Of a stretch of 64,000 bases of DNA, positions 1-64,000 are shown in pieces. Source of the stretch: Sphingomonadales bacterium (GTDB lineage: Bacteria > Pseudomonadota > Alphaproteobacteria > SMXS01). The stretch is taken from positions 67,001-131,000 of the forward strand of contig JALHLV010000009.1 in assembly GCA_022844405.1 (NCBI GenBank), read 5' to 3'. Within the stretch, counting starts at the first letter, position 1; every line of letters starts with the position of its first letter. The notes beneath the pieces were generated by a model, which saw only the letters and a program-made list of their open reading frames with translations, did no database searches and was not told the origin of the DNA. The position numbers were made by a program, and so were the translations under genes.

Positions 1-2
1 GC

Positions 3-197
3 ATCATCGCCGCCGCGCCCGTCGTCCCGAAGGCGTTTCTGAAAGAGACCAGGCTGCCGCGGCTGGGCACCGTCGACGACATCGCCAACGCCGCGCTGTG
101 GCTGGCCAGCGACGAGGCCTTCGTTACCGGCATCAACCTGCAGATCAGCGGCGGCGCCCAATTGGGCAAGTTCCCGTCGGCCGAGGATTTCGGCTAG
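3..197 (+). CDS. SDR-family oxidoreductase, C-terminal fragment
   Basis: This is the last 64 residues of a protein cut by the window edge. The segment LGTVDDIANAALWLASDEA followed by TGINLQISGG is the C-terminal signature of classical short-chain dehydrogenase/reductases: the (P)EDIA..xxFLASD helix, then the strand that closes the NAD(P)-binding domain. The Rossmann motif and catalytic Tyr-Lys lie outside the window, so substrate and cofactor cannot be judged. It runs convergently into the minus-strand gene that ends at 205, with only seven bases between the stops. Confidence 0.85.
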   Translation: MIAAAPVVPKAFLKETRLPRLGTVDDIANAALWLASDEAFVTGINLQISGGAQLGKFPSAEDFG

Positions 198-204
198 GAA
201 CGGA

Positions 205-1428
205 TCAGTCCGCCAGCACCAGGCCGACCTCGCCCAGCTTGATCAGGGTTTCGGCCCACTCTCCATCGGGTGTGGACTGGCTGGTCACCGCGGCGCCGAC
301 CCAGGAGTAGTATTCGCCGCCTGAGCGATACGCCGTCCGCAGCACCTGCGTCATCGACGCGCCGCCGTCAGGCTTGACCAGGCCGACAAGTCCATAGAAC
401 GGTCCGCGGTCGCCCGTCTCCAGGGCCAGCAGCGCCTGGTAGCCGCCTGCCGCCGGACTGACGCCCAGCGGCAGCACCGCGCGGATGCCGTCGGCGACGC
501 CGCGGCCGGGTCCGTAGGCGACCGTGAACCGGGTCATCATGTGGCGAAGCTGGCGCAGATCGAGGATTTCCGGGCCGACCGACGTAACCGTCCCAAGCCG
601 CGACAGCGCGGCCCCGAACGACGCGGCCGAATTGGCGTGCTCGGCCAGGTTCTTCGCGTCGGCCGCGAAGCGGCGCCGCAGCTCGGCGTCGGCCTCGGGG
701 TCGGCATCCCGCGCAAAGGTGCCGGACAGCTTGTAGGACACGAAGCCGTCGCGGTCTCCGACCATCAGCACTTCCGGACACTGGCCGGTCAACCCCGCCG
801 CGCCGAGATCGAGATGAAAGCTGCGGCTGTGGGCGCTCGCCGAGGGCAGGCAGGACACCGAGCGCAGCATGTCGATCGCCGGCAGCTCCAGTCGCCGGGC
901 CACGGTCATGCGCCTGCGGGGGTCACCATCGACCCAGGCAAGCGCGGCGTCAACCGTCCGGCGGTAAGCGTCCGGCGCCGACCGGTCGAGTGCCGTGGCG
1001 AGATGGACCGGCCGGTCGCCGCAGGTGCAGGCGGGCGCGGACACATCAGGCAGCGTGCCCGCGGCGATGGTCCAGGAATCGGGACCGACATCGAGCGCGA
1101 CCTCGGCGGTGCCGAGCCAGCAGTCCGGAAAGACCGAGGGACGCGCATCTTCGGTCCGCCCGTTCAGGCCGAACCCGAAGAAGCCGAAGATATAGCGGTC
1201 CTGGTGAGCGGCAAGGAAATCCCCCACCGCCGCCCAAACCTCACCCCGATACTCGGGCTCCAGCACCAGGCGCGCCTCCGCGCCGGCGCAGGCGATCGCC
1301 GCCCCCTCGTTGCCGTAGAGGAAATACGGTCCCGCGATGCCGGCGGCCTGCAGCCCCTTCAGCAGCCTGGCGCCGTTACACCGCGCATCGCCGCGCCTGC
1401 AACGGAGATGCCTGGGGCCAGCCGCCAC
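205..1428 (-). CDS. Chorismate-binding-fold protein with an atypical active site
   Basis: A 407-residue protein. The C-terminal half follows the anthranilate/isochorismate/salicylate synthase fold: CPEVLM (217-222), an SGTF loop (235-238) where AGTR is usual, AEH (262-264), RGPFYG (341-346) and EWAETLIKL (390-398). Family members convert chorismate to isochorismate, salicylate, anthranilate or aminodeoxychorismate. By eye, several key residues differ: the catalytic His of the HxxxT strand aligns with Thr299, the Mg-binding Glu of the KExxEH helix is Asn260, the usual Lys/Gln before the VLSR-like strand is Arg173, and the SGAPK loop is shortened. It may be a repurposed or inactive enzyme. I chose the GTG at 1428, two bases after the stop of the upstream gene; no ATG is in frame. 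It is the last gene of a four-gene unit. Confidence 0.75.
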   Translation of the reverse strand: MAAGPRHLRCRRGDARCNGARLLKGLQAAGIAGPYFLYGNEGAAIACAGAEARLVLEPEYRGEVWAAVGDFLAAHQDRYIFGFFGFGLNGRTEDARPSVFPDCWLGTAEVALDVGPDSWTIAAGTLPDVSAPACTCGDRPVHLATALDRSAPDAYRRTVDAALAWVDGDPRRRMTVARRLELPAIDMLRSVSCLPSASAHSRSFHLDLGAAGLTGQCPEVLMVGDRDGFVSYKLSGTFARDADPEADAELRRRFAADAKNLAEHANSAASFGAALSRLGTVTSVGPEILDLRQLRHMMTRFTVAYGPGRGVADGIRAVLPLGVSPAAGGYQALLALETGDRGPFYGLVGLVKPDGGASMTQVLRTAYRSGGEYYSWVGAAVTSQSTPDGEWAETLIKLGEVGLVLAD

Positions 1429-1430
1429 GG

Positions 1431-2216
1431 TCAGGCCCGCGACGGGGTCTGGCCGAAGGCCCGCAGATAGTCGAACGGCAGCGGATCGCAGGCACCTGAC
1501 GTGATGGCCGCCAGCCGATCGGACGCCACCGGCCCGGAGAACTGGGCGTTGCGCATGACGACCCGGTGCCGCAGCTGTTCCTCGACCAACCCGCCCAGCG
1601 TCGACCATTCGGCCTCGGACAGGGAATCGACCGAGCCGGCCAGATCGGCGATGCCGCGCAGCATGTGCCCGAATTCGTCGTTGAACACCACGGAACACGC
1701 CCTGGCGATCATGCCGTCGATGCCGTCGCGCGAGGCCAGCTTCATGCCTTCGGAATAGAGCGTGCAATAGCCGCCCTCGGTGAACCGCTGCGCGCGCAGC
1801 CCGAGCACGCCGTGTTCCTGCCGGTGCCGGGCGCGCAGCGCCTGCAGCCGGTCGTTCTCCGGCCACGCGCCGAGGTCGCGCAGGGCGTCGGCGCTCGGCG
1901 TCGTCCCGGACAGCGCCTCGAACACCTCGGCGAAGCCCATATAGTGGATGAACTCCTCGCGCAGCACGTCGACTTCCTCGAGGAACTCGGCCCGGCTGCC
2001 CGAGCCGCCGACGCCGTCGAAATTGTCACGCGCCCACAGCAGGCTGGGCAGTGCGCCGTCGAGCAGCTCCTTGTACATCTGCCGGACCAGCCAGAGCCGG
2101 TCGGTCTCGGCGGTACGGCGCGGCGAATTCCAGTAGGTGCGGACCACCTCGGCCTCGGCGGCCCACAGCCGCTCGCAGCGGTCGATCAGCGATACGATAT
2201 TCGGGTTGATGGTCAT
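1431..2216 (-). CDS. Ferritin-like di-iron protein, putative oxygenase
   Basis: A 261-residue, mostly helical, soluble protein. It carries a full ferritin-like di-iron ligand pattern: a Glu near 50 (YKELL), E88xxH91 (EEFIHYMGF), E147 (FTEGGY) and E181xxH184 (NDEFGHM). Proteins with this E / ExxH / E / ExxH set bind two irons and usually activate O2 for oxygenation, desaturation, N-oxidation or deformylation. No specific family can be named from sequence alone. The ATG at 2216 overlaps the upstream methyltransferase stop (ATGA) and its own stop is two bases before the next gene, so expression is coupled. The neighbours suggest it oxidises an acyl or aromatic intermediate of the cluster; that is inference. 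Confidence 0.75.
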   Translation of the reverse strand: MTINPNIVSLIDRCERLWAAEAEVVRTYWNSPRRTAETDRLWLVRQMYKELLDGALPSLLWARDNFDGVGGSGSRAEFLEEVDVLREEFIHYMGFAEVFEALSGTTPSADALRDLGAWPENDRLQALRARHRQEHGVLGLRAQRFTEGGYCTLYSEGMKLASRDGIDGMIARACSVVFNDEFGHMLRGIADLAGSVDSLSEAEWSTLGGLVEEQLRHRVVMRNAQFSGPVASDRLAAITSGACDPLPFDYLRAFGQTPSRA

Positions 2217-3118
2217 GCGGTCGCCAGTCTTTCGGCGGTGATCAGATAGTGGCCATTCGTATTGGGCACGGACGGGCCGGTGACTCCGGCGACGCCGTGC
2301 TGCGCGCTGCGCTCGAACCGGTCGAGCCGGAAGCCGGCATCCTCGAACAGCGCGCGCAGGCCGTCGGCCGAGCGCACCGGCAAGGCCCAGAAATTGCGCG
2401 CATGGTCTCGGGCCATGGCGACGACATCCAGGGCGGCCGCTTCGGACGGCAGCATCGACGGGACCAGCTCGGCCACCCGCGCCACGAAGGCCTCGGCCTC
2501 GGCGGCTGAAAAGCGCACGATATCGCCAGGATAGTCGTCGCGCACCCGCTGCACCGTCACAACCCGGCCACCCGGCCGCAGCGCCCGCGCCCACTGCTCC
2601 ACCAGGCGCCGGCGGGCGCGGTCGTCGAAATTGCCCATGAACGCATGGGTGTAGACGGCGTCGAACGCGCCTTCCGGCAATGGGTCGAGCACGTCCTGAT
2701 GCTGTGTCTCGACCCGCAGGCCGTGCCGGGCCCCGTACCACTCGCATGTCCGAAGGGGCGTGGCGCAGCGGTCGAGCACCACATAGGTCAGCGGCGGGTC
2801 CGAGGGATTGCGGGAATCGGCGATCAGCTTGAGCATGGAATAGTCGGCCGATCCGGTGACCAGCACCTCGCGGAACGACGGATCGTGCCGCGAGCGCGCC
2901 AGCTCGGCGGCATAGTGCTCGGCGTGGACGCCCGAGGTCGACATCAGGCCAAGCATCCTCAGGAACTGCCAGGCGCCGTGATACCAGGCGCAACTGCCGC
3001 CATCATGGTCATGCTGGCACAGCCCCGGCGCCCAGCCATGCGCGAGCAGCGCCGATTCCAGCAACTCCGCGTCGTCGGGCGTCAGGTCTGCCCGGGAGGC
3101 GGCCAAGGGCTTGCTCAT
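2213..3118 (-). CDS. SAM-dependent methyltransferase
   Basis: A 301-residue class I methyltransferase-like protein. After a roughly 80-residue N-terminal extension containing CQHDHDGGSC (34-43) comes a Rossmann-type core: VLVTGSADYSML as motif I (less Gly-rich than normal), YVVLDRC with the ribose-binding acidic residue, HQDVLDPLP, DAVYTHAFMGNF and LRPGGRVVTV. It should transfer a methyl group to an unknown O, N or C acceptor. The ATG at 3118 overlaps the ligase stop and its stop overlaps the di-iron gene start, which decided the start against an upstream in-frame ATG at 3133. The altered motif I makes loss or change of SAM binding possible. Confidence 0.8.
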   Translation of the reverse strand: MSKPLAASRADLTPDDAELLESALLAHGWAPGLCQHDHDGGSCAWYHGAWQFLRMLGLMSTSGVHAEHYAAELARSRHDPSFREVLVTGSADYSMLKLIADSRNPSDPPLTYVVLDRCATPLRTCEWYGARHGLRVETQHQDVLDPLPEGAFDAVYTHAFMGNFDDRARRRLVEQWARALRPGGRVVTVQRVRDDYPGDIVRFSAAEAEAFVARVAELVPSMLPSEAAALDVVAMARDHARNFWALPVRSADGLRALFEDAGFRLDRFERSAQHGVAGVTGPSVPNTNGHYLITAERLATA

Positions 3119-4458
3119 CAGTCCACCATGCACATGAACTCGTGGAATTTTCCGTTGGGACCCTTGGGCAGTTCGCCCTCGACCTGTTCGATGGTCACCT
3201 CGAACGGATGTTTGATCTTCTGGCGCACCAGCGCCGTGATCCAGGCCCGTTCATCCCCGGTCAGCGGATGGTCTGCGACCACTCTCATCTCCAGCCTTTC
3301 CAGGCTGGTCTGGATGATCTGGTACTGCTTGACCAGACGCGTCGCCTCCGGGTCGCGCATGCCGAATTGCGGCCAGAACTTGCTCCCGTCGGGCAGCCGC
3401 ATCAGGTTGCGCTCGCGGCCGACGATGCGCTTGAGGACACGCAGCCCGCGCTTGCATCCGCAGGCCTCGCCCACTTCGGCATAGTCCCTGATCTCGTAGC
3501 GCAGCATGGCAGTGGCGAAATTGGCGAAGTCGGTCACCACCACGCGGCCGATCTCGCCGGGCCCGCAGGGCCGGTCCTGCGCGTCGAGCACTTCCACGAC
3601 CAGGGTCTCGGCCACGCAATGGTAGTTGCCGTGCGGGCACTGGGCGGCGATGGATCCCATTTCCTCCGAGCTGTACTCGTCATAAAGCGGAATGCCCCAG
3701 CGGTCCCGCGTATCGGCCCGGACGTCGTCGGAGAGCGTCTCGCCGATGGTCATGACACATTCGAGCCCCGCCGGCAGACCCGGCGAGTTGTCGAGCAGCG
3801 CGCGCAGATTCGACGGATAGGTCAGCAGGTAGGCCGGTTTGTAGCGGTCGAGGAACTCGAGCTGTCCACTGATCGGCACGCTGATCGGCAAGCCGATCGC
3901 CGGACCCGTATGGAACAGCGACGAGAGCTGCGCGCCCCAACCCTGGTATTGCACCGGCTTGTCCACGGTGCCCGTCTTGATGCTGGCGCGGATCGCCGCG
4001 AACGTCTTTCGCGTATTGAGGTCGCGCCACCCGAGATTGCGGATGGTGACCGCCCCGCGCAGCATGAAGCACGCCGTGGTGCAGCGCACCGCTACCGGCT
4101 GTCCGGTGGAGCCCGACGTGCGCAGGGTCTTGACCGGGCCGTGCGCCGTTGGCGGCTCGCAATAGATGCCGTCGGCGTTGCCCTGCAGGTCGGCACGGGT
4201 CAGCAGCGGCAGCGATCCGAGCACGTCGAACGCGGTTCGGTGATCGATCTGCAGGCCTCTCAGCCTGGGCGCGAAGAACGCGCTTGCCTCGGCGGCATGG
4301 CGCAGGCGCGACGCCAACTGCGCGGCCTGAAGACGCCGCAGCCGCTCGGGCGACATCCATTGGCTTCGCTCCAGCTGGGTCAGATAGGCGAAGACCTGCG
4401 CATGCTTCGGATCGATCACCGCCGGCCAGACCAGCGATTGCGAATGGGATTTCAGCAC
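3118..4458 (-). CDS. PaaK/CapK-like AMP-forming carboxylate ligase
   Basis: A 446-residue member of the phenylacetate-CoA ligase / CapK branch of the adenylate-forming superfamily. The ATP P-loop is TSGSTGQP (114-121). EYSSEEMG follows near 275, then the zinc-type cysteine set QCPHGNYHC and CGCKRG seen in PaaK-like proteins, and VGRERNLMRLPDG before the mobile C-terminal domain. It is expected to activate a carboxylic acid, often aromatic, as an acyl-adenylate and pass it to CoA or another acceptor. It is the first gene of the cluster. The start is a GTG preceded by AAAAAGG. The aromatic-acid preference of relatives fits the chorismate-fold protein downstream, but the true substrate is unknown. 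Confidence 0.85.
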   Translation of the reverse strand: MLKSHSQSLVWPAVIDPKHAQVFAYLTQLERSQWMSPERLRRLQAAQLASRLRHAAEASAFFAPRLRGLQIDHRTAFDVLGSLPLLTRADLQGNADGIYCEPPTAHGPVKTLRTSGSTGQPVAVRCTTACFMLRGAVTIRNLGWRDLNTRKTFAAIRASIKTGTVDKPVQYQGWGAQLSSLFHTGPAIGLPISVPISGQLEFLDRYKPAYLLTYPSNLRALLDNSPGLPAGLECVMTIGETLSDDVRADTRDRWGIPLYDEYSSEEMGSIAAQCPHGNYHCVAETLVVEVLDAQDRPCGPGEIGRVVVTDFANFATAMLRYEIRDYAEVGEACGCKRGLRVLKRIVGRERNLMRLPDGSKFWPQFGMRDPEATRLVKQYQIIQTSLERLEMRVVADHPLTGDERAWITALVRQKIKHPFEVTIEQVEGELPKGPNGKFHEFMCMVD

Positions 4459-4467
4459 CCCTTTTTA

Positions 4468-4487
4468 CCCCTCGGTTCCTTGAGGGG
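4468..4487 (-). other. Hairpin just upstream of the four-gene cluster
   Basis: CCCCTC and GAGGGG form a six-pair stem around an eight-base loop, about ten bases before the GTG of the ligase gene. It could influence translation of the first cluster gene or serve as a protein site. No T-run makes it a clear terminator in either direction. Confidence 0.25.
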
Positions 4488-4535
4488 ACACTACATGGTT
4501 TCCGAAAAATGCAACATCCCGCGCGTCAAGGTCGC

Positions 4536-5921
4536 TCAGCCCGGCAGACGGAATGGACGGGCCGTCTCGAAGGCCCGCGCCGCGCGCAGGATCAGGGCTT
4601 CGGAGCGCCACGGGCCGACGATCTGCAGACCGATCGGCAGGCCTGATCCAGTAAAACCGCAGGGCACGCTGGCAGCCGGCTGGCCGGTGATGTTGAAGGG
4701 GAAGGTGAACGGCGTCCAGGTCCGCTTGTAGGCCTCGCCTTCGGGGCCGTAGATGCCTCGGCCGGCCTTGAACGCCGGCACCGGCGTGACCGGGCACAGC
4801 AACAGATCGACGTCCTGGTGGAACCGGGCCATGCGCTGGGCCAGCGCGCCCCGGTCGGCCATGGCCTGGTAATGCCGGAGGATGGGCTGCTGGGCGCCCT
4901 TCTGGGCCGAGCGCACCAGGAGCGGGTCGCTCGCCGCCAGCGCCTCCTCGCTCGCTCCCTCCAGGTAGCGCGCGGACATCGGCTGCCAGAGGGCGAGGAA
5001 GGTGGCGAGCTGGCTGTCGAAGCCCGGATCGGCGTCGACCACCTCGGCGCCGAGCGCACGGAAGGTTTCCGCCGCGTCCCTCAACGCCCCGGACACCTCC
5101 GGATCGAACGGAATCAGCCGCGTGCCGTCCCAGAATGCCATGCGCAGGCCCCTGACGCCGTCATCAAGGCCGGCGGCGAAGTCGGCATCGGGCGCCAGGG
5201 CGAGCGGATCGCGCAGGTCCGGCTGGGCGATGACGTTCATCATCAGCGCCGCGTCGGCGACCGTCCGGGTGATCGGCCCGGCCTGCGAGATCAGCGCCGA
5301 GACGCCGCCCGGATTGTTCGGCACCCGGTTCTGGGTCGGTTTCAGGCCGAACACGCCGCAGAACGCCGCCGGAATGCGGACCGAGCCGCCCGCGTCGGTG
5401 CCCACATGCAGCGCGCCCATGCCGAGCGCGCAGGCCGCCGCCGCGCCGCCCGACGAGCCGCCCGGCGTCTTGTCCAGGTCCCACGGATTGCGGCTGACGC
5501 CGTAAAGCGCGCTGTCGGTGACGCCCTTCCAGCAGAATTCGGGCGTCGCGGTCTTGCCCAGGATGATGCCGCCCGCGCCGCGCAGCCGCGCGGTGACCGG
5601 CGCGTCCGCGTCCGCCCGGTGCGAGGCCGGGATCACCGGCGAGCAGTTGCGGCTGGGCCAGCCCTTGACGTCGATATGCTCCTTGATCGACAGCGGCACG
5701 CCGTCGATCGGCCCCTTGGGCTTGCATCTGGCCCAGCGCGCCTCGGACTTCCCCGCCTGCTTCAGCGCGCCCTCGCGGTCGAGCAGGATGAAGGCGTTGA
5801 CGCCCTCGTTGCGCGCGTCGATGCGCTCGAACACCGCCTCGGCCACCTCGACCGGCGACAGCGTGCGGTCCCTGTAGCCGGCAACCAGGTCGATCGCGGA
5901 GAGATGGGCAAGGTCGGTCAT
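4536..5921 (-). CDS. Amidase signature-family amidase
   Basis: A 461-residue amidase. It contains the Ser-cisSer-Lys machinery: Lys80 in GVPLSIKEH, the TPGGSSGG loop (152-159) and Ser180 in TDAGGSVRIPAA. This family hydrolyses amides of carboxylic acids, with varied substrates in the cytoplasm. The length is typical. A strong GGAGG lies just before the ATG. It starts ten bases after the stop of the upstream SDR gene, so the two are probably one transcript. It is convergent with nothing and could be co-transcribed into the ligase cluster downstream only through a 77-base gap, so I treat it as separate. Substrate cannot be inferred. Confidence 0.92.
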   Translation of the reverse strand: MTDLAHLSAIDLVAGYRDRTLSPVEVAEAVFERIDARNEGVNAFILLDREGALKQAGKSEARWARCKPKGPIDGVPLSIKEHIDVKGWPSRNCSPVIPASHRADADAPVTARLRGAGGIILGKTATPEFCWKGVTDSALYGVSRNPWDLDKTPGGSSGGAAAACALGMGALHVGTDAGGSVRIPAAFCGVFGLKPTQNRVPNNPGGVSALISQAGPITRTVADAALMMNVIAQPDLRDPLALAPDADFAAGLDDGVRGLRMAFWDGTRLIPFDPEVSGALRDAAETFRALGAEVVDADPGFDSQLATFLALWQPMSARYLEGASEEALAASDPLLVRSAQKGAQQPILRHYQAMADRGALAQRMARFHQDVDLLLCPVTPVPAFKAGRGIYGPEGEAYKRTWTPFTFPFNITGQPAASVPCGFTGSGLPIGLQIVGPWRSEALILRAARAFETARPFRLPG

Positions 5922-5931
5922 CGCAGCCTCC

Positions 5932-6699
5932 TCAGAATCCCAGCGCCTGGCCGTCGTCGATGCGGACGCCGGCGCCGGTCATGAAGTCGCCGGCCTCGGA
6001 GGCGAGCAGCAGCAGCAGGCCGTTCAGGTCCGTATCCTTGCCGATCCGGCGCATGGGCCAGCCCTTGATGTCCTTCTGGCCGGCTTCGCTGTCGTAATAC
6101 TCGCTGTTGATGTCGGTGCGGATATAGCCCGGGTTCATGGCGTTCACCCGGATGCCGTAGCGCGCCCATTCCAGCGCCATCACCTGGGTCATCATCTGCA
6201 CCGCCGCCTTCGACATGCAGTAGGTGATGCCGCCCTTCAGCTCCACATAGGAGTGCATCGACGCGACGTTGACGATGCGGCCGGGCGCGCCGCGGTCGAT
6301 CATCCGCCTGGCCACCTCCTGGCTGAGGAAGAACGGCGCGCGCAGATTGGTGTCCATCACCTGGTCGTATTCTTCCTGGCTGACCTTCTGGGCCGCCTTC
6401 ATGATGGTGATGCCCGAATTGTTCACCAGGCACCAGATCGGCCCGACCTTCTCCTCGGCCTCGGCGATGGCGGCGGCGCCCGCCGGCAGGTCGGTGACGT
6501 CGAAGACGATCGGATAGGCGGCGCCGCCGGCGTCCTCGATCTGCTTCGCCAGGGCATCGAGGCGCTCCCGGCGCCGGCCGGTGATTACCACTTTCGCGCC
6601 CGCTTCCGCCAGGCACAGCGCGAACTGGCGGCCCAGGCCGCTGGTGGTGCCGGTGATGAAGCAGACCTTGCCGGTCAGGTCGAAACTGGGCAGCGCCAT
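5932..6699 (-). CDS. SDR-family oxidoreductase
   Basis: A 255-residue classical short-chain dehydrogenase. TGTTSGLG (16-23) is the cofactor glycine motif, NNSG the structural motif, and Y-x-x-x-K appears in ITYCMSKAA after a serine-containing strand (VNVASMHSY). The C-terminal MTGAGVRIDDG stretch fits the family. An Arg in TGRRRERLD after the second strand suggests NADPH rather than NADH. It leads a two-gene unit with the amidase and is divergent from the acyl-CoA dehydrogenase at 6892. Substrate unknown. Confidence 0.9.
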   Translation of the reverse strand: MALPSFDLTGKVCFITGTTSGLGRQFALCLAEAGAKVVITGRRRERLDALAKQIEDAGGAAYPIVFDVTDLPAGAAAIAEAEEKVGPIWCLVNNSGITIMKAAQKVSQEEYDQVMDTNLRAPFFLSQEVARRMIDRGAPGRIVNVASMHSYVELKGGITYCMSKAAVQMMTQVMALEWARYGIRVNAMNPGYIRTDINSEYYDSEAGQKDIKGWPMRRIGKDTDLNGLLLLLASEAGDFMTGAGVRIDDGQALGF

Positions 6700-6729
6700 G
6701 GACAGTCCCCGTCTGGTTCGTTCGGGCGA

Positions 6730-6758
6730 ACGCTATTGGTCCGGCCCGTCAGCGTCAA
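6730..6758 (-). promoter_or_regulatory. Possible promoter of the SDR-amidase unit
   Basis: On the minus strand TTGACG (-35, 6753-6758) and TAGCGT (-10, 6730-6735) are 17 bases apart, about 30 bases before the SDR ATG. The -35 matches the consensus well and the -10 weakly. Confidence 0.3.
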
Positions 6759-6891
6759 GCAAGCGGACCCTGAACGCGGCGCGAATGGCATCAGCGGCCC
6801 TGTGGATATCTGCTAACATCGTCGCCGAATCACCAGAAGCGCCGCGCGATGCGACGGAGCCGGTTTCTCAATCACACCTCGGGGAAAGATC

Positions 6892-8130
<1,239 letters not shown>

Positions 8131-8164
8131 CTATATTCAATCCCATCCACAACCCTCAACTTCA

Positions 8165-8193
8165 CGCGGGCCCCAGGGTCCGCGTTTTCTTTT
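8165..8193 (+). terminator. Rho-independent terminator after the acyl-CoA dehydrogenase
   Basis: CGCGGGCCC (8165-8173) pairs with GGGTCCGCG (8176-8184), with one G-U, and is followed by TTTTCTTTT. It sits 34 bases after the stop codon. Confidence 0.75.
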
Positions 8194-8266
8194 CCGGCGC
8201 CGGTCGTCCGCGCGGGACTCATCCGTGAGGCGGCGGCGTCCGTAACACCCCTGCGGAGGCCGGAAG

Positions 8267-9046
8267 ATGACGTGGATCCTGGTAGCAAGTGCGTTGGCGG
8301 TCTGGGCGGCGATGACGCTGCTGTGGCTGGTCAGCCTGGTCCGCCACGACGCCAGCATCGTCGATGCCTTCTGGGGACCCGGCTTCGCGCTGGTCGCCGG
8401 CACGGCGCTGGCGCTGACGCCCGCGCCGACCGGCCACGCCGTGCTGCTCGGCGCCATGACCGCGCTGTGGGCGTTCCGGCTGGGCTTCCACCTGCTGCGC
8501 CGCAACCTGCTGCACGGCGAGGACCGCCGCTACCGCGCCATGCGCGAGGCCGGCGGGCCGGGCTGGCCGCGGCGCAGCTACGTCACCGTGTTCCTGCTGC
8601 AAGGCGCGCTGATGTGGCTGATCTCGCTGCCGCTGCAGGTCGGCATCTTCCTGTCGCCCGAAGACGCGCTGCACCATCCGCTGACCCTCGCGGGCGCGGC
8701 GCTGTTCCTGTTCGGCTTCGTGTTCGAGGCGGTGGCCGACGCCCAGATGTGGCGCTTCAAGCGTGACCCGGCCCACGCGGGCCGGGTGATGGACCGCGGC
8801 CTGTGGCGCTTCAGCCGGCATCCCAACTATTTCGGCGAGGCCTGCGTCTGGTGGGGCCTGTGGCTGGCCGCCTGCGCGTCGCCCTGGGCGGCGCTGACGG
8901 TGTGCGGCCCGATCATCGTGACGGTGCTGCTGACCCGGGTCTCCGGCGTGCCCATGGCCGAGCGCAACATGCGCGAGACAAGGCCCGAATACCGCGCCTA
9001 TGCCGAGCGCACCAGCACCTTCATCCCCTGGCCGCCGAAGGGCTGA
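8267..9046 (+). CDS. DUF1295 / steroid 5-alpha-reductase-like membrane protein
   Basis: A 259-residue polytopic inner-membrane protein with about six hydrophobic helices. The C-terminal block GLWRFSRHPNYFGEACVWWG, then RPEYRAYAERTSTFIPWPP, is the signature of the DUF1295 family, related to steroid 5-alpha-reductases and isoprenylcysteine methyltransferases. Relatives reduce lipid double bonds or methylate; the actual reaction here is unknown. GGAAG precedes the ATG. An RNA-level repeat and a bidirectional terminator follow downstream, so it appears monocistronic. Confidence 0.88.
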   Translation: MTWILVASALAVWAAMTLLWLVSLVRHDASIVDAFWGPGFALVAGTALALTPAPTGHAVLLGAMTALWAFRLGFHLLRRNLLHGEDRRYRAMREAGGPGWPRRSYVTVFLLQGALMWLISLPLQVGIFLSPEDALHHPLTLAGAALFLFGFVFEAVADAQMWRFKRDPAHAGRVMDRGLWRFSRHPNYFGEACVWWGLWLAACASPWAALTVCGPIIVTVLLTRVSGVPMAERNMRETRPEYRAYAERTSTFIPWPPKG

Positions 9047-9080
9047 GGGCGTTCAAGGAGGAAGCCGCTGCCGCGGCTTG

Positions 9081-9189
9081 CCCCTCATCCGGCGCTGCGC
9101 GCCACCTTCTCCCACAAGGGGAGAAGGGCTGACGACGTGCTCCGGCGGATTCCCTCTCCCCTTGTGGGAGAGGGTTAGGGTGAGGGGTA
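9081..9189. repeat. Intergenic palindromic repeat, copy A
   Basis: Two inverted arms, each built around TTCTCCCACAAGGGGAGAA or its complement, are flanked by CCCCTCATCCGGCGC at one end and AGGGTGAGGGG at the other. The same element recurs at 49438, 53406 and 63160. It can fold as a long hairpin in RNA. All copies lie directly after coding sequence, which fits a dispersed non-coding REP-like element. Confidence 0.85.
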
Positions 9190-9247
9190 GCCGGCGCTTC
9201 GATGCCCCGCCACCGACATCCACCAGATGCCCCACCCCCAGACGCAG

Positions 9248-9279
9248 AAAGGGCGCCCCGAGGGGCGCCCTTCCGTTTT
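9248..9279 (-). terminator. Terminator of the giant autotransporter gene
   Basis: AAGGGCGCCCC (9249-9259) and GGGGCGCCCTT (9262-9272) form a perfect 11-pair stem around a very tight loop, 40 bases beyond the minus-strand stop. The T-run is short on both strands (TTTC on minus, CCGTTTT on plus), so it may work in both directions. Confidence 0.6.
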
Positions 9280-9311
9280 GGTTCGTCCGGTCGGGACGGT
9301 GGTGCCGGGTC

Positions 9312-12300
9312 CTAGAAGTGGAGCCGGACGCCGCCGCTGATGACGTGCTCGCTGAAGCTTCCGCCGATTTCGCCCGAGTAGTCGAGATACAGGCTGAACA
9401 TCTCGGAAACCTTGCCGCTGACGCCGGCGCCGAAGATGACCGTGGTCTCGCGCGGCACCTGGCCGAAGACGGTGAAGCTCGTGCCCGGCGCACCCTGGAA
9501 CCCAGAGGTGATCGGACGGAGATCGTCTTCGAACTCGTTGGCGATACCGACGCGGACATAAGGCATCCAGCCGCCGCCGTTGCCGGCCAGGAACGTCTTG
9601 GACAGACGCAGCTGGGCGGTACCGCGGACACTCTTGACCGACTGGCCGTCGACATCCAGGAGGAACACGGCCGCGTTGCCGGTGCCGGTCTCCGAGAAGC
9701 CGTCCTGCTTCACCTTGGCGTAGGACAGGGCCAGTTCAGGCGACAGCTTCCAGCCGGAGTTACCCATGTCGAAGCTGTAGCCGCCCTTGCCGTAGAAGTA
9801 GGTGATGTCGCCGTCATAGTCGGCGGTGGCGATCTGCGAGACGTTGCCGATGCCGCTGCCGAACTGGATGTTGCGGATGCTCTCGATGTTCATGTCACCG
9901 ATGCCGCCGCCGGCGTTCACGAACCAGCTCTGGGTGAAGTAGCTGATGTAGCCGCCCACCTGCCAGCTGTCGACGTCGCCTTCCTTGGTGCCGTTCTTGG
10001 CGTCGACGTCGGAGTTGCCGAAGCCGCCGAGGATACCGATCAGGAAGTTGGGGTTGATCAGGTAGTCGAAGCCCGCATAGCCGGTCAGGGTCTCGTACTT
10101 GTACTCCAGCCAGCCCTCGTCGCTGCCGTCGTCGATGTTGGCGTTGCCCCACGATCCGGCGAGCCAGAAGGTGGCGCGACGGTCGCTGGCGCTGGAGCCG
10201 ACCGCGGAGTCGTCACCCACGTTCATCACGACGCGGTTCTGTTGACCGCCCGAGAAGCCCTGGGCTTCGATGGTCCGGATGTAGGCCTGCTGCTCGGCGC
10301 CACGGGCGATCGAGAAGCCGACTTCGTTGAAGGCGTTGTACCACTCGGGGTGCAGCGCATCCAGGGCAGCCGGGATGTCGGTCGCCGTGCCCACCAGGGC
10401 GATGGCGGCGTGCAGCGGATCCTCGTTGAGGCCGTACTTGGTGAGCGTGTCGAGATACTCGCCGGTCAGAGTCTGGTTGAGTGTGGTGCCCTTGGGCTCG
10501 AAGTTCGGGATCGAGATGATCCGCACCCGGTCCGGCAGGTACTGCAGATAGGCCTTCAGCAGCTGCTGGCGAACCTCGGTGACGGTTTCGTCTTCCTCGG
10601 TCGTCGGATCGTCGGCCACCGCGTAGCGAACGACCACCGCGCCGTCGTTGGGACCGCCGTCGAAGCCCTTCTCGTCGAACTTACCGGTGACGCCGCCCTC
10701 GGCCACGATGATATCCCAGACCTTCGCGTCCTTCGAGAAGTCGGCGTTGTTCTTGGCGATACCCTTCGCGTCCACATCGGCGATGCCGTCGGGGATGGCG
10801 TAGAGCGGGTTCGGAATGAAGCACGAGTCGGCGCCGTCCGGATCATCGCCGCAGCCGGTCTTGTCCGGATCGACGATGGTCGGCGACTGGCTGTTGTCGA
10901 CCAGGTCGACGAACTCGCCGTCGAGGCGGATATCCAGACGGCCGTCGACCGTGGCGTTGCCGTCGAGCACCGTGGAGACCTTGTAGGACACGCCGTCCGG
11001 AACACCGTCCGCACCGCCCTTGCCAGCCACGATGGTGTCGACCTTGGTCTTGGTTTCGCCATCGACAACGATGGTGAAGTCGTTGACGCCGTCGCCCTTC
11101 GTGCCGTCGGTAACCTTGCCGTCGGCGCCCTGGGTGACCAGATCGACCGGACCCGGACCCTTGGTGTCGAAGGTCGAGCCGGTGAACGCGGTGGTGACGC
11201 CGGACTTCTTGACCAGCAGCAAGTCGCCCTTGCCGTCATCCTTCAGGTCGGCCTGGAACTGGCTGCCCCAGTTGGTGACGACCTCGCGGCCAGCCTGGTT
11301 CTTGAAGACCTGGTTGCCCTTGGCGTCCTTCGACTCGTCCACATCCTTGGTGGCCGGGTCATCCGCGACCGCGATCTTGTAGTTGGTGACGCCGGTTGCC
11401 CTGCCATCCATCTTGACGTTGCCGACCACGGTCAGCGTGCCGATACGGGTGATCTCGTCGCCCGGGGCCAGCGTCGCGTAGCGCGGGCTGTCGGTGGTGA
11501 AGTCGAACGGTCCGGCGAACTCCTCGGCCACCCAGCCCGCGGGCAGGGTGATCGTGGGATACAGCTTGCCGGCATCGTCCACGGTGTAGAGCAGGTCGAC
11601 CTTGACCGGCGGATCTTCCTCGTCTTCGGCCGGAACGAACTTGAAGTCGTCAGTACCGTCGCCCTTGGTCGCGTCGGTGATCTTGCCATCCTCGCCCTGA
11701 GTGATCAGATCGCCCGGAGCCGTGCCGATGATCAGCGAACCGCGCGCCTCGGAGAACAGCGTCTGGCTGACGATGTTGTCTTCGTCGGCGCCCACCAGGA
11801 AGGTCTTGTCGCCCTGGACGGCGCCGCTCAGGTTGACGCCGCCATTGCCGCCATTGGCGCCGGGGTTGGTCACGATCGTGCCGTGGCCGCCCAGGATGCC
11901 GCCGGACAGGACGTCCACGACCGGAGAGGTCAGGACCGCCTTGCTGTTGGTGTTGACGTCGAAGGTCGACGGCTCCAGTTCGCCCTCTTCCTCGTCGGTC
12001 GGTTCGCCCGGGATTTCGGTGATCACCGTGCCGCCGATGTTGAGGCGGCCATTGTCGACGATGGTGCCGACCGTGCCGGAGATCATGGCGATGGTGTCGT
12101 CACCGGTGGCGGCTTCCTCGTCGAGGACGCCGTTGCCGTTGCCGTCGACATCCACCAGCGTCCACAGGTTGGTGCCGTCGATCTTGACGTTGCCGTTGAG
12201 GCTCCAGGTGCCGACCGGGAATGGCTGGTTCTCCAGCACCGGGTTGCCGATGGCAGCGGACATCTCGATACCGTCCTCCGGACCGACGCTGTAGATGTCG

Positions 12301-15300
12301 TCCTGGGTGAGCCGGTCGTTCACATACATCACCTCCGCTTCGGTGATGTTGCTGGCCAGGTCCTGGTAGCCTTCGCCGAACAGGATGACTGCGTCGAGCC
12401 CGGTATCCACGTTCGGGGTCGATACGAAGCCCACGGCGGTGCCGCCGGCGGATTCGTCCACGTCCTTGGTGGTCGGGTCGTCCTTGATCAGGCCGAGGAC
12501 CCCGGCGGTCTCCAGCGTCTGGCCGAGATTGACATCGCCGTTCAGGGTCGAGCCGATCTCCAGGGCCAGCACGTCGTCGCCGGCCTGGGTCCAGATGTGG
12601 CCGTTGATGGTGCCGCCCGCGAAGTTGGCGACATACTCGTTGCCTTCGCCGCCCAGGATCGCGAAGCGGTTGCTGAGCTGCTGCGGCGGAACCGCATCCT
12701 TGGCTTCGTTCACGTCCTTGGTGGCCGGGTCATCCGGGACTGCCGGAATTTCGGCCGAGAAGGTGTTGGCGCCGTTGATCTCACCCCAGTTGAAGATGAA
12801 GACCTCGAGGCCCACCTCGCCCTCACGGGTGTCGATGGCCGCGACCGGATCGGCGCCCTTGCCGTTGATGTAGTCCAGGGCGCCCTTCGATTCGTCCACG
12901 TCCTTCGTGGCGGGGTCGTCCACCAGCGGCGTCGGCAGGGTGCCGAGGTCGGTGGCGCTGATCTCGCCGAAGTTGTCGATCTGCACCGAGTCTTCGCCGC
13001 CGTTGATCGGGCCGTCCTCGTAGAGGTAGCCGGCCTCGCCGCCGGTGATCAGGCCGTTGGTGTCGTTGACGATGTAGGTCGACTGGCTGCCGTCCTCGCC
13101 GTTGAAGTCGCTGCCATCGGTGATGCCGGTGTGCTTGCCGATGATCTTGCCGTCATTGTAGACGACGCTGCGGTTGGCGGTGGTGTGGATGCCGTCGTCG
13201 TTCTGGCCCTGGATCAGCGAGTTGGTGTAGTTGCCGACGAAGAGGTCCTCGCCGCCGACGTCGATACCGTCGTCCTTGCCGATGATCCGGCCCTCGTCGA
13301 GGTCCTCGCCGAAGCCTTCGGACAGGTTCTCGATGTTGGTCCAGACGGAGCTGCCGCTACCGAGGTTCGAGGAGATGCCGTCGCTGTTCTGGCCGGTGAT
13401 CGTGCCGCCGATGTTATCGACGAACAGATCGCCATTGGTGTTGTCGATGCCGTCCCAGAAGCCGGTGATCGAGCCGTAGCTGAGGATCTCGTTGTTGCCG
13501 CCGCTGTTGATGTCGATGCCGTCGCCTTCCTGGCCCCAGATCGAGGCGTTGTCGTCGAGCGAGGTGCCGTTCTGGATGTCGTTGTTGCTGCCGTCGAGTT
13601 CGATGCCTTCGTCCTCGCCGGTGATGCTGCCGGTGCTGAAGACGGAGTTGCTGTTGCCGTCGATCTCGATGCCGTCATCGCTCTCGCCGATGATGGAGCC
13701 ATTGACGTTGTCGATGTCGTTGGAGTTGCCGTCGACTTCGATGCCGTCATCGCCGCCGACCACGGTGCCGCCATCGATGTCGACGACGTTGCTGTCGCCC
13801 TCGATGTCGATGCCGTCGTCACCGCCATCGATCAGGTTCGAGCTGTAGATGTAGTTGCTGTTGCCGTTGGCCTCGACGCCGTTGTTGCCGCCGAGCACCT
13901 GGCTGTAGTTGTACAGGCTGTTGCCGCCGGTATCGAAGTCGACGCCGTCGTCACCGCCCTGGATCAGGTCGTTGTTGGTGACGACGTTCCCGGAACCGCT
14001 GAGCACGGAGACACCGTCATTGGTGCCGGTGATGGTGTTGCTGTTGGTGACCCCGTTCGTCGAACCGTTGATCTCGACGCCGTCATCGCCGCCGTTGATG
14101 GTGCCGGTCGAGGTGTTGGTCAGTATGTTGCCGCTGCCCAGCTGGACGCCATCGTCAGTGGTGCCCTTGACGGATCCGCTGTTGGTGATGGTGTTGCTGC
14201 CGACAGCCACGATGCCGTCCTGCTGGCCCAGGATCCAGTTGCTGTTGGTGATCGTGTTGCCGAAGTCGGCGTTGATGCCGATGTTGCCGGCGTCGATTTC
14301 GCCCGAGTTGGTGATCGTGTTGCCGTCGTCGACGTCGATGCCGATGTTGCCGGCGTCGATGTCGTCGGTGTTGGTGATCTTGTTGAGATCGTCACCGTCG
14401 ATGCCGTTGTTCTCGCCGGTGATGTTGCCGTTGTTGGTCACCTCGTTCGAGTCGTTCACCACGATGCCGTTCCAGCCCTTGATGTTGCCGGTGCTGGTGT
14501 TGGTGATCGTGTTGCTGTCGACGGCGTTGATGCCGTCGCCGTCGTTGTTGTCGTCGCTGTCGGCGGTGAGCGTGCCGGTGTTGACGATCGTGTTCAGGCT
14601 GCCGGCCTCGATGCCGTTGTCCTTGGCGATGATCGTCACGGGCGAGTTGTTCTCGATGTAGTTCTTGTCGCCCGCCACGATGCCGTCGTCGCCGGCGGTG
14701 ATCGTGCCGTTGTTGACCACTTTGTTGTCGTCGTCGACCACGATGCCATCGTTGGTGACGGTGATGATGCCGTCATTGAGGATGTCGTTGCGGTCGTCGC
14801 CAACGATGCCGTTCCAGCCGGTGATCGTGCCGTTGTTCTCGACATTGTTGTCCGACGTCACGGTGATGCCGTTGCCGTCGCTGTTCTTGTCGGTGTCGGC
14901 GTTGATGGTGCCGTTGTTGATGATGGTGAAGAAGCCCTGGTCGGCCACGATGCCGTCATCCTTGGCGTTGATCGTGCCCAGCCAGACCAGCGATTCATAG
15001 GCATTCACCAGCCCGCCATACTCGTACTCGATGCCGTCGTCGCCGGCATTGATGACCGTATTGGCGTTGTGTTGGAAGGTGTTGCCGTCCACGTCCACCA
15101 GGATGCCGTCGGCGCCCGCGTCGATCTTGACGTTGGTCAGGTCGACGTCGTTGCCCGTCCCGCTGTCGAACCACACGCCGTTCTGGCCAGCGTTGATGGT
15201 CGCGGCGATGTCGACGAAGTTCTGGTTGCCGTTGATCTGGATACCGTCCTTGCCGGCGATGACGTCCTTCGAGGTGACGTTGTTCTGGTTGCCGTTGATG

Positions 15301-18300
15301 TTGATGCCGTCGTCATTGACGCTGCTGATGTCGTCGACGGCGAACACGTTGTTCTGGTTGCCGGTGATGCCGACGCCCGCGCCGCTGACCGTGGCGATGT
15401 CGTCGAGCGACGTCACCGTGTTCTGGTTGCCGGTGATGCTGGCGCCGCCGAGCAGGCCGTTGATGTCGGCGCCACCCACGTTGTTCTGGTTGCCCAGGAT
15501 GATCACGCCTGGATCGCCGTTGATCGAGCCGGTGGCGCTGACGTTGTTGAACGCGCCCTTGATATCGACGCCGTCGCCGGTGCCGTCGCCGGCGCCGGGG
15601 AAGCTGTCGCCGTTGATGTCGCCATCCACCCTGACGATGTTGTTCACGCCGACGATCGCGACGCCGTCGTCACCGCCGGTGACCGTGCCGGAATCGACGG
15701 TGTTGTTGTCGCCGAGGATGCCGATGCCGTCGCCGGACGTGCCGGTGGTGGTGCCGTCGATGTCGATGTCGTTGGAATCGCCATCGATGTAGACGCCGTC
15801 ATCGGTGCCCGAGACGTTGCCGTCGGCCTCGATGGTGTTGTTGTCACCCTCGACGTTGACGCCGTCACCGGCAAAACCGGTGATATCCTCGCCGGTCACG
15901 GTGTTGTTCGAGCCGTCGATCACCACGCCAGCGGTACCGCCGGAGATGTCGGCATCCTCGCCGGCCGCGGCGACGCTGTTGTTGTTGCCCGAGACATCGA
16001 CGCCGTTGCCGTCGCGGCCGGTGATGTCGCCGAACGCCACGACGCTGTTGTTGATGCCCTCGATCTCGACGCCGTCGTCTTCGCCGGTGATGGGGCCGCC
16101 CGAGAGCACGTCGTTGCCCAGCCCGAAGATGTTAACGCCGTCATTGGCGGTCGACAGGATGGCGCCGTCGGTCGTCACCGAGTTGTTGTTGCCGTTCAGG
16201 CCGACGCCGGGGCCGTCCTCGCCGCTGATCGTCGCGGCGTCGATGGTGTTGCTGTTGCCGTTGATGACGACGCCGCCGCTGCCGGTGCCGCTGACGCCGA
16301 TGTCTTCACCGCTGACGGTATTGTTGTTGCCGTCGATCAGAACGCCGTGGCCGTAGCCGGCCTGCTCGACGTCGCCGATGATGTCGCCGTCCACCTGGAT
16401 GGCGTTGTTGTCGCCGGCGATGTAGATCGCGTCGCCGTCGCCGGACACCTTCGTGGCGTCGACATTGTTGCTGTCGCCGTCGATGTCGACGCCGCTGTCG
16501 CCGCCGAAGATTTCTCCGGTGTCGATCAGGTTGCTGTCGCCGTCGATCCTGACACCATCGTCGAATCCGCCGTTGATGCTGGTCGAGGTCACTTCGTTGT
16601 TGTTGCCGGTGATCGCGACGCCAGTGTCCTCGCCGCTGATCGAGCTCGCCGCGCTGACCGAGTTGCTGCTGCCGGTGATCACCACGCCGTCGCCGTCTTC
16701 GCCGCTGATGAACGCGCCGGAGTCGACGATGTTGCCGGTGCCCGAGATGACCACGCCGTCATCGGTGCCCGCCATCGCGGTGGTCGAGGAGACCTGGTTG
16801 GCGTTGCCGTCGATGACGACCGCGTCCTCGCCGTAGATCGCACCGGCGCTGGTGACCACGTTGGAGGTGCCGGTGATGTCGACGCCATTGCCGTCGCCAT
16901 CGTCATCGCTGTCGCCGTCGATGTCGCCGACGGTGCTCGCGACCGTGTTGTTGTTGCCGTTGCTGATCACCACGCCGCCGTCGGTGCCGCTGATCGAGGC
17001 GCCGCTGACGTCGTTGTTGTTGGAGTTGGTGATCACCACGCCCGGATCGCCGCTGATGGCGCCGCCGACAGTGACGGTGTTGCTGCCGCCGCCGAAGATA
17101 TCGACGCCGTCGCCGCCGAACGCGTCGTCGATGTCGCCGGTCACGTCGCCGTCGACATTGACCACGTTGCCGGTGGCGGTCTCGAGGTAGATGCCGTCGT
17201 CCTCGCCGCTCACGTCGCCGTCGATATCGACGCTATTGGTGTTGCCGCCGATGTGGATGCCGTCGTCGCCGCCCTGCAGGTCCAGGTCGTCGGTCGAATC
17301 GAAGGTGTTGCTGTCGCCGTTGATCTCCAGCGCGTCGCCGGTGCGGCCCTTCAGCTCGGGATCGATGCCCGCGCCGCCCTCGTAATCGACGTCGTTGTCG
17401 TCGCCGTCGAGCACGATGCCGTCATTGTCGCCCCACACGGTCACGCCGTCCTCGATCTCGAGGCTGTTGTCGTCCTCGAGGAAGATGCCGTCGCCGCCCT
17501 TGCTCAGCGTCGTGGTGACCTTGGTCGTGCCGCTCAGCTCGATGTCGTTGTCCTCGTCGGAATAGATGCCGGCGCCGGTGCCGCCCTCGATGAGGCCGGA
17601 AAAGCTGAGGAAATCGTTTTCTTCATCGTTCAGGGCGACGCCGTTGGTGCCGCCTTTGATGTCGCCGTAGTTCTCGATGTAGTTCTGCTCGCCGTTGACC
17701 TGGATACCGTCCTCGCCGGCGACGATGTTGCCGTCCGCCTCGTTGGTGACCAGGTTGCCGAAGCTGAACGGACCCTTCTGGCCGTCCATGACGATGCCGT
17801 TACCGCCGATCGAATTGATGTCGCCGCTGTTGGTGACGACGTTCGAGTGGCCGACATTGATGCCGTCGCCGCCACCTTCATTGTCGTCGTCGGCGTTGAT
17901 GGTGCCTTCGTTGTCGATGATGTTGTAATGCTCGGCGACGATGCCGTCGTCATTGGCGGTGATGGTGGCTTCGCTGTCGTTGTCGATGAGCTGCTCACCG
18001 CCCGGGATGCCCAGGCCGCTCTTGGCGTCGATGCCGTCGTCGGCCGCGATGATGGTGTTGCCGTTGTAGATTTCCTGCTGGTCGTAGCCGTTCTTGACCA
18101 GGCCGAGCAGGCTCAGGCCGTCGACGCTGGCGTGAATGCCGTCGCCGCCGGCGCCGTTGTCCTGGTTCTCGTCGTCGCCGCTCTCGAGCGTGGTGTTGTC
18201 GATATCGTCGATAAAGGTGTCGCCGCGGGTGTCGATGATGCCGTCGTTGACGATCGTGTTGCTCTCGCCGATCACCTGGATGCCGTGGCTGTCGCCGTTG

Positions 18301-20786
18301 GCGTCCTCGCCGGAGGCGATGATGCCCTGGTTCCGGATGAAGTTGTTGGCGTCGGCGTGGATGCCGTCGCCGCCGGTGGGGCCCTCGCCCGGCAGGCCGC
18401 CGGCCACGATCACGGCGTCTTCGCCGTTGGTGACGGCGAAGTCGTCATTGACGCGGATGCCGTGGCGCCCGGCCTCGATGGTGCCCTGATTGTCCACCAC
18501 CTCGGGGAAGTACCCCTTGATGCCGAACAGCAGGTCGAGCGGATCGTCGATCTCGCCCAGGCCGTTGACGTCCTGGCCGAGACCGGCGTTGAAGTCGGAA
18601 CCGAAGCCGTCGTCGTTATAATTGTCGTAGTGGATGCCGTCGCGGCCCGCCACGATCAGCGAATCGTTGTCCGACTGGTAGCCGGATTCGAACTCGCCGA
18701 AGCCCGCAGGCAGGTCGCCGTCGACCTCGTCGGTGTGGATGGTGGTGAAGCGGACGCCGTCGCCGCCGGCATAGATCTCGCCGCCCTGGTTGCGGACGTC
18801 GCTGTTGGTGTTGGACACCAGCACGCCGTCGTCGCCGGCGCGGATGATGCCGTCATTGTCCAGATCGTTGCCGGTGCCGTCGGGGTCGCCGAGGAAGTCG
18901 CCGCCATTGGCCGCGTCGAGGCCGGTCGTGACCTGGTCGTCGCCCAGCAGGCGCACGCCGTCGCCGCCGGCATCGACCACGCCGCCGTCGTCGATGTCGA
19001 CGGTGTTGTTGTCGGCGCCGCCGTCCTGGCCGTTGACGACGATGCCGTCGCCGTTCTCGACGTCCACCAGGCCGCCGTCCTCGACAGTGACGCTGTTGTT
19101 GTCGTTGTCATCGCCGACAGTGCCGACGACGATGCCGTTGCCGCTGCCGGTGACCAGCACCTGGCCCTGGTCGCCGATGGTGACGGTGTTGTCGTTGGTC
19201 GAGCCAGGGCCGTCGAAACCGTCGGTCAGCGAAATGCCGTCACCGCCGCCCGTCGTCTTGACATAGCCCGCGCCGCCGGCGCCGCCGATGGTGATGGTGT
19301 TGTCGTCGTCGACGTTGATGCCGTCATTGGGGTCGGAGTTCACCTCCGCGCCGCCGTCGATCAGGATGATGTTGTTGTCGTCGACGAGAATGCCCGGGTC
19401 GCCATAGACCTTGGAGCCGCCGGTGACTTGGATGTTGTTGTTGTCGTTGCCCTGGATGCCGTCGCCGCCGCCGCTGCTGTCGGTGTCGCCCTTGACGATC
19501 GACGCGCCCTGGACCAGCAGCTTGCTGCCGGTGCCGAGGTCGATGCCGTCGTCCTTGCCGCGGATGGTGGCGCCGCCGTCGATGGTGATGTCGGTGCCCG
19601 AGCTGGGTTCGAAGACGTGGATGCCGTCGGCATTGGTCGCACCGTTGCCTTCGACGATGCCCTTGCCGGAAATATTGATGATGGTGTTGTTGCTGGCGAT
19701 GCCCGTGTCGCCGAGCTCGATACCGTTGGCGCCGCCGGTGATCAGGCCGGTGGTGCCCGGACCGAACGTCACGGTGAGCTTGACGTCGTCGCTGGTCGGC
19801 GAGATGTCGATGCCCGCGGCGGTGGCGCCGCCCTTCACGGTGCCGTCGCCCGAATAGTTGACGATCGACTTGTCGCCGACGATCAGGATGCCGTCCTCGA
19901 TGTCGCCGATGATCTTGCCGTCATTGTCGACGGTCAGGGTGGCGCCGCCGGTGCCGGTGAACTCGATGCCGCGGTCCTCGCCGTGGATCTCGCCCAGCGT
20001 GCCGTTGTTGACGTTGGTCCAGCCGCTGGCGTTGATGCCGTCGCCGCCATCGACCGTCGCCGCGCCCGGGGTGCCGCCGGAGATGATGTAGGCGGTTTCC
20101 TTGCCCTGCAGGCCGTTGTTGATGGTGTTGACGTTGCCGCTGGTGCCGCCCGAGACCTCGATGCCGTGGTCGCCGTCGTCGTCGCCGCCGCCGCTGATCA
20201 CGCCCGAATTGGCGCCATTGCCGTTGTCGAAGTTGTTGACGGTGTTGTTGATGCCGTCGATGTCGATACCGTCGGCCGTGCCGCTGATCTTGCCGCCGCC
20301 GACGATGTCCGACGCCTTGGTGAAGCCGTTGTTGACGGTGTTGCCGTCGCCCTCGATCACGATGCCGTCGCCCGCCGTGCCGGTGACGGTGCCCACCGTC
20401 GTGCCGCCGAAGAACAGATCGAACACGAACACCGTGTTGTTGTTCGAGGTGCCATCGGTGCCGCTGCCCAGGTCGATGCCGACGCCGGCGCTCGCCACGC
20501 CGTCCTCGAGCACGCGAATGTCGAAAGCGTCGTAGCCGTCGGCGTCGAATCCGCCAGCGCCGCTGGAGCAGATGATCGGATTGCCAACGCCGTCGCCGGT
20601 GCCGGTAGCGGTCGAGCACGTGGCGATCGCGGGGCTGCTGTCCACCAACGCGAACGTCGCGACGGTCAGAGCGACGGCGGTCATGGCGCCGCGCGTCACG
20701 AACTTCGCGGTGCCCCGCGCGCCGGCATCGACGGCCAGGCGCGAAACGGTGTTCAGCAGCGTGTTCTTTTCGTTGGAGAGATTCAT
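9312..20786 (-). CDS. Giant repeat-rich type V autotransporter
   Basis: A 3824-residue secreted protein. Residues 1-55 form an extended signal peptide (basic region, then AMTAVALTVATFALV and SPAIA before the cut). Residues about 60-2600 are over one hundred imperfect 20-22-residue units of the type G-x-D-G-(I/V)-x-(I/V)-x-G-(D/N)-x-N-x-(V/I)-x-G-x-I, typical of a right-handed beta-helix with an Asn ladder; the passenger is extremely rich in Asp, Asn and Gly. Residues about 2600-3530 are less regular and carry five copies (four clear, one degenerate) of a DDPATKDVDES-like segment. Residues about 3535-3824 are an autotransporter beta-barrel ending GGVRLHF. The barrel should insert in the outer membrane and display the helix; adhesion or matrix function is inferred. 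GGGAG precedes the ATG at 20786; an in-frame ATG at 20873 lacks a site. Confidence 0.93.
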   Translation of the reverse strand: MNLSNEKNTLLNTVSRLAVDAGARGTAKFVTRGAMTAVALTVATFALVDSSPAIATCSTATGTGDGVGNPIICSSGAGGFDADGYDAFDIRVLEDGVASAGVGIDLGSGTDGTSNNNTVFVFDLFFGGTTVGTVTGTAGDGIVIEGDGNTVNNGFTKASDIVGGGKISGTADGIDIDGINNTVNNFDNGNGANSGVISGGGDDDGDHGIEVSGGTSGNVNTINNGLQGKETAYIISGGTPGAATVDGGDGINASGWTNVNNGTLGEIHGEDRGIEFTGTGGATLTVDNDGKIIGDIEDGILIVGDKSIVNYSGDGTVKGGATAAGIDISPTSDDVKLTVTFGPGTTGLITGGANGIELGDTGIASNNTIINISGKGIVEGNGATNADGIHVFEPSSGTDITIDGGATIRGKDDGIDLGTGSKLLVQGASIVKGDTDSSGGGDGIQGNDNNNIQVTGGSKVYGDPGILVDDNNIILIDGGAEVNSDPNDGINVDDDNTITIGGAGGAGYVKTTGGGDGISLTDGFDGPGSTNDNTVTIGDQGQVLVTGSGNGIVVGTVGDDNDNNSVTVEDGGLVDVENGDGIVVNGQDGGADNNTVDIDDGGVVDAGGDGVRLLGDDQVTTGLDAANGGDFLGDPDGTGNDLDNDGIIRAGDDGVLVSNTNSDVRNQGGEIYAGGDGVRFTTIHTDEVDGDLPAGFGEFESGYQSDNDSLIVAGRDGIHYDNYNDDGFGSDFNAGLGQDVNGLGEIDDPLDLLFGIKGYFPEVVDNQGTIEAGRHGIRVNDDFAVTNGEDAVIVAGGLPGEGPTGGDGIHADANNFIRNQGIIASGEDANGDSHGIQVIGESNTIVNDGIIDTRGDTFIDDIDNTTLESGDDENQDNGAGGDGIHASVDGLSLLGLVKNGYDQQEIYNGNTIIAADDGIDAKSGLGIPGGEQLIDNDSEATITANDDGIVAEHYNIIDNEGTINADDDNEGGGDGINVGHSNVVTNSGDINSIGGNGIVMDGQKGPFSFGNLVTNEADGNIVAGEDGIQVNGEQNYIENYGDIKGGTNGVALNDEENDFLSFSGLIEGGTGAGIYSDEDNDIELSGTTKVTTTLSKGGDGIFLEDDNSLEIEDGVTVWGDNDGIVLDGDDNDVDYEGGAGIDPELKGRTGDALEINGDSNTFDSTDDLDLQGGDDGIHIGGNTNSVDIDGDVSGEDDGIYLETATGNVVNVDGDVTGDIDDAFGGDGVDIFGGGSNTVTVGGAISGDPGVVITNSNNNDVSGASISGTDGGVVISNGNNNTVASTVGDIDGDSDDDGDGNGVDITGTSNVVTSAGAIYGEDAVVIDGNANQVSSTTAMAGTDDGVVISGTGNIVDSGAFISGEDGDGVVITGSSNSVSAASSISGEDTGVAITGNNNEVTSTSINGGFDDGVRIDGDSNLIDTGEIFGGDSGVDIDGDSNNVDATKVSGDGDAIYIAGDNNAIQVDGDIIGDVEQAGYGHGVLIDGNNNTVSGEDIGVSGTGSGGVVINGNSNTIDAATISGEDGPGVGLNGNNNSVTTDGAILSTANDGVNIFGLGNDVLSGGPITGEDDGVEIEGINNSVVAFGDITGRDGNGVDVSGNNNSVAAAGEDADISGGTAGVVIDGSNNTVTGEDITGFAGDGVNVEGDNNTIEADGNVSGTDDGVYIDGDSNDIDIDGTTTGTSGDGIGILGDNNTVDSGTVTGGDDGVAIVGVNNIVRVDGDINGDSFPGAGDGTGDGVDIKGAFNNVSATGSINGDPGVIILGNQNNVGGADINGLLGGASITGNQNTVTSLDDIATVSGAGVGITGNQNNVFAVDDISSVNDDGININGNQNNVTSKDVIAGKDGIQINGNQNFVDIAATINAGQNGVWFDSGTGNDVDLTNVKIDAGADGILVDVDGNTFQHNANTVINAGDDGIEYEYGGLVNAYESLVWLGTINAKDDGIVADQGFFTIINNGTINADTDKNSDGNGITVTSDNNVENNGTITGWNGIVGDDRNDILNDGIITVTNDGIVVDDDNKVVNNGTITAGDDGIVAGDKNYIENNSPVTIIAKDNGIEAGSLNTIVNTGTLTADSDDNNDGDGINAVDSNTITNTSTGNIKGWNGIVVNDSNEVTNNGNITGENNGIDGDDLNKITNTDDIDAGNIGIDVDDGNTITNSGEIDAGNIGINADFGNTITNSNWILGQQDGIVAVGSNTITNSGSVKGTTDDGVQLGSGNILTNTSTGTINGGDDGVEINGSTNGVTNSNTITGTNDGVSVLSGSGNVVTNNDLIQGGDDGVDFDTGGNSLYNYSQVLGGNNGVEANGNSNYIYSSNLIDGGDDGIDIEGDSNVVDIDGGTVVGGDDGIEVDGNSNDIDNVNGSIIGESDDGIEIDGNSNSVFSTGSITGEDEGIELDGSNNDIQNGTSLDDNASIWGQEGDGIDINSGGNNEILSYGSITGFWDGIDNTNGDLFVDNIGGTITGQNSDGISSNLGSGSSVWTNIENLSEGFGEDLDEGRIIGKDDGIDVGGEDLFVGNYTNSLIQGQNDDGIHTTANRSVVYNDGKIIGKHTGITDGSDFNGEDGSQSTYIVNDTNGLITGGEAGYLYEDGPINGGEDSVQIDNFGEISATDLGTLPTPLVDDPATKDVDESKGALDYINGKGADPVAAIDTREGEVGLEVFIFNWGEINGANTFSAEIPAVPDDPATKDVNEAKDAVPPQQLSNRFAILGGEGNEYVANFAGGTINGHIWTQAGDDVLALEIGSTLNGDVNLGQTLETAGVLGLIKDDPTTKDVDESAGGTAVGFVSTPNVDTGLDAVILFGEGYQDLASNITEAEVMYVNDRLTQDDIYSVGPEDGIEMSAAIGNPVLENQPFPVGTWSLNGNVKIDGTNLWTLVDVDGNGNGVLDEEAATGDDTIAMISGTVGTIVDNGRLNIGGTVITEIPGEPTDEEEGELEPSTFDVNTNSKAVLTSPVVDVLSGGILGGHGTIVTNPGANGGNGGVNLSGAVQGDKTFLVGADEDNIVSQTLFSEARGSLIIGTAPGDLITQGEDGKITDATKGDGTDDFKFVPAEDEEDPPVKVDLLYTVDDAGKLYPTITLPAGWVAEEFAGPFDFTTDSPRYATLAPGDEITRIGTLTVVGNVKMDGRATGVTNYKIAVADDPATKDVDESKDAKGNQVFKNQAGREVVTNWGSQFQADLKDDGKGDLLLVKKSGVTTAFTGSTFDTKGPGPVDLVTQGADGKVTDGTKGDGVNDFTIVVDGETKTKVDTIVAGKGGADGVPDGVSYKVSTVLDGNATVDGRLDIRLDGEFVDLVDNSQSPTIVDPDKTGCGDDPDGADSCFIPNPLYAIPDGIADVDAKGIAKNNADFSKDAKVWDIIVAEGGVTGKFDEKGFDGGPNDGAVVVRYAVADDPTTEEDETVTEVRQQLLKAYLQYLPDRVRIISIPNFEPKGTTLNQTLTGEYLDTLTKYGLNEDPLHAAIALVGTATDIPAALDALHPEWYNAFNEVGFSIARGAEQQAYIRTIEAQGFSGGQQNRVVMNVGDDSAVGSSASDRRATFWLAGSWGNANIDDGSDEGWLEYKYETLTGYAGFDYLINPNFLIGILGGFGNSDVDAKNGTKEGDVDSWQVGGYISYFTQSWFVNAGGGIGDMNIESIRNIQFGSGIGNVSQIATADYDGDITYFYGKGGYSFDMGNSGWKLSPELALSYAKVKQDGFSETGTGNAAVFLLDVDGQSVKSVRGTAQLRLSKTFLAGNGGGWMPYVRVGIANEFEDDLRPITSGFQGAPGTSFTVFGQVPRETTVIFGAGVSGKVSEMFSLYLDYSGEIGGSFSEHVISGGVRLHF
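10580..12920 (-). repeat. Five dispersed copies of a DDPATKDVDES-like coding segment
   Basis: Copies lie at about 12885-12920 (DDPATKDVDESK), 12700-12735 (DDPATKDVNEAK), 12451-12483 (DDPTTKDVDES), 11326-11366 (DDPATKDVDESK) and, degenerate, 10580-10620 (DDPTTEEDE). They interrupt otherwise unrelated passenger sequence at irregular spacing. The DNA of the copies is similar but not identical. Confidence 0.75.
12990..20610 (-). repeat. Coding tandem repeats of the autotransporter passenger
   Basis: The DNA is a long series of imperfect roughly 60-66-bp units, visible as recurring GATGCCGTCGTC and GTTGTTG blocks on the plus strand. Units differ at many synonymous and non-synonymous positions, so they are old or diversified rather than freshly duplicated. 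The array encodes beta-helix coils, not a separate element. Confidence 0.85.
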
Positions 20787-20820
20787 CGATCTCGACTCCC
20801 TATTAAGCGGAAACAGCAGC

Positions 20821-20841
20821 AAAAGCGCCCTTTGCGGGCGC
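20821..20841 (-). promoter_or_regulatory. Terminator-like hairpin in the autotransporter leader
   Basis: On the minus strand GCGCCC - GCAAA - GGGCGC is followed at once by TTTT, 35 bases before the ATG. It has the form of a short intrinsic terminator placed inside the 5' leader, as in attenuators. The six-pair stem is short, so strength is uncertain. Confidence 0.45.
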
Positions 20842-21027
20842 CGCGGATTGGAATATCCCGGCCAGTTGGCCATGGCGCGTGATGGAACACAACGCCAAAA
20901 GTTGACACTTTCGGTGACAGATCAAGCAGATCGGCTCCTCATAACCCCTCCCGGAGGTCGTACCCAACAGCGGAACGCTTCCCTTACCCCACGGCGCCGA
21001 AGGCTTTGGGCCTTTCGGTCGACGTTA

Positions 21028-21057
21028 TTAATACGCTGCAGTAATGTCGCTTTGCAA
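21028..21057 (-). promoter_or_regulatory. Candidate promoter of the autotransporter gene
   Basis: TTGCAA (-35, 21052-21057) and TATTAA (-10, 21028-21033) lie 18 bases apart on the minus strand in a locally AT-rich patch. This would give a leader of about 235 bases, containing hairpins near 20997-21018 and at 20825-20841. No other good promoter was seen between the two genes. Confidence 0.4.
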
Positions 21058-21205
21058 GCCCCCGAAGTCGGGAATACCAAAAATTTTATGAACTTAGCGG
21101 CGGAAATCCGAGGCCTGGCCCATGTTTTCGCCATAGTTTCGGCCCCGGACGGTATCATGGTCCCACGAGACTGTGGCGCAAATACAACACAACGGGAGAA
21201 TCGAC

Positions 21206-22033
21206 ATGGCGAGCAAGCAGCCGGCGGCCGGAAAACCGGCGGAAACCGGGCACTCCGGGGGCGACGATGCGCTGGGCCGCATCGTTACGGAGGTGCAAAG
21301 CGACGTCTTTCTCATCGGCATCGACCGGCCGAGGAAGCTGAACGGCTTCACCAACAAGATGCTGGACGAGCTGTCGCGGGCCTATGCCGACTACGAGGCC
21401 GGGCCCTGGCGCTGCGCGGTCTTGCACAGCACCGGCAAGCACTTCACCGCCGGGCTCGACCTGCCCAACATCGACCGGACCAGGCCGCTGTTCGACCGCG
21501 CCCTGGTCGATCCGGTGGGCCTGCGCCCGCCGCTGCGGACCAAGCCGGTGATCGCCGCGGTGCGCGGCATCACCTTCACCATCGGCTTCGAGCTGGCGCT
21601 GGCGGCCGATTTCATCATCTGCGGGTCCGACGCGCGAATCGCACAGCTTGAGGTCAAGCGCGGGCTGATGCCTACCTGTGGTGGCACGCCGCGGATGATC
21701 GAGCGCGCCGGCTGGGGCAACGCCATGCGCTGGCTGCTCACCGGCGACGAGATGGACGCCCGGACCGCGCTGCGGCTGGGGTTCGTGCAGGAGGTGGTCG
21801 ATCCCGAGGCGGTTCTCGACCGCGCCCTGGTGCTGGCGCGGCGGGTCGCCGAACAGGCGCCGCTGGCGGTACGGGCAGTGATCGCCAACGGCCGCACGGC
21901 CCATGTGGACGGCTTCGACGCCGCCACCGCCGAGCTCGACGCCGCCAGCGCCCGGCTGCGCGACAGCGACGACATCCAGGAAGGCGTCCGCTCGTTCGTC
22001 GAGCGCCGCAAGGCCCGCTTCACCGGCCGGTGA
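21206..22033 (+). CDS. Enoyl-CoA hydratase/isomerase (crotonase) family protein
   Basis: A 275-residue crotonase. HFTAGLDL and GITFTIGFELALAADF form the two backbone-NH oxyanion-hole regions, and QLEVKRGLMPTCGG aligns with the catalytic Glu loop of hydratases (Glu present after QL). It should act on an enoyl-CoA or related acyl-CoA thioester in the cytoplasm. The ATG at 21206 has GGGAGAA in front and is preferred over one at 21173. A roughly 25-residue N-terminal extension before the first strand is slightly longer than usual. It stands alone, divergent from the autotransporter and convergent with the methyltransferase at 22098. Confidence 0.9.
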   Translation: MASKQPAAGKPAETGHSGGDDALGRIVTEVQSDVFLIGIDRPRKLNGFTNKMLDELSRAYADYEAGPWRCAVLHSTGKHFTAGLDLPNIDRTRPLFDRALVDPVGLRPPLRTKPVIAAVRGITFTIGFELALAADFIICGSDARIAQLEVKRGLMPTCGGTPRMIERAGWGNAMRWLLTGDEMDARTALRLGFVQEVVDPEAVLDRALVLARRVAEQAPLAVRAVIANGRTAHVDGFDAATAELDAASARLRDSDDIQEGVRSFVERRKARFTGR

Positions 22034-22052
22034 CGGTCCCGTTGCCGGCAAC

Positions 22053-22080
22053 CCAAGTAAATGACGATCTCGTTACTTGG
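22053..22080. terminator. Hairpin between two convergent genes
   Basis: CCAAGTAA (22053-22060) and TTACTTGG (22073-22080) form a perfect eight-pair stem with a 12-base loop. It is AT-richer than its surroundings and lies between convergent stops. It lacks a clear T-run, so a terminator role is likely but unproven. Confidence 0.4.
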
Positions 22081-22097
22081 CGAGACCGGCGCGCGGC

Positions 22098-23630
22098 TCA
22101 GGCGATGCCGAGCGCCTTGTAGATCGGCATGGTCTTGTCGATCTGGCTCTGGGCCTCGCGGCGGAACTCGGCCTTGTTCTCCTCGGGGTCGCTGATGGCG
22201 ACGCCGTTGCGCGCCATGCGCTTGCCCTGGGCGGTGAACTGCTCGTAGGCGAAGTCGACGCAGGCCGCGTCGGTCTTGTGGCCGTTCTGGCGCCCCAGCA
22301 GCACGAGCTGGCCGATGTTGTTGACGTGGATGCCGCCGCCGGTGACCGGGCTGGCCATGTAGTTCACCTGCCGGCCGGACGGCGCCATGCCGAGAATCTT
22401 GCGGTTGAGCGCGTCGGTCCTGGGCCGCGCCGCCTCGACCGTCTCGGCCGGATGCGCCGGCGACGCGTCGCCCTTGCCGACCAGCACCAGGGCCGCCTGC
22501 ACGACCTGGTTGAAGGTCTTGCCGGTGGGCTTCACCGCCGCCTCGATCTCGCCCAGCGACTTGGGCTGGCCGTCGGCCATGAAGTCGAGCACCGGCTTGT
22601 AGACGTCCTCGTTGAGCGTCGCGTTGCCGCGGAAGCCGCTGGCCTCGAGCTTGACGTCGGCGCGCGGCACGTTCAGCACCACCCGCTCGTCGCGCAGCAC
22701 GTCGAGCTGCTGCATGGCCGGCAGGGTGCGCCCGCCGCGCACCCAGTAGTCGCGGCGGAACTGCTGGTTCAGCATGAAGTCGCGCACGGTCTCGCGGAAG
22801 GTGACGTCGGGGATGTCGCGCAGCATGGTCTGCTGCTCGTCGGACAGGTTGAGCGCGTCGATGTGCTCGCGGTAGGTGGCGGTGCAGGCGAAGTTGAGCT
22901 TGGCCGACGACAGCATCTTGGCGATCTCGGAGAAGTACATCGGCACCCAGCACTCGTTCAGGTACTCGTGCGCCAGGTAGCTGCGGTCGTTGCCGCGGAT
23001 GCCCTTGAGGCGCGCGGCGGCATTCGGGTTGGCCTTGCCGTAGAGCGTGTTGGTGGCCATCAGCGCGTCGGCGAAGTCGAGCGCGGCGTCGACCCGCCCC
23101 TGCACGCCGATGCCCGGGGCCGACATGGACCCCGCATGCTGGGTCAGCAGGTGGCGGATCGGCGCCACCGTATTCCAGCCGGGATAGGTGTTGTAGCTGA
23201 TGTAGCAGATGCCGCCGACCTTCAGCTTGCGGCGCAGGAAATCGACGATGTGCCGCATGTTGGCTTCGGAGATCCAGCTCCAGATGCCGTGCAGGCCGAT
23301 GAAGTCGAAGTCGGGCAGATCGGCGCGGTTGCAGAAGTCGGCGAACGCCTCGTCATACAGCCTGGCGCCGGTGCCGGCGGCGGCCATGTCCTGGGCGAAG
23401 GCGGCGTGAGACGGGTTGAAGTCGGTGCCGTACCACTGCGTCGTGCTGGCGGCGGCGTGCATGTTGGCGCTGATGCCATGGCCGAAGCCCAGCTCGCAGG
23501 CGGCGCCGATGGCCGGCGGCGCATAGCCGGTCTTGAGCAGCGGCAGCCGGGCCTTCAGCGGGTTCAGCTCGCTGTAATAGCCATAGGTGTAACCGATTTC
23601 GACCAGATAGCCTTCAGCCCAATCAGACAT
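22098..23630 (-). CDS. Class I methyltransferase with C-terminal regulatory domain
   Basis: A 510-residue protein. The N-terminal third is a SAM-binding fold (ACELGFGHGISANMHAAA as motif I, WYGTDFNPSHAAFA, DFIGLHGIWSWIS, LKVGGICYISYNTYPGW). The rest matches the methyltransferase regulatory domain architecture, with a winged-helix-like tail (DGQPKSLGEIEAAVKPTGKTFNQVVQAALVLV) often found in bacterial proteins linked to cell-surface or sugar modification. Substrate unknown. GGGGG precedes the ATG at 23630, which I chose over an upstream ATG at 23723. It is monocistronic, with 272 unassigned bases upstream. Confidence 0.88.
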   Translation of the reverse strand: MSDWAEGYLVEIGYTYGYYSELNPLKARLPLLKTGYAPPAIGAACELGFGHGISANMHAAASTTQWYGTDFNPSHAAFAQDMAAAGTGARLYDEAFADFCNRADLPDFDFIGLHGIWSWISEANMRHIVDFLRRKLKVGGICYISYNTYPGWNTVAPIRHLLTQHAGSMSAPGIGVQGRVDAALDFADALMATNTLYGKANPNAAARLKGIRGNDRSYLAHEYLNECWVPMYFSEIAKMLSSAKLNFACTATYREHIDALNLSDEQQTMLRDIPDVTFRETVRDFMLNQQFRRDYWVRGGRTLPAMQQLDVLRDERVVLNVPRADVKLEASGFRGNATLNEDVYKPVLDFMADGQPKSLGEIEAAVKPTGKTFNQVVQAALVLVGKGDASPAHPAETVEAARPRTDALNRKILGMAPSGRQVNYMASPVTGGGIHVNNIGQLVLLGRQNGHKTDAACVDFAYEQFTAQGKRMARNGVAISDPEENKAEFRREAQSQIDKTMPIYKALGIA

Positions 23631-23902
23631 GGGATTCCCCCTCTTGTTGCATTCGTTCGCCGGGATTTGCCCACTCGAAGACCCGAAAGCCGCACACGCG
23701 CGCGACGTCAATGCCCGTGGCAATGGCGCAGGGCCCCTATTGGAAGGGTCCGCGCCGGAATATCAAGGCCCGTGTTGGGGTCGGGGTCGATATTTCCCGG
23801 TTGTGTGGCCGCGCGGCACCGGCCCCGCGACCTCCGATGGATGGCTTCCTCCGCTTCGCCAGGATGTTTCCGGCGGCGAAACGAGATCGGCCGCCTGCGC
23901 GG
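23631..23902. other. Intergenic region with no recognised feature
   Basis: I see no credible gene, terminator or repeat here. Open frames crossing it are continuations of antisense frames from the flanking genes. Promoter elements for the methyltransferase gene should lie in this stretch but none stands out. Confidence 0.6.
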
Positions 23903-25426
23903 CTAGATGACCACGCGGCCGGCGGCCGTCGCGCCGACTTTCTTGACGACCTGTTCCCTCAGCTTGGCCCGGTCGATCTTGCCGCCGCCGGTGCGCGGGA
24001 ACTGCTTGACGAACAGATAGCCGCCCGGCGCCTGGGCCGCGCCGACCTTGTCGATGCAGTGGCTGTGGAACGCCTGGGCGTCGGGTTTGCCGCTGGCAAT
24101 GATCACGGCGATGATGTCGGAGACGCCCTGACGGGTCAGCCCGACCACCGCGGCCTCGCGCACGCCCGGATGGGACATCAGCGCCAGTTCGACCGTCGTC
24201 GGCATGACGTCGACGCCGCGGCGCCGCACCACTTCCGACACCCGGCCGCGCAGGTAGACGAAGCCATCGGCATCGATCGCCCCGAGATCGCCGGTATAGC
24301 ACCAGCCGTCGCGGAAGCCCTCGAAGCGGCCCTGCGGCGCCTCGCTGATCACATGCGGCGAGACGCCCGATCCACGGCACCGCAGATAGCCGGTCACGCC
24401 CGGCGCCACCGGCCGGTCCGAGGAATCGACGATCTCGACCTCGACGCCGGCGAACAGCCGTCCGACGCTGTCGGCGTGATCCAGCATGTCTTCGGGGCGC
24501 AAGACGCTGATCAGGCCGAAATTCGAGCCGCCATACGCCTCCGAAAAGTTGGGCGTGACCCGGGTGATCATGTCCCGCTTCGCCCGCGCCGCCAGCGGCG
24601 TGCCCAGGGACAGGATCGCGCGGGCCTTCGGCAGCAGCATGCCGTCCTCCGGCGCACAGGAAATCAGATCCTCGCACATCGCCGACGTCAGGATCAGCAC
24701 GGTATCGTCCTGCGCGCTCACCGCGCGCACGAAGTCCATCAGCTTGACGTATTCGGGCAGCACCGTGACCCGGCCGCCGTTCCCCAGCCGGTTCATCAGC
24801 GTGTAGAGGAAACCGCCGAAGCTCATGCTGGAGGTCAGCAGGAAATTGCCGGTGCCGTCGTTGGAGAACACGCCGACCGCGCCGAGCGCCTCCAGATAGT
24901 CCTCCATCCGGCGAAGCTGCTGTTTGTGGCCAAGCGGATAGCCCTTCGGCTGGCCTGTGCTGCCCGACGAAAGCGCGATGTCGAACGGCTCGAAACCGTC
25001 CGGATGCCTGTGGTCGCCCTTGAACGCCGACAGGCCGGCGCGCCAGTCCAGCCCGACCATGACGCACCGGATGGCGCCCAGCGACCGGGCCGGCGGCTCG
25101 ATGAACAGCGTCCTGATCTTCAGCGTCTCGATCATGCCGTCGAATTTCCGGCCACCTTCATGGGTGCCGAACTCCACCTTCGCCGCGCCCACGCGCATCA
25201 GCGCCAACGACAGGATGATATGGTCGATGCTGTTGGTCATCCGCACGCCGACCGGATCGCCGGGCGCGATGCCCAGGCTGTTCAGCCACACGCTGGCCCG
25301 GCCGACGAGATCGGCCAGTTGCTTCCATGTCAGCTTCGTATAGGCGTCGGCGAGGGCGATCGCCTTCGGACGGCTGGCGGCGTGCGCGAAGATGGTGTCG
25401 GTGAAATTGGCGAAGGATTCTGGCAA
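23903..25426 (-). CDS. AMP-dependent acyl-CoA synthetase/ligase
   Basis: A 507-residue ANL-superfamily enzyme. The P-loop is SSGSTGQPKG; EAYGGSNFG is the aromatic/Thr core region; YTGDLGAIDADGFVYLRGR is the ADP-binding hinge motif, where Asp contacts ribose; GGGKIDRAKLR contains the C-terminal catalytic Lys. It forms an acyl-adenylate and then a thioester with CoA from a fatty or aromatic acid. No ATG is usable; the start is TTG at 25426, with AGGAAAG seven bases upstream. It follows the protease gene by 87 bases on the same strand and may belong to that transcript. Confidence 0.9.
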   Translation of the reverse strand: MPESFANFTDTIFAHAASRPKAIALADAYTKLTWKQLADLVGRASVWLNSLGIAPGDPVGVRMTNSIDHIILSLALMRVGAAKVEFGTHEGGRKFDGMIETLKIRTLFIEPPARSLGAIRCVMVGLDWRAGLSAFKGDHRHPDGFEPFDIALSSGSTGQPKGYPLGHKQQLRRMEDYLEALGAVGVFSNDGTGNFLLTSSMSFGGFLYTLMNRLGNGGRVTVLPEYVKLMDFVRAVSAQDDTVLILTSAMCEDLISCAPEDGMLLPKARAILSLGTPLAARAKRDMITRVTPNFSEAYGGSNFGLISVLRPEDMLDHADSVGRLFAGVEVEIVDSSDRPVAPGVTGYLRCRGSGVSPHVISEAPQGRFEGFRDGWCYTGDLGAIDADGFVYLRGRVSEVVRRRGVDVMPTTVELALMSHPGVREAAVVGLTRQGVSDIIAVIIASGKPDAQAFHSHCIDKVGAAQAPGGYLFVKQFPRTGGGKIDRAKLREQVVKKVGATAAGRVVI

Positions 25427-25513
25427 GGGGCGGCTTTCCTGTAGGGCGTCGATGATCGGCGCGCGGCACCTTCGCTCATTTGCCGCCCGTTCGGCAAGCA
25501 GGACGAGCGCGGC

Positions 25514-26263
25514 CTATTGCCGCAGCACCAGCCGGTCGCCGGTCACCTGGTAGCCGGACAGCCGGTTGAGGAAGCTCATGCCGAGCAGCGAGCCCTGCAT
25601 GTCGCCTTCGACCACCATGGCGTCCACGTAGCGGAGGTCGATGGGACCGATGGCGACGCTGTCGAGGGTGACCGGCGCGCCGCGCGTCGTGCCGTTGGCC
25701 GTGCTGACGAGCCGGTTGAAATCCCGCTCCGACGGCGTGATGCCGAGGCGCCGCGCGTCGTCGCGGCTGAGCGCGATGACGCTGGCGCCGGTGTCGACCA
25801 TGAACATGATCTTCTTGCCTTCGACCTCGGCCTCGGCGAAGAAGTGGCCGCCCTGGGCATAGAGAGTGACCGCTTTCTCGGCCGGCGTGATGGTGGCGAC
25901 GCCCTGCGCCGGCATGGCGTTGCCGATGACCCGGTCCCGCGCCATGCCGAACTCGCCGCGGAAGGCGTAGAGCAGCGCCACGCCGGAGCCGATGGCGACC
26001 CAGATCGCGATGTGACGGAGCGTGCGGCCGGGGCTTTCGGCGACGCTGGCGCCGAGGCTCACGATCAGGACGGACAGCAGGATGAGCAGGTAGACCAGCC
26101 GCGGCGCATCGTACTTGACGCCCGGCGCATTGGGGAACGCCACCAGCAGGCCGACGACCAGCCCGGCGACCAGCACGAGCAGGATCAGCGCCCAGAAGCA
26201 GCCGCCCTTGCCCTTCGGTGGCTCGTCGTAGTGGTGTTGCCAACCGGGTTGCGGCGCCGCCAT
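25514..26263 (-). CDS. Membrane-anchored retropepsin-like aspartic protease
   Basis: A 249-residue protein. Three hydrophobic stretches (about residues 22-42, 55-72 and 85-100) are followed by a periplasmic domain with FMVDTGASVIALS, the active-site DTG of clan AA aspartic proteases. The match is to the TIGR02281/retropepsin-like family common in Alphaproteobacteria, which works as a dimer with one DTG per chain; DLRYVDAMVV and LLGMSFLNRL complete the fold. The ATG at 26263 is one base after the stop of the quinohaemoprotein gene, so the two are coupled. It may process a protein of the neighbouring periplasmic redox system; that is inference. Confidence 0.88.
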   Translation of the reverse strand: MAAPQPGWQHHYDEPPKGKGGCFWALILLVLVAGLVVGLLVAFPNAPGVKYDAPRLVYLLILLSVLIVSLGASVAESPGRTLRHIAIWVAIGSGVALLYAFRGEFGMARDRVIGNAMPAQGVATITPAEKAVTLYAQGGHFFAEAEVEGKKIMFMVDTGASVIALSRDDARRLGITPSERDFNRLVSTANGTTRGAPVTLDSVAIGPIDLRYVDAMVVEGDMQGSLLGMSFLNRLSGYQVTGDRLVLRQ

Positions 26264-26264
26264 C

Positions 26265-28229
26265 CTACTTGCCGTACACCAGCATGACGTTGCCCGGCAT
26301 GTGGAAGTACAGGCCATAGCCGGAGTTCACGAACAGCATCCCGTTGGCGGTGATGGGGCCCGACGAGCCGCCGAGCGAGCCGCCATGGGCTTCCTCGCCC
26401 GAAACGGTCATCACCGGCGGCGCGGTGTCGCGCTGCCACACGATCTGGCCGGTGGCGCTGTCATGGATGCGCAGCACGCCGTCCATGGAGCCGGCCAGCA
26501 CCACGCCGGGCGCCGCCGTCACCGCCTGCGAGATGCCGGCGTGGCAGAACTCGCGGCCCGCGCAGCCGGCGCCCGCGTAGGGTTGCTTCCAGATAAACCG
26601 ACCGGTCTTCATATCGAGGCCGTAAAGGCCGGGACGGCCGGCTTCCTGGTAGGTGCGGCCATCGGGCGCATCGTTGATGCCGACGAACAGGGTATCGCCC
26701 TCGGCGGCCATGCCGAAATGCACGCCGCCCTGGATGGCGCCGCGGCCCACCCGGTTCCGCCAGACCACCTTGCCGGTGTCCGGATCGACCGCATGCACCT
26801 CGCCCGACTTCTGACCACCGATCACCAGCTCGCGGCCGTCGCTCAGGGTCACCAGCAGGACGGCGGCGCCGAAGTCGAAATCGGGGCCGTTTTCCGCCGG
26901 GCAGTTGTCGTCGTGCACGGTGTCGCAGGCGCCGTTCCAGGCATCGTTCGCGGTGCCCTGGTGGGTCCACTTCACCTTGCCGGTATCCATGTCCACGGCG
27001 AACATGGCGTCGCTGGTCAGGGTCGCCGGCGACGACAGGTTCTCGGCGGTGCCGAAATAAATCTGGCGGCGCTTGGCGTCGATGGCCGGCGCATTCCACA
27101 CCGCCGCGCCCGACGGGCCGTAATTGTCGGTGCCCGAGCGGTTCTTGCCGGTCAGCTTCGGTGCTTCAGCGACGGTGAAGGTCTGCCAGACATGTTTCCC
27201 GGTGGCCGCGTCATAGGCCACCACGGACCCGCGGAACTTGCAGCATTCGTATTTCGGGTCGGTCGGCGGGCCGGTCTCCAGCGACGACACCGGCACGAAC
27301 AGCCGACCCTCGAACAGCGACGGGCTGCCGGTGATGGTGGCGTTGGGATGGCCGTCCGGCCGGTCGCGCCAGATCAGCTTGCCGGTCCTGGCCTCGATGG
27401 CATAGACGTTGCCCAGGATGTCGCCGAAGTAGGCGCGCGGCCGCGCGGCCCTGTCGCCCGCCGTCCACGGCTCGATGACGATGGCCGTGCGCACCTCGCC
27501 CGCGGCCTCGAACGTCCAGCGCATGCAGCCGGTCCGCTGGTCGAGCGCATAGACCTTGCCGTTCTGCGCGCCCACATGCACCGCGCCGCCCGCCAGGCTG
27601 GGCTGCGAGCGGGCGCGGTTGGCGCCCGGATAGGCGAACGCCCATTTCAGCGACAGCGACGGAAAGTCGGCTTTCGCCAGCGGCCGCGATTCGGCCGGGA
27701 TCAGCCGGGTATTGGTGGGATCCAGGCCCCAGTTGCCGCCGACGGGACCGTCGCCGACATCAAAGACAGACCTGTCTGCCTTGCAGGGCGGCGGCTCGGC
27801 GATCCGGGCCTCGCCCAGCCTCTTGCCGGAAAGATACTCGGCGACCTGCACCTTCTGCTCTTGGCTGAGCGCGGTGGCGTTCTCCTTCATGACACCGGTG
27901 TTCAGCGACCGCATGATCGCCTCGGCCGTCATCATCGAGATCATCGATTCGTGCGGCGCCTTGGCCATGCCGCCCTCATGGCAGGTGGCGCAGGCCTCCT
28001 TGTAGATCGCGTGGCCCGGCAGGGCTTCGCGCGCCCGCTTGGCCTCGGCCAGACGCTCCATGCTCTCGCTGGCGGCGCGGTCGACGCCGAACGCCGGCCC
28101 CTCGGCCTTCGACTCGACGTCTTCGGGCGGTTTGTCGGCGGATTGGCCGCATGCGGCGAGCGACAGGGCCAGCAGCACGGCCAATCCCGACTCGCGGATC
28201 GCCGGCACGACCACGCCCCTGAACGTCAT
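26265..28229 (-). CDS. PQQ/haem c lipoprotein dehydrogenase, second copy (PVA-dehydrogenase type)
   Basis: A 654-residue quinohaemoprotein. LSLAAC (22-27) is a lipobox; C80-A-T-C-H84 is a haem c site in an N-terminal cytochrome domain; residues from about 150 form a PQQ beta-propeller with repeated TGK-x-x-W motifs and an adjacent Cys pair in ECCKF, typical of PQQ alcohol dehydrogenases. The overall layout and motifs such as NRSGTDNYGPSG fit cytochrome-type polyvinyl alcohol dehydrogenases. It should oxidise an alcohol in the periplasm and pass electrons to the respiratory chain. Its ATG overlaps the stop of the paralogue upstream (ATGA), so the pair arose by tandem duplication and is co-translated. 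Confidence 0.9.
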   Translation of the reverse strand: MTFRGVVVPAIRESGLAVLLALSLAACGQSADKPPEDVESKAEGPAFGVDRAASESMERLAEAKRAREALPGHAIYKEACATCHEGGMAKAPHESMISMMTAEAIMRSLNTGVMKENATALSQEQKVQVAEYLSGKRLGEARIAEPPPCKADRSVFDVGDGPVGGNWGLDPTNTRLIPAESRPLAKADFPSLSLKWAFAYPGANRARSQPSLAGGAVHVGAQNGKVYALDQRTGCMRWTFEAAGEVRTAIVIEPWTAGDRAARPRAYFGDILGNVYAIEARTGKLIWRDRPDGHPNATITGSPSLFEGRLFVPVSSLETGPPTDPKYECCKFRGSVVAYDAATGKHVWQTFTVAEAPKLTGKNRSGTDNYGPSGAAVWNAPAIDAKRRQIYFGTAENLSSPATLTSDAMFAVDMDTGKVKWTHQGTANDAWNGACDTVHDDNCPAENGPDFDFGAAVLLVTLSDGRELVIGGQKSGEVHAVDPDTGKVVWRNRVGRGAIQGGVHFGMAAEGDTLFVGINDAPDGRTYQEAGRPGLYGLDMKTGRFIWKQPYAGAGCAGREFCHAGISQAVTAAPGVVLAGSMDGVLRIHDSATGQIVWQRDTAPPVMTVSGEEAHGGSLGGSSGPITANGMLFVNSGYGLYFHMPGNVMLVYGK

Positions 28230-30148
28230 CACTTGTCTCCGGGACCGAAGACCAGCAGCACGTTGCCCGGCATGTGACCATAGATGCCATAGCCCGAATT
28301 GACGAACAGGCGGCCGTTCCCCACGACCGGGCCGGCGGCGCCGCCGATCGAGCCGCCATGGGCCTTGGCGCCGCTGGTGGCGGTCACCTCGGCCGTGGTG
28401 TCGTTCTCCCACAGCACCGCGCCGGTCGCGCCGTCGTGGATGCGCAGCATGCCGTCCATGCCGCCCGCCAGGACCAGGCCGGGCAGCGCGGTAATGGCGG
28501 CGGAGATGCCGGGCTCGCAGAACTTGCGGCCCTTGCAGACATCGACCGCCGGCCACTTCCAGGCGTACTGGCCGGTCTTCATGTCGACGGCGTAGAGTCC
28601 GGGCCGCCGGGGTTCCGGATAGGTGCGGCCATCCTCGCCGTCGCTGATCGGCACGTAGAGGATGTCGCCCTCGGCCGCCATGCCGAAATGGATGCCGCCC
28701 TGGATGCCGCCGCGGCCGACCTTGACGTTCCACGCCAGCTTGCCGGTGGCCGCATCGAGTGCCGTGACCACGCCCGACTTCTGGCCGCCCAGCACCAGGT
28801 CGCGCCCGTCGCTGAGTGACGCCAGAATGGTGGCCGCGCCGAAGTCGAAGTCCGGGCCGTTCTCCCTGGGGCAATTGTCCGGCGTCTTGCTGTCGCACGA
28901 CGTATTCCAGGCGTCGTTCGGCGTCGCCTGGTAGCTCCAGTTGACCTTGCCGCTCTTCAGGTCGATGGCGAAGATCGCGTCGCTGGTCAGGGTGGCGGGC
29001 GACGAATAGTTCTCGCCGGTGCCGACATAGAGCTGGCCGCGCTTTTCGTCGATCGCCGGGCTGTTCCAGATCGGCGCGCCCGACGGGCCATACGTGTCGG
29101 TGCCCGACCTGTTCTTGCCGGTGACCGCGGCCGGCGTCTCGATGGTGTAGGTCTGCCAGAGCTTCTCGCCCGTGGCGGCCTGGTAGGCGACCACCGAGCC
29201 GCGGAACTTGCAGCATTCGAACTTGGGGTCGATCGCGGGCGTCACCTCAAGCGACGACACCGGCACATACAGCCGGCCACCATGCAGCGACGGCGTGCCG
29301 GTGATCGTCGCGTTGGGATGGCTGTCGGCGCGGACACGCCACAGCTCGCGGCCGGTGAAAGCCTCGATGCCGTAGACGTTGCCGAGCAGGTCGCCGAAAT
29401 GGAGCATCGGTCTGGCCTGCGCATCGCCCGACGTCCAGGGGCTGATCGCAATGCCGGTCCGCACTTCGGCCGATGCGTGATAGGTCCAGCGCACGCAGCC
29501 GCTCGCCTGGTCCAGCGCGAACACCGTCCCGTCATGGCTGCCGACGAACACGGCGCCGGCGGCCAGCGTCGGCTGCGACCGGGCGCGCAGGGCGTCCGGA
29601 TAGGCGAACGCCCATAGCAGCTTCAGCCTGGGCAGGTCGGTCTTCGACAGACCGGCCGTGCGCGCGTCGATCAGCCGCGTGTTGGTGCGCTGCAGCCCCC
29701 AGTTGGTGGTGGCGGGCGGCGCCATGCGGTCGAACGCGGCGGCCTTGCCGGTGCAGGCCGGCCCGACCTGGGCCGAGGCGTTGCCGAAGGCGCGGCCGGC
29801 CAGGTACTGCGAGACGTCGCGCTTCTGCTTGTCATCGAGGCTGGCGGCCTCGTCCTGCATGACACCTGCCGTCACCGCCCGGTAGATGGATTCGGGAGAC
29901 ATGATCTGCAGCATGGAGATATGCGGCGCCTTGTCGACCTGGCCCTCGTGGCAACTGGCGCACACCGCCTGGTACACCGACTTGCCGGCATCGGCCGTCG
30001 CGGCGTTCAGCGCCGCCGGCGCGGCGGTCGACGCGGGCGGATCAGCGGGCGCGGACGCCGCCGGCGCGTCGTCGGGCTTGCCAGAATCCCCGCAGGCCGA
30101 CAGCAGGCAGGCAAGAACGCCCGCAGCGACCAGAAACATCCGATTCAT
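28229..30148 (-). CDS. PQQ/haem c lipoprotein dehydrogenase, first copy (PVA-dehydrogenase type)
   Basis: A 639-residue paralogue of the next gene, with the same order: lipobox LLSAC (Cys19), an Ala/Pro-rich linker, haem site C63-A-S-C-H67, then a PQQ propeller with ECCKF, GTDTYGPSG, NDAWN and GGIQGGIHFGMAAEG. The ATG at 30148 has GGGGGAG upstream. The two copies are clearly related along their whole length but differ throughout, so they may have different alcohol substrates. They follow the molybdenum hydroxylase genes on the same strand. Export needs Sec and lipid attachment; PQQ must come from elsewhere, as no pqq genes are in the window. Confidence 0.9.
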   Translation of the reverse strand: MNRMFLVAAGVLACLLSACGDSGKPDDAPAASAPADPPASTAAPAALNAATADAGKSVYQAVCASCHEGQVDKAPHISMLQIMSPESIYRAVTAGVMQDEAASLDDKQKRDVSQYLAGRAFGNASAQVGPACTGKAAAFDRMAPPATTNWGLQRTNTRLIDARTAGLSKTDLPRLKLLWAFAYPDALRARSQPTLAAGAVFVGSHDGTVFALDQASGCVRWTYHASAEVRTGIAISPWTSGDAQARPMLHFGDLLGNVYGIEAFTGRELWRVRADSHPNATITGTPSLHGGRLYVPVSSLEVTPAIDPKFECCKFRGSVVAYQAATGEKLWQTYTIETPAAVTGKNRSGTDTYGPSGAPIWNSPAIDEKRGQLYVGTGENYSSPATLTSDAIFAIDLKSGKVNWSYQATPNDAWNTSCDSKTPDNCPRENGPDFDFGAATILASLSDGRDLVLGGQKSGVVTALDAATGKLAWNVKVGRGGIQGGIHFGMAAEGDILYVPISDGEDGRTYPEPRRPGLYAVDMKTGQYAWKWPAVDVCKGRKFCEPGISAAITALPGLVLAGGMDGMLRIHDGATGAVLWENDTTAEVTATSGAKAHGGSIGGAAGPVVGNGRLFVNSGYGIYGHMPGNVLLVFGPGDK

Positions 30149-30234
30149 CGTCACGCTCTCCCCCATGCAGACTGGATCGTGCCATGGGCTCGGGGGGCGG
30201 TGCAAGCACCCGTGCCGGGCGGCGACACCGATCG

Positions 30235-32379
30235 TCAGGCGAAGCCGATTCCCTCGTCCATCAGCGGCAGCTTGCGGATGCGCTTGCCGCCGGCGGCGAC
30301 GATGGCGTTGGTCAGCGCCGGCGCCAGCGGCGGCACGCCCGGCTCGGTGATGCCGCCGATGGGGCCGCCTTCCATGATGTGCACCGACACCGGCGGAACC
30401 TGCGGCATCAGCACCATCCTGTAGGTGTCGAAATCCCGCTGGACCGCGGCGCCGTCCTTGATGTCGATGCGGCCGAACATGGCGGCCGTGAGCGCGAAGA
30501 TCATGCCGCCCTCGATCTGCGCCTCGATGCCCCTGGGGTTGACGGCAATGCCGCAGTCCACCGCCGCCGTCAGCTTCACCAGCCTGATCGTCGCCGGGCT
30601 CGGCATGGTCAGCTCGACGACCTGGGCGCAGATCGAGCCGAAGCTTTCGTGCACCGCGATGCCGCGGCCGTGCCCGGCGGGCGGCGGCGTATCCCAGCCG
30701 GCCTCCTTGGCGGCCCGCTCCAGCACCGCCAGGTGACGCGGATAGGCGGTCATCAGCGAGCGGCGGTAGGCCACCGGATCCTTGCCGGTCTCGCGCGCCA
30801 GTTCGTCAATGAAGCTTTCGATGAAGAAGGCGTTGTAGCTGTGCGGCACCGACCGCCAGAAGCCCAGCGGCACGCCGGCCTGCGGCATGGCATAGTCGAG
30901 CTTCTGGTTGGGCAGGCTGTAACGCGGCGCGTCGGCGCCGAAGACCGAGATCGGATCGACGCCGTTGAGGATGCGCGCCGGCGTAAGCTGCTCGGCGATG
31001 GACGGCACCACCAGCCGGTTGTCCCACAGCGCCGGCAGGCCGGCCTCGTCGAGCCCGGCGGTCAGCTTGCTGAGCGCGCAGGGCCGCAGCATGCCGTGGG
31101 TCATGTCCTCCTGGCGGGTCCAGATCACCTTGACCGGCTTGCCCATGGCCTGCGAGGCGACGATGGCCGGCCGGATGAAGCCCATGCCGATGCGCCGGCC
31201 GAAGCCGCCGCCCATGTACGGGACGTGGATGTTGACATTCTCGGGCCGGACCTTGAACTCCTCGGCGATGGAATAGCGCTCGCGGCCGGCGTTCTGGGTC
31301 GGCGCCCAGACCTCGATCTTTTCGCCCTGTACCCAGGCGGTCGCGTTCATCGGCTCCATCGTCGCGTGGTGCAGGAACGGCACCTGGTAGGTGGCGCTGA
31401 AGGACTTCTTCACCGACTTGGCGGCCGACTTGGTATCGCCCCGGTCGACCGCGACCGCGCCCGGCTTCTTCAACGCCGCCTGCATGGCCGTGTCGATGGT
31501 GGCGGTGGCGTTCTTGGCGTTTGGACCCGGCTCCCATTGCGGCGCGAGGGCGGCAGCGCCCTTCTTCGCCGGCCAGAAGCCGGTGGCGACGACGATGAAA
31601 TAGTCGTCCTTGGGGATGACCCGCAGCACGCCGCGGACCGCCATGGCCGGCGCCGGATCGAGCGCTTTGAGCTTGCCGCCGAACACCGGGCAATGGACCA
31701 CGGTGCCGACCAGCAGGTCGGCCATGCCGACGTCGATACCGAACACGGCGGCGCCGGTGGCATGGGCGCGGGCATCGAGCCGGTTTGTCGGCTTGCCGAC
31801 CAGCTTGCGGTCGGCGGCCGCCTTGAGCGGTACGTTCTGCGGCGGCGTCAGCAGCGCGGCGCCGCGCGCCAGGTTGCCGAAGGTTTCCGTCTTGCCGCTG
31901 GGGTGCGACACGACGCCGTTCTTGGCCGTGCATTCGCTGACCGGCACGGCCCAGCGGTTGGCCGCCGCCTGGACCATCAGCTGCCGCGCCGTCGCGCCCG
32001 CCTTCGACAGCGGCTCGAAATTGACCCGCACCGAGCGGCTGCCGCCGGTGCCCATGGCCGCGGGCTCCATGCCGTTCACCGGGACCGCGGCGGCCTGGAC
32101 CACCTTGATCTTGCTCCAGTCGGCCTCCAGCTCCTCGGCGACGATCATTGGCAGCGAGGTCTGCACGCCCTGGCCCATCTCGGCCTGGTGCAGGGTGATG
32201 GTGACCGTGCCGTCCGGGTCGATCTGGACGAACGTGTTGAGGCGGCCCGGCTGGGCGGGCGCGACCTGCTGGCCGACCGCGTCGAACACCGGGATGGAGA
32301 CGCCCAGTACGAGGCCGCCCGTGGCGACGGACGCGCCCTTGAGGAACGTGCGGCGGGAAACATTGACGATCTGTGTCAT
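30235..32379 (-). CDS. Molybdopterin-binding subunit of an aldehyde/xanthine oxidoreductase (IorB-like)
   Basis: A 714-residue protein starting with a twin-arginine signal (SRRTFLKGASVATGG), so the enzyme is exported folded. HQAEMGQGVQTSLPMI, YMGGGFGRRIG and the C-terminal IEGGMIFALTAA-GGITEPGVPP segments are molybdopterin-contact loops of the isoquinoline 1-oxidoreductase beta-subunit type, in which two halves of the catalytic domain are arranged in one chain. It hydroxylates an aldehyde or N-heterocycle using water. It pairs with the 2Fe-2S subunit ten bases upstream. With the quinohaemoproteins downstream it could oxidise an aldehyde made from an alcohol; this coupling is inferred. Confidence 0.9.
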   Translation of the reverse strand: MTQIVNVSRRTFLKGASVATGGLVLGVSIPVFDAVGQQVAPAQPGRLNTFVQIDPDGTVTITLHQAEMGQGVQTSLPMIVAEELEADWSKIKVVQAAAVPVNGMEPAAMGTGGSRSVRVNFEPLSKAGATARQLMVQAAANRWAVPVSECTAKNGVVSHPSGKTETFGNLARGAALLTPPQNVPLKAAADRKLVGKPTNRLDARAHATGAAVFGIDVGMADLLVGTVVHCPVFGGKLKALDPAPAMAVRGVLRVIPKDDYFIVVATGFWPAKKGAAALAPQWEPGPNAKNATATIDTAMQAALKKPGAVAVDRGDTKSAAKSVKKSFSATYQVPFLHHATMEPMNATAWVQGEKIEVWAPTQNAGRERYSIAEEFKVRPENVNIHVPYMGGGFGRRIGMGFIRPAIVASQAMGKPVKVIWTRQEDMTHGMLRPCALSKLTAGLDEAGLPALWDNRLVVPSIAEQLTPARILNGVDPISVFGADAPRYSLPNQKLDYAMPQAGVPLGFWRSVPHSYNAFFIESFIDELARETGKDPVAYRRSLMTAYPRHLAVLERAAKEAGWDTPPPAGHGRGIAVHESFGSICAQVVELTMPSPATIRLVKLTAAVDCGIAVNPRGIEAQIEGGMIFALTAAMFGRIDIKDGAAVQRDFDTYRMVLMPQVPPVSVHIMEGGPIGGITEPGVPPLAPALTNAIVAAGGKRIRKLPLMDEGIGFA

Positions 32380-32389
32380 GCCGGCGCTC

Positions 32390-32836
32390 CTAAACCTGGC
32401 CCGAGGCGCGCTTGATCGCGGCCCGGATGCGGTTGTAGGTGCCGCAGCGGCAGATGTTGGTCATGGCCTTGTCGATGTCGGCGTCGGTCGGCTTGGCGCC
32501 GCCCGCGATCAGCGCCGCGGCGGTCATGATCTGCCCCGCCTGGCAGTAGCCGCACTGCGAGACGTCGCCCTCGACCCAGGCGTTCTGCAGCGGATGCGAG
32601 TCGCCCAGCGCCTCGATGGTGATGACCTCGCGGTCGCCGGCGTCCTGCGCGGTGACGGCGCAGCTCCGCGTCACCACGCCGCCCAGATGGATCGTGCAGG
32701 CGCCGCAGATGCCCGCGTCGCAGCCATATTTGGTGCCGGTCAGCCCCAGGCTGTCGCGCAGAACCCACAGCAGCGGCGTGTCCCCATCCACATCCACAGT
32801 GTGCTGCGAGCCGTTCACCTTGATCGAAAACGCCAT
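32390..32836 (-). CDS. Two-2Fe-2S-cluster subunit of a molybdenum hydroxylase (IorA-like)
   Basis: A 148-residue electron-transfer subunit. GCDAGICGACTIH is the plant-type 2Fe-2S motif; CGYCQAGQ and CRCGTYNRIRAAI bind the second cluster. It carries electrons from the molybdenum site of the partner encoded just downstream to an external acceptor, often a cytochrome c; tandem quinohaemoproteins with haem c domains lie in the same unit. It has no signal of its own and probably rides out with the Tat-exported partner. GGGGA precedes the ATG. Confidence 0.92.
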   Translation of the reverse strand: MAFSIKVNGSQHTVDVDGDTPLLWVLRDSLGLTGTKYGCDAGICGACTIHLGGVVTRSCAVTAQDAGDREVITIEALGDSHPLQNAWVEGDVSQCGYCQAGQIMTAAALIAGGAKPTDADIDKAMTNICRCGTYNRIRAAIKRASGQV

Positions 32837-32878
32837 GAAATCCCCAATCCCCCTCAGAACGGCCGATGACTACGGGCG

Positions 32879-32907
32879 AAAGTAGAGGCAATTGTGGCAT
32901 ACGCCAA
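32879..32907 (-). promoter_or_regulatory. Candidate promoter of the periplasmic redox operon
   Basis: TTGGCG (32902-32907) and TACTTT (32879-32884) are 17 bases apart on the minus strand, 43 bases before the ATG of the 2Fe-2S subunit. It would drive the Mo-hydroxylase, quinohaemoprotein and protease genes. Confidence 0.4.
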
Positions 32908-32942
32908 CCGCCCGTCATCCTTCGGCCGCTTCGGCGCCGCTT

Positions 32943-34898
32943 TTACTGGCTGGCGACCCGTCCGCCAAGATGCTGGGCGAGGAAACGCTCCATCCGGTCG
33001 GCGACCGCCACGAACCGCTCCGGTGTGATCATGCCGTGGCCTTCGCCGGGCACCCACAGGGTCTCCACCGGCCGGCCCAGCGCATGCAGCCGCTGGGCCA
33101 TCCGCTCGCCGTGGTTCATCGGCACCCGGTCATCCTCGGCGCCGTGAATGATCAGCACGGGGTCGACGATCTTCTCGGCGTTCTGCAGCGGCGAGCGGCT
33201 GTTCATGTCGGCGACCGCGCCCGGCCGATCCGGATTGCCGGCGAAGTCGGTCCAGATGCTCACCGTGGGCGACAGCCAGGCGACCAGGCTGGCCAGGTCC
33301 GACGGGCCGTTCATGGAAATGCCCGCGACGAACCGGTCCGGCGCCTCGGCCAGGCCGACCAGCGCCGCCCATCCGCCATAGGAGGCGCCGCCGATGGCGA
33401 CATGGTCCTTGTCGACGATGCCCTGGGCGACGGCCCAGTCCAGCGCGTCGATCAGGTCGGTGTTCATCTTGCGCGAGAACTCGCCCCGCGCCGCGGCCAT
33501 GAACGCCTTGCCATAGCCGGTCGACCCCCGGTAGTTGACGTCGATCACCACATAGCCGCGGTTGGCGAGGAACTGGATCATCGGGTCGAAGCCCCAGTAG
33601 CTGCGCGCGAACGGGCCGCCATGGACCCAGACCACCGCCGGCAGGCGCTTGCCCTCGCCGCCGCGCGGCACGGTGACGTAACCATGCACCTTCAGCCCGT
33701 CGCGCGCCCGGAAATCGAACGGCTCGGTCCTGGCGAAGTCGTCGGTGTGACGGCCGCGCTCGTCCTTGTACAGCAGGCGCCGCTCGCCGGCCTGCCGGTC
33801 CACCAGCCAGGTCTCCAGCCGGCCCTGGTCCGACGCCACGTTGACCACCACCCGCCGGCCCATGGCGTCGAGATCCTCGATGGAGGCGACGGCGCGCGGG
33901 TCGTCGCCCGCCAGGTCACCCAGCGTGCTGCCCAGCACGGTGTCGAAATAGTGCGCCGCCCGGCGCGCCGGATAGGCCTCGGCCACCACCGGACGATTCT
34001 CGGGACCGGTGCGCCAGACCCATTCCACGTCGGCGTCGGGCTCGGCGTAGAGCACCTTCTCCTTGCCGTCGGCCAGCGAGAACCGGACCAGCGCCACCTT
34101 GTCGCGGCCCCGGTTGGACAGCGCCAGCACGCCGCCGCCGACGATCCGGTTGCCGATGAACTCGAAGGTCTCCTCGACCGCCACGTCGGCTTGCTTGACC
34201 CACTGGCCGCCGCGCAGCACGTCGATGGCGACGCCACCCGACGGCACACGCCTGGTGCGGGCGAACAGCCCGGCGTCGCGCAGCGCGTGCCAGTCGATCA
34301 CGTCGCCCGGATTGCGGGCGATCCGGGCCTCCTTGCCGTCCCGCAGATTGCGGCGATAGACGTCCATCAGGTCGCGGTCGCGCCGGTTGTCGCTGACCAG
34401 CAGGTCGCTGCCCCAGTACTGCTCGATCTCGGCGGTGACATTCTCGGGTGCCAGCGGCAGCGGCAGCGGGTCGGGATCCTCGAGCTTGACGAAATATGTC
34501 CGGAAGTGCTCATTGCCGATGGTATCGACGTCGAGGAACAGGGTCGTCGTTCCGGGACCCCAGCTGAGGTCCTGCGGCTTCATCGGCAGGTCGATGGCCC
34601 GCCGCTGGCGCGACGACAGCGTCTCGACGATCAGGTGCGTGCGGCCGTCCTGGGCCGGCTCCAGCCACGCCAGCATCTGGCCGTTGTCGGACAGCCGCCA
34701 AGCGTGGGGCTCGCGCTGCTCGCCGAACAATTCCTGACGGGTCAGGATTCGCGGCAGATGCACCTGCGCCAGCGCCTCGTGGGTGGCGGGCGCCTCCACA
34801 TAGGGATCGTCCTGCGTGCAGGCGACCAGGGCGACGGCGGCCGCACCCAGAAGCGGGCCGATCCAGTAGATGAGGCCGCGCTTCCTCGCCAATCGCAC
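32943..34898 (-). CDS. S9-family (prolyl oligopeptidase-like) lipoprotein peptidase
   Basis: A 651-residue protein. The hydrophobic start ends in VALVAC, a lipobox, so it is probably anchored in the outer membrane or periplasm. A central beta-propeller-like region is followed by an alpha/beta hydrolase domain with GGASYGG (catalytic Ser near 506), a GAEDDRVP loop for Asp and GEGHGM for His. It should cleave short peptides, possibly after proline or acidic residues. The start is GTG at 34898, three bases after the SDR stop; ribosome binding is weak, so coupling is likely. Function with the neighbours is not obvious. Confidence 0.9.
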   Translation of the reverse strand: MRLARKRGLIYWIGPLLGAAAVALVACTQDDPYVEAPATHEALAQVHLPRILTRQELFGEQREPHAWRLSDNGQMLAWLEPAQDGRTHLIVETLSSRQRRAIDLPMKPQDLSWGPGTTTLFLDVDTIGNEHFRTYFVKLEDPDPLPLPLAPENVTAEIEQYWGSDLLVSDNRRDRDLMDVYRRNLRDGKEARIARNPGDVIDWHALRDAGLFARTRRVPSGGVAIDVLRGGQWVKQADVAVEETFEFIGNRIVGGGVLALSNRGRDKVALVRFSLADGKEKVLYAEPDADVEWVWRTGPENRPVVAEAYPARRAAHYFDTVLGSTLGDLAGDDPRAVASIEDLDAMGRRVVVNVASDQGRLETWLVDRQAGERRLLYKDERGRHTDDFARTEPFDFRARDGLKVHGYVTVPRGGEGKRLPAVVWVHGGPFARSYWGFDPMIQFLANRGYVVIDVNYRGSTGYGKAFMAAARGEFSRKMNTDLIDALDWAVAQGIVDKDHVAIGGASYGGWAALVGLAEAPDRFVAGISMNGPSDLASLVAWLSPTVSIWTDFAGNPDRPGAVADMNSRSPLQNAEKIVDPVLIIHGAEDDRVPMNHGERMAQRLHALGRPVETLWVPGEGHGMITPERFVAVADRMERFLAQHLGGRVASQ

Positions 34899-34901
34899 CG
34901 C

Positions 34902-35687
34902 CTAGCGTTCGACCCGCATCGACGCGCCCAGATGGGTGCCGGCATCGACGAGGAGGGTTTCGCCCGTCGTGTGGCGGGCGCTCAACGCGAAATAGACGAT
35001 AGGCTCGGCCACCTCGACAGGCGTGCTGGCTTCCTTGAGCGGGTTGGCCTTCGCCACCGAGGCGCGTAGCTTCTCGAAGGCTTCGTCGCCCAGACCGGTG
35101 CGCAGCCAGCGCGTGTCGATGAAGCCCGGGCACACCGTGTTGACGCGGATTTCCGGTCCCAGCGCGCGGGCGAGCGACAGGGTCATGTTGTTGAGCGCGC
35201 CCTTCGAGGCGGCATAGGCGATGGAGCTGCCGACGCCGCGCACGCCCGCCAGCGACGACACGTTGACCACCGAACCGGCCCCCTGCTTCTGCATGGCCGG
35301 CACGACGGCGCGAGTCATCTGATAGGGGCCGATGACGTTGACCGCGTAGATGCGCTGGAAGTCGTCGGCGGTCAGGCCCTCGAGGTCATGATGGGCGACG
35401 AACTTGGAGGTGCCGGCGTTGTTGACCAGCACGTCGATGCGGCCCCACTTGTCGAGCGCGGCCTGCGCCATGCGGCGGCAGTCGGCGTCGACCGACACGT
35501 CGGCCTGCACCATCAGCGTCTCCACGCCAAGCGCCTTGCACGCGGCCTCCGCTTCCTTCGCCTCGGCCTCGCTCCTGGTGTAGTTGATCACCACGTTGCA
35601 GCCGCGCTTCGCCAGCTGCAGCGCCACCTCGGCGCCCACGCCCGTTGCCGAACCCGTGACGATCGCCACCTTCCCCTTGCCGTCCAT
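34902..35687 (-). CDS. SDR-family oxidoreductase (FabG-like)
   Basis: A 261-residue classical SDR: TGSATGVG near 11-18 for cofactor, NNAG, a Ser in VNVSSLAG, Y-x-x-x-K in IAYAASKGA, and NTVCPGFIDT. NYTRSEAEA after beta 2 has Arg, hinting at NADPH. It reduces a ketone or oxidises an alcohol of unknown identity. It is the first gene of a minus-strand unit with the S9 peptidase, divergent from tetR at 35851; the TetR operator lies between them and could control both. Confidence 0.9.
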   Translation of the reverse strand: MDGKGKVAIVTGSATGVGAEVALQLAKRGCNVVINYTRSEAEAKEAEAACKALGVETLMVQADVSVDADCRRMAQAALDKWGRIDVLVNNAGTSKFVAHHDLEGLTADDFQRIYAVNVIGPYQMTRAVVPAMQKQGAGSVVNVSSLAGVRGVGSSIAYAASKGALNNMTLSLARALGPEIRVNTVCPGFIDTRWLRTGLGDEAFEKLRASVAKANPLKEASTPVEVAEPIVYFALSARHTTGETLLVDAGTHLGASMRVER

Positions 35688-35790
35688 CCAATCCCCTTCC
35701 TCGCCCGCAGCCGGACCCGTTTCGGTTCAGCGCCAGTCTAGGGACAGCAAGGGGTCCGGTAAATCGGCAACATTGCTGGAATCGGTGCGG

Positions 35791-35820
35791 TTGACAGCGT
35801 TTCCACTTCCGCCGCATAGT
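35791..35820 (+). promoter_or_regulatory. Promoter of the TetR-RND efflux operon
   Basis: TTGACA (35791-35796), an 18-base spacer and CATAGT (35815-35820). The -35 box is perfect. Transcription would begin about 35827, inside the palindromic operator, so repression by steric block is expected. Confidence 0.55.
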
Positions 35821-35823
35821 GAC

Positions 35824-35839
35824 ACTAACGAACGTTAGT
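35824..35839 (+). promoter_or_regulatory. Palindromic operator, probably for the TetR regulator
   Basis: ACTAACG-AA-CGTTAGT is an inverted repeat with perfect seven-base arms. Its position directly after the -10 box and 11 bases before tetR fits autorepression. Similar AACG/CGTT palindromes are common for AcrR-type regulators of RND pumps. Confidence 0.65.
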
Positions 35840-35850
35840 TAGGCTTGAGC

Positions 35851-36453
35851 ATGTCCACCGTGATCGCATCCGACTTTTCGACCCGCGACCGCGTCGCCGC
35901 CGTCGCGGCGTCGTTGTTCTCCGAACGCGGCTTCGCCGGCGTCTCCATGCGTGACATCGCCGAGGCGGTCGGCATCAAGGCGGCCAGCCTCTACAACCAC
36001 TACGCCGACAAGGAAGCGCTCTATTTCGCGGCGCTGGCGCAGGTCTTCAGCCGGCGCGCCGCGCTGGTCGAGGACGCGCTGAGGGCAACCGGTGCGCCGC
36101 GCGAGCGGCTGAAGGCGATGGTGTCGGCGCTGGTGCAGGCGACGGCCGGCGATCCGGTCGCCGCGCGGCTGCTGCAGCGCGAACTGCTCGACGGCGACAT
36201 CAAGCGGTTCGAGCGGCTTGTGGCCGATGTGTTTGGCCGGCCATTCGCGCACATGACGGCGCTGCTGACCGAACTGGCCCCCGGCGGCGACGGCGCGCAG
36301 ACCGCCGCCTACCTGATCTCGCTGATCCACGGCTATTGCGTGTTCGCGCCGATCTTCCCGGCGCTCGATCCGACGCTGACCACCGATACCTCGGTGCTGG
36401 CCGACAATCTGGCCGAGGAGTTGCTTGGCCGCATGGAAAGGCCGCACCCATGA
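35851..36453 (+). CDS. TetR/AcrR-family transcriptional regulator
   Basis: A 200-residue regulator. FSERGFAGVSMRDIAEAVGIKAASLYNHYADKEALYFAAL is the TetR helix-turn-helix block (about residues 22-60); the rest is a helical ligand-binding and dimer domain. It likely represses its own operon until an efflux substrate binds. The ATG at 35851 is preferred over a TTG two codons earlier. Its stop overlaps the ATG of the membrane-fusion protein gene, confirming that it is co-transcribed with the pump it should control. Confidence 0.92.
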   Translation: MSTVIASDFSTRDRVAAVAASLFSERGFAGVSMRDIAEAVGIKAASLYNHYADKEALYFAALAQVFSRRAALVEDALRATGAPRERLKAMVSALVQATAGDPVAARLLQRELLDGDIKRFERLVADVFGRPFAHMTALLTELAPGGDGAQTAAYLISLIHGYCVFAPIFPALDPTLTTDTSVLADNLAEELLGRMERPHP

Positions 36454-37538
36454 TCCGCCACGCTGCCGTGCTTCTGCTCGCCGCCCTCGCCGCCGCCTGC
36501 GGTGACGGCCAGTCCGCGACGGCGCCCGCCGCCGAGCCGGTGATGCTGGGCACCGCCATGGTCCGCGCCGAGGACGTGGTCAACCCGATCCTGGCGACCG
36601 GCGAGGTCCATGCCGACAAGATCACCGAGATCAAGCCCAGGGTCGACGGCACCATCGACGCCGTGTTCGTCGACGTGGGCGACCGGGTGACCATGGGCCA
36701 GCCGCTTTTCCGGACGCGGCAGGCCGACTATCGCAACCGCCTGGCCGAGCAGGAGCAGGCACTGGCACTCGCCCAGGCCGAGCTGAAGCAGGCCTCGGGC
36801 GACCTGGAGCGCGCGGTATCGTTGCGCGGCAAGGGCGTCGTCTCGCAGGGCCGCATGGACGAGGTGCAGGCCCGCTTCGACACCGCCCGCGCCCGGCTGG
36901 GCATGGCCGACGCCTCGCTGGCGCAGGCCCGCCAGAACCTTGCCGACGCCACCGTCACCGCGCCTTATGACGGCATCGTCACCGGCCGCTTCGTCGACGA
37001 GGGCACCATGATCCAGGTGGCGACGTCGAACACGCCGGTGCTCGAGGTGGCCAAGCTGGACACGGTCGAGGTGATCGCCCAGGTGGCCGCCGTCCACCTG
37101 CCGAGGCTGGCGTCCCAGACGCGGGTGACGGTGGCCGTCGAGGGCGTGCCGGTGCCGGTCGAGGCCACGCTGGGCGTGATCAACGACAAGGTCGACGCCC
37201 GCACCAGAAGCGTGGAAATCAGGCTCCACCTGCCCAACCCGGACCTGGCCATCAAGCCCGGACTGTTCGCCAAGCTGACGCTGCATCCGGCGCCGCGGCG
37301 CGCGGCCGTGCTGGAGCGCGCGGCGGTGCTCGGTCCGGCCGGCGACACCTACGTCTATGTGCAGCAGGGCAATGTGGCCAGGCGCAAGACCGTGCAGGTC
37401 CGTGATGTGGACGCGGCGCTGGTCGAGGTGCTGTCGGGCCTGAAGCCGGGCGAGGCCGCGCTGGCCGGCCCGGCGCTGGCCGAGGTCAAGGACGGCACGC
37501 CCGTCACCACCCGGGAGACGGCCGATGGGTCTCGCTGA
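36450..37538 (+). CDS. RND efflux membrane-fusion (periplasmic adaptor) protein
   Basis: A 362-residue adaptor. The start MIRHAAVLLLAALAAAC is a lipoprotein signal with Cys16/17. Next come a barrel-sandwich/lipoyl-like half (VDGTIDAVFVDVGDRVTMGQPLF), a helical hairpin (about 90-145, LAEQEQALALAQAELKQ and so on), the second lipoyl half (VTAPYDGIVTGRFVDEGTMI) and beta-barrel and membrane-proximal domains. It links the inner-membrane pump to an outer-membrane channel, which is not encoded nearby. The ATG overlaps the tetR stop; its own end overlaps the pump gene by 14 bases. Confidence 0.93.
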   Translation: MIRHAAVLLLAALAAACGDGQSATAPAAEPVMLGTAMVRAEDVVNPILATGEVHADKITEIKPRVDGTIDAVFVDVGDRVTMGQPLFRTRQADYRNRLAEQEQALALAQAELKQASGDLERAVSLRGKGVVSQGRMDEVQARFDTARARLGMADASLAQARQNLADATVTAPYDGIVTGRFVDEGTMIQVATSNTPVLEVAKLDTVEVIAQVAAVHLPRLASQTRVTVAVEGVPVPVEATLGVINDKVDARTRSVEIRLHLPNPDLAIKPGLFAKLTLHPAPRRAAVLERAAVLGPAGDTYVYVQQGNVARRKTVQVRDVDAALVEVLSGLKPGEAALAGPALAEVKDGTPVTTRETADGSR

Positions 37539-40500
37539 TTTCTGCATCAGGCGGCCGGTCTTCGCGGTCATGCTGATCGCGGGTCTGGTGGCGCTGGGCG
37601 CGCTGTCGCTGGGCCGCGTCGGCATCGACCTGTTCCCCCGCGTGGAGTACCCGTTCGTCGCCGTCTCGACCGTGCTGGAAGGCGCCACGCCGGAAACCAT
37701 CGAGACTGAGGTCACCGATCCGATCGAGGAGAAGCTCAACACCATTGCCGGCATCAAGACGATGCGCTCGGTCAGCTCGGAAGGCCTGAGCCAGATCTTC
37801 ATCGAGTTCGAGCTGTCGGAGGACGTCGACACCAAGAGCCAGGAGGTTCGCGACAAGATCGCGCTGGCGCGGGGCGACATCCCGAAGGAAACCGAGCCTC
37901 CCATCGTCGACAAGGTCGATCCGGATTCCGAACCGATCATGTCGGTGCTGGTGGCGGGCGATCTGCCGATTCGCGACCTCACCCTCTATGCCGACGACAC
38001 GGTGAAGGAGGCCCTGCAGCGCATTCCCGGTGTCGGCTCGGTGGAGTTGGTCGGCGGCCGCGACCGCGAGGTGCGGGTCTGGCTCGACATCGACAAGCTG
38101 CGCGGATTCGGCGTCTCGGCCCAGCAGGTGATCGCCGCCATCGGCTCGGAGCACGCCGAGATTCCCGGCGGCCGGCTCGAGTCCGGCGGCGGCACCCGCG
38201 AATTCTCGGTCAAGACCAAGGGCGAGGTCGAATCCGTCGCCGAGTTCGGCAACGTGGCGGTCGCCTTCCGCGACGGGTCGCCGATCTGGCTGCGCGACGT
38301 CGCCCGGGTCGAGGACGGCATGGAGGACGAGCGCACCTATGCCGAGCTGGGCGGCAAGCGCGGGGTGTCGCTCGAGATCAGGCGGCAGTCCGGCAAGAAC
38401 ACGGTGGCCGTCGCCGAGGCCGTGCGCGCGGCGTTGGACGAACTCCAGGCGGAAGCGCCCGCGGGCGTGCGAATGGTCGTCGCCAAGGACGTGGCCCGCT
38501 TCATCCAGTCGTCGATCCGCGACGTCACGATGGACATGGTGCTGGGCGGCCTGCTGGCGGTTGTCATCACCTTCCTGTTCCTGCTCAACCCGCGCAGCAC
38601 GGTGATCGTCGCCATCGCCATTCCCACGTCGATCGTCTCGACCTTCTTCGCCTTCTATGTCTGCGGCTTCACCCTCAACATGCTGACCATGATGGCGCTG
38701 TCGGTCTCGGTGGGCCTGCTGGTCGACGACGCCATCGTCGTGGTCGAGAGCATCCACCGGCTGATCGAGGAGGGGAAGCCGCCCATGGAGGCCGCCGCCG
38801 AAGGCGTGCGCCGGGTCGGCGCGGCGGTGCTCGCGGGCACCCTCACCGTGATCGCCGTGTTCGTGCCGATCGCCTTCATGGATGGCCTGGTCGGATCGTT
38901 TTTCTTCCAGTACGGCCTCACCGTCTCGTTCGCGGTGGCGGTATCGTTCCTGGTGTCGATGACGCTGACGCCCATGCTCAGCTCGCGCTTTCTGAAGAAG
39001 CACGATGGGCACGGCGGCCTGCTGCAGCGGCTCGAGGGCCTTCATGTGCGGCTGGAGCAGATGTACGGCCGCATGCTCGACGCGACCCTGCGCCGCCGCT
39101 GGGTCGCCATGGTGGCGCTGTTCGTGGCGGTCGCGCTGGGCATTGTCGTCGCCCTTCAGGTGCCCAACGAGTTCATGCCGCAGACCGACCGGAGCGAGTT
39201 CACCGCCGAGATCCAGTTGCCGCTTGGCACCGGCCTCGAGCAGACCCGCCAGGTGGCGCAGGCCATTGCCCGCGACGTCGAGAAAATCGACGGCGTCACG
39301 TCGGTGTTCCTGACCGTCGGCGCCGGCGTGCAGAACAAGGTGAACAAGGCCGATTTCTATGTGGGCCTGGCGCCCAAGCATGACCGCGACCTCACCCAGT
39401 TCCAGATCATGGACAAGGTCCGCTCGGCCATACGCCGGCATGGCGGCGCCTTGAAGTCGGTGAAGCTGGCCGAGATTCCATGGGTTTCGGGCGGCGCGGG
39501 CGCGGCGCAGCCCATCGACCAGATGTTCCAGGGCCAGGACCTGCGCGAGCTGGACCGGCTGGCGCAGGAGCTGGCCTCGAAGATGCGCCCCCTGCCCGTC
39601 TTCCAGGACGTGAAGACGTCGTTCGAGGCCGGCAAGCCCGAGCTTCAGGTGCATGTGGACCGGCAGACCGCCGCCGATCTGGGCGTGTCGGTCGATCGGC
39701 TTGCGGGCACGGTGCGCGCGCTGGTCGGCGGCGTCGACGTCGGCACCTACCAGGAGGGCGGCGAGCGCTACGACGTCCGGGTGCGGCTGGAGGAAGCGCA
39801 GCGCGACGACCTCGCGCGGCTGAGCCTGCTGCAGGTCCCCAATGCGAGGGGCGACCTGGTCGACCTCGACAACGTGGCCAGCCTGACCATCGGCAACGGA
39901 CCCGTCGAAATCACGCGCATGGACCGCAGCCGCATGGTCGGGGTAACCGGCGCCAACAGCACCGGGATCACATTGGGCCAGGCCGACGCCGAGCTGCACC
40001 GGCTGGTGTCGGAGATGGACATCCCCGCCGGCTATTCGGTGCGGTCGGAGGGCATGGTCAAGACCATGAAGGAGTCCACAGCCGCCATCGGCTTCGCCTT
40101 CCTGATGGCGCTGCTGGTGATCTACATGGTCCTCGCCAGCCAGTTCGACAGCTTCGTGCAGCCGGCGATCATGATGCTGTGCGCGCCGCTCGCCTTCATC
40201 GGCGCGTTTCTGCTGATCTGGCTCGACGGCAGCGGCCTCAGCCTGTTTGCGCAGATCGGCCTCGTCGTGCTGATGGGCCTGGTGATGAAGAACGGCATCC
40301 TGCTGGTCGAGTACGCCAACCAGTTCCGCGAGCGCGGCCTCAATGCGGCCGATGCCATGCGCGCCGCCGCCCCGCTGCGGCTGCGGCCGATCCTGATGAC
40401 CGCGCTGGCGGCGGTATTCGGCATGATCCCGATCGCGCTGGCCACCTCGGACGGTGCCGAATGGCGCCGTCCGATGGGTGTGCTGGTGATCGGCGGCCTG

Positions 40501-40626
40501 CTGTCGTCCACCTTCCTGACGCTGCTGATCGTGCCCGTCGCCTATACGCTGATGGCCGACGCCGGCACGCCGGTGAAGCGGCTGGCGCGCCGCCTGCTGC
40601 GGTGGCGTCCCGCGCCCGCCGAATGA
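37525..40626 (+). CDS. RND-family efflux transporter
   Basis: A 1033-residue inner-membrane proton-driven pump, normal length for the family. The N-terminus CIRRPVFAVMLIAGLVALG is TM1; two large periplasmic loops follow TM1 and TM7; VGLLVDDAIVVVESI holds the paired Asp of the TM4 proton relay (near 401-402); PTSIVSTFFAFY, LTPMLSS and QIGLVVLMGLVMKNGILLVEYANQ are further conserved membrane segments. It resembles HAE-1/MdtB-like multidrug pumps. The substrate cannot be read from sequence; the autoregulated operon suggests a toxic small molecule. Confidence 0.94.
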   Translation: MGLADFCIRRPVFAVMLIAGLVALGALSLGRVGIDLFPRVEYPFVAVSTVLEGATPETIETEVTDPIEEKLNTIAGIKTMRSVSSEGLSQIFIEFELSEDVDTKSQEVRDKIALARGDIPKETEPPIVDKVDPDSEPIMSVLVAGDLPIRDLTLYADDTVKEALQRIPGVGSVELVGGRDREVRVWLDIDKLRGFGVSAQQVIAAIGSEHAEIPGGRLESGGGTREFSVKTKGEVESVAEFGNVAVAFRDGSPIWLRDVARVEDGMEDERTYAELGGKRGVSLEIRRQSGKNTVAVAEAVRAALDELQAEAPAGVRMVVAKDVARFIQSSIRDVTMDMVLGGLLAVVITFLFLLNPRSTVIVAIAIPTSIVSTFFAFYVCGFTLNMLTMMALSVSVGLLVDDAIVVVESIHRLIEEGKPPMEAAAEGVRRVGAAVLAGTLTVIAVFVPIAFMDGLVGSFFFQYGLTVSFAVAVSFLVSMTLTPMLSSRFLKKHDGHGGLLQRLEGLHVRLEQMYGRMLDATLRRRWVAMVALFVAVALGIVVALQVPNEFMPQTDRSEFTAEIQLPLGTGLEQTRQVAQAIARDVEKIDGVTSVFLTVGAGVQNKVNKADFYVGLAPKHDRDLTQFQIMDKVRSAIRRHGGALKSVKLAEIPWVSGGAGAAQPIDQMFQGQDLRELDRLAQELASKMRPLPVFQDVKTSFEAGKPELQVHVDRQTAADLGVSVDRLAGTVRALVGGVDVGTYQEGGERYDVRVRLEEAQRDDLARLSLLQVPNARGDLVDLDNVASLTIGNGPVEITRMDRSRMVGVTGANSTGITLGQADAELHRLVSEMDIPAGYSVRSEGMVKTMKESTAAIGFAFLMALLVIYMVLASQFDSFVQPAIMMLCAPLAFIGAFLLIWLDGSGLSLFAQIGLVVLMGLVMKNGILLVEYANQFRERGLNAADAMRAAAPLRLRPILMTALAAVFGMIPIALATSDGAEWRRPMGVLVIGGLLSSTFLTLLIVPVAYTLMADAGTPVKRLARRLLRWRPAPAE

Positions 40627-40628
40627 CT

Positions 40629-40958
40629 CTAGTCGATGGCGTAGATGCCGGTGAGCACGGTGCCCTCGGGCATGTCGTCGGCGGCCCGGATCGCCACGTT
40701 GCGGGCCTGGACCATGACGCAGTCGCCATAACCCACCGCGCCCTCGTTGCCGTCGTAACTGATCCGCGCGGTCGCCTTCGCGTCGGCATCGAGGCAGATC
40801 CTCACATCATCGGTCTCGGCGAGGTCGACGAGTTGCATGATCGCGCCCTGCCTCACCTCGAACGGCGACGGCAGTGTGCCATCCGCGATCCAGGACGGCG
40901 CCCCGATGGCCAGGGCGCAAAGCGCCGTCACGGAGACGATCCCCAGCAAGTTCTGCAT
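40629..40958 (-). CDS. Small secreted protein of unknown function
   Basis: A 109-residue protein. The first 25 residues (MQNLLGIVSVTALCALAIGAPS) look like a Sec signal peptide. The mature part, about 85 residues, has two cysteines (RICLDAD and YGDCVMV) that could form a disulphide and is beta-rich (MPEGTVLTGIYAID at the end). I recognise no family. It is convergent with the RND pump, two bases apart at the stops. The FNR-type box at 41139 is about 180 bases upstream and could affect it. Confidence 0.7.
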   Translation of the reverse strand: MQNLLGIVSVTALCALAIGAPSWIADGTLPSPFEVRQGAIMQLVDLAETDDVRICLDADAKATARISYDGNEGAVGYGDCVMVQARNVAIRAADDMPEGTVLTGIYAID

Positions 40959-41138
40959 CCGCTCTTCCCCACGATTTCGGCTTGCGCGATCCTAGCGCGG
41001 GAAAGCGCCGACAATTTGGCGATGCAACCGGTGGTAGAAGTGGCGCAAACCGCCGGTTCCTGCGGCGCGCCTTCCGGAATGTGCCCGAACCGTGACATGC
41101 CCGCCCATTCGATGGCCGGCGTCTTGCAGGCGGCCCAT

Positions 41139-41152
41139 TGATCGCGATCAAT
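41139..41152. promoter_or_regulatory. Perfect FNR/CRP-type box
   Basis: TTGATCGCGATCAA is an exact match to TTGAT-N4-ATCAA, the FNR/FixK consensus, in the gene-free stretch 40959-41303. By chance such a match is not expected in 64 kb of GC-rich DNA. It may control a plus-strand RNA ending at the terminator at 41274, or the small secreted protein gene on the minus strand. Confidence 0.5.
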
Positions 41153-41273
41153 GACCGCGATGCCGGACCGGTGTCTGGTTCCCCTGTCACGCGGTAACCA
41201 TCCCGCGTGGGACCTCCGGAACGGTACACTGAGCATACCCGCCAGACGCTTCCCGCACCGTGCCGTTCCCGAC
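41153..41273 (+). ncRNA. Candidate small RNA between an FNR box and a terminator
   Basis: No credible coding frame lies on the plus strand here, yet the region is bounded by an FNR-type box and a strong plus-strand terminator. A hairpin, CACGCGG...CCGCGTG, lies at about 41188-41209. A TACACT at 41225-41230 could be a -10 box. The exact 5' end is unknown; this is an inference from flanking signals. Confidence 0.3.
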
Positions 41274-41304
41274 TGGCCCCGGCCTTCCCGCCGGGGCCAT
41301 TTTT
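41274..41304 (+). terminator. Strong rho-independent terminator without an obvious gene
   Basis: TGGCCCCGG (41274-41282) and CCGGGGCCA (41291-41299) form nine pairs with an eight-base loop, followed by TTTTT. The T-run is on the plus strand, although the genes on either side run on the minus strand. Confidence 0.75.
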
Positions 41305-42614
41305 CATTTGCCGCCGGCCATGTAATCGAGGGTGAGGCTGACCATGGCCTCGACGCCGGTCTTCAGCGCGTCCTCGTTGATGAAGAAGTCGGGCGAGTGG
41401 TTGGGAGCGGCCTCGCCCATGCCGACCTCGGCCTTGTTGATGCCCAGGAAAAAATACATGCCCGGCACCTCCTTCTGGTACCAGGCGAAGTCCTCGGCGC
41501 CCATGGTGGCCGGCGGATCGCGCAGCACGCCGCCGGCGCCGGCGCCGACCCGCTCCAGCGTCGGCATCATCTTCGCCACCAGATCCGATGGATTGAACAC
41601 CGGCGGCGCGTAGGGCTCGATGGTCACGTCGGCGCTGGCGCCCGCCACCTCGGCGGTACCGGTGATCGTCTTGCGGATGCGTTCCAGGAACTGGTCGTGG
41701 GTCTCGGGATCGAGATGCCGGATGGTGCCCGACAGCTCGACCTTGTCCGGGATGATGTTGTGCCGGATGCCGCCGTTGATCCTGCCGACCGAAATCACCA
41801 CCGGCGCCGCCGCCGCATCCATCTGCCGCGTCACCATGGTCTGCAGCGCCAGGATGACCTGCGCCGAGGCGGTCACGGGATCGACGCCCTTCGACGGCAT
41901 GGCGCCGTGGGTCTGCCTGCCTTTCACGGTGACGGAGAGCTGGTCCGAGCCGGCCATGGTGCCGCCGTTGCGCACCGTCAGTCTTCCGGGCGGCCCGGGC
42001 CAGGTGTGCAGGCCGAACACCACGTCGGCCTTCGGGTTGGCCAGCGCGCCCTCGGCGATCATCTGCTTGGCGCCGCCGGTTTCGCCGGCGGGCACGCCCT
42101 CCTCGGCCGGCTGGAACAGGAACACGACCGTGCCTGGAAGGTCCGCCTTCATGCCGGCCAGGATCTTGGCCGCGCCCATCAGGATCGCGGTATGCGCGTC
42201 GTGGCCGCAGGCGTGCATGACACCCACCTGCTGGCCGTTGTATTCGGTCTTCACCCTGGATGCGAAAGGAAGCCCTTCAGGCTCGGTCACCGGCAGCGCG
42301 TCCATGTCGGCGCGCAGCGCCACGACCGGTCCCGGCTTGCCGCCTTTGAGGATGCCGATCACGCCCGTGTGAGCGACGCCCGTGCGCACCTCCATACCGA
42401 GCGAGCGCAGATGCTCGGCGACGATCTTCGCCGTGCGGGTCTCGCGGTTGCCCAGTTCGGGATGCTGGTGGATGTCTCGGCGCCAGGCGATCACCTGCGG
42501 ATCGACCGCCTTTGCCTGCGCCCGAATGCCCGCCTGGTCGGGAAGCTCGCCGCGTGCCGGGATGGCAGCCGCCATCGCCAGCACGGCGCTCACCGCTAGC
42601 GTCTGAAATTTCAT
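41304..42614 (-). CDS. Secreted M20-family amidohydrolase
   Basis: A 436-residue metal-dependent amidohydrolase. The start MKFQTLAVSAVLAMAAAIPARG is a signal peptide, so it acts in the periplasm. DIHQHPELG, ALRADMDALP, MHACGHDAHTAIL and FQPAEEG are the metal-ligand motifs of the M20D group (hippurate/N-acyl-amino acid or indole-acyl-amino acid hydrolases), and GAEDFAWYQ closes the site. It should release amino acids from N-acyl conjugates. GGGGAGG precedes the ATG at 42614. It follows the rhomboid gene by 63 bases on the same strand. Confidence 0.93.
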   Translation of the reverse strand: MKFQTLAVSAVLAMAAAIPARGELPDQAGIRAQAKAVDPQVIAWRRDIHQHPELGNRETRTAKIVAEHLRSLGMEVRTGVAHTGVIGILKGGKPGPVVALRADMDALPVTEPEGLPFASRVKTEYNGQQVGVMHACGHDAHTAILMGAAKILAGMKADLPGTVVFLFQPAEEGVPAGETGGAKQMIAEGALANPKADVVFGLHTWPGPPGRLTVRNGGTMAGSDQLSVTVKGRQTHGAMPSKGVDPVTASAQVILALQTMVTRQMDAAAAPVVISVGRINGGIRHNIIPDKVELSGTIRHLDPETHDQFLERIRKTITGTAEVAGASADVTIEPYAPPVFNPSDLVAKMMPTLERVGAGAGGVLRDPPATMGAEDFAWYQKEVPGMYFFLGINKAEVGMGEAAPNHSPDFFINEDALKTGVEAMVSLTLDYMAGGK

Positions 42615-42677
42615 GGCTGGCCTCCCCACCATCGTCCCCTGGACAGGCTATGCGTCCCGCGTTCCGGTGTCCACCGG

Positions 42678-43424
42678 TCAGCGCCGGCCCCACGGCCCGT
42701 CGGCCGGGTCGCGCTTCTTGCGGATGACGCTGAACGGGCGGTGATGGCCGCGCGCGAAATAGGGGATGTGACCGGGCTTGAACAGCGGCAGCAACACCAT
42801 GCCGGCGACGAAGCCGCCCACATGCGCCCAGAACGCCACGCCGCCTTCGCCCGACGGCCCGCGCAGGCCGTCCAGCAGCTGGAGCAGGAACCACAGCCCC
42901 AGCACGATCAGCGCCGGCACGAACACCAGGCCGAACGGGACCATCAGCACCTTCACGTTGGCGCGCGGGAACAGCAGCAAATAGGCGCCGAGCACGCCCG
43001 AAATCGCGCCGCTGGCACCGACCATCGGAATCTTCGATCCGGGATCGAGCAGCGCGTGGGTGAGCGCGGCGGCCACCCCGCACAGCAGGTAGAACAGCAG
43101 GAAGCGCCCGCGCCCCAGTGCCGCTTCCACGTTGTCGCCGAAGATCCACAGATACAGCATGTTGCCGGCCAGATGCATGAAGCCGCCATGCATGAACATG
43201 GAGGTGAACAGCGTCGCCCAGGCCGGAACGACGGCGATCTCCTCGGGCAGCCGCAGGCTTTGGAACAGCACGGCCGGAATCATGCCGAAGACGTAGACCG
43301 CCTCCTGTCCGTCCTGTTCGCTCAGGCCCGCCTGCCAGACATAGACCAGCACGCAAGCGACGATGACGGTCCAGGTCACATAGGAACGGCGGCCGTGCGG
43401 ATTGTCGTCGAAAAGTGGGAACAT
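42678..43424 (-). CDS. Rhomboid-family intramembrane serine protease
   Basis: A 248-residue inner-membrane protein with about six or seven helices. MFMHGGFMHLAGNMLYLWIFGDNVE (conserved His and Asn), GASGAISG with catalytic Ser138, and FWAHVGGFVAG with catalytic His201 are diagnostic. It cleaves single-pass membrane proteins inside the bilayer. The ATG at 43424 follows a TTG that is also in frame. The C-terminus is basic (SVIRKKRDPADGPWGRR). No substrate is evident nearby. Confidence 0.93.
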   Translation of the reverse strand: MFPLFDDNPHGRRSYVTWTVIVACVLVYVWQAGLSEQDGQEAVYVFGMIPAVLFQSLRLPEEIAVVPAWATLFTSMFMHGGFMHLAGNMLYLWIFGDNVEAALGRGRFLLFYLLCGVAAALTHALLDPGSKIPMVGASGAISGVLGAYLLLFPRANVKVLMVPFGLVFVPALIVLGLWFLLQLLDGLRGPSGEGGVAFWAHVGGFVAGMVLLPLFKPGHIPYFARGHHRPFSVIRKKRDPADGPWGRR

Positions 43425-43560
43425 CAACCGATTCTACAGGGGCTTGGCCGCGCGCGCACATGCTTTCAATGCCGGTACTGTCCCAATGTTCCCTTTATCC
43501 GTGCATGGGGCGTGGCTAGTATGACCCCCGACTCGCAACATCTCTGGGGAGAGAACCGTC

Positions 43561-44088
43561 ATGCCGCTGCTCAATCGCGCGCCCGTCGTGCAGAACTGTT
43601 ATGTCGTCAACGACCTGCGCGCAGCCTGCAAGCGCTACAACGAGGTCTACGGCGTCGGGCCGTTCTTCGTGTTCGACCACATCCAGCTGGTGAAGAACTG
43701 GTACCGGGGCAACGCGGCGCCGCTCGACATCTCGGCCGCCTTCGTCCAGTCGGGCGACCTCAACATCGAGTTCATCCAGCAGCACAATGACGGCCCGAGC
43801 TGCTACCGCGACATGTTCAAGCCCGGCGAGGAGGGCTTCCATCACACCGCCATCTTCTGCAAGGACTACGACGCCGAGAAGAAGGCGTTCGAGGCGGCGG
43901 GCTTCCCCATCGCCAACGAGTTCCAGACCAGCGAAACAACCTTCCTGTGCTACACCGACACCCGCAAGGCGCTCGGCCACATGATCGAGCTGTACCAGGA
44001 CCACGCGGGCGTGCGCGGCATGTACGCCATGATCCGCGAAGCCGCCGAGACTTGGGACGGCAAGGACGTCTTCAAGCACCTGGGCTGA
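43561..44088 (+). CDS. VOC-family (glyoxalase-like) protein
   Basis: A 175-residue vicinal-oxygen-chelate protein. VVQNCYVVNDLRAACKRY, NIEFIQQH, HHTAIFCKDYDAE and MIELYQDHAG form the paired beta-alpha-beta-beta-beta modules; His, Glu and His residues suited to bind a metal are present. Such members near acyl-CoA and SDR genes are often dioxygenase- or isomerase-like, but no reaction can be assigned. GGGGAGAG precedes the ATG. It is single and convergent with the next gene, separated by a hairpin terminator. Confidence 0.88.
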   Translation: MPLLNRAPVVQNCYVVNDLRAACKRYNEVYGVGPFFVFDHIQLVKNWYRGNAAPLDISAAFVQSGDLNIEFIQQHNDGPSCYRDMFKPGEEGFHHTAIFCKDYDAEKKAFEAAGFPIANEFQTSETTFLCYTDTRKALGHMIELYQDHAGVRGMYAMIREAAETWDGKDVFKHLG

Positions 44089-44109
44089 GCTTCCGGACCG
44101 GATGCGAGA

Positions 44110-44133
44110 ACGGGGCGCCAGGCGCCCCGTTTC
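44110..44133 (+). terminator. Terminator between convergent genes
   Basis: ACGGGGCGCC and GGCGCCCCGT form a near-perfect palindromic stem (44110-44130) followed by TTCC. It is 22 bases after the VOC stop and immediately before the stop of the minus-strand lipoprotein gene, so it probably serves both. Confidence 0.55.
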
Positions 44134-44134
44134 C

Positions 44135-44944
44135 TTATCGACCGCGTCCGCCGCCTCCGCGAGAGCCTCCGCCACCCGAGCCGCCGCGCCAGCCCTCGCC
44201 GCCGGAGCCGCTCGACCCGCGGTAGCTGCCGCCCGAGCCGCGGGAACCGCCATCGCCGCGTCCACCGCCCGCGCTGGTCGCCCGCGATCCGCCGTCGGAG
44301 CGATAATTGCCCGAACTCTTCGCCGCCGCGCGGTCGGCCTTGCGTTCGGCCTTCGACGCGGCGCGGTCGGCATTGCCGCTAGCCCGCCACGCCCCGTCTC
44401 CACCCGCGGCCCGGCCGGCGGCCCACTCGTGGCGCGCCGCCGCCTGTGCGCGGTTGAACTGGCCGCGTACCTGCGCCGGATTGTTTGCCAGTCTGGGCAT
44501 GCGGTAGCCGCCGGCCTGCGCGGTCTGCGGATCGTTCGGCTTGCCCTTGTAGCCGATCCGGTCCCGATCCTGCTGGCCCTCCGCACCGTCATTGTCCGGT
44601 TCGCGGCCAGGCCGATCCTTGTCACGATCACGGCCGCGATGCCCGTAGCCCGCGTGATCGTGGCCGCCATGCCCTTGATTCCAGCCGTCCGGCCAGTGCC
44701 GGTGCTTGCGCCAGTGGCTCCAGTAATGCCGGGGTACGTACACCGGCGGACAATAGGCGTAGTAGCCCGGATAGTAGGAATAGTAGTGGCCGGGATAGGT
44801 GTAGAAGCCGCCGCCGTAATAGGCCCCGCCATAGCCGTCCGAGACCTCGTCCGGATAGACCGCGCAACCCGCCAGCAAGCCCATCGCCGCCGCCGCCAGC
44901 AATGGCCGCAGCCGCCTGAATGCCATGATCCCGTGCCCCCTCAT
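44135..44944 (-). CDS. Low-complexity lipoprotein, Tyr/Gly-rich with a Gly-Ser-Arg tail
   Basis: A 269-residue protein. The signal ends in GLLAGC, a lipobox (Cys27). The next 60 residues are rich in Tyr, Gly and Pro (YYGGGFYTYPGHYYSYYPGY), followed by a His/Asp/Arg-rich charged region, an Ala/Lys/Arg helix (RAASKAERKADRAAAKSS) and a roughly 70-residue Gly-Ser-Arg tail. No catalytic motif is seen; it is probably a disordered or wall-associated surface protein. I chose ATG 44944, which has GGAGAG seven bases upstream; ATG 44926 is an alternative. Plus-strand frames across it are artefacts of the repeat-like composition. Confidence 0.75.
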   Translation of the reverse strand: MRGHGIMAFRRLRPLLAAAAMGLLAGCAVYPDEVSDGYGGAYYGGGFYTYPGHYYSYYPGYYAYCPPVYVPRHYWSHWRKHRHWPDGWNQGHGGHDHAGYGHRGRDRDKDRPGREPDNDGAEGQQDRDRIGYKGKPNDPQTAQAGGYRMPRLANNPAQVRGQFNRAQAAARHEWAAGRAAGGDGAWRASGNADRAASKAERKADRAAAKSSGNYRSDGGSRATSAGGGRGDGGSRGSGGSYRGSSGSGGEGWRGGSGGGGSRGGGGRGR

Positions 44945-45028
44945 CGGCGCTCTCCGTTCACCTTGTCCCCCGAAGATATAGGCCGTGCCGCCGGTCACGG
45001 CGACCGTGCCGGGTTGCCGCGCCGTCGC

Positions 45029-45442
45029 TCAGGGTTTCACGCCCAGCGACAGCGGCACGTTGACCCGGTCGTGATAGTCGACCTCGTGCACCACCACACC
45101 ATCCTTGATCACGAGGTAGCTCATGCCCGGCGAGCGCCACACCTTGCCGACCGCCTCGCGGCCGAAATCGTCGTTGCGCTGGGTCGCGCTCATTTCCCAG
45201 GTCAGCGCCACGCCGTCGTCGCTCACCCAGAACTTCTCCGGCACCAGCTTCAGGTCCGGCCAGCGGCCGAGGCCGTCGGCGAAGAATGCCCTGATGTCGG
45301 GCCAGCCCGTGTGGGTGCCGCCGACGATGTCCTCCAGCACGCAACCGGGCGCCAGATAGCGTTCGGGCGCGTCCGGGTTGCCGCTGCTCCAGGCCTTGAA
45401 CAGATCGATCGCCAACTGGATTCGCGCGTCCTGTTGCGTCAT
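45029..45442 (-). CDS. SnoaL/NTF2-like fold protein
   Basis: A 137-residue protein of the nuclear transport factor 2 superfamily: an N-terminal helix (QLAIDLFKAWSSGNPD), GCVLEDIVGGTHTGWPDIRAFFADGL, then beta strands (KFWVSDDGVALTWEMSATQ and MSYLVIKDGVVVHEVDYHDR). Members are cyclases, isomerases, hydrolases or just binding proteins; no function is assignable. It is divergent from the MFS gene at 45537, and the 94 bases between them should contain both promoters. Confidence 0.82.
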   Translation of the reverse strand: MTQQDARIQLAIDLFKAWSSGNPDAPERYLAPGCVLEDIVGGTHTGWPDIRAFFADGLGRWPDLKLVPEKFWVSDDGVALTWEMSATQRNDDFGREAVGKVWRSPGMSYLVIKDGVVVHEVDYHDRVNVPLSLGVKP

Positions 45443-45536
45443 CTAGGCTCTCCCCTTTTTCGATAACGGCTTCCCGGCGCCTATGCTAGCGTCCTTGCCG
45501 TACCGTTGCATCACGCGATCTTGGGGAGGAACGCGC

Positions 45537-46760
45537 ATGTCCAGCGCCACCGATACGCTTTCAGACGGCAGGATGGACATTGGCGGCCTGCGCCTGATCG
45601 CACTGACCTGCCTGTTGCTGCTGGTGTTTTCCGCCGCCGTCGCGATGTCGTTCAACATCGCCGCTTTCGTCACCTCGTTCGATGTCTCGTTCACCGAGGC
45701 GGGTACCGTCGCCACCATAGAGCTGGGCGGCATCGCGATCAGCTCGCTGCTGTTTTCCCAGCTCGCGCCAAAGCTGCAGCCGCGCAAGGTCTACCTGTTC
45801 GGCATCGGCGCCATCGCGCTGATGAATGCCGCGACCATCTTCGTGCCGAGCATTGCCGCCCTGTTCGTCGTCCGCGGCATCGCGGGCCTGGCGGCCGGAT
45901 CGGTGACCGCCATGGTGATGTACACCGCCGGCCACAGCCGGACTCCGGAGAAGACCTTCGGCATCATCAACAGCTTCGTCGGCGTTCTCGGCATCATCCT
46001 GTCGCTGTTGCTGCCGCAGGCCGGCAGGCTCTACCTGATGCCGGGCGCGCCATCCGGGTTCAGCGAGGCGGACGGCCTGTTCCTGGTCTATCTGGTAGCC
46101 GCGATCGCCGCCCTTTTTTTCGTCCGCTCCGTTCCCGTGCCGCCGCGCGCGGCGCTGGCGGGCGAAGGCGGACGATCCACCGCCGCGCCGCCGCTGATCG
46201 GCTGGCTGGCGCTGATCGGCATGGGCATCGTGTTCTTCGGTCACGGCGTACTCGCGCTTTACATCGTCGATGTCGGCAAGGGCGTCGGTTTGTCACCCGC
46301 CACCATCGGTTTCGTCTTCAGCATCGCCGCCCTCATGGGTATCGTGCTGCCGCTCGTTGCGGGCTTCCTCGGCGCGAAATTCCCGGCCACGCCGCCCACC
46401 GTCATCGTGCTGGTCATCGTCGCCATCTTCGCCGTGCTGCTGGGCCAGGCGGCCACGCCGCTGGGCTATTTCGTCGCCGCGCCGATCTACGCTTTCGCGC
46501 CCATCGCCATGATGCCCATCCTGCTGGGCGCGCTGGTGCGGGTCGATCCCAGCGGCAAGCTGGCGGGCGCGCACCCCGCCTTCGTCACCCTGGGTGGCGC
46601 CGCCGCGCCGCTGACCGGCGGCGCGATCCGCGACTGGGCCGGCAATTTCGCGGCCAGCGGATGGTTCGTCGCGGGGTGCATCGTGGTCGGCGGCATTCTG
46701 ATGATCGCCCTCCTGTTCAAGGCCGACAGCCTGCGCCGGCAGCAACTCGGACGGATCTGA
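45537..46760 (+). CDS. MFS transporter
   Basis: A 407-residue, roughly 12-helix inner-membrane protein. Hydrophobic segments begin at LIALTCLLLLVFSAAVAMSF and continue to FVAGCIVVGGILMIALLF; the loop between TM2 and TM3 is KLQPRKVYLFG, a degenerate form of the MFS motif A, and RGIAGLAAGSVTAMVMYTAG corresponds to TM4. Direction and substrate are unknown. ATG 45537 with GGGGAGGA upstream is chosen over an earlier ATG at 45483. Confidence 0.9.
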   Translation: MSSATDTLSDGRMDIGGLRLIALTCLLLLVFSAAVAMSFNIAAFVTSFDVSFTEAGTVATIELGGIAISSLLFSQLAPKLQPRKVYLFGIGAIALMNAATIFVPSIAALFVVRGIAGLAAGSVTAMVMYTAGHSRTPEKTFGIINSFVGVLGIILSLLLPQAGRLYLMPGAPSGFSEADGLFLVYLVAAIAALFFVRSVPVPPRAALAGEGGRSTAAPPLIGWLALIGMGIVFFGHGVLALYIVDVGKGVGLSPATIGFVFSIAALMGIVLPLVAGFLGAKFPATPPTVIVLVIVAIFAVLLGQAATPLGYFVAAPIYAFAPIAMMPILLGALVRVDPSGKLAGAHPAFVTLGGAAAPLTGGAIRDWAGNFAASGWFVAGCIVVGGILMIALLFKADSLRRQQLGRI

Positions 46761-46797
46761 TCGTGCCCAAATTGGGACGGATCGCCGGTCGCGAATG

Positions 46798-46831
46798 GTT
46801 ACTTGTTGGTAACAGTAATCCGCATTAGATA
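46798..46831 (+). promoter_or_regulatory. Promoter with overlapping operator for the P450 unit
   Basis: TTGTTG (46803-46808), a 17-base spacer and TAGATA (46826-46831) form a promoter. An inverted repeat GTTAC-N6-GTAAC (46798-46813) spans the -35 box, a good position for a repressor. The regulator is unknown. Confidence 0.45.
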
Positions 46832-46857
46832 GTCTCCAGGATCACAGGAGATCGCGC

Positions 46858-48198
46858 ATGGCCCGAAGCTACCGCAAGAACGGCGTTCCCGGCGAACCCG
46901 GATGGCCGGTGTTCGGCAAGTCGCTGGCCCTCCTGCGCAATCCAGCCAAGGTCAGCCATGAGATGGTGAGCAAGTACGGCCAGGTCTACTGGTCCAACGC
47001 GTTCGGCCGCACCAATGTCAGCATGCTGGGTCCGGACGCCAACGAGTTCGTGCTGATGGACCGCGAGCGCAATTTCTCGTCGGCGGGCGGCTGGAATCCG
47101 CTGCTCGGCCTGCTGTTCCCCAATGGCCTGATGCTGCGCGATTTCGACGATCACCGCGCCCATCGCCGCATCATGCAGGTGGCGTTCAAGCAGCCGGCCA
47201 TGCAGAACTACGTGGCGAAGCTGAACGAGGGCATCCGCCAGGGTCTGGACCGATGGCGCGAGAAGGGCGATTTCCGCTTCTACGAGGCGATCAAGCAACT
47301 CACCCTCAACACCGCCGCCTCGGTGTTCCTGGGCATGCCGCTGGGCAAGGAAGCCGACCGGATCAACCAGGCATTCTTCGACAGCGTACAGGCCGCCGTC
47401 GCCGTGATCCGGACGCCGATCCCGGGCACCAAGATGTGGCGCGGCGTGCAGGGCCGCAAATACCTCGAGCAGTTCTTCCGGGAACAGGTTCCGCTGCGCC
47501 GCGGCACCGCGGGCACCGACATGTTCACCCTGCTGTGCAACGCGGTGGACGAGGAAGGCAACACCTACACCGACTCCGACATCGTCGATCACATGGACTT
47601 CCTGATGATGGCGGCGCACGACACGCTGACCAGCTCCATCACCACCCTGATCTACGAACTCTGCCGCCATCCCGAGTGGCAGGACGCCGCCCGCCGGGAA
47701 TGCGCCGCGCTGAACCTGCCGCCCGACAACCTGCCCTATGAGCATCTGGCCGAGCTGCAGATCATCGAGTGGTGCTTCAAGGAGGCGCTGCGGATGAACC
47801 CGCCGGTGCCGTCGATCCCGCGCACGGCGGTCCGCGAGTTCCAGTTCGGCGGCTACACCATTCCCGCCGGCACCACCGTCAACATCAGCCCCGGTTATAC
47901 CCACAAGATGCCCGAGCTGTGGGAGAACCCTCAGAATTTCGAGCCGGACCGCTTCTCGGAGCAGCGCGCCGAGGACCGCAAGCACAAGTTCGCCTGGGTG
48001 CCGTTCGGCGGCGGCGCGCATATGTGCATCGGCCTGCATTTCGCCTATATGCAGACCAAGGTGTTCATGTACCAATTGCTGCTCAACTACGAATTCCACC
48101 TGGACGACGGTTACGAGGCCGACTTCCAGATCATGCCGATCCCCAAACCCAAGGACGGCCTGCCGATCCACCTTCGACCGCTCGAGGAAGCCGCCTGA
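46858..48198 (+). CDS. Cytochrome P450
   Basis: A 446-residue P450. AAHDTLTSSI is the I-helix O2-activation motif (usual AGxDTT, here His before Asp-Thr), KEALRM the ExxR pair, and FGGGAHMCIG the haem loop with Cys390 as ligand. No membrane anchor is present, so it is soluble and needs separate redox partners; none lies nearby. The length and N-terminus (PGEPGWPVFGKSLALL) recall CYP families that act on sterols, terpenes or fatty chains. Its stop shares one base with the ATG of an acyl-CoA dehydrogenase (TGATG), pointing to one degradative route. Confidence 0.93.
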   Translation: MARSYRKNGVPGEPGWPVFGKSLALLRNPAKVSHEMVSKYGQVYWSNAFGRTNVSMLGPDANEFVLMDRERNFSSAGGWNPLLGLLFPNGLMLRDFDDHRAHRRIMQVAFKQPAMQNYVAKLNEGIRQGLDRWREKGDFRFYEAIKQLTLNTAASVFLGMPLGKEADRINQAFFDSVQAAVAVIRTPIPGTKMWRGVQGRKYLEQFFREQVPLRRGTAGTDMFTLLCNAVDEEGNTYTDSDIVDHMDFLMMAAHDTLTSSITTLIYELCRHPEWQDAARRECAALNLPPDNLPYEHLAELQIIEWCFKEALRMNPPVPSIPRTAVREFQFGGYTIPAGTTVNISPGYTHKMPELWENPQNFEPDRFSEQRAEDRKHKFAWVPFGGGAHMCIGLHFAYMQTKVFMYQLLLNYEFHLDDGYEADFQIMPIPKPKDGLPIHLRPLEEAA

Positions 48199-49427
48199 TG
48201 AATTTCGAGGATTCGCCCGAAGAGGCCAAATTCCGCGCCGAAGCACGCGCCTGGCTCGCCGCGAACGCCGCCGAGTACCGCAAGCCCCTGCCCGAGAACA
48301 TGACCGAGGCGGAAACGCTGAAAATGGCCAAGGCCTGGCAGGCGAAGAAGGCCGCGGCGGGCTATGCCGCCATCACCTGGCCGAAGGAAGTCGGCGGCCT
48401 CGGCGGCACGCCCATGCAGCGGGTGATCTTCGAGCAGGAGGAAGCCGACTACAATTTACCGCCCGCCGTGTTCTCCATCGGCCTGGGCATGTGCATGCCG
48501 ACCATGATGGCCTTTGCCACGCCCGAGCAGCAGAAGCGGTTCGTCCCCAAGGCGCTGGCCGGCGAGGAAATCTGGTGCCAGCTGTTCTCCGAGCCGGCCG
48601 GCGGGTCGGACCTGGCGGCGCTGCGCACCAAGGCCGAGCGCGACGGCGACGACTGGGTCATCAACGGCCAGAAGATCTGGACCTCGGGCGCGCAGTTCTC
48701 CGACTGGGGCATCCTGGTTACCCGCACCGATCCCAACGTGGCCAAGCATGAGGGCCTGACCTTCTTCTTCCTCAGCATGAAGTCGCCCGGCGTCGAGGTG
48801 AAGCCGATCAAGCAGGCATCCGGCGGACGCGGCTTCAACGAGGTCTATTTCACCAATGTCCGCATCCCCGACAGCCAGCGCCTCGGCGCCGTCGGCGACG
48901 GCTGGAAGGTGTCGCTGACCACGCTGATGAACGAGCGCCTGTCGATCAGCGAGAACTCCCAGCGCGGCATCAATTTCGAGGCGCTGATGAAACTGGCCAA
49001 CGCCGTTGACGGCGGCCGCGGCCCGGCCATCCAGGACAAGGCGGTGCGCGAGCAGCTCGCCGGCTGGTACGCCAAGTACATGGGCCTGCGCAACGGCCGC
49101 TACCGCACCATGACCGCCTTGTCGCAGGGCGCCCGGCCCGGCCCCGAAGCGTCGATCAACAAGGCGGTGTTCGCATCCATGCTGCAGGACATGGCGTCCT
49201 TCGGCCTCGACCTGCTGGACACGGCCGGCATCGCCTATGACCCGGAACTGGAAGGCTTCCGCCGCCAGTTCGCCGAGGCCTATATGGGCTCGCCGGGCCT
49301 GCGCATCGCCGGCGGCACGGACGAGATCCTGCGCAACATCATCGCCGAGCGCGTGCTGGGCCTGCCACCGGATATCCGCGCCGACAAGGGCATCCCGTTC
49401 AACAAGGTGCCGACGGGGGCGAACTGA
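48198..49427 (+). CDS. Acyl-CoA dehydrogenase
   Basis: A 409-residue flavoprotein. WCQLFSEPAGGSDLAALRT and QKIWTSGA are FAD/substrate contacts; the C-terminal AGGTDEILRNIIAERVLGLP is typical of FadE-like members from actinobacteria and proteobacteria that act on side chains or rings. The residue before GT that is Glu in medium-chain enzymes is Gly here, as in many such FadE proteins, which take the base from elsewhere. It is translationally coupled to the P450 and likely oxidises the CoA ester of a product of that hydroxylation. Confidence 0.92.
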   Translation: MNFEDSPEEAKFRAEARAWLAANAAEYRKPLPENMTEAETLKMAKAWQAKKAAAGYAAITWPKEVGGLGGTPMQRVIFEQEEADYNLPPAVFSIGLGMCMPTMMAFATPEQQKRFVPKALAGEEIWCQLFSEPAGGSDLAALRTKAERDGDDWVINGQKIWTSGAQFSDWGILVTRTDPNVAKHEGLTFFFLSMKSPGVEVKPIKQASGGRGFNEVYFTNVRIPDSQRLGAVGDGWKVSLTTLMNERLSISENSQRGINFEALMKLANAVDGGRGPAIQDKAVREQLAGWYAKYMGLRNGRYRTMTALSQGARPGPEASINKAVFASMLQDMASFGLDLLDTAGIAYDPELEGFRRQFAEAYMGSPGLRIAGGTDEILRNIIAERVLGLPPDIRADKGIPFNKVPTGAN

Positions 49428-49437
49428 GCCGGAAGGT

Positions 49438-49553
49438 CCCTCATCCGGCCGCTGCGCGGCCACCTTCTCCCCAGGCGGGGAGAAGGGAAAATGAGGCCAT
49501 CATCAATGGCAGCGTCCCCTCGCCCCGCCGGGGAGAGGGTTAGGGTGAGGGGG
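49438..49553. repeat. Intergenic palindromic repeat, copy B
   Basis: Same architecture as the copy at 9081, but the inner arms read TTCTCCCCAGGCGGGGAGAA and CTCGCCCCGCCGGGGAGAG, so it is a diverged subtype. It starts ten bases after the acyl-CoA dehydrogenase stop. Confidence 0.8.
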
Positions 49554-49651
49554 ACTGCGAAGCGGTTCACGATGTTTGCAATCGTCAGCCACCACCATCG
49601 ACACCACCGCCCCATCCGCTAATATGATCCCCAGCAAAAGGGGGATCGGCG

Positions 49652-50638
49652 ATGAAATACACCCGTCTGGGATCGACCGGCATGCGCGTGTCGCGGCTGT
49701 GCCTGGGCACCATGTCCTACGGCGATCCGGCGCAGCGCGCCTGGGTGCTGGACGAGACGGCGGCGCGGCCGTTCTACGAGAAGGCGATCGAGGCCGGCAT
49801 CAACTTCTTCGACACCGCCGACGTCTACTGCAACGGCGTCACCGAAGAAATCCTGGGCCGGGCGATCAGGGATCTGGTGCCCGACCGCGAGGACGTGGTC
49901 ATCGCCACCAAGTGCTTCGGCGGCACCCACAACGGCAAGCTCAACCGCCACGGCCTGTCGCGCAAGAACATCATGGCGTCGTGCGACGCGTCGCTCAAGC
50001 GCATGGGGCTCGATTACATCGACCTCTACCAGATCCACCGCTTCGACTACAAAACCCCCATGGAAGAGACCATGGAGGCGCTGAGCGACCTGGTGCGCGC
50101 CGGCAAGGTGCGCTATCTGGGCGCCTCGTCCATGTTCGCGTGGCAGTTCGGCGAGTACCTGAGTCTCGCGGAAAAGAACGGCTGGGCGAAGTTCGTCTCC
50201 ATGCAGAACCACTACAATCTGGTCTACCGCGAGGAAGAGCGGGAAATGATCCCGCTGTGCGCGGCCAAGGGCGTCGGCCTGATCCCGTGGAGCCCGCTGG
50301 CGCGCGGCTTCCTGGCCGGCAACCGGCACCGCCAGGGCGGCGGCGAGACCGCGCGCGCGACCTCGGACGACTTCGCCACCCAGCTTTACTATGCCGATGA
50401 CGACTTCAAGGTGGCCGACCGGAACGTGGAAGTGGCGGGCCGCCTGGGCGTCAAGCCGATGCAGGTGGCGCTGGCCTGGATCCTGTCGAAACCGGCGGTT
50501 TCGGCGCCCATTATAGGTGCTACGAAACTGGAGCATCTCGACGATGCAATTGCCGCGCTTGATCTGACCCTTGTAGAATCCGATATAAAATCATTGGAAG
50601 AGCCCTATCGCCCGCACGCGATCCTGGGCCACGCATGA
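49652..50638 (+). CDS. Aldo/keto reductase
   Basis: A 328-residue TIM-barrel oxidoreductase. FFDTADVY contains the catalytic Asp and Tyr, ATKCFGG the Lys, and YQIHRFD the His. SPLARGFLAG, and IIGATKLEHLDDAIAALDLTL near the end, are typical of the large AKR group including YhdN/ketoreductase types that use NADPH. It reduces an aldehyde or ketone; substrate unknown. The stop overlaps the hspQ start by four bases. Confidence 0.92.
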   Translation: MKYTRLGSTGMRVSRLCLGTMSYGDPAQRAWVLDETAARPFYEKAIEAGINFFDTADVYCNGVTEEILGRAIRDLVPDREDVVIATKCFGGTHNGKLNRHGLSRKNIMASCDASLKRMGLDYIDLYQIHRFDYKTPMEETMEALSDLVRAGKVRYLGASSMFAWQFGEYLSLAEKNGWAKFVSMQNHYNLVYREEEREMIPLCAAKGVGLIPWSPLARGFLAGNRHRQGGGETARATSDDFATQLYYADDDFKVADRNVEVAGRLGVKPMQVALAWILSKPAVSAPIIGATKLEHLDDAIAALDLTLVESDIKSLEEPYRPHAILGHA

Positions 50639-50976
50639 GGAACGCCGTGTTACAGCGTGAGGCGAAGTACCGGATCGGCCAGGTGGTGAAGCATCGCTTC
50701 TACCCGTTCCGGGGCGTGATCTTCGATATCGACGCCACCTTCAGCAACACCGAGGAATGGTGGCAGTCGATCCCCGAGCACATGCGCCCGGCGAAGGACC
50801 AGCCCTATTACCATCTGCTGGCCGAGAACGACGAGAGCACCTACATCGCCTATGTCTCGCAGCAGAACCTGCTGCCCGACGAGTCCGGCGAACCGGTGCA
50901 CCATCCGCAGGTGACCGAGATGTTCGCCGAGATGGAAAACGGCTCCTACGAGCCAATCCACACCCAGACGCACTAA
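50635..50976 (+). CDS. hspQ: Heat shock protein HspQ
   Basis: A 113-residue protein. AKYRIGQVVKHRFYPFRGVIFDIDATFSNTEEWW and PYYHLLAENDESTYIAYVSQQNLLPD are the hallmark of the HspQ/YccV hemimethylated-DNA-binding family, which in enterobacteria promotes degradation of selected proteins by Lon. The ATG lies within the last codons of the aldo/keto reductase (ATGA). At its 3' end its TAA shares bases with the TAG of the minus-strand DCC gene. Confidence 0.9.
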   Translation: MRNAVLQREAKYRIGQVVKHRFYPFRGVIFDIDATFSNTEEWWQSIPEHMRPAKDQPYYHLLAENDESTYIAYVSQQNLLPDESGEPVHHPQVTEMFAEMENGSYEPIHTQTH

Positions 50977-51386
50977 CCGATAAACCTGCCCCGCTGTTCG
51001 GCGGTTGGGATCAGGCAGGTATCTCGTTTTCCGAATATCTGATAACGGTTTCGGGCTATCCGGTCATACAGGGCATCACGCCAATGCCGTGGCAGCACAC
51101 GGATTACGCTTGCGATGCGCCAGGGCCAGTCCAGATGCCGCGCAAGTTTTATAACCGCATCGGACTTCTCCCAGACTCGCCGATCCTCATAAAAGGCGAA
51201 AGTGTCGAAACCGTCGAGCGGCAGGCCGAGGCGTTGCAGCATCTCCTGCCCCGGCACAGACTGCATGGTGCAGACGGAAACATCACGCGAGTGTCGAACA
51301 ACAAACAGCGCCGAGCCACTGCACAGCGCGCAAATGCCATCAAAGAGCATCAGGGGTGGTTCCCCGTCTGTATGCCCGGGAACCAA
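50973..51386 (-). CDS. DCC-family thiol-disulphide oxidoreductase-like protein
   Basis: A 137-residue protein of the DUF393/DCC family. LMLFDGICALCSGSALFVV holds the DGxCxLC motif near the start, and the middle and C-terminal parts (DAVIKLARHLDWPWRIASVIRVLP, WRDALYDRIARNRYQIFG) match the family. It is assumed to be a small redox protein. The start is TTG at 51386, one base after the SnoaL stop; an ATG at 51350 with GGGGA is a fair alternative. It overlaps hspQ tail to tail by four bases. Confidence 0.85.
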   Translation of the reverse strand: MVPGHTDGEPPLMLFDGICALCSGSALFVVRHSRDVSVCTMQSVPGQEMLQRLGLPLDGFDTFAFYEDRRVWEKSDAVIKLARHLDWPWRIASVIRVLPRHWRDALYDRIARNRYQIFGKRDTCLIPTAEQRGRFIG

Positions 51387-51387
51387 T

Positions 51388-51765
51388 TTAGTCCGGCGCC
51401 GGAACCGGGCCGCCCGCGTGGTGGTGGGCGAGCCGCCAGGTGCCCGCTTCGCGCACGAACACGTTGGTCGCCAGCAAGCAGGCCGACTGCATCAGCTCGT
51501 AGCAGAGCACGATCGCCGTATCGCCGTGGACGATGGCCGACGGATGGACGCATTCGATCCGCGGCCGTCCGGGATGGGCGAGGATGCCGCGCCAGCTCTG
51601 GAGCACCGGTTCGCGGCCTTCCAGCTTGGGCCAGCCGGGATGCAGGCAGGTGACATCCGCGTCATGGGCCCAGATGGCCTCCATCGCGGCCACGTCCGCG
51701 GCGGCGAACGCGTCATAGAACGCCTCGTTGGCCGATATCACCGTTTCCTGATCGCCAAGCGCCAT
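51388..51765 (-). CDS. SnoaL-like (DUF4440-type) protein
   Basis: A 125-residue NTF2-fold protein: EAFYDAFAAADVAAMEAIWAHDADVTCLHPGWPKLEGREPVLQSW, then strands PRIECVHPS, TAIVLCYEL and TNVFVREAGTWRLAHHHAG. Members of this type often act on or bind small organic ligands; no reaction is assigned. It leads a two-gene unit with the DCC protein and is divergent from the carboxyltransferase gene. Confidence 0.82.
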   Translation of the reverse strand: MALGDQETVISANEAFYDAFAAADVAAMEAIWAHDADVTCLHPGWPKLEGREPVLQSWRGILAHPGRPRIECVHPSAIVHGDTAIVLCYELMQSACLLATNVFVREAGTWRLAHHHAGGPVPAPD

Positions 51766-51835
51766 TCCGGGAGTGTGCGGTTGCCCGCCCGGCAACGTCA
51801 AGTTTACAGTCCCGGTGTACTTGAAGGATGAGCGG

Positions 51836-53386
51836 ATGAGCTGGAAGGACGAGGCGGAGCAGATCCGCAAAAGGCGCGAGCTGGCCAAGGGTCTGGGCGG
51901 ACCCGACGGCATCGCCCGCCAGCATGCCAAGGGCCGACTGACCATCCGCGAGCGCATCGCCGGACTGGTGGACGGCGGCAGCTTCGAGGAGCAAGGCGAG
52001 ACCGCCGGGCAGGCCGAGCTGGACGACGACGGCAACCTGACCGGCTTCCAGCCCGCCAACTACATCCTCGGCTTCGGCAAGCTGGACGGCCGCCGGGTCA
52101 TCGTCGGCGGCGAGGATTTCACCCTGCGCGGCGGCTCGCCAAACGCGGCGGGCCTGCGCAAGAGCGTGTTCGCCGAGGACATGGCGATCCGTTACCGGGT
52201 GCCGCTGGTGCGCTTCCTCGAAGGCGGCGGCGGCAGCGTTTCAGGCGCCAGCGGCAAGGGCCTGTCGTTTTCGCCGGTGTATGACCGGCCGCGCTTCAAG
52301 TCGCTGGCCGACGCCATGGCGATCGTGCCGGTGGCCGCCGCGGCCTGCGGACCGGTCGCCGGCTTTCCGGCGGCGCGCCTCGCCGCCTCGCATTTTTCGG
52401 TGATGGTCAAGGACACGGCCCAGGTGCTTGTCGCGGGACCCGCGGTGGTCGAACGGGCGCTCGGCGTGTCCATGACCAAGGAACAGTTGGGCGGCCACCA
52501 GGTGCACCTGAAGAACGGCACCGTCGACAATCTGGCGAAGGACGAGGCGGATGCCTTCGCCCAGGTCCGCCGCTTCCTGTCCTACATGCCTCAGAACGTC
52601 TGGGAGCTGCCGCCGGTCGTGAAAACCGGCGACGATCCCGCCCGCGCCGACGAGGCGCTGCTCGAGATCATCCCGCGCGACCGGCGCAAACCCTATGACG
52701 GCCGCAAGCTGGTCGAGCATGTCGTCGATCTCGGCAGCTTCTTCGAGCTGGGCCGCCGCTTTGGGCCGGGCCAGATCGTCGGCCTCGCCCGGCTCGACGG
52801 CAGGCCGGTCGGCGTGATCGCCGCCGACTGCCGGTTCGCGGCCGGCGCCATGACCGCGCACGGCTCGCAGAAGGTGCGCCGCTTCGTCGATCTGTGCGAC
52901 ACGTTCCACCTGCCGATCCTCAGCGTCGTCGACGAGCCCGGCTTCATGATCGGCCCCGACGCCGAGCAGGCCGGCACCATCCGCTACGGCACCGCGCTGG
53001 TGCTGGCGGTGATGCAGAGCCGGGTGCCGTGGGTGTCGGTCGTCGTCCGCAAGAGCTTCGGCGTGGCCGCCGCCGCCCATTACGGGCCGGACGGCCTGGT
53101 GCTGGCGTGGCCGTCGGCGGAAATGGGCGCTCTGCCCGTCGAGGGCGGCGTCGCCGTCGCCTTCGCCCGCCAGCTTGCCGAGGCCGACGACCCGGACGCG
53201 CTGCGCGCGGAACTGGAAGCCAGGATGGCCGCCGCCAACGGCGCCTTCCCGCGCGGCGAACAGTTCAACGTCCACGAATTGATCGACCCGCGCGAGACGC
53301 GGGCGCGGTTATGTGCGTGGCTGGAGTGGGTTGCGCCGCTGCTGGAGGCGCAGAAGGGGCCGACGGGGTATTCCATCCGGCCGTGA
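51836..53386 (+). CDS. Acyl-CoA carboxylase carboxyltransferase (beta) subunit
   Basis: A 516-residue biotin-dependent carboxyltransferase: an N-half crotonase-like domain (RLTIRERIAGLVDGGSFEE, EGGGGSVSGASG) and a C-half domain (FRPF-type region, DEPGFMIGPDAEQAGTIRYG, SFGVAAAAHYGPDGLVLAWPSAEMGALPVEGGVAVAF). It transfers CO2 from carboxybiotin to a short or branched acyl-CoA (propionyl, methylcrotonyl or geranyl type). The partner biotin carboxylase/carrier subunit is not in the window, which is unusual, so it must be supplied from another locus. AAGGA precedes the ATG. Confidence 0.9.
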   Translation: MSWKDEAEQIRKRRELAKGLGGPDGIARQHAKGRLTIRERIAGLVDGGSFEEQGETAGQAELDDDGNLTGFQPANYILGFGKLDGRRVIVGGEDFTLRGGSPNAAGLRKSVFAEDMAIRYRVPLVRFLEGGGGSVSGASGKGLSFSPVYDRPRFKSLADAMAIVPVAAAACGPVAGFPAARLAASHFSVMVKDTAQVLVAGPAVVERALGVSMTKEQLGGHQVHLKNGTVDNLAKDEADAFAQVRRFLSYMPQNVWELPPVVKTGDDPARADEALLEIIPRDRRKPYDGRKLVEHVVDLGSFFELGRRFGPGQIVGLARLDGRPVGVIAADCRFAAGAMTAHGSQKVRRFVDLCDTFHLPILSVVDEPGFMIGPDAEQAGTIRYGTALVLAVMQSRVPWVSVVVRKSFGVAAAAHYGPDGLVLAWPSAEMGALPVEGGVAVAFARQLAEADDPDALRAELEARMAAANGAFPRGEQFNVHELIDPRETRARLCAWLEWVAPLLEAQKGPTGYSIRP

Positions 53387-53405
53387 TCCGTCACGCGGAA
53401 ACACA

Positions 53406-53517
53406 CCCCTCACCCTAACCCTCTCCCACAAGGGGAGAGGGGATTTATGAAGCAGAACCAGCGGTTTACCCTTCTCCCCTTGTGGGAGAAGGTGCCGCGA
53501 AGCGGCGGATGAGGGGT
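53406..53517. repeat. Intergenic palindromic repeat, copy C
   Basis: Arms CCCTCTCCCACAAGGGGAGAGGG and CTTCTCCCCTTGTGGGAGAAG, in the opposite orientation to copy A, occupy most of the space between the convergent carboxyltransferase and hydrolase genes. It may double as a bidirectional terminator. Confidence 0.85.
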
Positions 53518-53531
53518 CGCCGCGAAGCGGC

Positions 53532-54449
53532 TCACCCGCCCCGGTTCGGCCGCGAATGCCGCCACTCCGCCAGCAGCGCGCGCAGCGCCGCCACGAACGG
53601 TAGCGGCTGGTCGAGAAACAGGTGGTGGTCGGCCTCGGGGATCGCGACGAACGGCACCGAGCTGTCCAGCACCTCGAACATGTAGTCGGCGATCTCCTGG
53701 GTGAACAGCTGGCTGCGGTCGCCGTACATCACGCCGACGCGGCAGGGAATGCTCTTCAAGGCCTCGCGCATGTCGCCGAAGCGGAACTTGCCGAACAGCT
53801 GGTCGTCGAACTTCCAACTCCAGCCGCCTTCCGACGGCGTCACCGAATGCCGGCCGATATAGTCGACCAGATAGTCGTTGGCGCAGTCCTGCGGCGGCAT
53901 CAACCGGAAACGGCCAAGCGCCGTCTCGAAATCCGGATAGATCTTCTTCGGCCGGATCGGCGCGCGCTTGCGGTCGCGCTGCCACTGGTAGTCAGGCGGT
54001 CGCACCGGCGAATCGACCAGCACCACGCCGGTGAGCTGGCTGCCGATGAGCGTCGTCGCATGGAGGGTGACGAAACCGCCGAAGCTGTGGCCGACGATGA
54101 TCGGCTTGTCGTCGAACCCGGCGTCCTTGCAGACACCCATCAGCTCGGCGGTGAACAGCTCGCCCGAATAGGCGTCGCGCCGGCCGCTGTCGCCCGCGCC
54201 CGACAGGTCGATGGCCGCGACGCTGTAGTGGTCGGTGAAGAACGGCGCCAGGAAGCGCCACCAATGGGCGTGGGCGCCGCCGCCATGGACCAGCAGCAGG
54301 CCAGGCTTGCCCGGCCGCTCCCAGTGCAGATAGTGGATCGGGCATCCCTCGACCTCGACCGTGCGGTCGCGGTACGGGACGGCCAGCGCCTTGCGGAACC
54401 ATTCCGGCGCGCCGGGGTGGACCTGGTCGATCGGTGCTTCCCTGTTCAT
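53532..54449 (-). CDS. Alpha/beta hydrolase
   Basis: A 305-residue alpha/beta hydrolase. VHGGGAHAHWW is the oxyanion loop, VGHSFGG the nucleophile elbow with Ser, VMYGDRSQLFT the Asp region, and EADHHLFLD the His. No signal peptide is present. It may be an esterase, epoxide hydrolase or C-C hydrolase; the motif after Ser does not decide. It is the second of three nearby minus-strand genes (hydrolase - PPOX - hydrolase) likely from separate promoters. Confidence 0.9.
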   Translation of the reverse strand: MNREAPIDQVHPGAPEWFRKALAVPYRDRTVEVEGCPIHYLHWERPGKPGLLLVHGGGAHAHWWRFLAPFFTDHYSVAAIDLSGAGDSGRRDAYSGELFTAELMGVCKDAGFDDKPIIVGHSFGGFVTLHATTLIGSQLTGVVLVDSPVRPPDYQWQRDRKRAPIRPKKIYPDFETALGRFRLMPPQDCANDYLVDYIGRHSVTPSEGGWSWKFDDQLFGKFRFGDMREALKSIPCRVGVMYGDRSQLFTQEIADYMFEVLDSSVPFVAIPEADHHLFLDQPLPFVAALRALLAEWRHSRPNRGG

Positions 54450-54501
54450 GCACGCATCTTCGTCCGCGACGCGGATGCGCGCAAGCGTCCGGGCGCCTCG
54501 C

Positions 54502-54972
54502 TCAGGGTGTCCAAATCCCCGGCGGCTTGCCCTGCCCCAGATCGGCGATGGACCAGGTCTCGATCCGCCACGGCACCAGCTTCAGCGCGCCGTAGGTGGG
54601 ATCGTCGACGCTTTTCCAGAACATGCTGAGGTTGTAGCCATAAGGCTCGGGCGTCGAGCCGAACAGCTTCCACACCCGGTCCTTCTCGGCCAGGTCCTCT
54701 GCCCACTCCGTCTTGCAATCGGCGATGACGTGCTCCATCTGCGGCGTCCAGTAGGACAGCGACACGTAGGGATTGCCTGCCAGATGCTTGGCCTTCAGGC
54801 TCTGGCGCCCGGTGGCGATCCAGCCCTGCGGCTTGCCGTCGGGAAATTCCCAGACCGGGTGCAGGATGCGCGCCCGCATGCGCCCCTTGGTGTCCTGGGT
54901 CGTCACCGACGCCCAGATGACGGTCGAAACCCGCTGCTCGAATGTTTCCCGGATGCTGTCGAACGACGCCAT
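54502..54972 (-). CDS. Pyridoxamine 5'-phosphate oxidase-family flavin protein
   Basis: A 156-residue split-beta-barrel protein. VIWASVTTQDTKGRMRARILHPVWEF, GWIATGRQSLKAKHLAGNPYVSLSYW and YGALKLVPWRIETWS give the flavin-binding fold of the PNPOx-like group. It probably binds FMN, F420 or haem; this relative is usually annotated as a general stress-like protein. It does not have the residues needed to be called a true PdxH. Substrate unknown. Confidence 0.82.
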   Translation of the reverse strand: MASFDSIRETFEQRVSTVIWASVTTQDTKGRMRARILHPVWEFPDGKPQGWIATGRQSLKAKHLAGNPYVSLSYWTPQMEHVIADCKTEWAEDLAEKDRVWKLFGSTPEPYGYNLSMFWKSVDDPTYGALKLVPWRIETWSIADLGQGKPPGIWTP

Positions 54973-55047
54973 GAAATTCTCCCTGAGTTACCAGCGAGAA
55001 ACATAACAGATGGAGGTGTCGCGCATCCACCAAGATGAAGAGAGGGG

Positions 55048-55944
55048 TCAACCCGCGATCTCGCGGATCGCGTCCCGCACCAGCTCCGGGCGCTCCATGG
55101 GCAGGAAATGCGTGGTGCCCGGGACCAGCTCGAGGGTCCAGCCGGGCTGGCGTTCGCGGATCAGGTCGGCCACGCCTTCGCGGAGTGTGGAGCCATGCTC
55201 GGCATGGAGCACGCGCACCGGGCAGCGCACCCGGCCCAGCACCCGCCAGAACGGTTGCCCGGCCGAGGCGAAAGTGGCGGCCTCCCAGGCCGGCGCGCAG
55301 GACAGCGTGACTTCCCCGTTGGGCAGGTCGCGGCTGCCGCCGTCGATGTAGTCGCGCAGCACCTGGTCGGGCCATGTGGCGAAGGCGCCGCGGCCCTTGT
55401 AGGCGTCGAACATCATCTGCCTTGTGCCGAACACGGCGCGGCGGCGCGCCGCTCCTTGCGCCAGCGGATTGGGCGGCGACCGTCCGAAACGGCGCGCGGC
55501 CGCCAGCAGCCGCGATGCCTCGGGATGCATCAGCACCGGGTCGACCATCACCAGCCCGCGCGCGGCGTCGGGACGCTTCGCGGCGGCCAGCATGGCAACC
55601 CGGCCGCCCATGGAATGGCCCGACAGGAACGTCGGTTCGCCGAGCACGTCCAGACAGGCGACGAGGTCGTCGCGGAACGTGTCCCACGTCTGCAACCCGT
55701 CCGGCTCCGCGTCCGCCGTCGACAGCCCGTGGCCGCGCTGGTCGAGCGCGACGATGCGGAAGCTTTCGGCGAGCGGCCCGAGCAATTCGCGGTAGGTACC
55801 GGCATTGAAGCCGGTCGCGTGGGCGAACACCAGCAGCGGCCTCGCAGGATCGCCATCCCAGCGCAGTGCCGAGAACGAGCCGCGCCCCGGCAGGTCGATG
55901 GTCTGCCGCACCGGATCGGGACCGCTAGAGGTACGCTGGAGCAT
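55048..55944 (-). CDS. Alpha/beta hydrolase
   Basis: A 298-residue soluble alpha/beta hydrolase. FAHATGFN forms the oxyanion loop, DQRGHGLS follows, SGHSMGGRVA contains the nucleophile Ser, and GTTHFLPMERPELV the His. The overall pattern recalls esterases and 3-oxoadipate enol-lactonase-like enzymes, with a cap region from about 145 to 210. Not linked by overlap to its neighbours, apart from a dubious short frame upstream. Confidence 0.9.
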   Translation of the reverse strand: MLQRTSSGPDPVRQTIDLPGRGSFSALRWDGDPARPLLVFAHATGFNAGTYRELLGPLAESFRIVALDQRGHGLSTADAEPDGLQTWDTFRDDLVACLDVLGEPTFLSGHSMGGRVAMLAAAKRPDAARGLVMVDPVLMHPEASRLLAAARRFGRSPPNPLAQGAARRRAVFGTRQMMFDAYKGRGAFATWPDQVLRDYIDGGSRDLPNGEVTLSCAPAWEAATFASAGQPFWRVLGRVRCPVRVLHAEHGSTLREGVADLIRERQPGWTLELVPGTTHFLPMERPELVRDAIREIAG

Positions 55945-56254
55945 CCTGGATATCCTTGCTGTCGCCGTAAGCCAACATGAGCGCCGCGGCTCCCCGCGCC
56001 TGCTCCGAACCGGCGAAGATGATCGTCATGATAGCGGTGAGGGGCATGCGGGGGAACATGCCGGTGATCGGGCCGATGGTCGAGACAAAGTTCAACGGGA
56101 AGACGGAAGGCGCTGCCACGGACCGGCCGGCGCCCCCGGTCAACGCCCCACAATCGGCGTGACAACCCAACCGGCTGGCTGCCATATACGGCCACGCCTG
56201 CCTGCCGGAGCCTGTGTGACCCACCCCCACATCCCCGATCCCGCCGAGAATTCC
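55945..56254. other. Divergent intergenic region, no firm feature
   Basis: The stretch between the minus-strand hydrolase and the plus-strand DMT transporter gene. A 101-codon minus-strand frame crosses it (55925-56230) but has no ribosome site or recognisable domain. I see no repeat; promoters for both genes should lie here. Confidence 0.5.
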
Positions 56255-57124
56255 ATGCGCGGCATCATGCTGATGATGGCGGCGTTCGTGACGTTCTCGT
56301 GCATGGACACGATCTCCAAGCTGCTGGGTTCCATGGGTTATCCCGCGGTGTTCATCACCTGGGGCCGGCTGCTGTCGCAGATCGTGCTGTTGCTGCCGCT
56401 GGTGGTGATGCAGGGCGGCGTTTCAGTGCTGAAAACGCGCCATCCGGGCAGCCAGTTCCTGCGCGGGCTGGGCATGCTGGTGGCGGGCGTGTTCTTCATC
56501 TCGGGACTGCACTTCCTGCCGCTCGCGACCATGACGGCGATCAATTTCGTCGGCCCGTTCGTGGTCACCATCCTGTCGATCGTCTTCCTGAAGGAGAAGG
56601 TCGGCAAGCATCGCTGGATCGCCATCCTGGTCGGCTTCGCCGGCGCGCTGGTGATCATCCGGCCGGGCGGCGACAGCTTCCACTGGGCGTCGCTGTTCGC
56701 GGTCGCGGGCGCCTGCGGCTGGTCGGTGGCGGTGATCACCACGCGGCTGGTGCAGCGCGACGATTCGACCCTGACCACGCTGATGCTGACGGCCATCGTC
56801 GGCTTCATCGGCTGCTCGCTGATGCTGCCGTTCTTCTGGGTGACGCCGACGCTCGCGGCCGTCGGCCTGCTCGTCGCCATGTCGATCGGCGGCACCGCCG
56901 GCCAGTTCCTGATGATCCGGGCGCTGCGCTATGCCGGCGCGTCGGTGCTGGCGCCGTTCGCCTACAGCCAGATCATCTGGTCGACGGCGCTGGGCTACCT
57001 GTTCTGGCGCGAGTTCCCCGACGAATGGACGTGGCTCGGCGCGGCGATCATCGTCGCCTGCGGCCTCTATGTCTGGTACCGCGAGCGGATGCTGTCCATG
57101 CCCGGATACCGCAAGGTCGGATAA
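56255..57124 (+). CDS. DMT-superfamily (EamA-type) transporter
   Basis: A 289-residue inner-membrane protein with about ten helices in two EamA repeats: MRGIMLMMAAFVTFSCMDTISKLL (TM1) and AINFVGPFVVTILSIVFLKEKVGKHRW in the first half; LTTLMLTAIVGFIGCSLM and FAYSQIIWSTALGYLFWREFPDEWTWLGAAIIVACGLYVWYRER in the second. It probably exports or imports a small metabolite. ATG 56255 with a GAGAA site is chosen; a GTG at 56216 would add 13 residues but its GGAG is too close. Confidence 0.9.
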   Translation: MRGIMLMMAAFVTFSCMDTISKLLGSMGYPAVFITWGRLLSQIVLLLPLVVMQGGVSVLKTRHPGSQFLRGLGMLVAGVFFISGLHFLPLATMTAINFVGPFVVTILSIVFLKEKVGKHRWIAILVGFAGALVIIRPGGDSFHWASLFAVAGACGWSVAVITTRLVQRDDSTLTTLMLTAIVGFIGCSLMLPFFWVTPTLAAVGLLVAMSIGGTAGQFLMIRALRYAGASVLAPFAYSQIIWSTALGYLFWREFPDEWTWLGAAIIVACGLYVWYRERMLSMPGYRKVG

Positions 57125-57127
57125 GGC

Positions 57128-57421
57128 CTACCCTGCATCCTCCAGAATGACGTTGTTGAGGATCACCTTGCCCTTTCGGATCTCCTTGGCCCTGGCGTAT
57201 TCGGGCGAGTCCCAGAACGCCCTGAACGCCTCGCGGGACGGCCAGCGCAGGACGATGGTCTGGAATCCCGCCGGCCAGTCGCCCTCGACGATCTCCGGCG
57301 CCGCGCTCATTGCCACGTACTCGCCGCCATACTGCTTCACCAGCGGACCGGCGATGGCGCCGTAAGGCTCGAGGAACGACGGGTCCAGGACTTTCATGTT
57401 GGCGACGACATAGATGCTCAT
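57128..57421 (-). CDS. DUF1330 protein
   Basis: A 97-residue alpha+beta ferredoxin-like protein. SIYVVANMKVLDPSFLEPYGAIAGPLVKQYGGEYVA, GDWPAGFQTIVLRWPSREAFRAFWDSPEYARAKEIR and KVILNNVILEDA match the DUF1330 pattern of small dimeric proteins. No enzymatic role is known. Start at ATG 57421; frames continuing upstream run into a repeat. Convergent with the transporter, three bases apart. Confidence 0.88.
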   Translation of the reverse strand: MSIYVVANMKVLDPSFLEPYGAIAGPLVKQYGGEYVAMSAAPEIVEGDWPAGFQTIVLRWPSREAFRAFWDSPEYARAKEIRKGKVILNNVILEDAG

Positions 57422-57466
57422 CGATCGGACTCCCAATCTGCTCGCTGCAAAGCCAAATTTTCGCCG

Positions 57467-57533
57467 TGTCCCTGAGCCTGTCGAAGGGCGTTGCAAAGGT
57501 GTTCGTGCAGGCCCTTCGACAGGCTCAGGGACA
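57467..57533. repeat. 23-bp inverted repeat with the CCTGTCGAAGGGC core
   Basis: Two perfect inverted arms (57467-57489 and 57511-57533) enclose 21 bases. The core CCTGAGCCTGTCGAAGG is a widely dispersed repeat in alphaproteobacterial and other GC-rich genomes. It lies between the DUF1330 start and the flavoprotein stop and would form a stable hairpin. Confidence 0.85.
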
Positions 57534-57586
57534 TGGATAGGATTACTCCCGCACGAGCAGGTTACCAGCCTGGTCGCGTACCGGGC

Positions 57587-59287
57587 CTACTCCGCCGCCG
57601 CCGAGAGCGCCTTCGCCGGGTCGCCCACCTTGCCGGCGGCGTGCATGGCGGCCAGGTAGCCATAGGTCATGGCCGCGCCGATGGTGCCGCCACCGCCCGG
57701 ATAAAAGTCGCCGACCACGCAGGCCGAGCTGTTGCCCACCGCGTACAGCCCGCCGATCACCGTGCCGTCCTCGCGCTGCACCTGGGCGCGCTCGTTGGTC
57801 AGCAGGCCGCCCTTGGTGCCCAGGTCGCCCGCGTTGATCTCGATGGCGTAGAACGGCGCTCTGGCGATGGGTCCGAGGCACGGATTGGGCTTGTGGGACT
57901 TGTCGCCGGCATAGCGGTCGAAGGCGCTTTCGCCCTTGTGGAAGTCGTCGTCCCTGCCCGCCTCGGCCATCGTGTTGAACCGGACGACCTGCTGCTTCAG
58001 TCCTTCGGCGTCGATGCCGGTCTGGCGCGCCAGGTCCTCGATCGTGTCGGCGCGCTTGATGTAGCCGTCGCGGATGAAGCGTTCCGGCGTCATGCCCGGC
58101 AGCATGGTCCCCACCGTGTAGCGGCTGCGGTAATCGTTGTCGAACACCATGAACGCGGGCGGCGCGTCGTTCTCGTAGATCACCCGGCCCAGTTCGTTGT
58201 AGGGCCGCGCCTCGTTGGCGAAGCGCTTGCCGCGCTTGTTGACGATCATCACATGCGGCAGGCCGCGCTCGAACACGTGGATGGTCGGCGCCTGCGCGCC
58301 GGGCTCGTTGGACGACGGCATCCACCACATGTCGTCCATCAGGTCGAGCGCCGCGCCGACGGCCTGGCCGGCGCGGATGCCGTCGCCCATGCTGCCGGGC
58401 GCGCCCGAGCTGTAGGCGCCCGCGACCCACTTTTCGGTGGCCTTGTCGAAATACTGCCTGCGCATGGCGCTGTTGTGGTCGAAGCCGCCGGCGGCGATCA
58501 CCACGCCTTTCTTCGCGCGGATGGTCTGGCTCCTGCCGTCCCTGGTCACCCGCGCGCCGACGACGGCGCCGCCTTCGGTGATCAGCTCGTCGAGGCCGGT
58601 GTTCAGCCACAGCGGCACGGTCTTTTCCTGCAGCGTATAACGCAGGCGGGCGACCAGCGCGCGGCCGCTGGAGATGTGCTGGCGGCCGGCGATGCGGTTC
58701 CAGATGTTGCGCGGGATCACGGTCCAGACGCCCAGCAGCCCCATGGGATCGGACTTGAAGAACGCCAGCCGGCGCAGCTCCTTGACCGAGCCGACGACGC
58801 CGCCCGGAAGGCTGCCGGGGCGTTTGCGCAGCTTGTCGAAGTCCTTCAGCTTGCGGCCGGAGAACACCTTGGGATCGATCGACCTTCCGCCCTTGCAGCC
58901 GCCCGGCGTCTCCGGCCGGTAGTCGGGGAAGTCCTCCATCATCTGGAACTTCACCTCGCTGTTGTCGGTCATGTAGCGGGTCATGACCGGCGCGTATTCC
59001 ACGAAGGTTTCCAGCTTGGCCGGCGCGACCCGGTTGCCGATGTTGTGCTTCAGGTAGGTGACCGCGTCCTGCGGCGTGTCGGGGATGCCGGCCGCCTTCA
59101 TCAGCGGGTTGTTGGGAATCCACGCCACGCCGCCGGAAAACGCGGTGGTGCCGCCATACATGTCGGTCTTCTCGATCACCAGGACCTTCAGGCCCTCGTT
59201 GGCGGCGACGACCGCCGAGGTCAGGCCCGCGGCGCCCGTCCCCACCACGAGCAGGTCGGTTTCATGGTCCCAACTGGTCTCGGCCAT
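57587..59287 (-). CDS. FAD-dependent 3-ketosteroid dehydrogenase/fumarate reductase-like flavoprotein
   Basis: A 566-residue FAD protein. LLVVGTGAAGLTSAVVAANEG is the dinucleotide-binding motif near 12-32, TTAFSGGVAWIPNNP the family-specific turn, and YAVGNSSACVVGDFYPGGGGTIGAAMTYGYLAA the C-terminal FAD contact. This is the KstD/fumarate reductase flavoprotein-subunit family; the GGGGTIG end and absence of a haem domain fit 3-oxosteroid 1-dehydrogenase-like enzymes, but a general 2-enoate dehydrogenase is equally possible. It is 127 bases downstream of an SDR gene on the same strand, so it could share the transcript. Confidence 0.88.
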   Translation of the reverse strand: MAETSWDHETDLLVVGTGAAGLTSAVVAANEGLKVLVIEKTDMYGGTTAFSGGVAWIPNNPLMKAAGIPDTPQDAVTYLKHNIGNRVAPAKLETFVEYAPVMTRYMTDNSEVKFQMMEDFPDYRPETPGGCKGGRSIDPKVFSGRKLKDFDKLRKRPGSLPGGVVGSVKELRRLAFFKSDPMGLLGVWTVIPRNIWNRIAGRQHISSGRALVARLRYTLQEKTVPLWLNTGLDELITEGGAVVGARVTRDGRSQTIRAKKGVVIAAGGFDHNSAMRRQYFDKATEKWVAGAYSSGAPGSMGDGIRAGQAVGAALDLMDDMWWMPSSNEPGAQAPTIHVFERGLPHVMIVNKRGKRFANEARPYNELGRVIYENDAPPAFMVFDNDYRSRYTVGTMLPGMTPERFIRDGYIKRADTIEDLARQTGIDAEGLKQQVVRFNTMAEAGRDDDFHKGESAFDRYAGDKSHKPNPCLGPIARAPFYAIEINAGDLGTKGGLLTNERAQVQREDGTVIGGLYAVGNSSACVVGDFYPGGGGTIGAAMTYGYLAAMHAAGKVGDPAKALSAAAE

Positions 59288-59378
59288 CGCACTCTCCCGT
59301 TTGCGAAAACAGGGACCATGAGGCCCCCGTTAGTGCGACGAGTGTTATGCGAAAATCCCGCGAGCGCAAGTCGCGCCC

Positions 59379-59402
59379 ACGGCACCATGGCCATGGTGCC
59401 GT
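59379..59402. other. Perfect 24-base palindrome
   Basis: ACGGCACCATGG is followed directly by its exact inverse complement. It lies 12 bases after the SDR stop and 92 bases before the flavoprotein ATG. Without loop or T-run it could be an RNA hairpin that limits read-through, or a protein site. Confidence 0.45.
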
Positions 59403-59414
59403 CAAACAGCCATA

Positions 59415-60176
59415 TCAGCGCGGCGCCATGCGGATCGCGCCGTCCAGGCGGATGGTCTCGCCGTTCAGCATGGTGTTGGTGCAGATCTCGCGGACCATGG
59501 AGGCGAACTCCTCGGGCTTGCCGAGGCGCTTGGGGAACGGGATCGAGTTGGCCAGCGACTGCAGCACCTCGTCGCGGGCACGCAGCATCAGCGGCGTGGC
59601 GAAGATGCCCGGGCAGATAGTGTTGCAGCGGATGCCCACATTCGCCAGGTCGCGGGCGATCACCAGGGTCATGCCGACGATGCCGGCCTTGGTGGCGGTG
59701 TAGGCGATCTGGCCGACCTGGCCGTCGAACGCCGCGACCGAGGCGGTCTGCACGATCACGCCGCGCTCGCCGTCTTCCAGCGGTTCCAGCGTCTGCATCT
59801 CGGCGGCCACCAGGCGCGAGCAGTTGAAGTGGCCGATCAGATTGGTGTTCACCACCCGCTGGAAGTCGGCGAGCGGCATCGGTCCGTCCTTGCCGACGAT
59901 CTTGTTGGCCTTGCCGATGCCGGCGCAGTTGACGAGGATGCGCGGGATGCCGTGCGCCTTCTTCGCCACCTCGATGCCGGCCAGCACGTCGTCCTCGGAC
60001 GCCACCTCGACCCGGGCGAACGCGCCGCCGATCTCGGCCGCGACCTTGTTGCCCAGCTCCTCGTTCAGATCCCACAGCGTGACCTTCACGCCGTTGGCGG
60101 TCAGCTCGCGCGCCGTCGCCGCGCCCAGACCCGAAGCGCCGCCGGTGATGATGGCGGACTGTCCCTGCAGTTTCAT
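59415..60176 (-). CDS. SDR-family oxidoreductase, 3-hydroxyacyl-CoA dehydrogenase type
   Basis: A 253-residue SDR. TGGASGLG binds the cofactor; LWDLNEELG has Asp after beta 2, indicating NAD; NCAG, VQTASVAAFDGQVGQIAYTATKAG and CPGIFATPL complete the active site. The SVAAFDGQVGQ..YTATKAG pattern is characteristic of the HSD17B10-like type II 3-hydroxyacyl-CoA dehydrogenases, acting on short branched acyl-CoA and steroids. It fits with the KstD-like enzyme downstream. It is divergent from the ABM gene at 60336. Confidence 0.92.
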   Translation of the reverse strand: MKLQGQSAIITGGASGLGAATARELTANGVKVTLWDLNEELGNKVAAEIGGAFARVEVASEDDVLAGIEVAKKAHGIPRILVNCAGIGKANKIVGKDGPMPLADFQRVVNTNLIGHFNCSRLVAAEMQTLEPLEDGERGVIVQTASVAAFDGQVGQIAYTATKAGIVGMTLVIARDLANVGIRCNTICPGIFATPLMLRARDEVLQSLANSIPFPKRLGKPEEFASMVREICTNTMLNGETIRLDGAIRMAPR

Positions 60177-60250
60177 GATGGTTCTTCCCTGTTTGGTTCG
60201 ATTGCCGCCCCCGGATTAACCGCCCGCCGCGCGCAAGGCAAGACCTGGCG

Positions 60251-60264
60251 TTACCGGAAGGTAA
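60251..60264. promoter_or_regulatory. Possible operator in the divergent SDR/ABM region
   Basis: TTACC-GGAA-GGTAA is a perfect five-base-arm inverted repeat, 75 bases from the SDR start and 72 from the ABM start. It resembles TetR- or FadR-class sites and could control both directions. A TTGACT at 60279 is a possible -35 for the plus-strand genes. Confidence 0.35.
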
Positions 60265-60335
60265 AGACGCCTGCGCCGTTGACTTATCGGGTGCCGCGCA
60301 GCAGGGTTCGTGACCTGTCAATCGAGGAGGAAACC

Positions 60336-60647
60336 TTGGCCATCATCATCAGCGCCGAACTGCGCATCGACCCCGCCGACATGCCGAAGATCCGCGAGTT
60401 CGCGGCGGTCATGGTCGAGAAGACCAACACCCTCGAGAAGGGTCCGTGCATCGCCTATGCCTTCTCCGAAGACTTCAACGAGCCGGGCCTGGTGCGCGCG
60501 TTCGAGGTGTGGGAATCCGACGAGGCGCTGGCCGAGCACTTCAAGACCCAGCACATGGCCGACTTCCAGGAAGGCATGAAGGGCATCACCGTCAAGGGCG
60601 TGAGCGCCATGCGCTACGAACTGGGCAGCTACGGCAAGTTCCGCTGA
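60336..60647 (+). CDS. Antibiotic biosynthesis monooxygenase (ABM)-domain protein
   Basis: A 103-residue dimeric alpha+beta barrel protein. IIISAELRIDPADMPKIREFAAVMVEKTNTLEKGPCIAYAFSEDF, then AFEVWESDEALAEHFKTQHMADFQ, is the ABM pattern with the conserved His near the end of the second helix. Members oxidise aromatic substrates without cofactor or act as heme monooxygenases, but many have no known role. The start is TTG at 60336, with AGGAGG five bases upstream, which decides the choice. First gene of a three-gene operon. Confidence 0.85.
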   Translation: MAIIISAELRIDPADMPKIREFAAVMVEKTNTLEKGPCIAYAFSEDFNEPGLVRAFEVWESDEALAEHFKTQHMADFQEGMKGITVKGVSAMRYELGSYGKFR

Positions 60648-60658
60648 GGAGACGACAG

Positions 60659-61207
60659 ATGGCGATAAAATCCCCCGCCCGCATCGAACCGCTTCCCGTC
60701 GACCAGCTTCCCGACTGGATGCGCAACGGCCCCGAGATCCTGCGCGTCAACATCATGAAGACGCTGGCCCATCACGAGGATCTGCTGAAGCCGTGGAACC
60801 GGTTCGCCGGCCACATCATGGGCTTCAGCAGCACCCTCAACGGCCGCGAGCGCGAAATCCTGATCCTGCGCACCGGCTGGAACCACCAGTCCGACTATGA
60901 ATGGGGCCAGCACGTCATCATCGGCCGCAACGCCGGCCTGAGCGACGAGGAAATCCACGCCATCGCCACCTGGCCCAAGGGCGGCGCCTGGACCGAGCAG
61001 GAAACGCTGCTGCTGCAGGCCACCGACGAGCTGTTCCGCAACTCGGAGATCGGCGACGCCACCTGGGCCGCGCTGGCCAAGCACTACGACAACAGGCAGA
61101 TGCTCGACATCATCTTCACCGTCGGCCAGTACACCCTGGTCTGCTACACGCTGAAGACCGTGCGCGTGCAGCTCGACGACGGCGTCGGCGGGCTGCCGGC
61201 GGTGTGA
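60659..61207 (+). CDS. Carboxymuconolactone decarboxylase (CMD)/AhpD-like protein
   Basis: A 182-residue helical protein. LNGREREILILRTGWNHQSDYEWGQHVIIGRNAGLSDEEIHAIATW, then LLLQATDELF, matches the CMD/AhpD fold. The position of the CxxC of peroxidase-type members reads NHQSDYEWGQH, with no cysteine pair, so it is of the decarboxylase-like type; the substrate is unknown. GAGGAG precedes the ATG at 60659, 12 bases after the ABM stop. Its stop shares one base with the next gene's ATG. Confidence 0.9.
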   Translation: MAIKSPARIEPLPVDQLPDWMRNGPEILRVNIMKTLAHHEDLLKPWNRFAGHIMGFSSTLNGREREILILRTGWNHQSDYEWGQHVIIGRNAGLSDEEIHAIATWPKGGAWTEQETLLLQATDELFRNSEIGDATWAALAKHYDNRQMLDIIFTVGQYTLVCYTLKTVRVQLDDGVGGLPAV

Positions 61208-62166
61208 TGTCCAGGATCGCGCTCGTCGGCGTTCCGCGCGCGGCCGGGCTGTCGGACGCCATCGCCGAGGCGTTGCGCGGCCTTGGCCTGGACTGCGTGC
61301 GGCACGACGTTTCCCGCATGGACGAGATCGCCGACCTGTCGGGCGTCGAGATTCTGCTGTCCACCGGCGTGCCGTGCCGCGCGGCCGACATGGACCGGAT
61401 GCCCGGGCTGCGCGCCATCGTCTCGCCCGTGCTGGGTTATGACTGGATCGACGCGGGCGAGGCCAGCCGTCGCGGCATCGCGGTGTGCAACACCGAGGTC
61501 GCCGAGAACCGCGAGGGCATGGCCGAGGCGACCATCATGCTGCTGCTCGCCCTGCTCTACCGCCTGCACGAGACCGAGGCGCTGCTCCGGACCAACGCCA
61601 CCGGCGACCCGCTGCGGCGCCACATCCTGAAAGGCCGGACCGTCGGGATTATCGGCTATGGCGGCATCACCCGCGCGGTGATCGCGCGGCTGGCGGCATG
61701 GGGCTGCCATTTCCTCGTCCACAGCCGCTCGGCGGCCGAACCCCTGCCATACGTGACCTTCGTCCCGCTCGACGATCTGCTGGAGCGCAGCAACGCCATC
61801 CTGGTGCTGACCAGCCTCAACCCGTCGACAAGGCACATGCTGGGCCGCGCGCAGTTCGCCAAAATCCGCCCCGGCACGCTGCTGGTCAACACCGCGCGCG
61901 GCGCCATCATCGACGAGGCCGCGCTGGTCGAGGCGCTGAAATCCGGCCAGCTCGGCGCCGCCGCCATCGACGTGTTCGAGACCGAGCCGTGCCCGCCCGA
62001 TCACCCGCTGCGCGACCTGCCCAACGTCATCCTCACCCCGCACGCCATCGGCCACAACGAGGAAGCCCAGGCCGCCGGCCCGGCGCTGACCGCGCAGGTG
62101 CTGAAGACCCTGGCGGAAGGCGGGTTGCCGGAAAGTTGCAAGAACCGGGACGCGGTGGGGAAATAG
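61207..62166 (+). CDS. D-2-hydroxyacid dehydrogenase
   Basis: A 319-residue NAD(P)-dependent dehydrogenase. VGIIGYGGITRAVIARLAAWG is the dinucleotide motif (last Gly of GxGxxG is Ile-Thr, a variation), LVNTARGAIIDEAALVEAL contains the substrate Arg, DVFETEP the Glu, and TPHAIGHNEEA the catalytic His. It interconverts a 2-oxoacid and a D-2-hydroxyacid; substrate unknown. It is the third gene of the ABM-CMD operon, coupled through TGATG. Confidence 0.9.
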   Translation: MSRIALVGVPRAAGLSDAIAEALRGLGLDCVRHDVSRMDEIADLSGVEILLSTGVPCRAADMDRMPGLRAIVSPVLGYDWIDAGEASRRGIAVCNTEVAENREGMAEATIMLLLALLYRLHETEALLRTNATGDPLRRHILKGRTVGIIGYGGITRAVIARLAAWGCHFLVHSRSAAEPLPYVTFVPLDDLLERSNAILVLTSLNPSTRHMLGRAQFAKIRPGTLLVNTARGAIIDEAALVEALKSGQLGAAAIDVFETEPCPPDHPLRDLPNVILTPHAIGHNEEAQAAGPALTAQVLKTLAEGGLPESCKNRDAVGK

Positions 62167-62188
62167 CGCCCCAACCTCAAAAAAAGTT

Positions 62189-62324
62189 GTCATCCCCGCG
62201 CACGCGGGGACCCAGTCGGGGCCGTCACGTGGCCTCTCGACCGCTCGGTCACGAAGAAACCCTTATTGCTGCCGCACGCAACCAGCCCTACGAAGAGCTG
62301 GGTCCCCGCGTGCGCGGGGATGAC
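62189..62324. repeat. 27-bp inverted repeat made of GTCATCCCCGCG hairpins
   Basis: Two identical inverted 27-base arms (62189-62215 and 62298-62324) are separated by 82 bases. Each arm itself folds through CCCCGCG-CA-CGCGGGG. This GTCATCCCCGCG type is a dispersed repeat in many GC-rich proteobacteria. It fills most of the gap between the dehydrogenase and RidA genes. Confidence 0.85.
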
Positions 62325-62412
62325 GAGGTATTGGTGGTGATCGCACCACCCTTGATCTTCCCGCGCCAGCCCTTAGGGTAGCGCGCGAAAAACCAACCGA
62401 CGAGGCATCCCC

Positions 62413-62799
62413 ATGAGCAAGCCAATCATCCCCGCCGGCACCGAGAAGGTGGTCGAGGCGTTCCATTTCGTCCCCGGCCGCACCGCGGGCAACCTGTTGT
62501 TCATCTCCGGCCAGCTCGGCACGAACAACCGGGTGCTGGCCGACGGCCTCGAGGCGCAGATCGACGCGGCGTTCGCCAACATCGCCCGCATCCTGGCCGA
62601 GGTGGACCGCGACATGACCGCCATCGTCGAGATCGGCTCGTTCCATGTCGGCGACGTGTCGCAGCACGTGCAGGCCTTCGCCGCCGCCATGAAACGGCAC
62701 CTGCCCGGCAACCCGCCGGCCTGGACCGCCGTCGGCGTCACCGGCCTCGCCATGCCCGGCGCGCTGGTCGAGGTGAAGGCGGTCGCGACGCTGGGCTGA
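62413..62799 (+). CDS. RidA-family protein
   Basis: A 128-residue YjgF/YER057c/UK114 (Rid) protein. FISGQLGTNNRVLADGLEAQIDAAFANIARILAEVDRDM and PPAWTAVGVTGLAMPGALVEVKAVA give the trimeric chorismate-mutase-like fold. The Arg that defines RidA imine deaminases (GxR near the end of strand 6) is replaced here by VTGLAMPG, so it is probably one of the other Rid subfamilies rather than true RidA. Monocistronic. Confidence 0.88.
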   Translation: MSKPIIPAGTEKVVEAFHFVPGRTAGNLLFISGQLGTNNRVLADGLEAQIDAAFANIARILAEVDRDMTAIVEIGSFHVGDVSQHVQAFAAAMKRHLPGNPPAWTAVGVTGLAMPGALVEVKAVATLG

Positions 62800-62859
62800 A
62801 CGCGGGACCATTCGCCGCGCGCGGGCGTTAACGGGGCGTACCCATTAACGGAGACAGCC

Positions 62860-63126
62860 ATGTCCGATCTCAGCCGCGTATCACAGCATATGGAAATCAT
62901 CGGCGCCGACGGCGTCCACATCGGCACCGTCGACAAGGTGGTGGGTGATCGCATCAGGATGACCAAGGCCGACAGCGGCTCGCACAGCGACCACCACCAC
63001 TACATCTCGGGCGCGCTGGTGGCCGAGGTCGAAGGCAACAAGGTCCGCCTGTCGGCCGCGGGCGGCGCGGCCGTCCTCCTCGAAGAGGAGAAGGATGGCG
63101 GGGCGCTGGCGGACATGCGCCCCTGA
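62860..63126 (+). CDS. DUF2171 protein
   Basis: An 88-residue protein. VSQHMEIIGADGVHIGTVDKVVGDRIRMTKADSG, followed by HHHYISGALVAEVEGNKVRLS, is the DUF2171/PRC-barrel-like pattern: a small beta-barrel with a His-rich loop. Function unknown; relatives are stress-associated. Preceded by GGAGAC before the ATG. A repeat copy begins 33 bases after its stop. Confidence 0.88.
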   Translation: MSDLSRVSQHMEIIGADGVHIGTVDKVVGDRIRMTKADSGSHSDHHHYISGALVAEVEGNKVRLSAAGGAAVLLEEEKDGGALADMRP

Positions 63127-63159
63127 GGTTCCCGGGCTGTTTCGGACCGCTTCGCGGTA

Positions 63160-63265
63160 CCCCTCACCCTCACCCTCTCCCACAAGGGGAGAGGGGATTC
63201 TGACGGCGCCGCTCTACCCTTCTCCCCTTGTGGGAGAAGGTGGCGCGAAGCGCCGGATGAGGGGT
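63160..63265. repeat. Intergenic palindromic repeat, copy D
   Basis: Same element as copy C, in the same orientation (CTCTCCCACAAGGGGAGAGG then CTTCTCCCCTTGTGGGAGAAGG), between the convergent DUF2171 and flavin-monooxygenase genes. Confidence 0.85.
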
Positions 63266-63275
63266 GAGCGGCGCC

Positions 63276-64000
63276 TCACACCGGCTGGATCAGCACCTTG
63301 TAGCTGTCGGCCGGCTCGTGGCCGAAGAAGGTCTTGCCGATGTTCTCGTAGTGCCGGTACGAGATCAGCGCGTGGTTGGCCGCCTGCTGCGCGTCGCGCA
63401 GCTGCCGCTCCAGCGGGCTGTCCATGCGGCAGCCGGTCGTCGCCGCCGTGTTGTTGATCATGCTGACGACTTCCCGGCAGGTCTGCGCCGCGTGGGCGCA
63501 GGCGAGCAGCGCCGGCCAGAAATACTCCCATTCCGGCACCAGCCGCCCGCCGTCCTTCGGCAGCGGGCCCAGATGGGCCTCCAGCTTGTCCTGGGTGTCC
63601 ATGACGAAGGCGCGCACCGCCATCAGCTTGGCCTGCGCCTCGCCGACCCGGTATTGCACCACGGCCTGGTCCTTCAGCGTGGTGGACAGGCCCCACGGCA
63701 CCTTGCCCATGGCCAACTGGATGAAATTGTCGATGGCGCCCCGGCACACGCCCAGCGCCACCGCCGCCTTGTTGTAGATGGCGTGGGTGGGATTGCGGTA
63801 GGTGGGATTGGCATAGAGCTCGCTGGGCGCCAGCGAGCGCGCCGGCAGCAAATGTTCGGGCGGCACGTACTGGTTCACCATGCGCACGTCGTGGCTGCCC
63901 GAGCCGCGCATGCCCGAGGTGTCCCAGGTGTCGACGATCTCGAACTCGCCCCTGGGGAACATGAACGACGCCTCGGCCGGCTTGCCGGTCGCCTCGTCGA
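63276..64000 (-). CDS. HsaA/HpaB-like flavin-dependent monooxygenase, 5'-truncated by the window
   Basis: The last 240 or so residues of a group D flavin monooxygenase built on the acyl-CoA dehydrogenase fold. SGMRGSGSHDV is the diagnostic turn of the HsaA/HpaB/DszC group (usual form G(L/M)RGTGSxDV); RDAQQAANHALISYRHYENIGKTFFGHEP is the C-terminal helix pair. Such enzymes hydroxylate phenols or secosteroids with reduced flavin from a separate reductase. The N-terminal half is outside the window. Steroid or aromatic catabolism would fit the nearby KstD-like and ABM genes. Confidence 0.85.
   Translation of the reverse strand, partial: DEATGKPAEASFMFPRGEFEIVDTWDTSGMRGSGSHDVRMVNQYVPPEHLLPARSLAPSELYANPTYRNPTHAIYNKAAVALGVCRGAIDNFIQLAMGKVPWGLSTTLKDQAVVQYRVGEAQAKLMAVRAFVMDTQDKLEAHLGPLPKDGGRLVPEWEYFWPALLACAHAAQTCREVVSMINNTAATTGCRMDSPLERQLRDAQQAANHALISYRHYENIGKTFFGHEPADSYKVLIQPV

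Follow-up and report, generated by a model that had tools for sequence, protein, structure and literature searches.

A four-gene cassette at a variable chromosomal site in an alphaproteobacterial genus may encode a carrier-free, O2-using route to an acid-derived small molecule

The window analyzed here is a stretch of 64,000 nucleotides (G000:C9:67001-131000) from an alphaproteobacterial draft genome. As originally predicted, it carries a compact set of four minus-strand genes, which together with their junctions occupy the following positions.

3118..4458, minus strand: PaaK-like adenylate-forming ligase, 446 aa, GTG start
2213..3118, minus strand: class I SAM-dependent methyltransferase, 301 aa (Pfam Methyltransf_25/11, AlphaFold and Foldseek)
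1431..2216, minus strand: putative di-iron oxidase/oxygenase, 261 aa (invariant ligands, AlphaFold and Foldseek)
205..1428, minus strand: chorismate-binding-fold protein, 407 aa, GTG start (PF00425)
3116..3120, minus strand: TGATG overlap of ligase stop and methyltransferase start, one base shared
2213..2216, minus strand: ATGA overlap of methyltransferase stop and di-iron start, kept in four of four genomes
1429..1430, minus strand: two-base gap from di-iron stop to the GTG start of the chorismate-fold gene, kept in four of four genomes

The junctions had been described as ATGA, ATGA and a two-base gap. The second and third were as described, and the first is TGATG in the window versus ATGA in the three congeners among the four genomes compared. 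The two-base gap and the GTG start of the chorismate-fold gene were identical in all four. When the window was compared with the three congeners, dN/dS was 0.15-0.25 for each of the four genes, so all four encode maintained proteins. All four are genuine genes, coupled in translation and subject to purifying selection. Genus-wide protein identity was 73-83% for the cassette genes versus 87-99% for the flanking SDR and amidase, and this lower identity of the cassette is compatible with, but no proof of, secondary metabolism. A scan for sigma-70 promoters and terminators gave no signal exceeding chance, and neither a regulator nor a dedicated transporter for the cassette was identified.

The di-iron gene was found in five of the seven genomes of the genus, and all five carriers had the ligase, methyltransferase, di-iron and chorismate-fold genes together in the same order (in one carrier the contig ends inside the last cassette gene). 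The site is constant, with an amidase gene on one side and an SDR gene on the other. In G289, another member of the genus, the amidase-SDR1 interval contained only an unrelated 127-aa protein and no cassette; this draft genome is 84% complete but unbroken across that stretch. The variable region as a whole is bordered by amidase and HIBADH genes, which adjoin each other in the sister genus (G659), where there is no cassette. A third state was found in G039, a two-contig genome from the genus, where the same interval held an enolase-superfamily protein together with homologues of two cassette members, the ligase (55% identity) and, more divergent, the methyltransferase (30%), as well as a convergent alpha/beta hydrolase gene, and where the di-iron and chorismate-fold genes were absent. 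Since one site occurs in filled, swapped and empty states, the four-gene cassette is a discrete and exchangeable unit bounded by four genes. Retention of the ligase and methyltransferase without the other two genes had been named in the original prediction as evidence against the cluster, and one genome, G039, shows it, its methyltransferase being a homologue located at the site in question. The cassette is thus modular, and the exact set of four genes is one of its versions. The amidase and SDR genes were considered as cluster members and rejected because they persist in the cassette-less G289; the amidase and the upstream SDR are also kept in G659. A downstream ATP-grasp (CphA-like) gene and a second methyltransferase gene were likewise rejected, as they are conserved in the genus yet also present in G289.

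Distant relatives were collected with a pattern derived from the di-iron alignment, and a scan of 84,980 genomes gave 48 loci. The methyltransferase and di-iron genes were no more than 100 bp apart in eight of these, namely three genus members, L020 and L064 (both Pseudomonadota), L041 (Myxococcota), L044 (Gammaproteobacteria) and L047 (a marine alphaproteobacterium). Each of the five genomes outside the genus had exactly one such methyltransferase, and the contigs of L020 and L064 end inside or beside the cluster. In a tree of the di-iron proteins the methyltransferase-linked ones clustered, with two changes and none of 500 shuffles as low, a result that near-copies inflate and in which long branches meet. 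The original prediction had proposed to check whether all four genes stay together across distant genomes, and the methyltransferase/di-iron pair does recur there. Among the five genomes outside the genus, the ligase joins this pair in L044 and L047 (38-39% identity, E 1e-78 or better), and it was not found anywhere in the draft genomes of L020 and L041, where an ATP-grasp-like gene stands beside the methyltransferase gene. The ATP-grasp assignment is weak: the L041 protein matched RimK/LysX at E about 1e-3, and the L020 protein had no family match and its sequence was read by eye only. Outside the genus the chorismate-fold gene was seen only in L020, truncated where the contig stops, with an N-terminal domain match of 35% identity (E 2.6e-28). 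The majority of the remaining di-iron homologues had no methyltransferase nearby, and their neighbors included amidohydrolases, Rieske oxygenases and transporter proteins; three of them have a different acyl-adenylate ligase near the di-iron gene (44 bp away in L038, 107 bp in L042 and 435 bp in L024). A phylum-wide search for the methyltransferase returned only the window's own copy among the best five candidates per genome. In a plasmid collection there was no relative of the di-iron protein or the methyltransferase, and only distant matches to the ligase and of the salicylate-synthase type.

The di-iron protein had no match in Pfam, NCBIfam, PADLOC or the PDB sequences. Among 34 aligned sequences, E50, E88, H91, E147, E181 and H184 were invariant, giving the pattern E88xxH91 and E181xxH184, and the same was true of E21, E23 and R218. 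The AlphaFold model (pLDDT 93) was closest to UndA, TenA and PqqC in Foldseek, with a probability of 1.00 and an E-value of 8e-3 to UndA, where E-values lie near 0.01, and TM-scores of 0.64/0.75 to TenA 2rd3. The predicted fold is accordingly of the heme-oxygenase-like class. In heme-oxygenase-like dimetal oxidases the metals are bound by three His together with three or four carboxylates (PMC13108848). That three-His set was not found here: H91 and H184 are the only invariant histidines, Val or Ile occupies the place of the third, and E50, a Glu on a preceding helix, probably supplies the additional ligand of the putative metal site. The predicted set of two His and four Glu is of the ferritin type, placed within a predicted heme-oxygenase-like fold. 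The AurF-type motif consists of two copies of E-X(28-37)-(D/E)E-X2-H. Both are present in the window protein, as E50...EExxH91 and E147...DExxH184, with position 87 varying in homologues. Ferritin-like proteins ranked below heme-oxygenase-like ones in Foldseek, with AurF and BoxB outside the best 50 and PaaA weak. Of the predicted ferritin-like di-iron protein with all expected ligands, the six ligands were upheld as invariant and the ferritin-like label became doubtful.

The ligase scored slightly under the Pfam AMP-binding cut-off and matched several PaaK-like NCBIfam models, in line with the PaaK/CapK-like identity proposed for it. Against the PaaK equivalog model TIGR02155 it reached 32.3 bits, where the cut-off is 646. 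Its best PDB sequence matches were 6siw, which we take to be the NatL2 structure (64.8 bits), and AjiA1 (6wuq, 60.3 bits), followed by PaaK 2y27 (48.6 bits). In the literature, 6SIY is named as a NatL2 structure (PMC7204872). NatL2 forms an aryl ester straight from the acyl adenylate en route to a benzoxazole, and ClxA acts alike (PMC7204872, PMC12519233). The structural zinc site of NatL2 (Cys248, His254, Cys308 and Cys310) was described as unique compared to PaaK (PMC7204872), and C274, H280, C333 and C335 of the ligase align with it at nearly equal spacing and are invariant in five homologues. D325 and K437, which correspond to the nucleotide residues D299 and K418 of NatL2, are also invariant in the five homologues, the TSGSTG loop is present, and E261 aligns with E235, which contacts the substrate hydroxyl in NatL2. 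At the position of T239, a contact to the alpha-phosphate in NatL2, the window ligase has E265 (L044 has Thr; L047 and G039 have Gln), and its chemistry may therefore depart from that of NatL2. That no carrier protein lies beside the cluster, as had been pointed out before, would be accounted for by a carrier-free ligase of the NatL2/AjiA1-like type. Members of the ligase family are also found in other, unrelated surroundings, 11 matches being present in the L047 genome.

The methyltransferase (METHYLTRANSFERASE) scored over the gathering score of Pfam Methyltransf_25/11, and the AlphaFold model (pLDDT 85) has a class I Rossmann-like fold for which Foldseek returned class I methyltransferases of natural-product pathways, confirming its predicted identity. 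Motif I is unusual (GSADYSM), and C34, C43, H47, C118 and C125 are conserved in all eight aligned members. A reading as anti-phage defence was rejected; the match to mad2 (E 1e-8) was only a generic one to the methyltransferase domain.

The chorismate-binding fold of the fourth protein was verified by PF00425 (E 1e-31), and its nearest PDB relatives were salicylate synthases of the MbtI type. In the alignment, E252, E297, E431, E434, H334, R405 and K438 of MbtI were all kept, which gives E263 and E393 as Mg ligands (MbtI E297 and E434) and E219 as general acid (MbtI E252), along with the kept H296, R364 and K397. The roles of the MbtI and AtICS1 residues have been described, including the general base, K205 of MbtI and K316 of AtICS1 (PMC8008425, PMC11444293). 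In all genus members K205 is replaced by R173, and E294 is replaced by N260 and Y385 by F344. The PIKGT lysine of PabB is absent, as the protein has YKLSGT with Ser at the Lys position. Against the curated models for salicylate/isochorismate synthases, scores were far under the thresholds, at 82.5 bits for TIGR03494 (cut-off 325) and 90.4 bits for TIGR00543 (cut-off 225). The protein also has its own N-terminal domain, in which C10, C17, C134 and C136 are conserved as far as L020. Judged from the alignment, it probably binds chorismate or a related compound, and the exchanges of Lys205 for Arg and of the PIKGT Lys for Ser indicate that it is neither a typical isochorismate or salicylate synthase nor a PabB.

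The best-supported reading is a carrier-free, O2-using cassette for an acid-derived small molecule. The minimal biosynthetic cluster of the original prediction stands as a compact unit, backed by synteny, translational coupling, purifying selection and the recurring pair, and its chorismate origin is what we infer. In full, the cassette would take a chorismate-derived ring acid through carrier-free ligation to an ester or amide, methylation and oxidation with O2, for which we consider the chances to be about even. The chorismate-fold protein with Mg would convert chorismate to a ring carboxylic acid, and the PaaK/NatL2-like ligase would adenylate this acid and transfer the acyl moiety to a partner with a hydroxyl or amine, without an intermediate carrier. 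The methyltransferase would methylate, and the di-iron protein oxidize with O2, either the acid or the product. We infer the order of the steps, the substrates and the ester or amide outcome. The acid likely comes from chorismate in this genus, a proposal that hinges on a single protein, which is divergent and has its catalytic lysine replaced. Counted against the reading were the ligase family elsewhere, E265, Arg for Lys, and the lack of the chorismate gene in all distant clusters but one. Literature searches for this gene combination returned no paper describing such a set.

No feature is more widespread than the methyltransferase/di-iron adjacency, and this could mean that the functional core is these two genes only, which would modify an activated acid in two generic steps. 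The ligase, ATP-grasp, chorismate-fold and enolase genes would then be swappable suppliers, and the products would be lineage-specific and not necessarily aromatic. The varying activator fits this explanation, being PaaK-like in the genus, L044 and L047 versus ATP-grasp-like in the ligase-less L020 and L041. However, the ATP-grasp assignment comes from weak matches, and in G039 the di-iron gene is absent although the ligase and a homologue of the methyltransferase are kept; we regard a two-gene core as possible, at well below even chances. A catabolic unit, with aryl-CoA formation by the ligase and a BoxB- or PaaA-like attack on the ring by the di-iron protein, appears unlikely. Although the ligase is PaaK-like and many other di-iron homologues adjoin genes of a typically catabolic kind, for amidohydrolases, Rieske oxygenases or transporters, the ligase scores far under the PaaK equivalog cut-off, the cassette has no hydratase, thiolase or reductase subunit, and a chorismate-fold enzyme and a methyltransferase are ill-suited to degradation.

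MenF-, MenE-, MenC-, MenH- and MenG-like proteins can be picked out across the two alternative cassettes, given the enolase-superfamily protein and alpha/beta hydrolase at the G039 site, and a quinone or cofactor side pathway akin to menaquinone synthesis could be drawn from them. This is very improbable, since the G039 enolase protein has muconate cycloisomerase and dipeptide epimerases as nearer relatives than MenC, there is no MenD or MenB, and the isochorismate synthase Lys is missing from the chorismate-fold protein. A bolder version, which we put forward only tentatively, is that the di-iron protein founds an oxygenase family with a ferritin-type 2His/4Glu site in a heme-oxygenase-like fold, that the Lys-to-Arg chorismate enzyme catalyzes an undescribed reaction, and that the two jointly yield a new class of chorismate-derived metabolites.

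If the carrier-free reading is true, the cassette is a small biosynthetic unit whose parts are testable singly, it contains a chorismate enzyme whose catalytic base is changed, and NatL2-like ligases are in use beyond benzoxazole pathways. The analysis also places a putative di-iron enzyme family, without a match in the libraries searched, at 48 genome loci. As the chromosomal site comes with the four genes, with the enolase version or with neither, it lends itself to a natural comparison by metabolomics.

Among known systems, the heme-oxygenase-like dimetal oxidases UndA, SznF, CADD and PolF share with the di-iron protein the nearest predicted fold and the ligand order ExxH / E / ExxH. In contrast to it, they have the third His in place of Val/Ile, lack the extra E50 and show no sequence match. 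The ferritin-like AurF, BoxB and PaaA share the order E...ExxH...E...ExxH and the two His and four carboxylates, but the extra His of AurF is missing from the di-iron protein. MbtI/Irp9 and EntC/MenF have in common with the chorismate-fold protein the fold, the Mg ligands, the general acid Glu, the His, the Arg and the C-terminal Lys, and differ from it at Lys205 (Arg here), E294 (Asn) and Y385 (Phe) and in the N-terminal domain, which here has the four conserved Cys. The ligase resembles NatL2, AjiA1 and ClxA in fold family, in the acyl-adenylate residues, in the presumed carrier-free mode and, as in NatL2, in the Cys-x5-His...Cys-x-Cys zinc site. It differs in matching them at only about 60 bits, in having Glu at the T239 position and in its gene partners, and a NatAM-type amidohydrolase is absent from the cassette.

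At the chromosomal site of the four-gene cassette, between the amidase and SDR genes, a congener carries an alternative cassette:

L071:8530-12685, congener locus, alternative cassette encoding a ligase, an enolase-superfamily protein, a methyltransferase and an alpha/beta hydrolase

Further copies of the PaaK-like ligase family were found elsewhere. One marine alphaproteobacterial draft genome has three tandem copies (L118:4339-8546) and 11 matches to the family in total. In a congener, an additional copy lies near lipoyl-like, pyruvate-dehydrogenase-E1-like and glycosyltransferase genes (L082:9395-16606), and these genes possibly form a separate cluster.

Within the four-gene cassette, Cys pairs are conserved in the N-terminal domain of the chorismate-fold protein (window 205-1428, minus strand), as are Cys/His residues in the methyltransferase (2213-3118, minus strand); both sets may bind metal.

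Immediately beyond the window, a cyanophycin-synthetase-like ATP-grasp protein, scoring far under the equivalog cut-off, adjoins a second methyltransferase (L014:6334-9243). The pair is kept across the genus, including in genomes without the four-gene cassette.

The minus strand of the window also holds an ORF of 3853 aa (9312-20873), which contains tandem repeats of 63-72 bases and lies opposite a plus-strand antisense ORF of 3960 aa. Its product is probably a giant adhesin, because the C-terminus resembles an autotransporter beta-domain.
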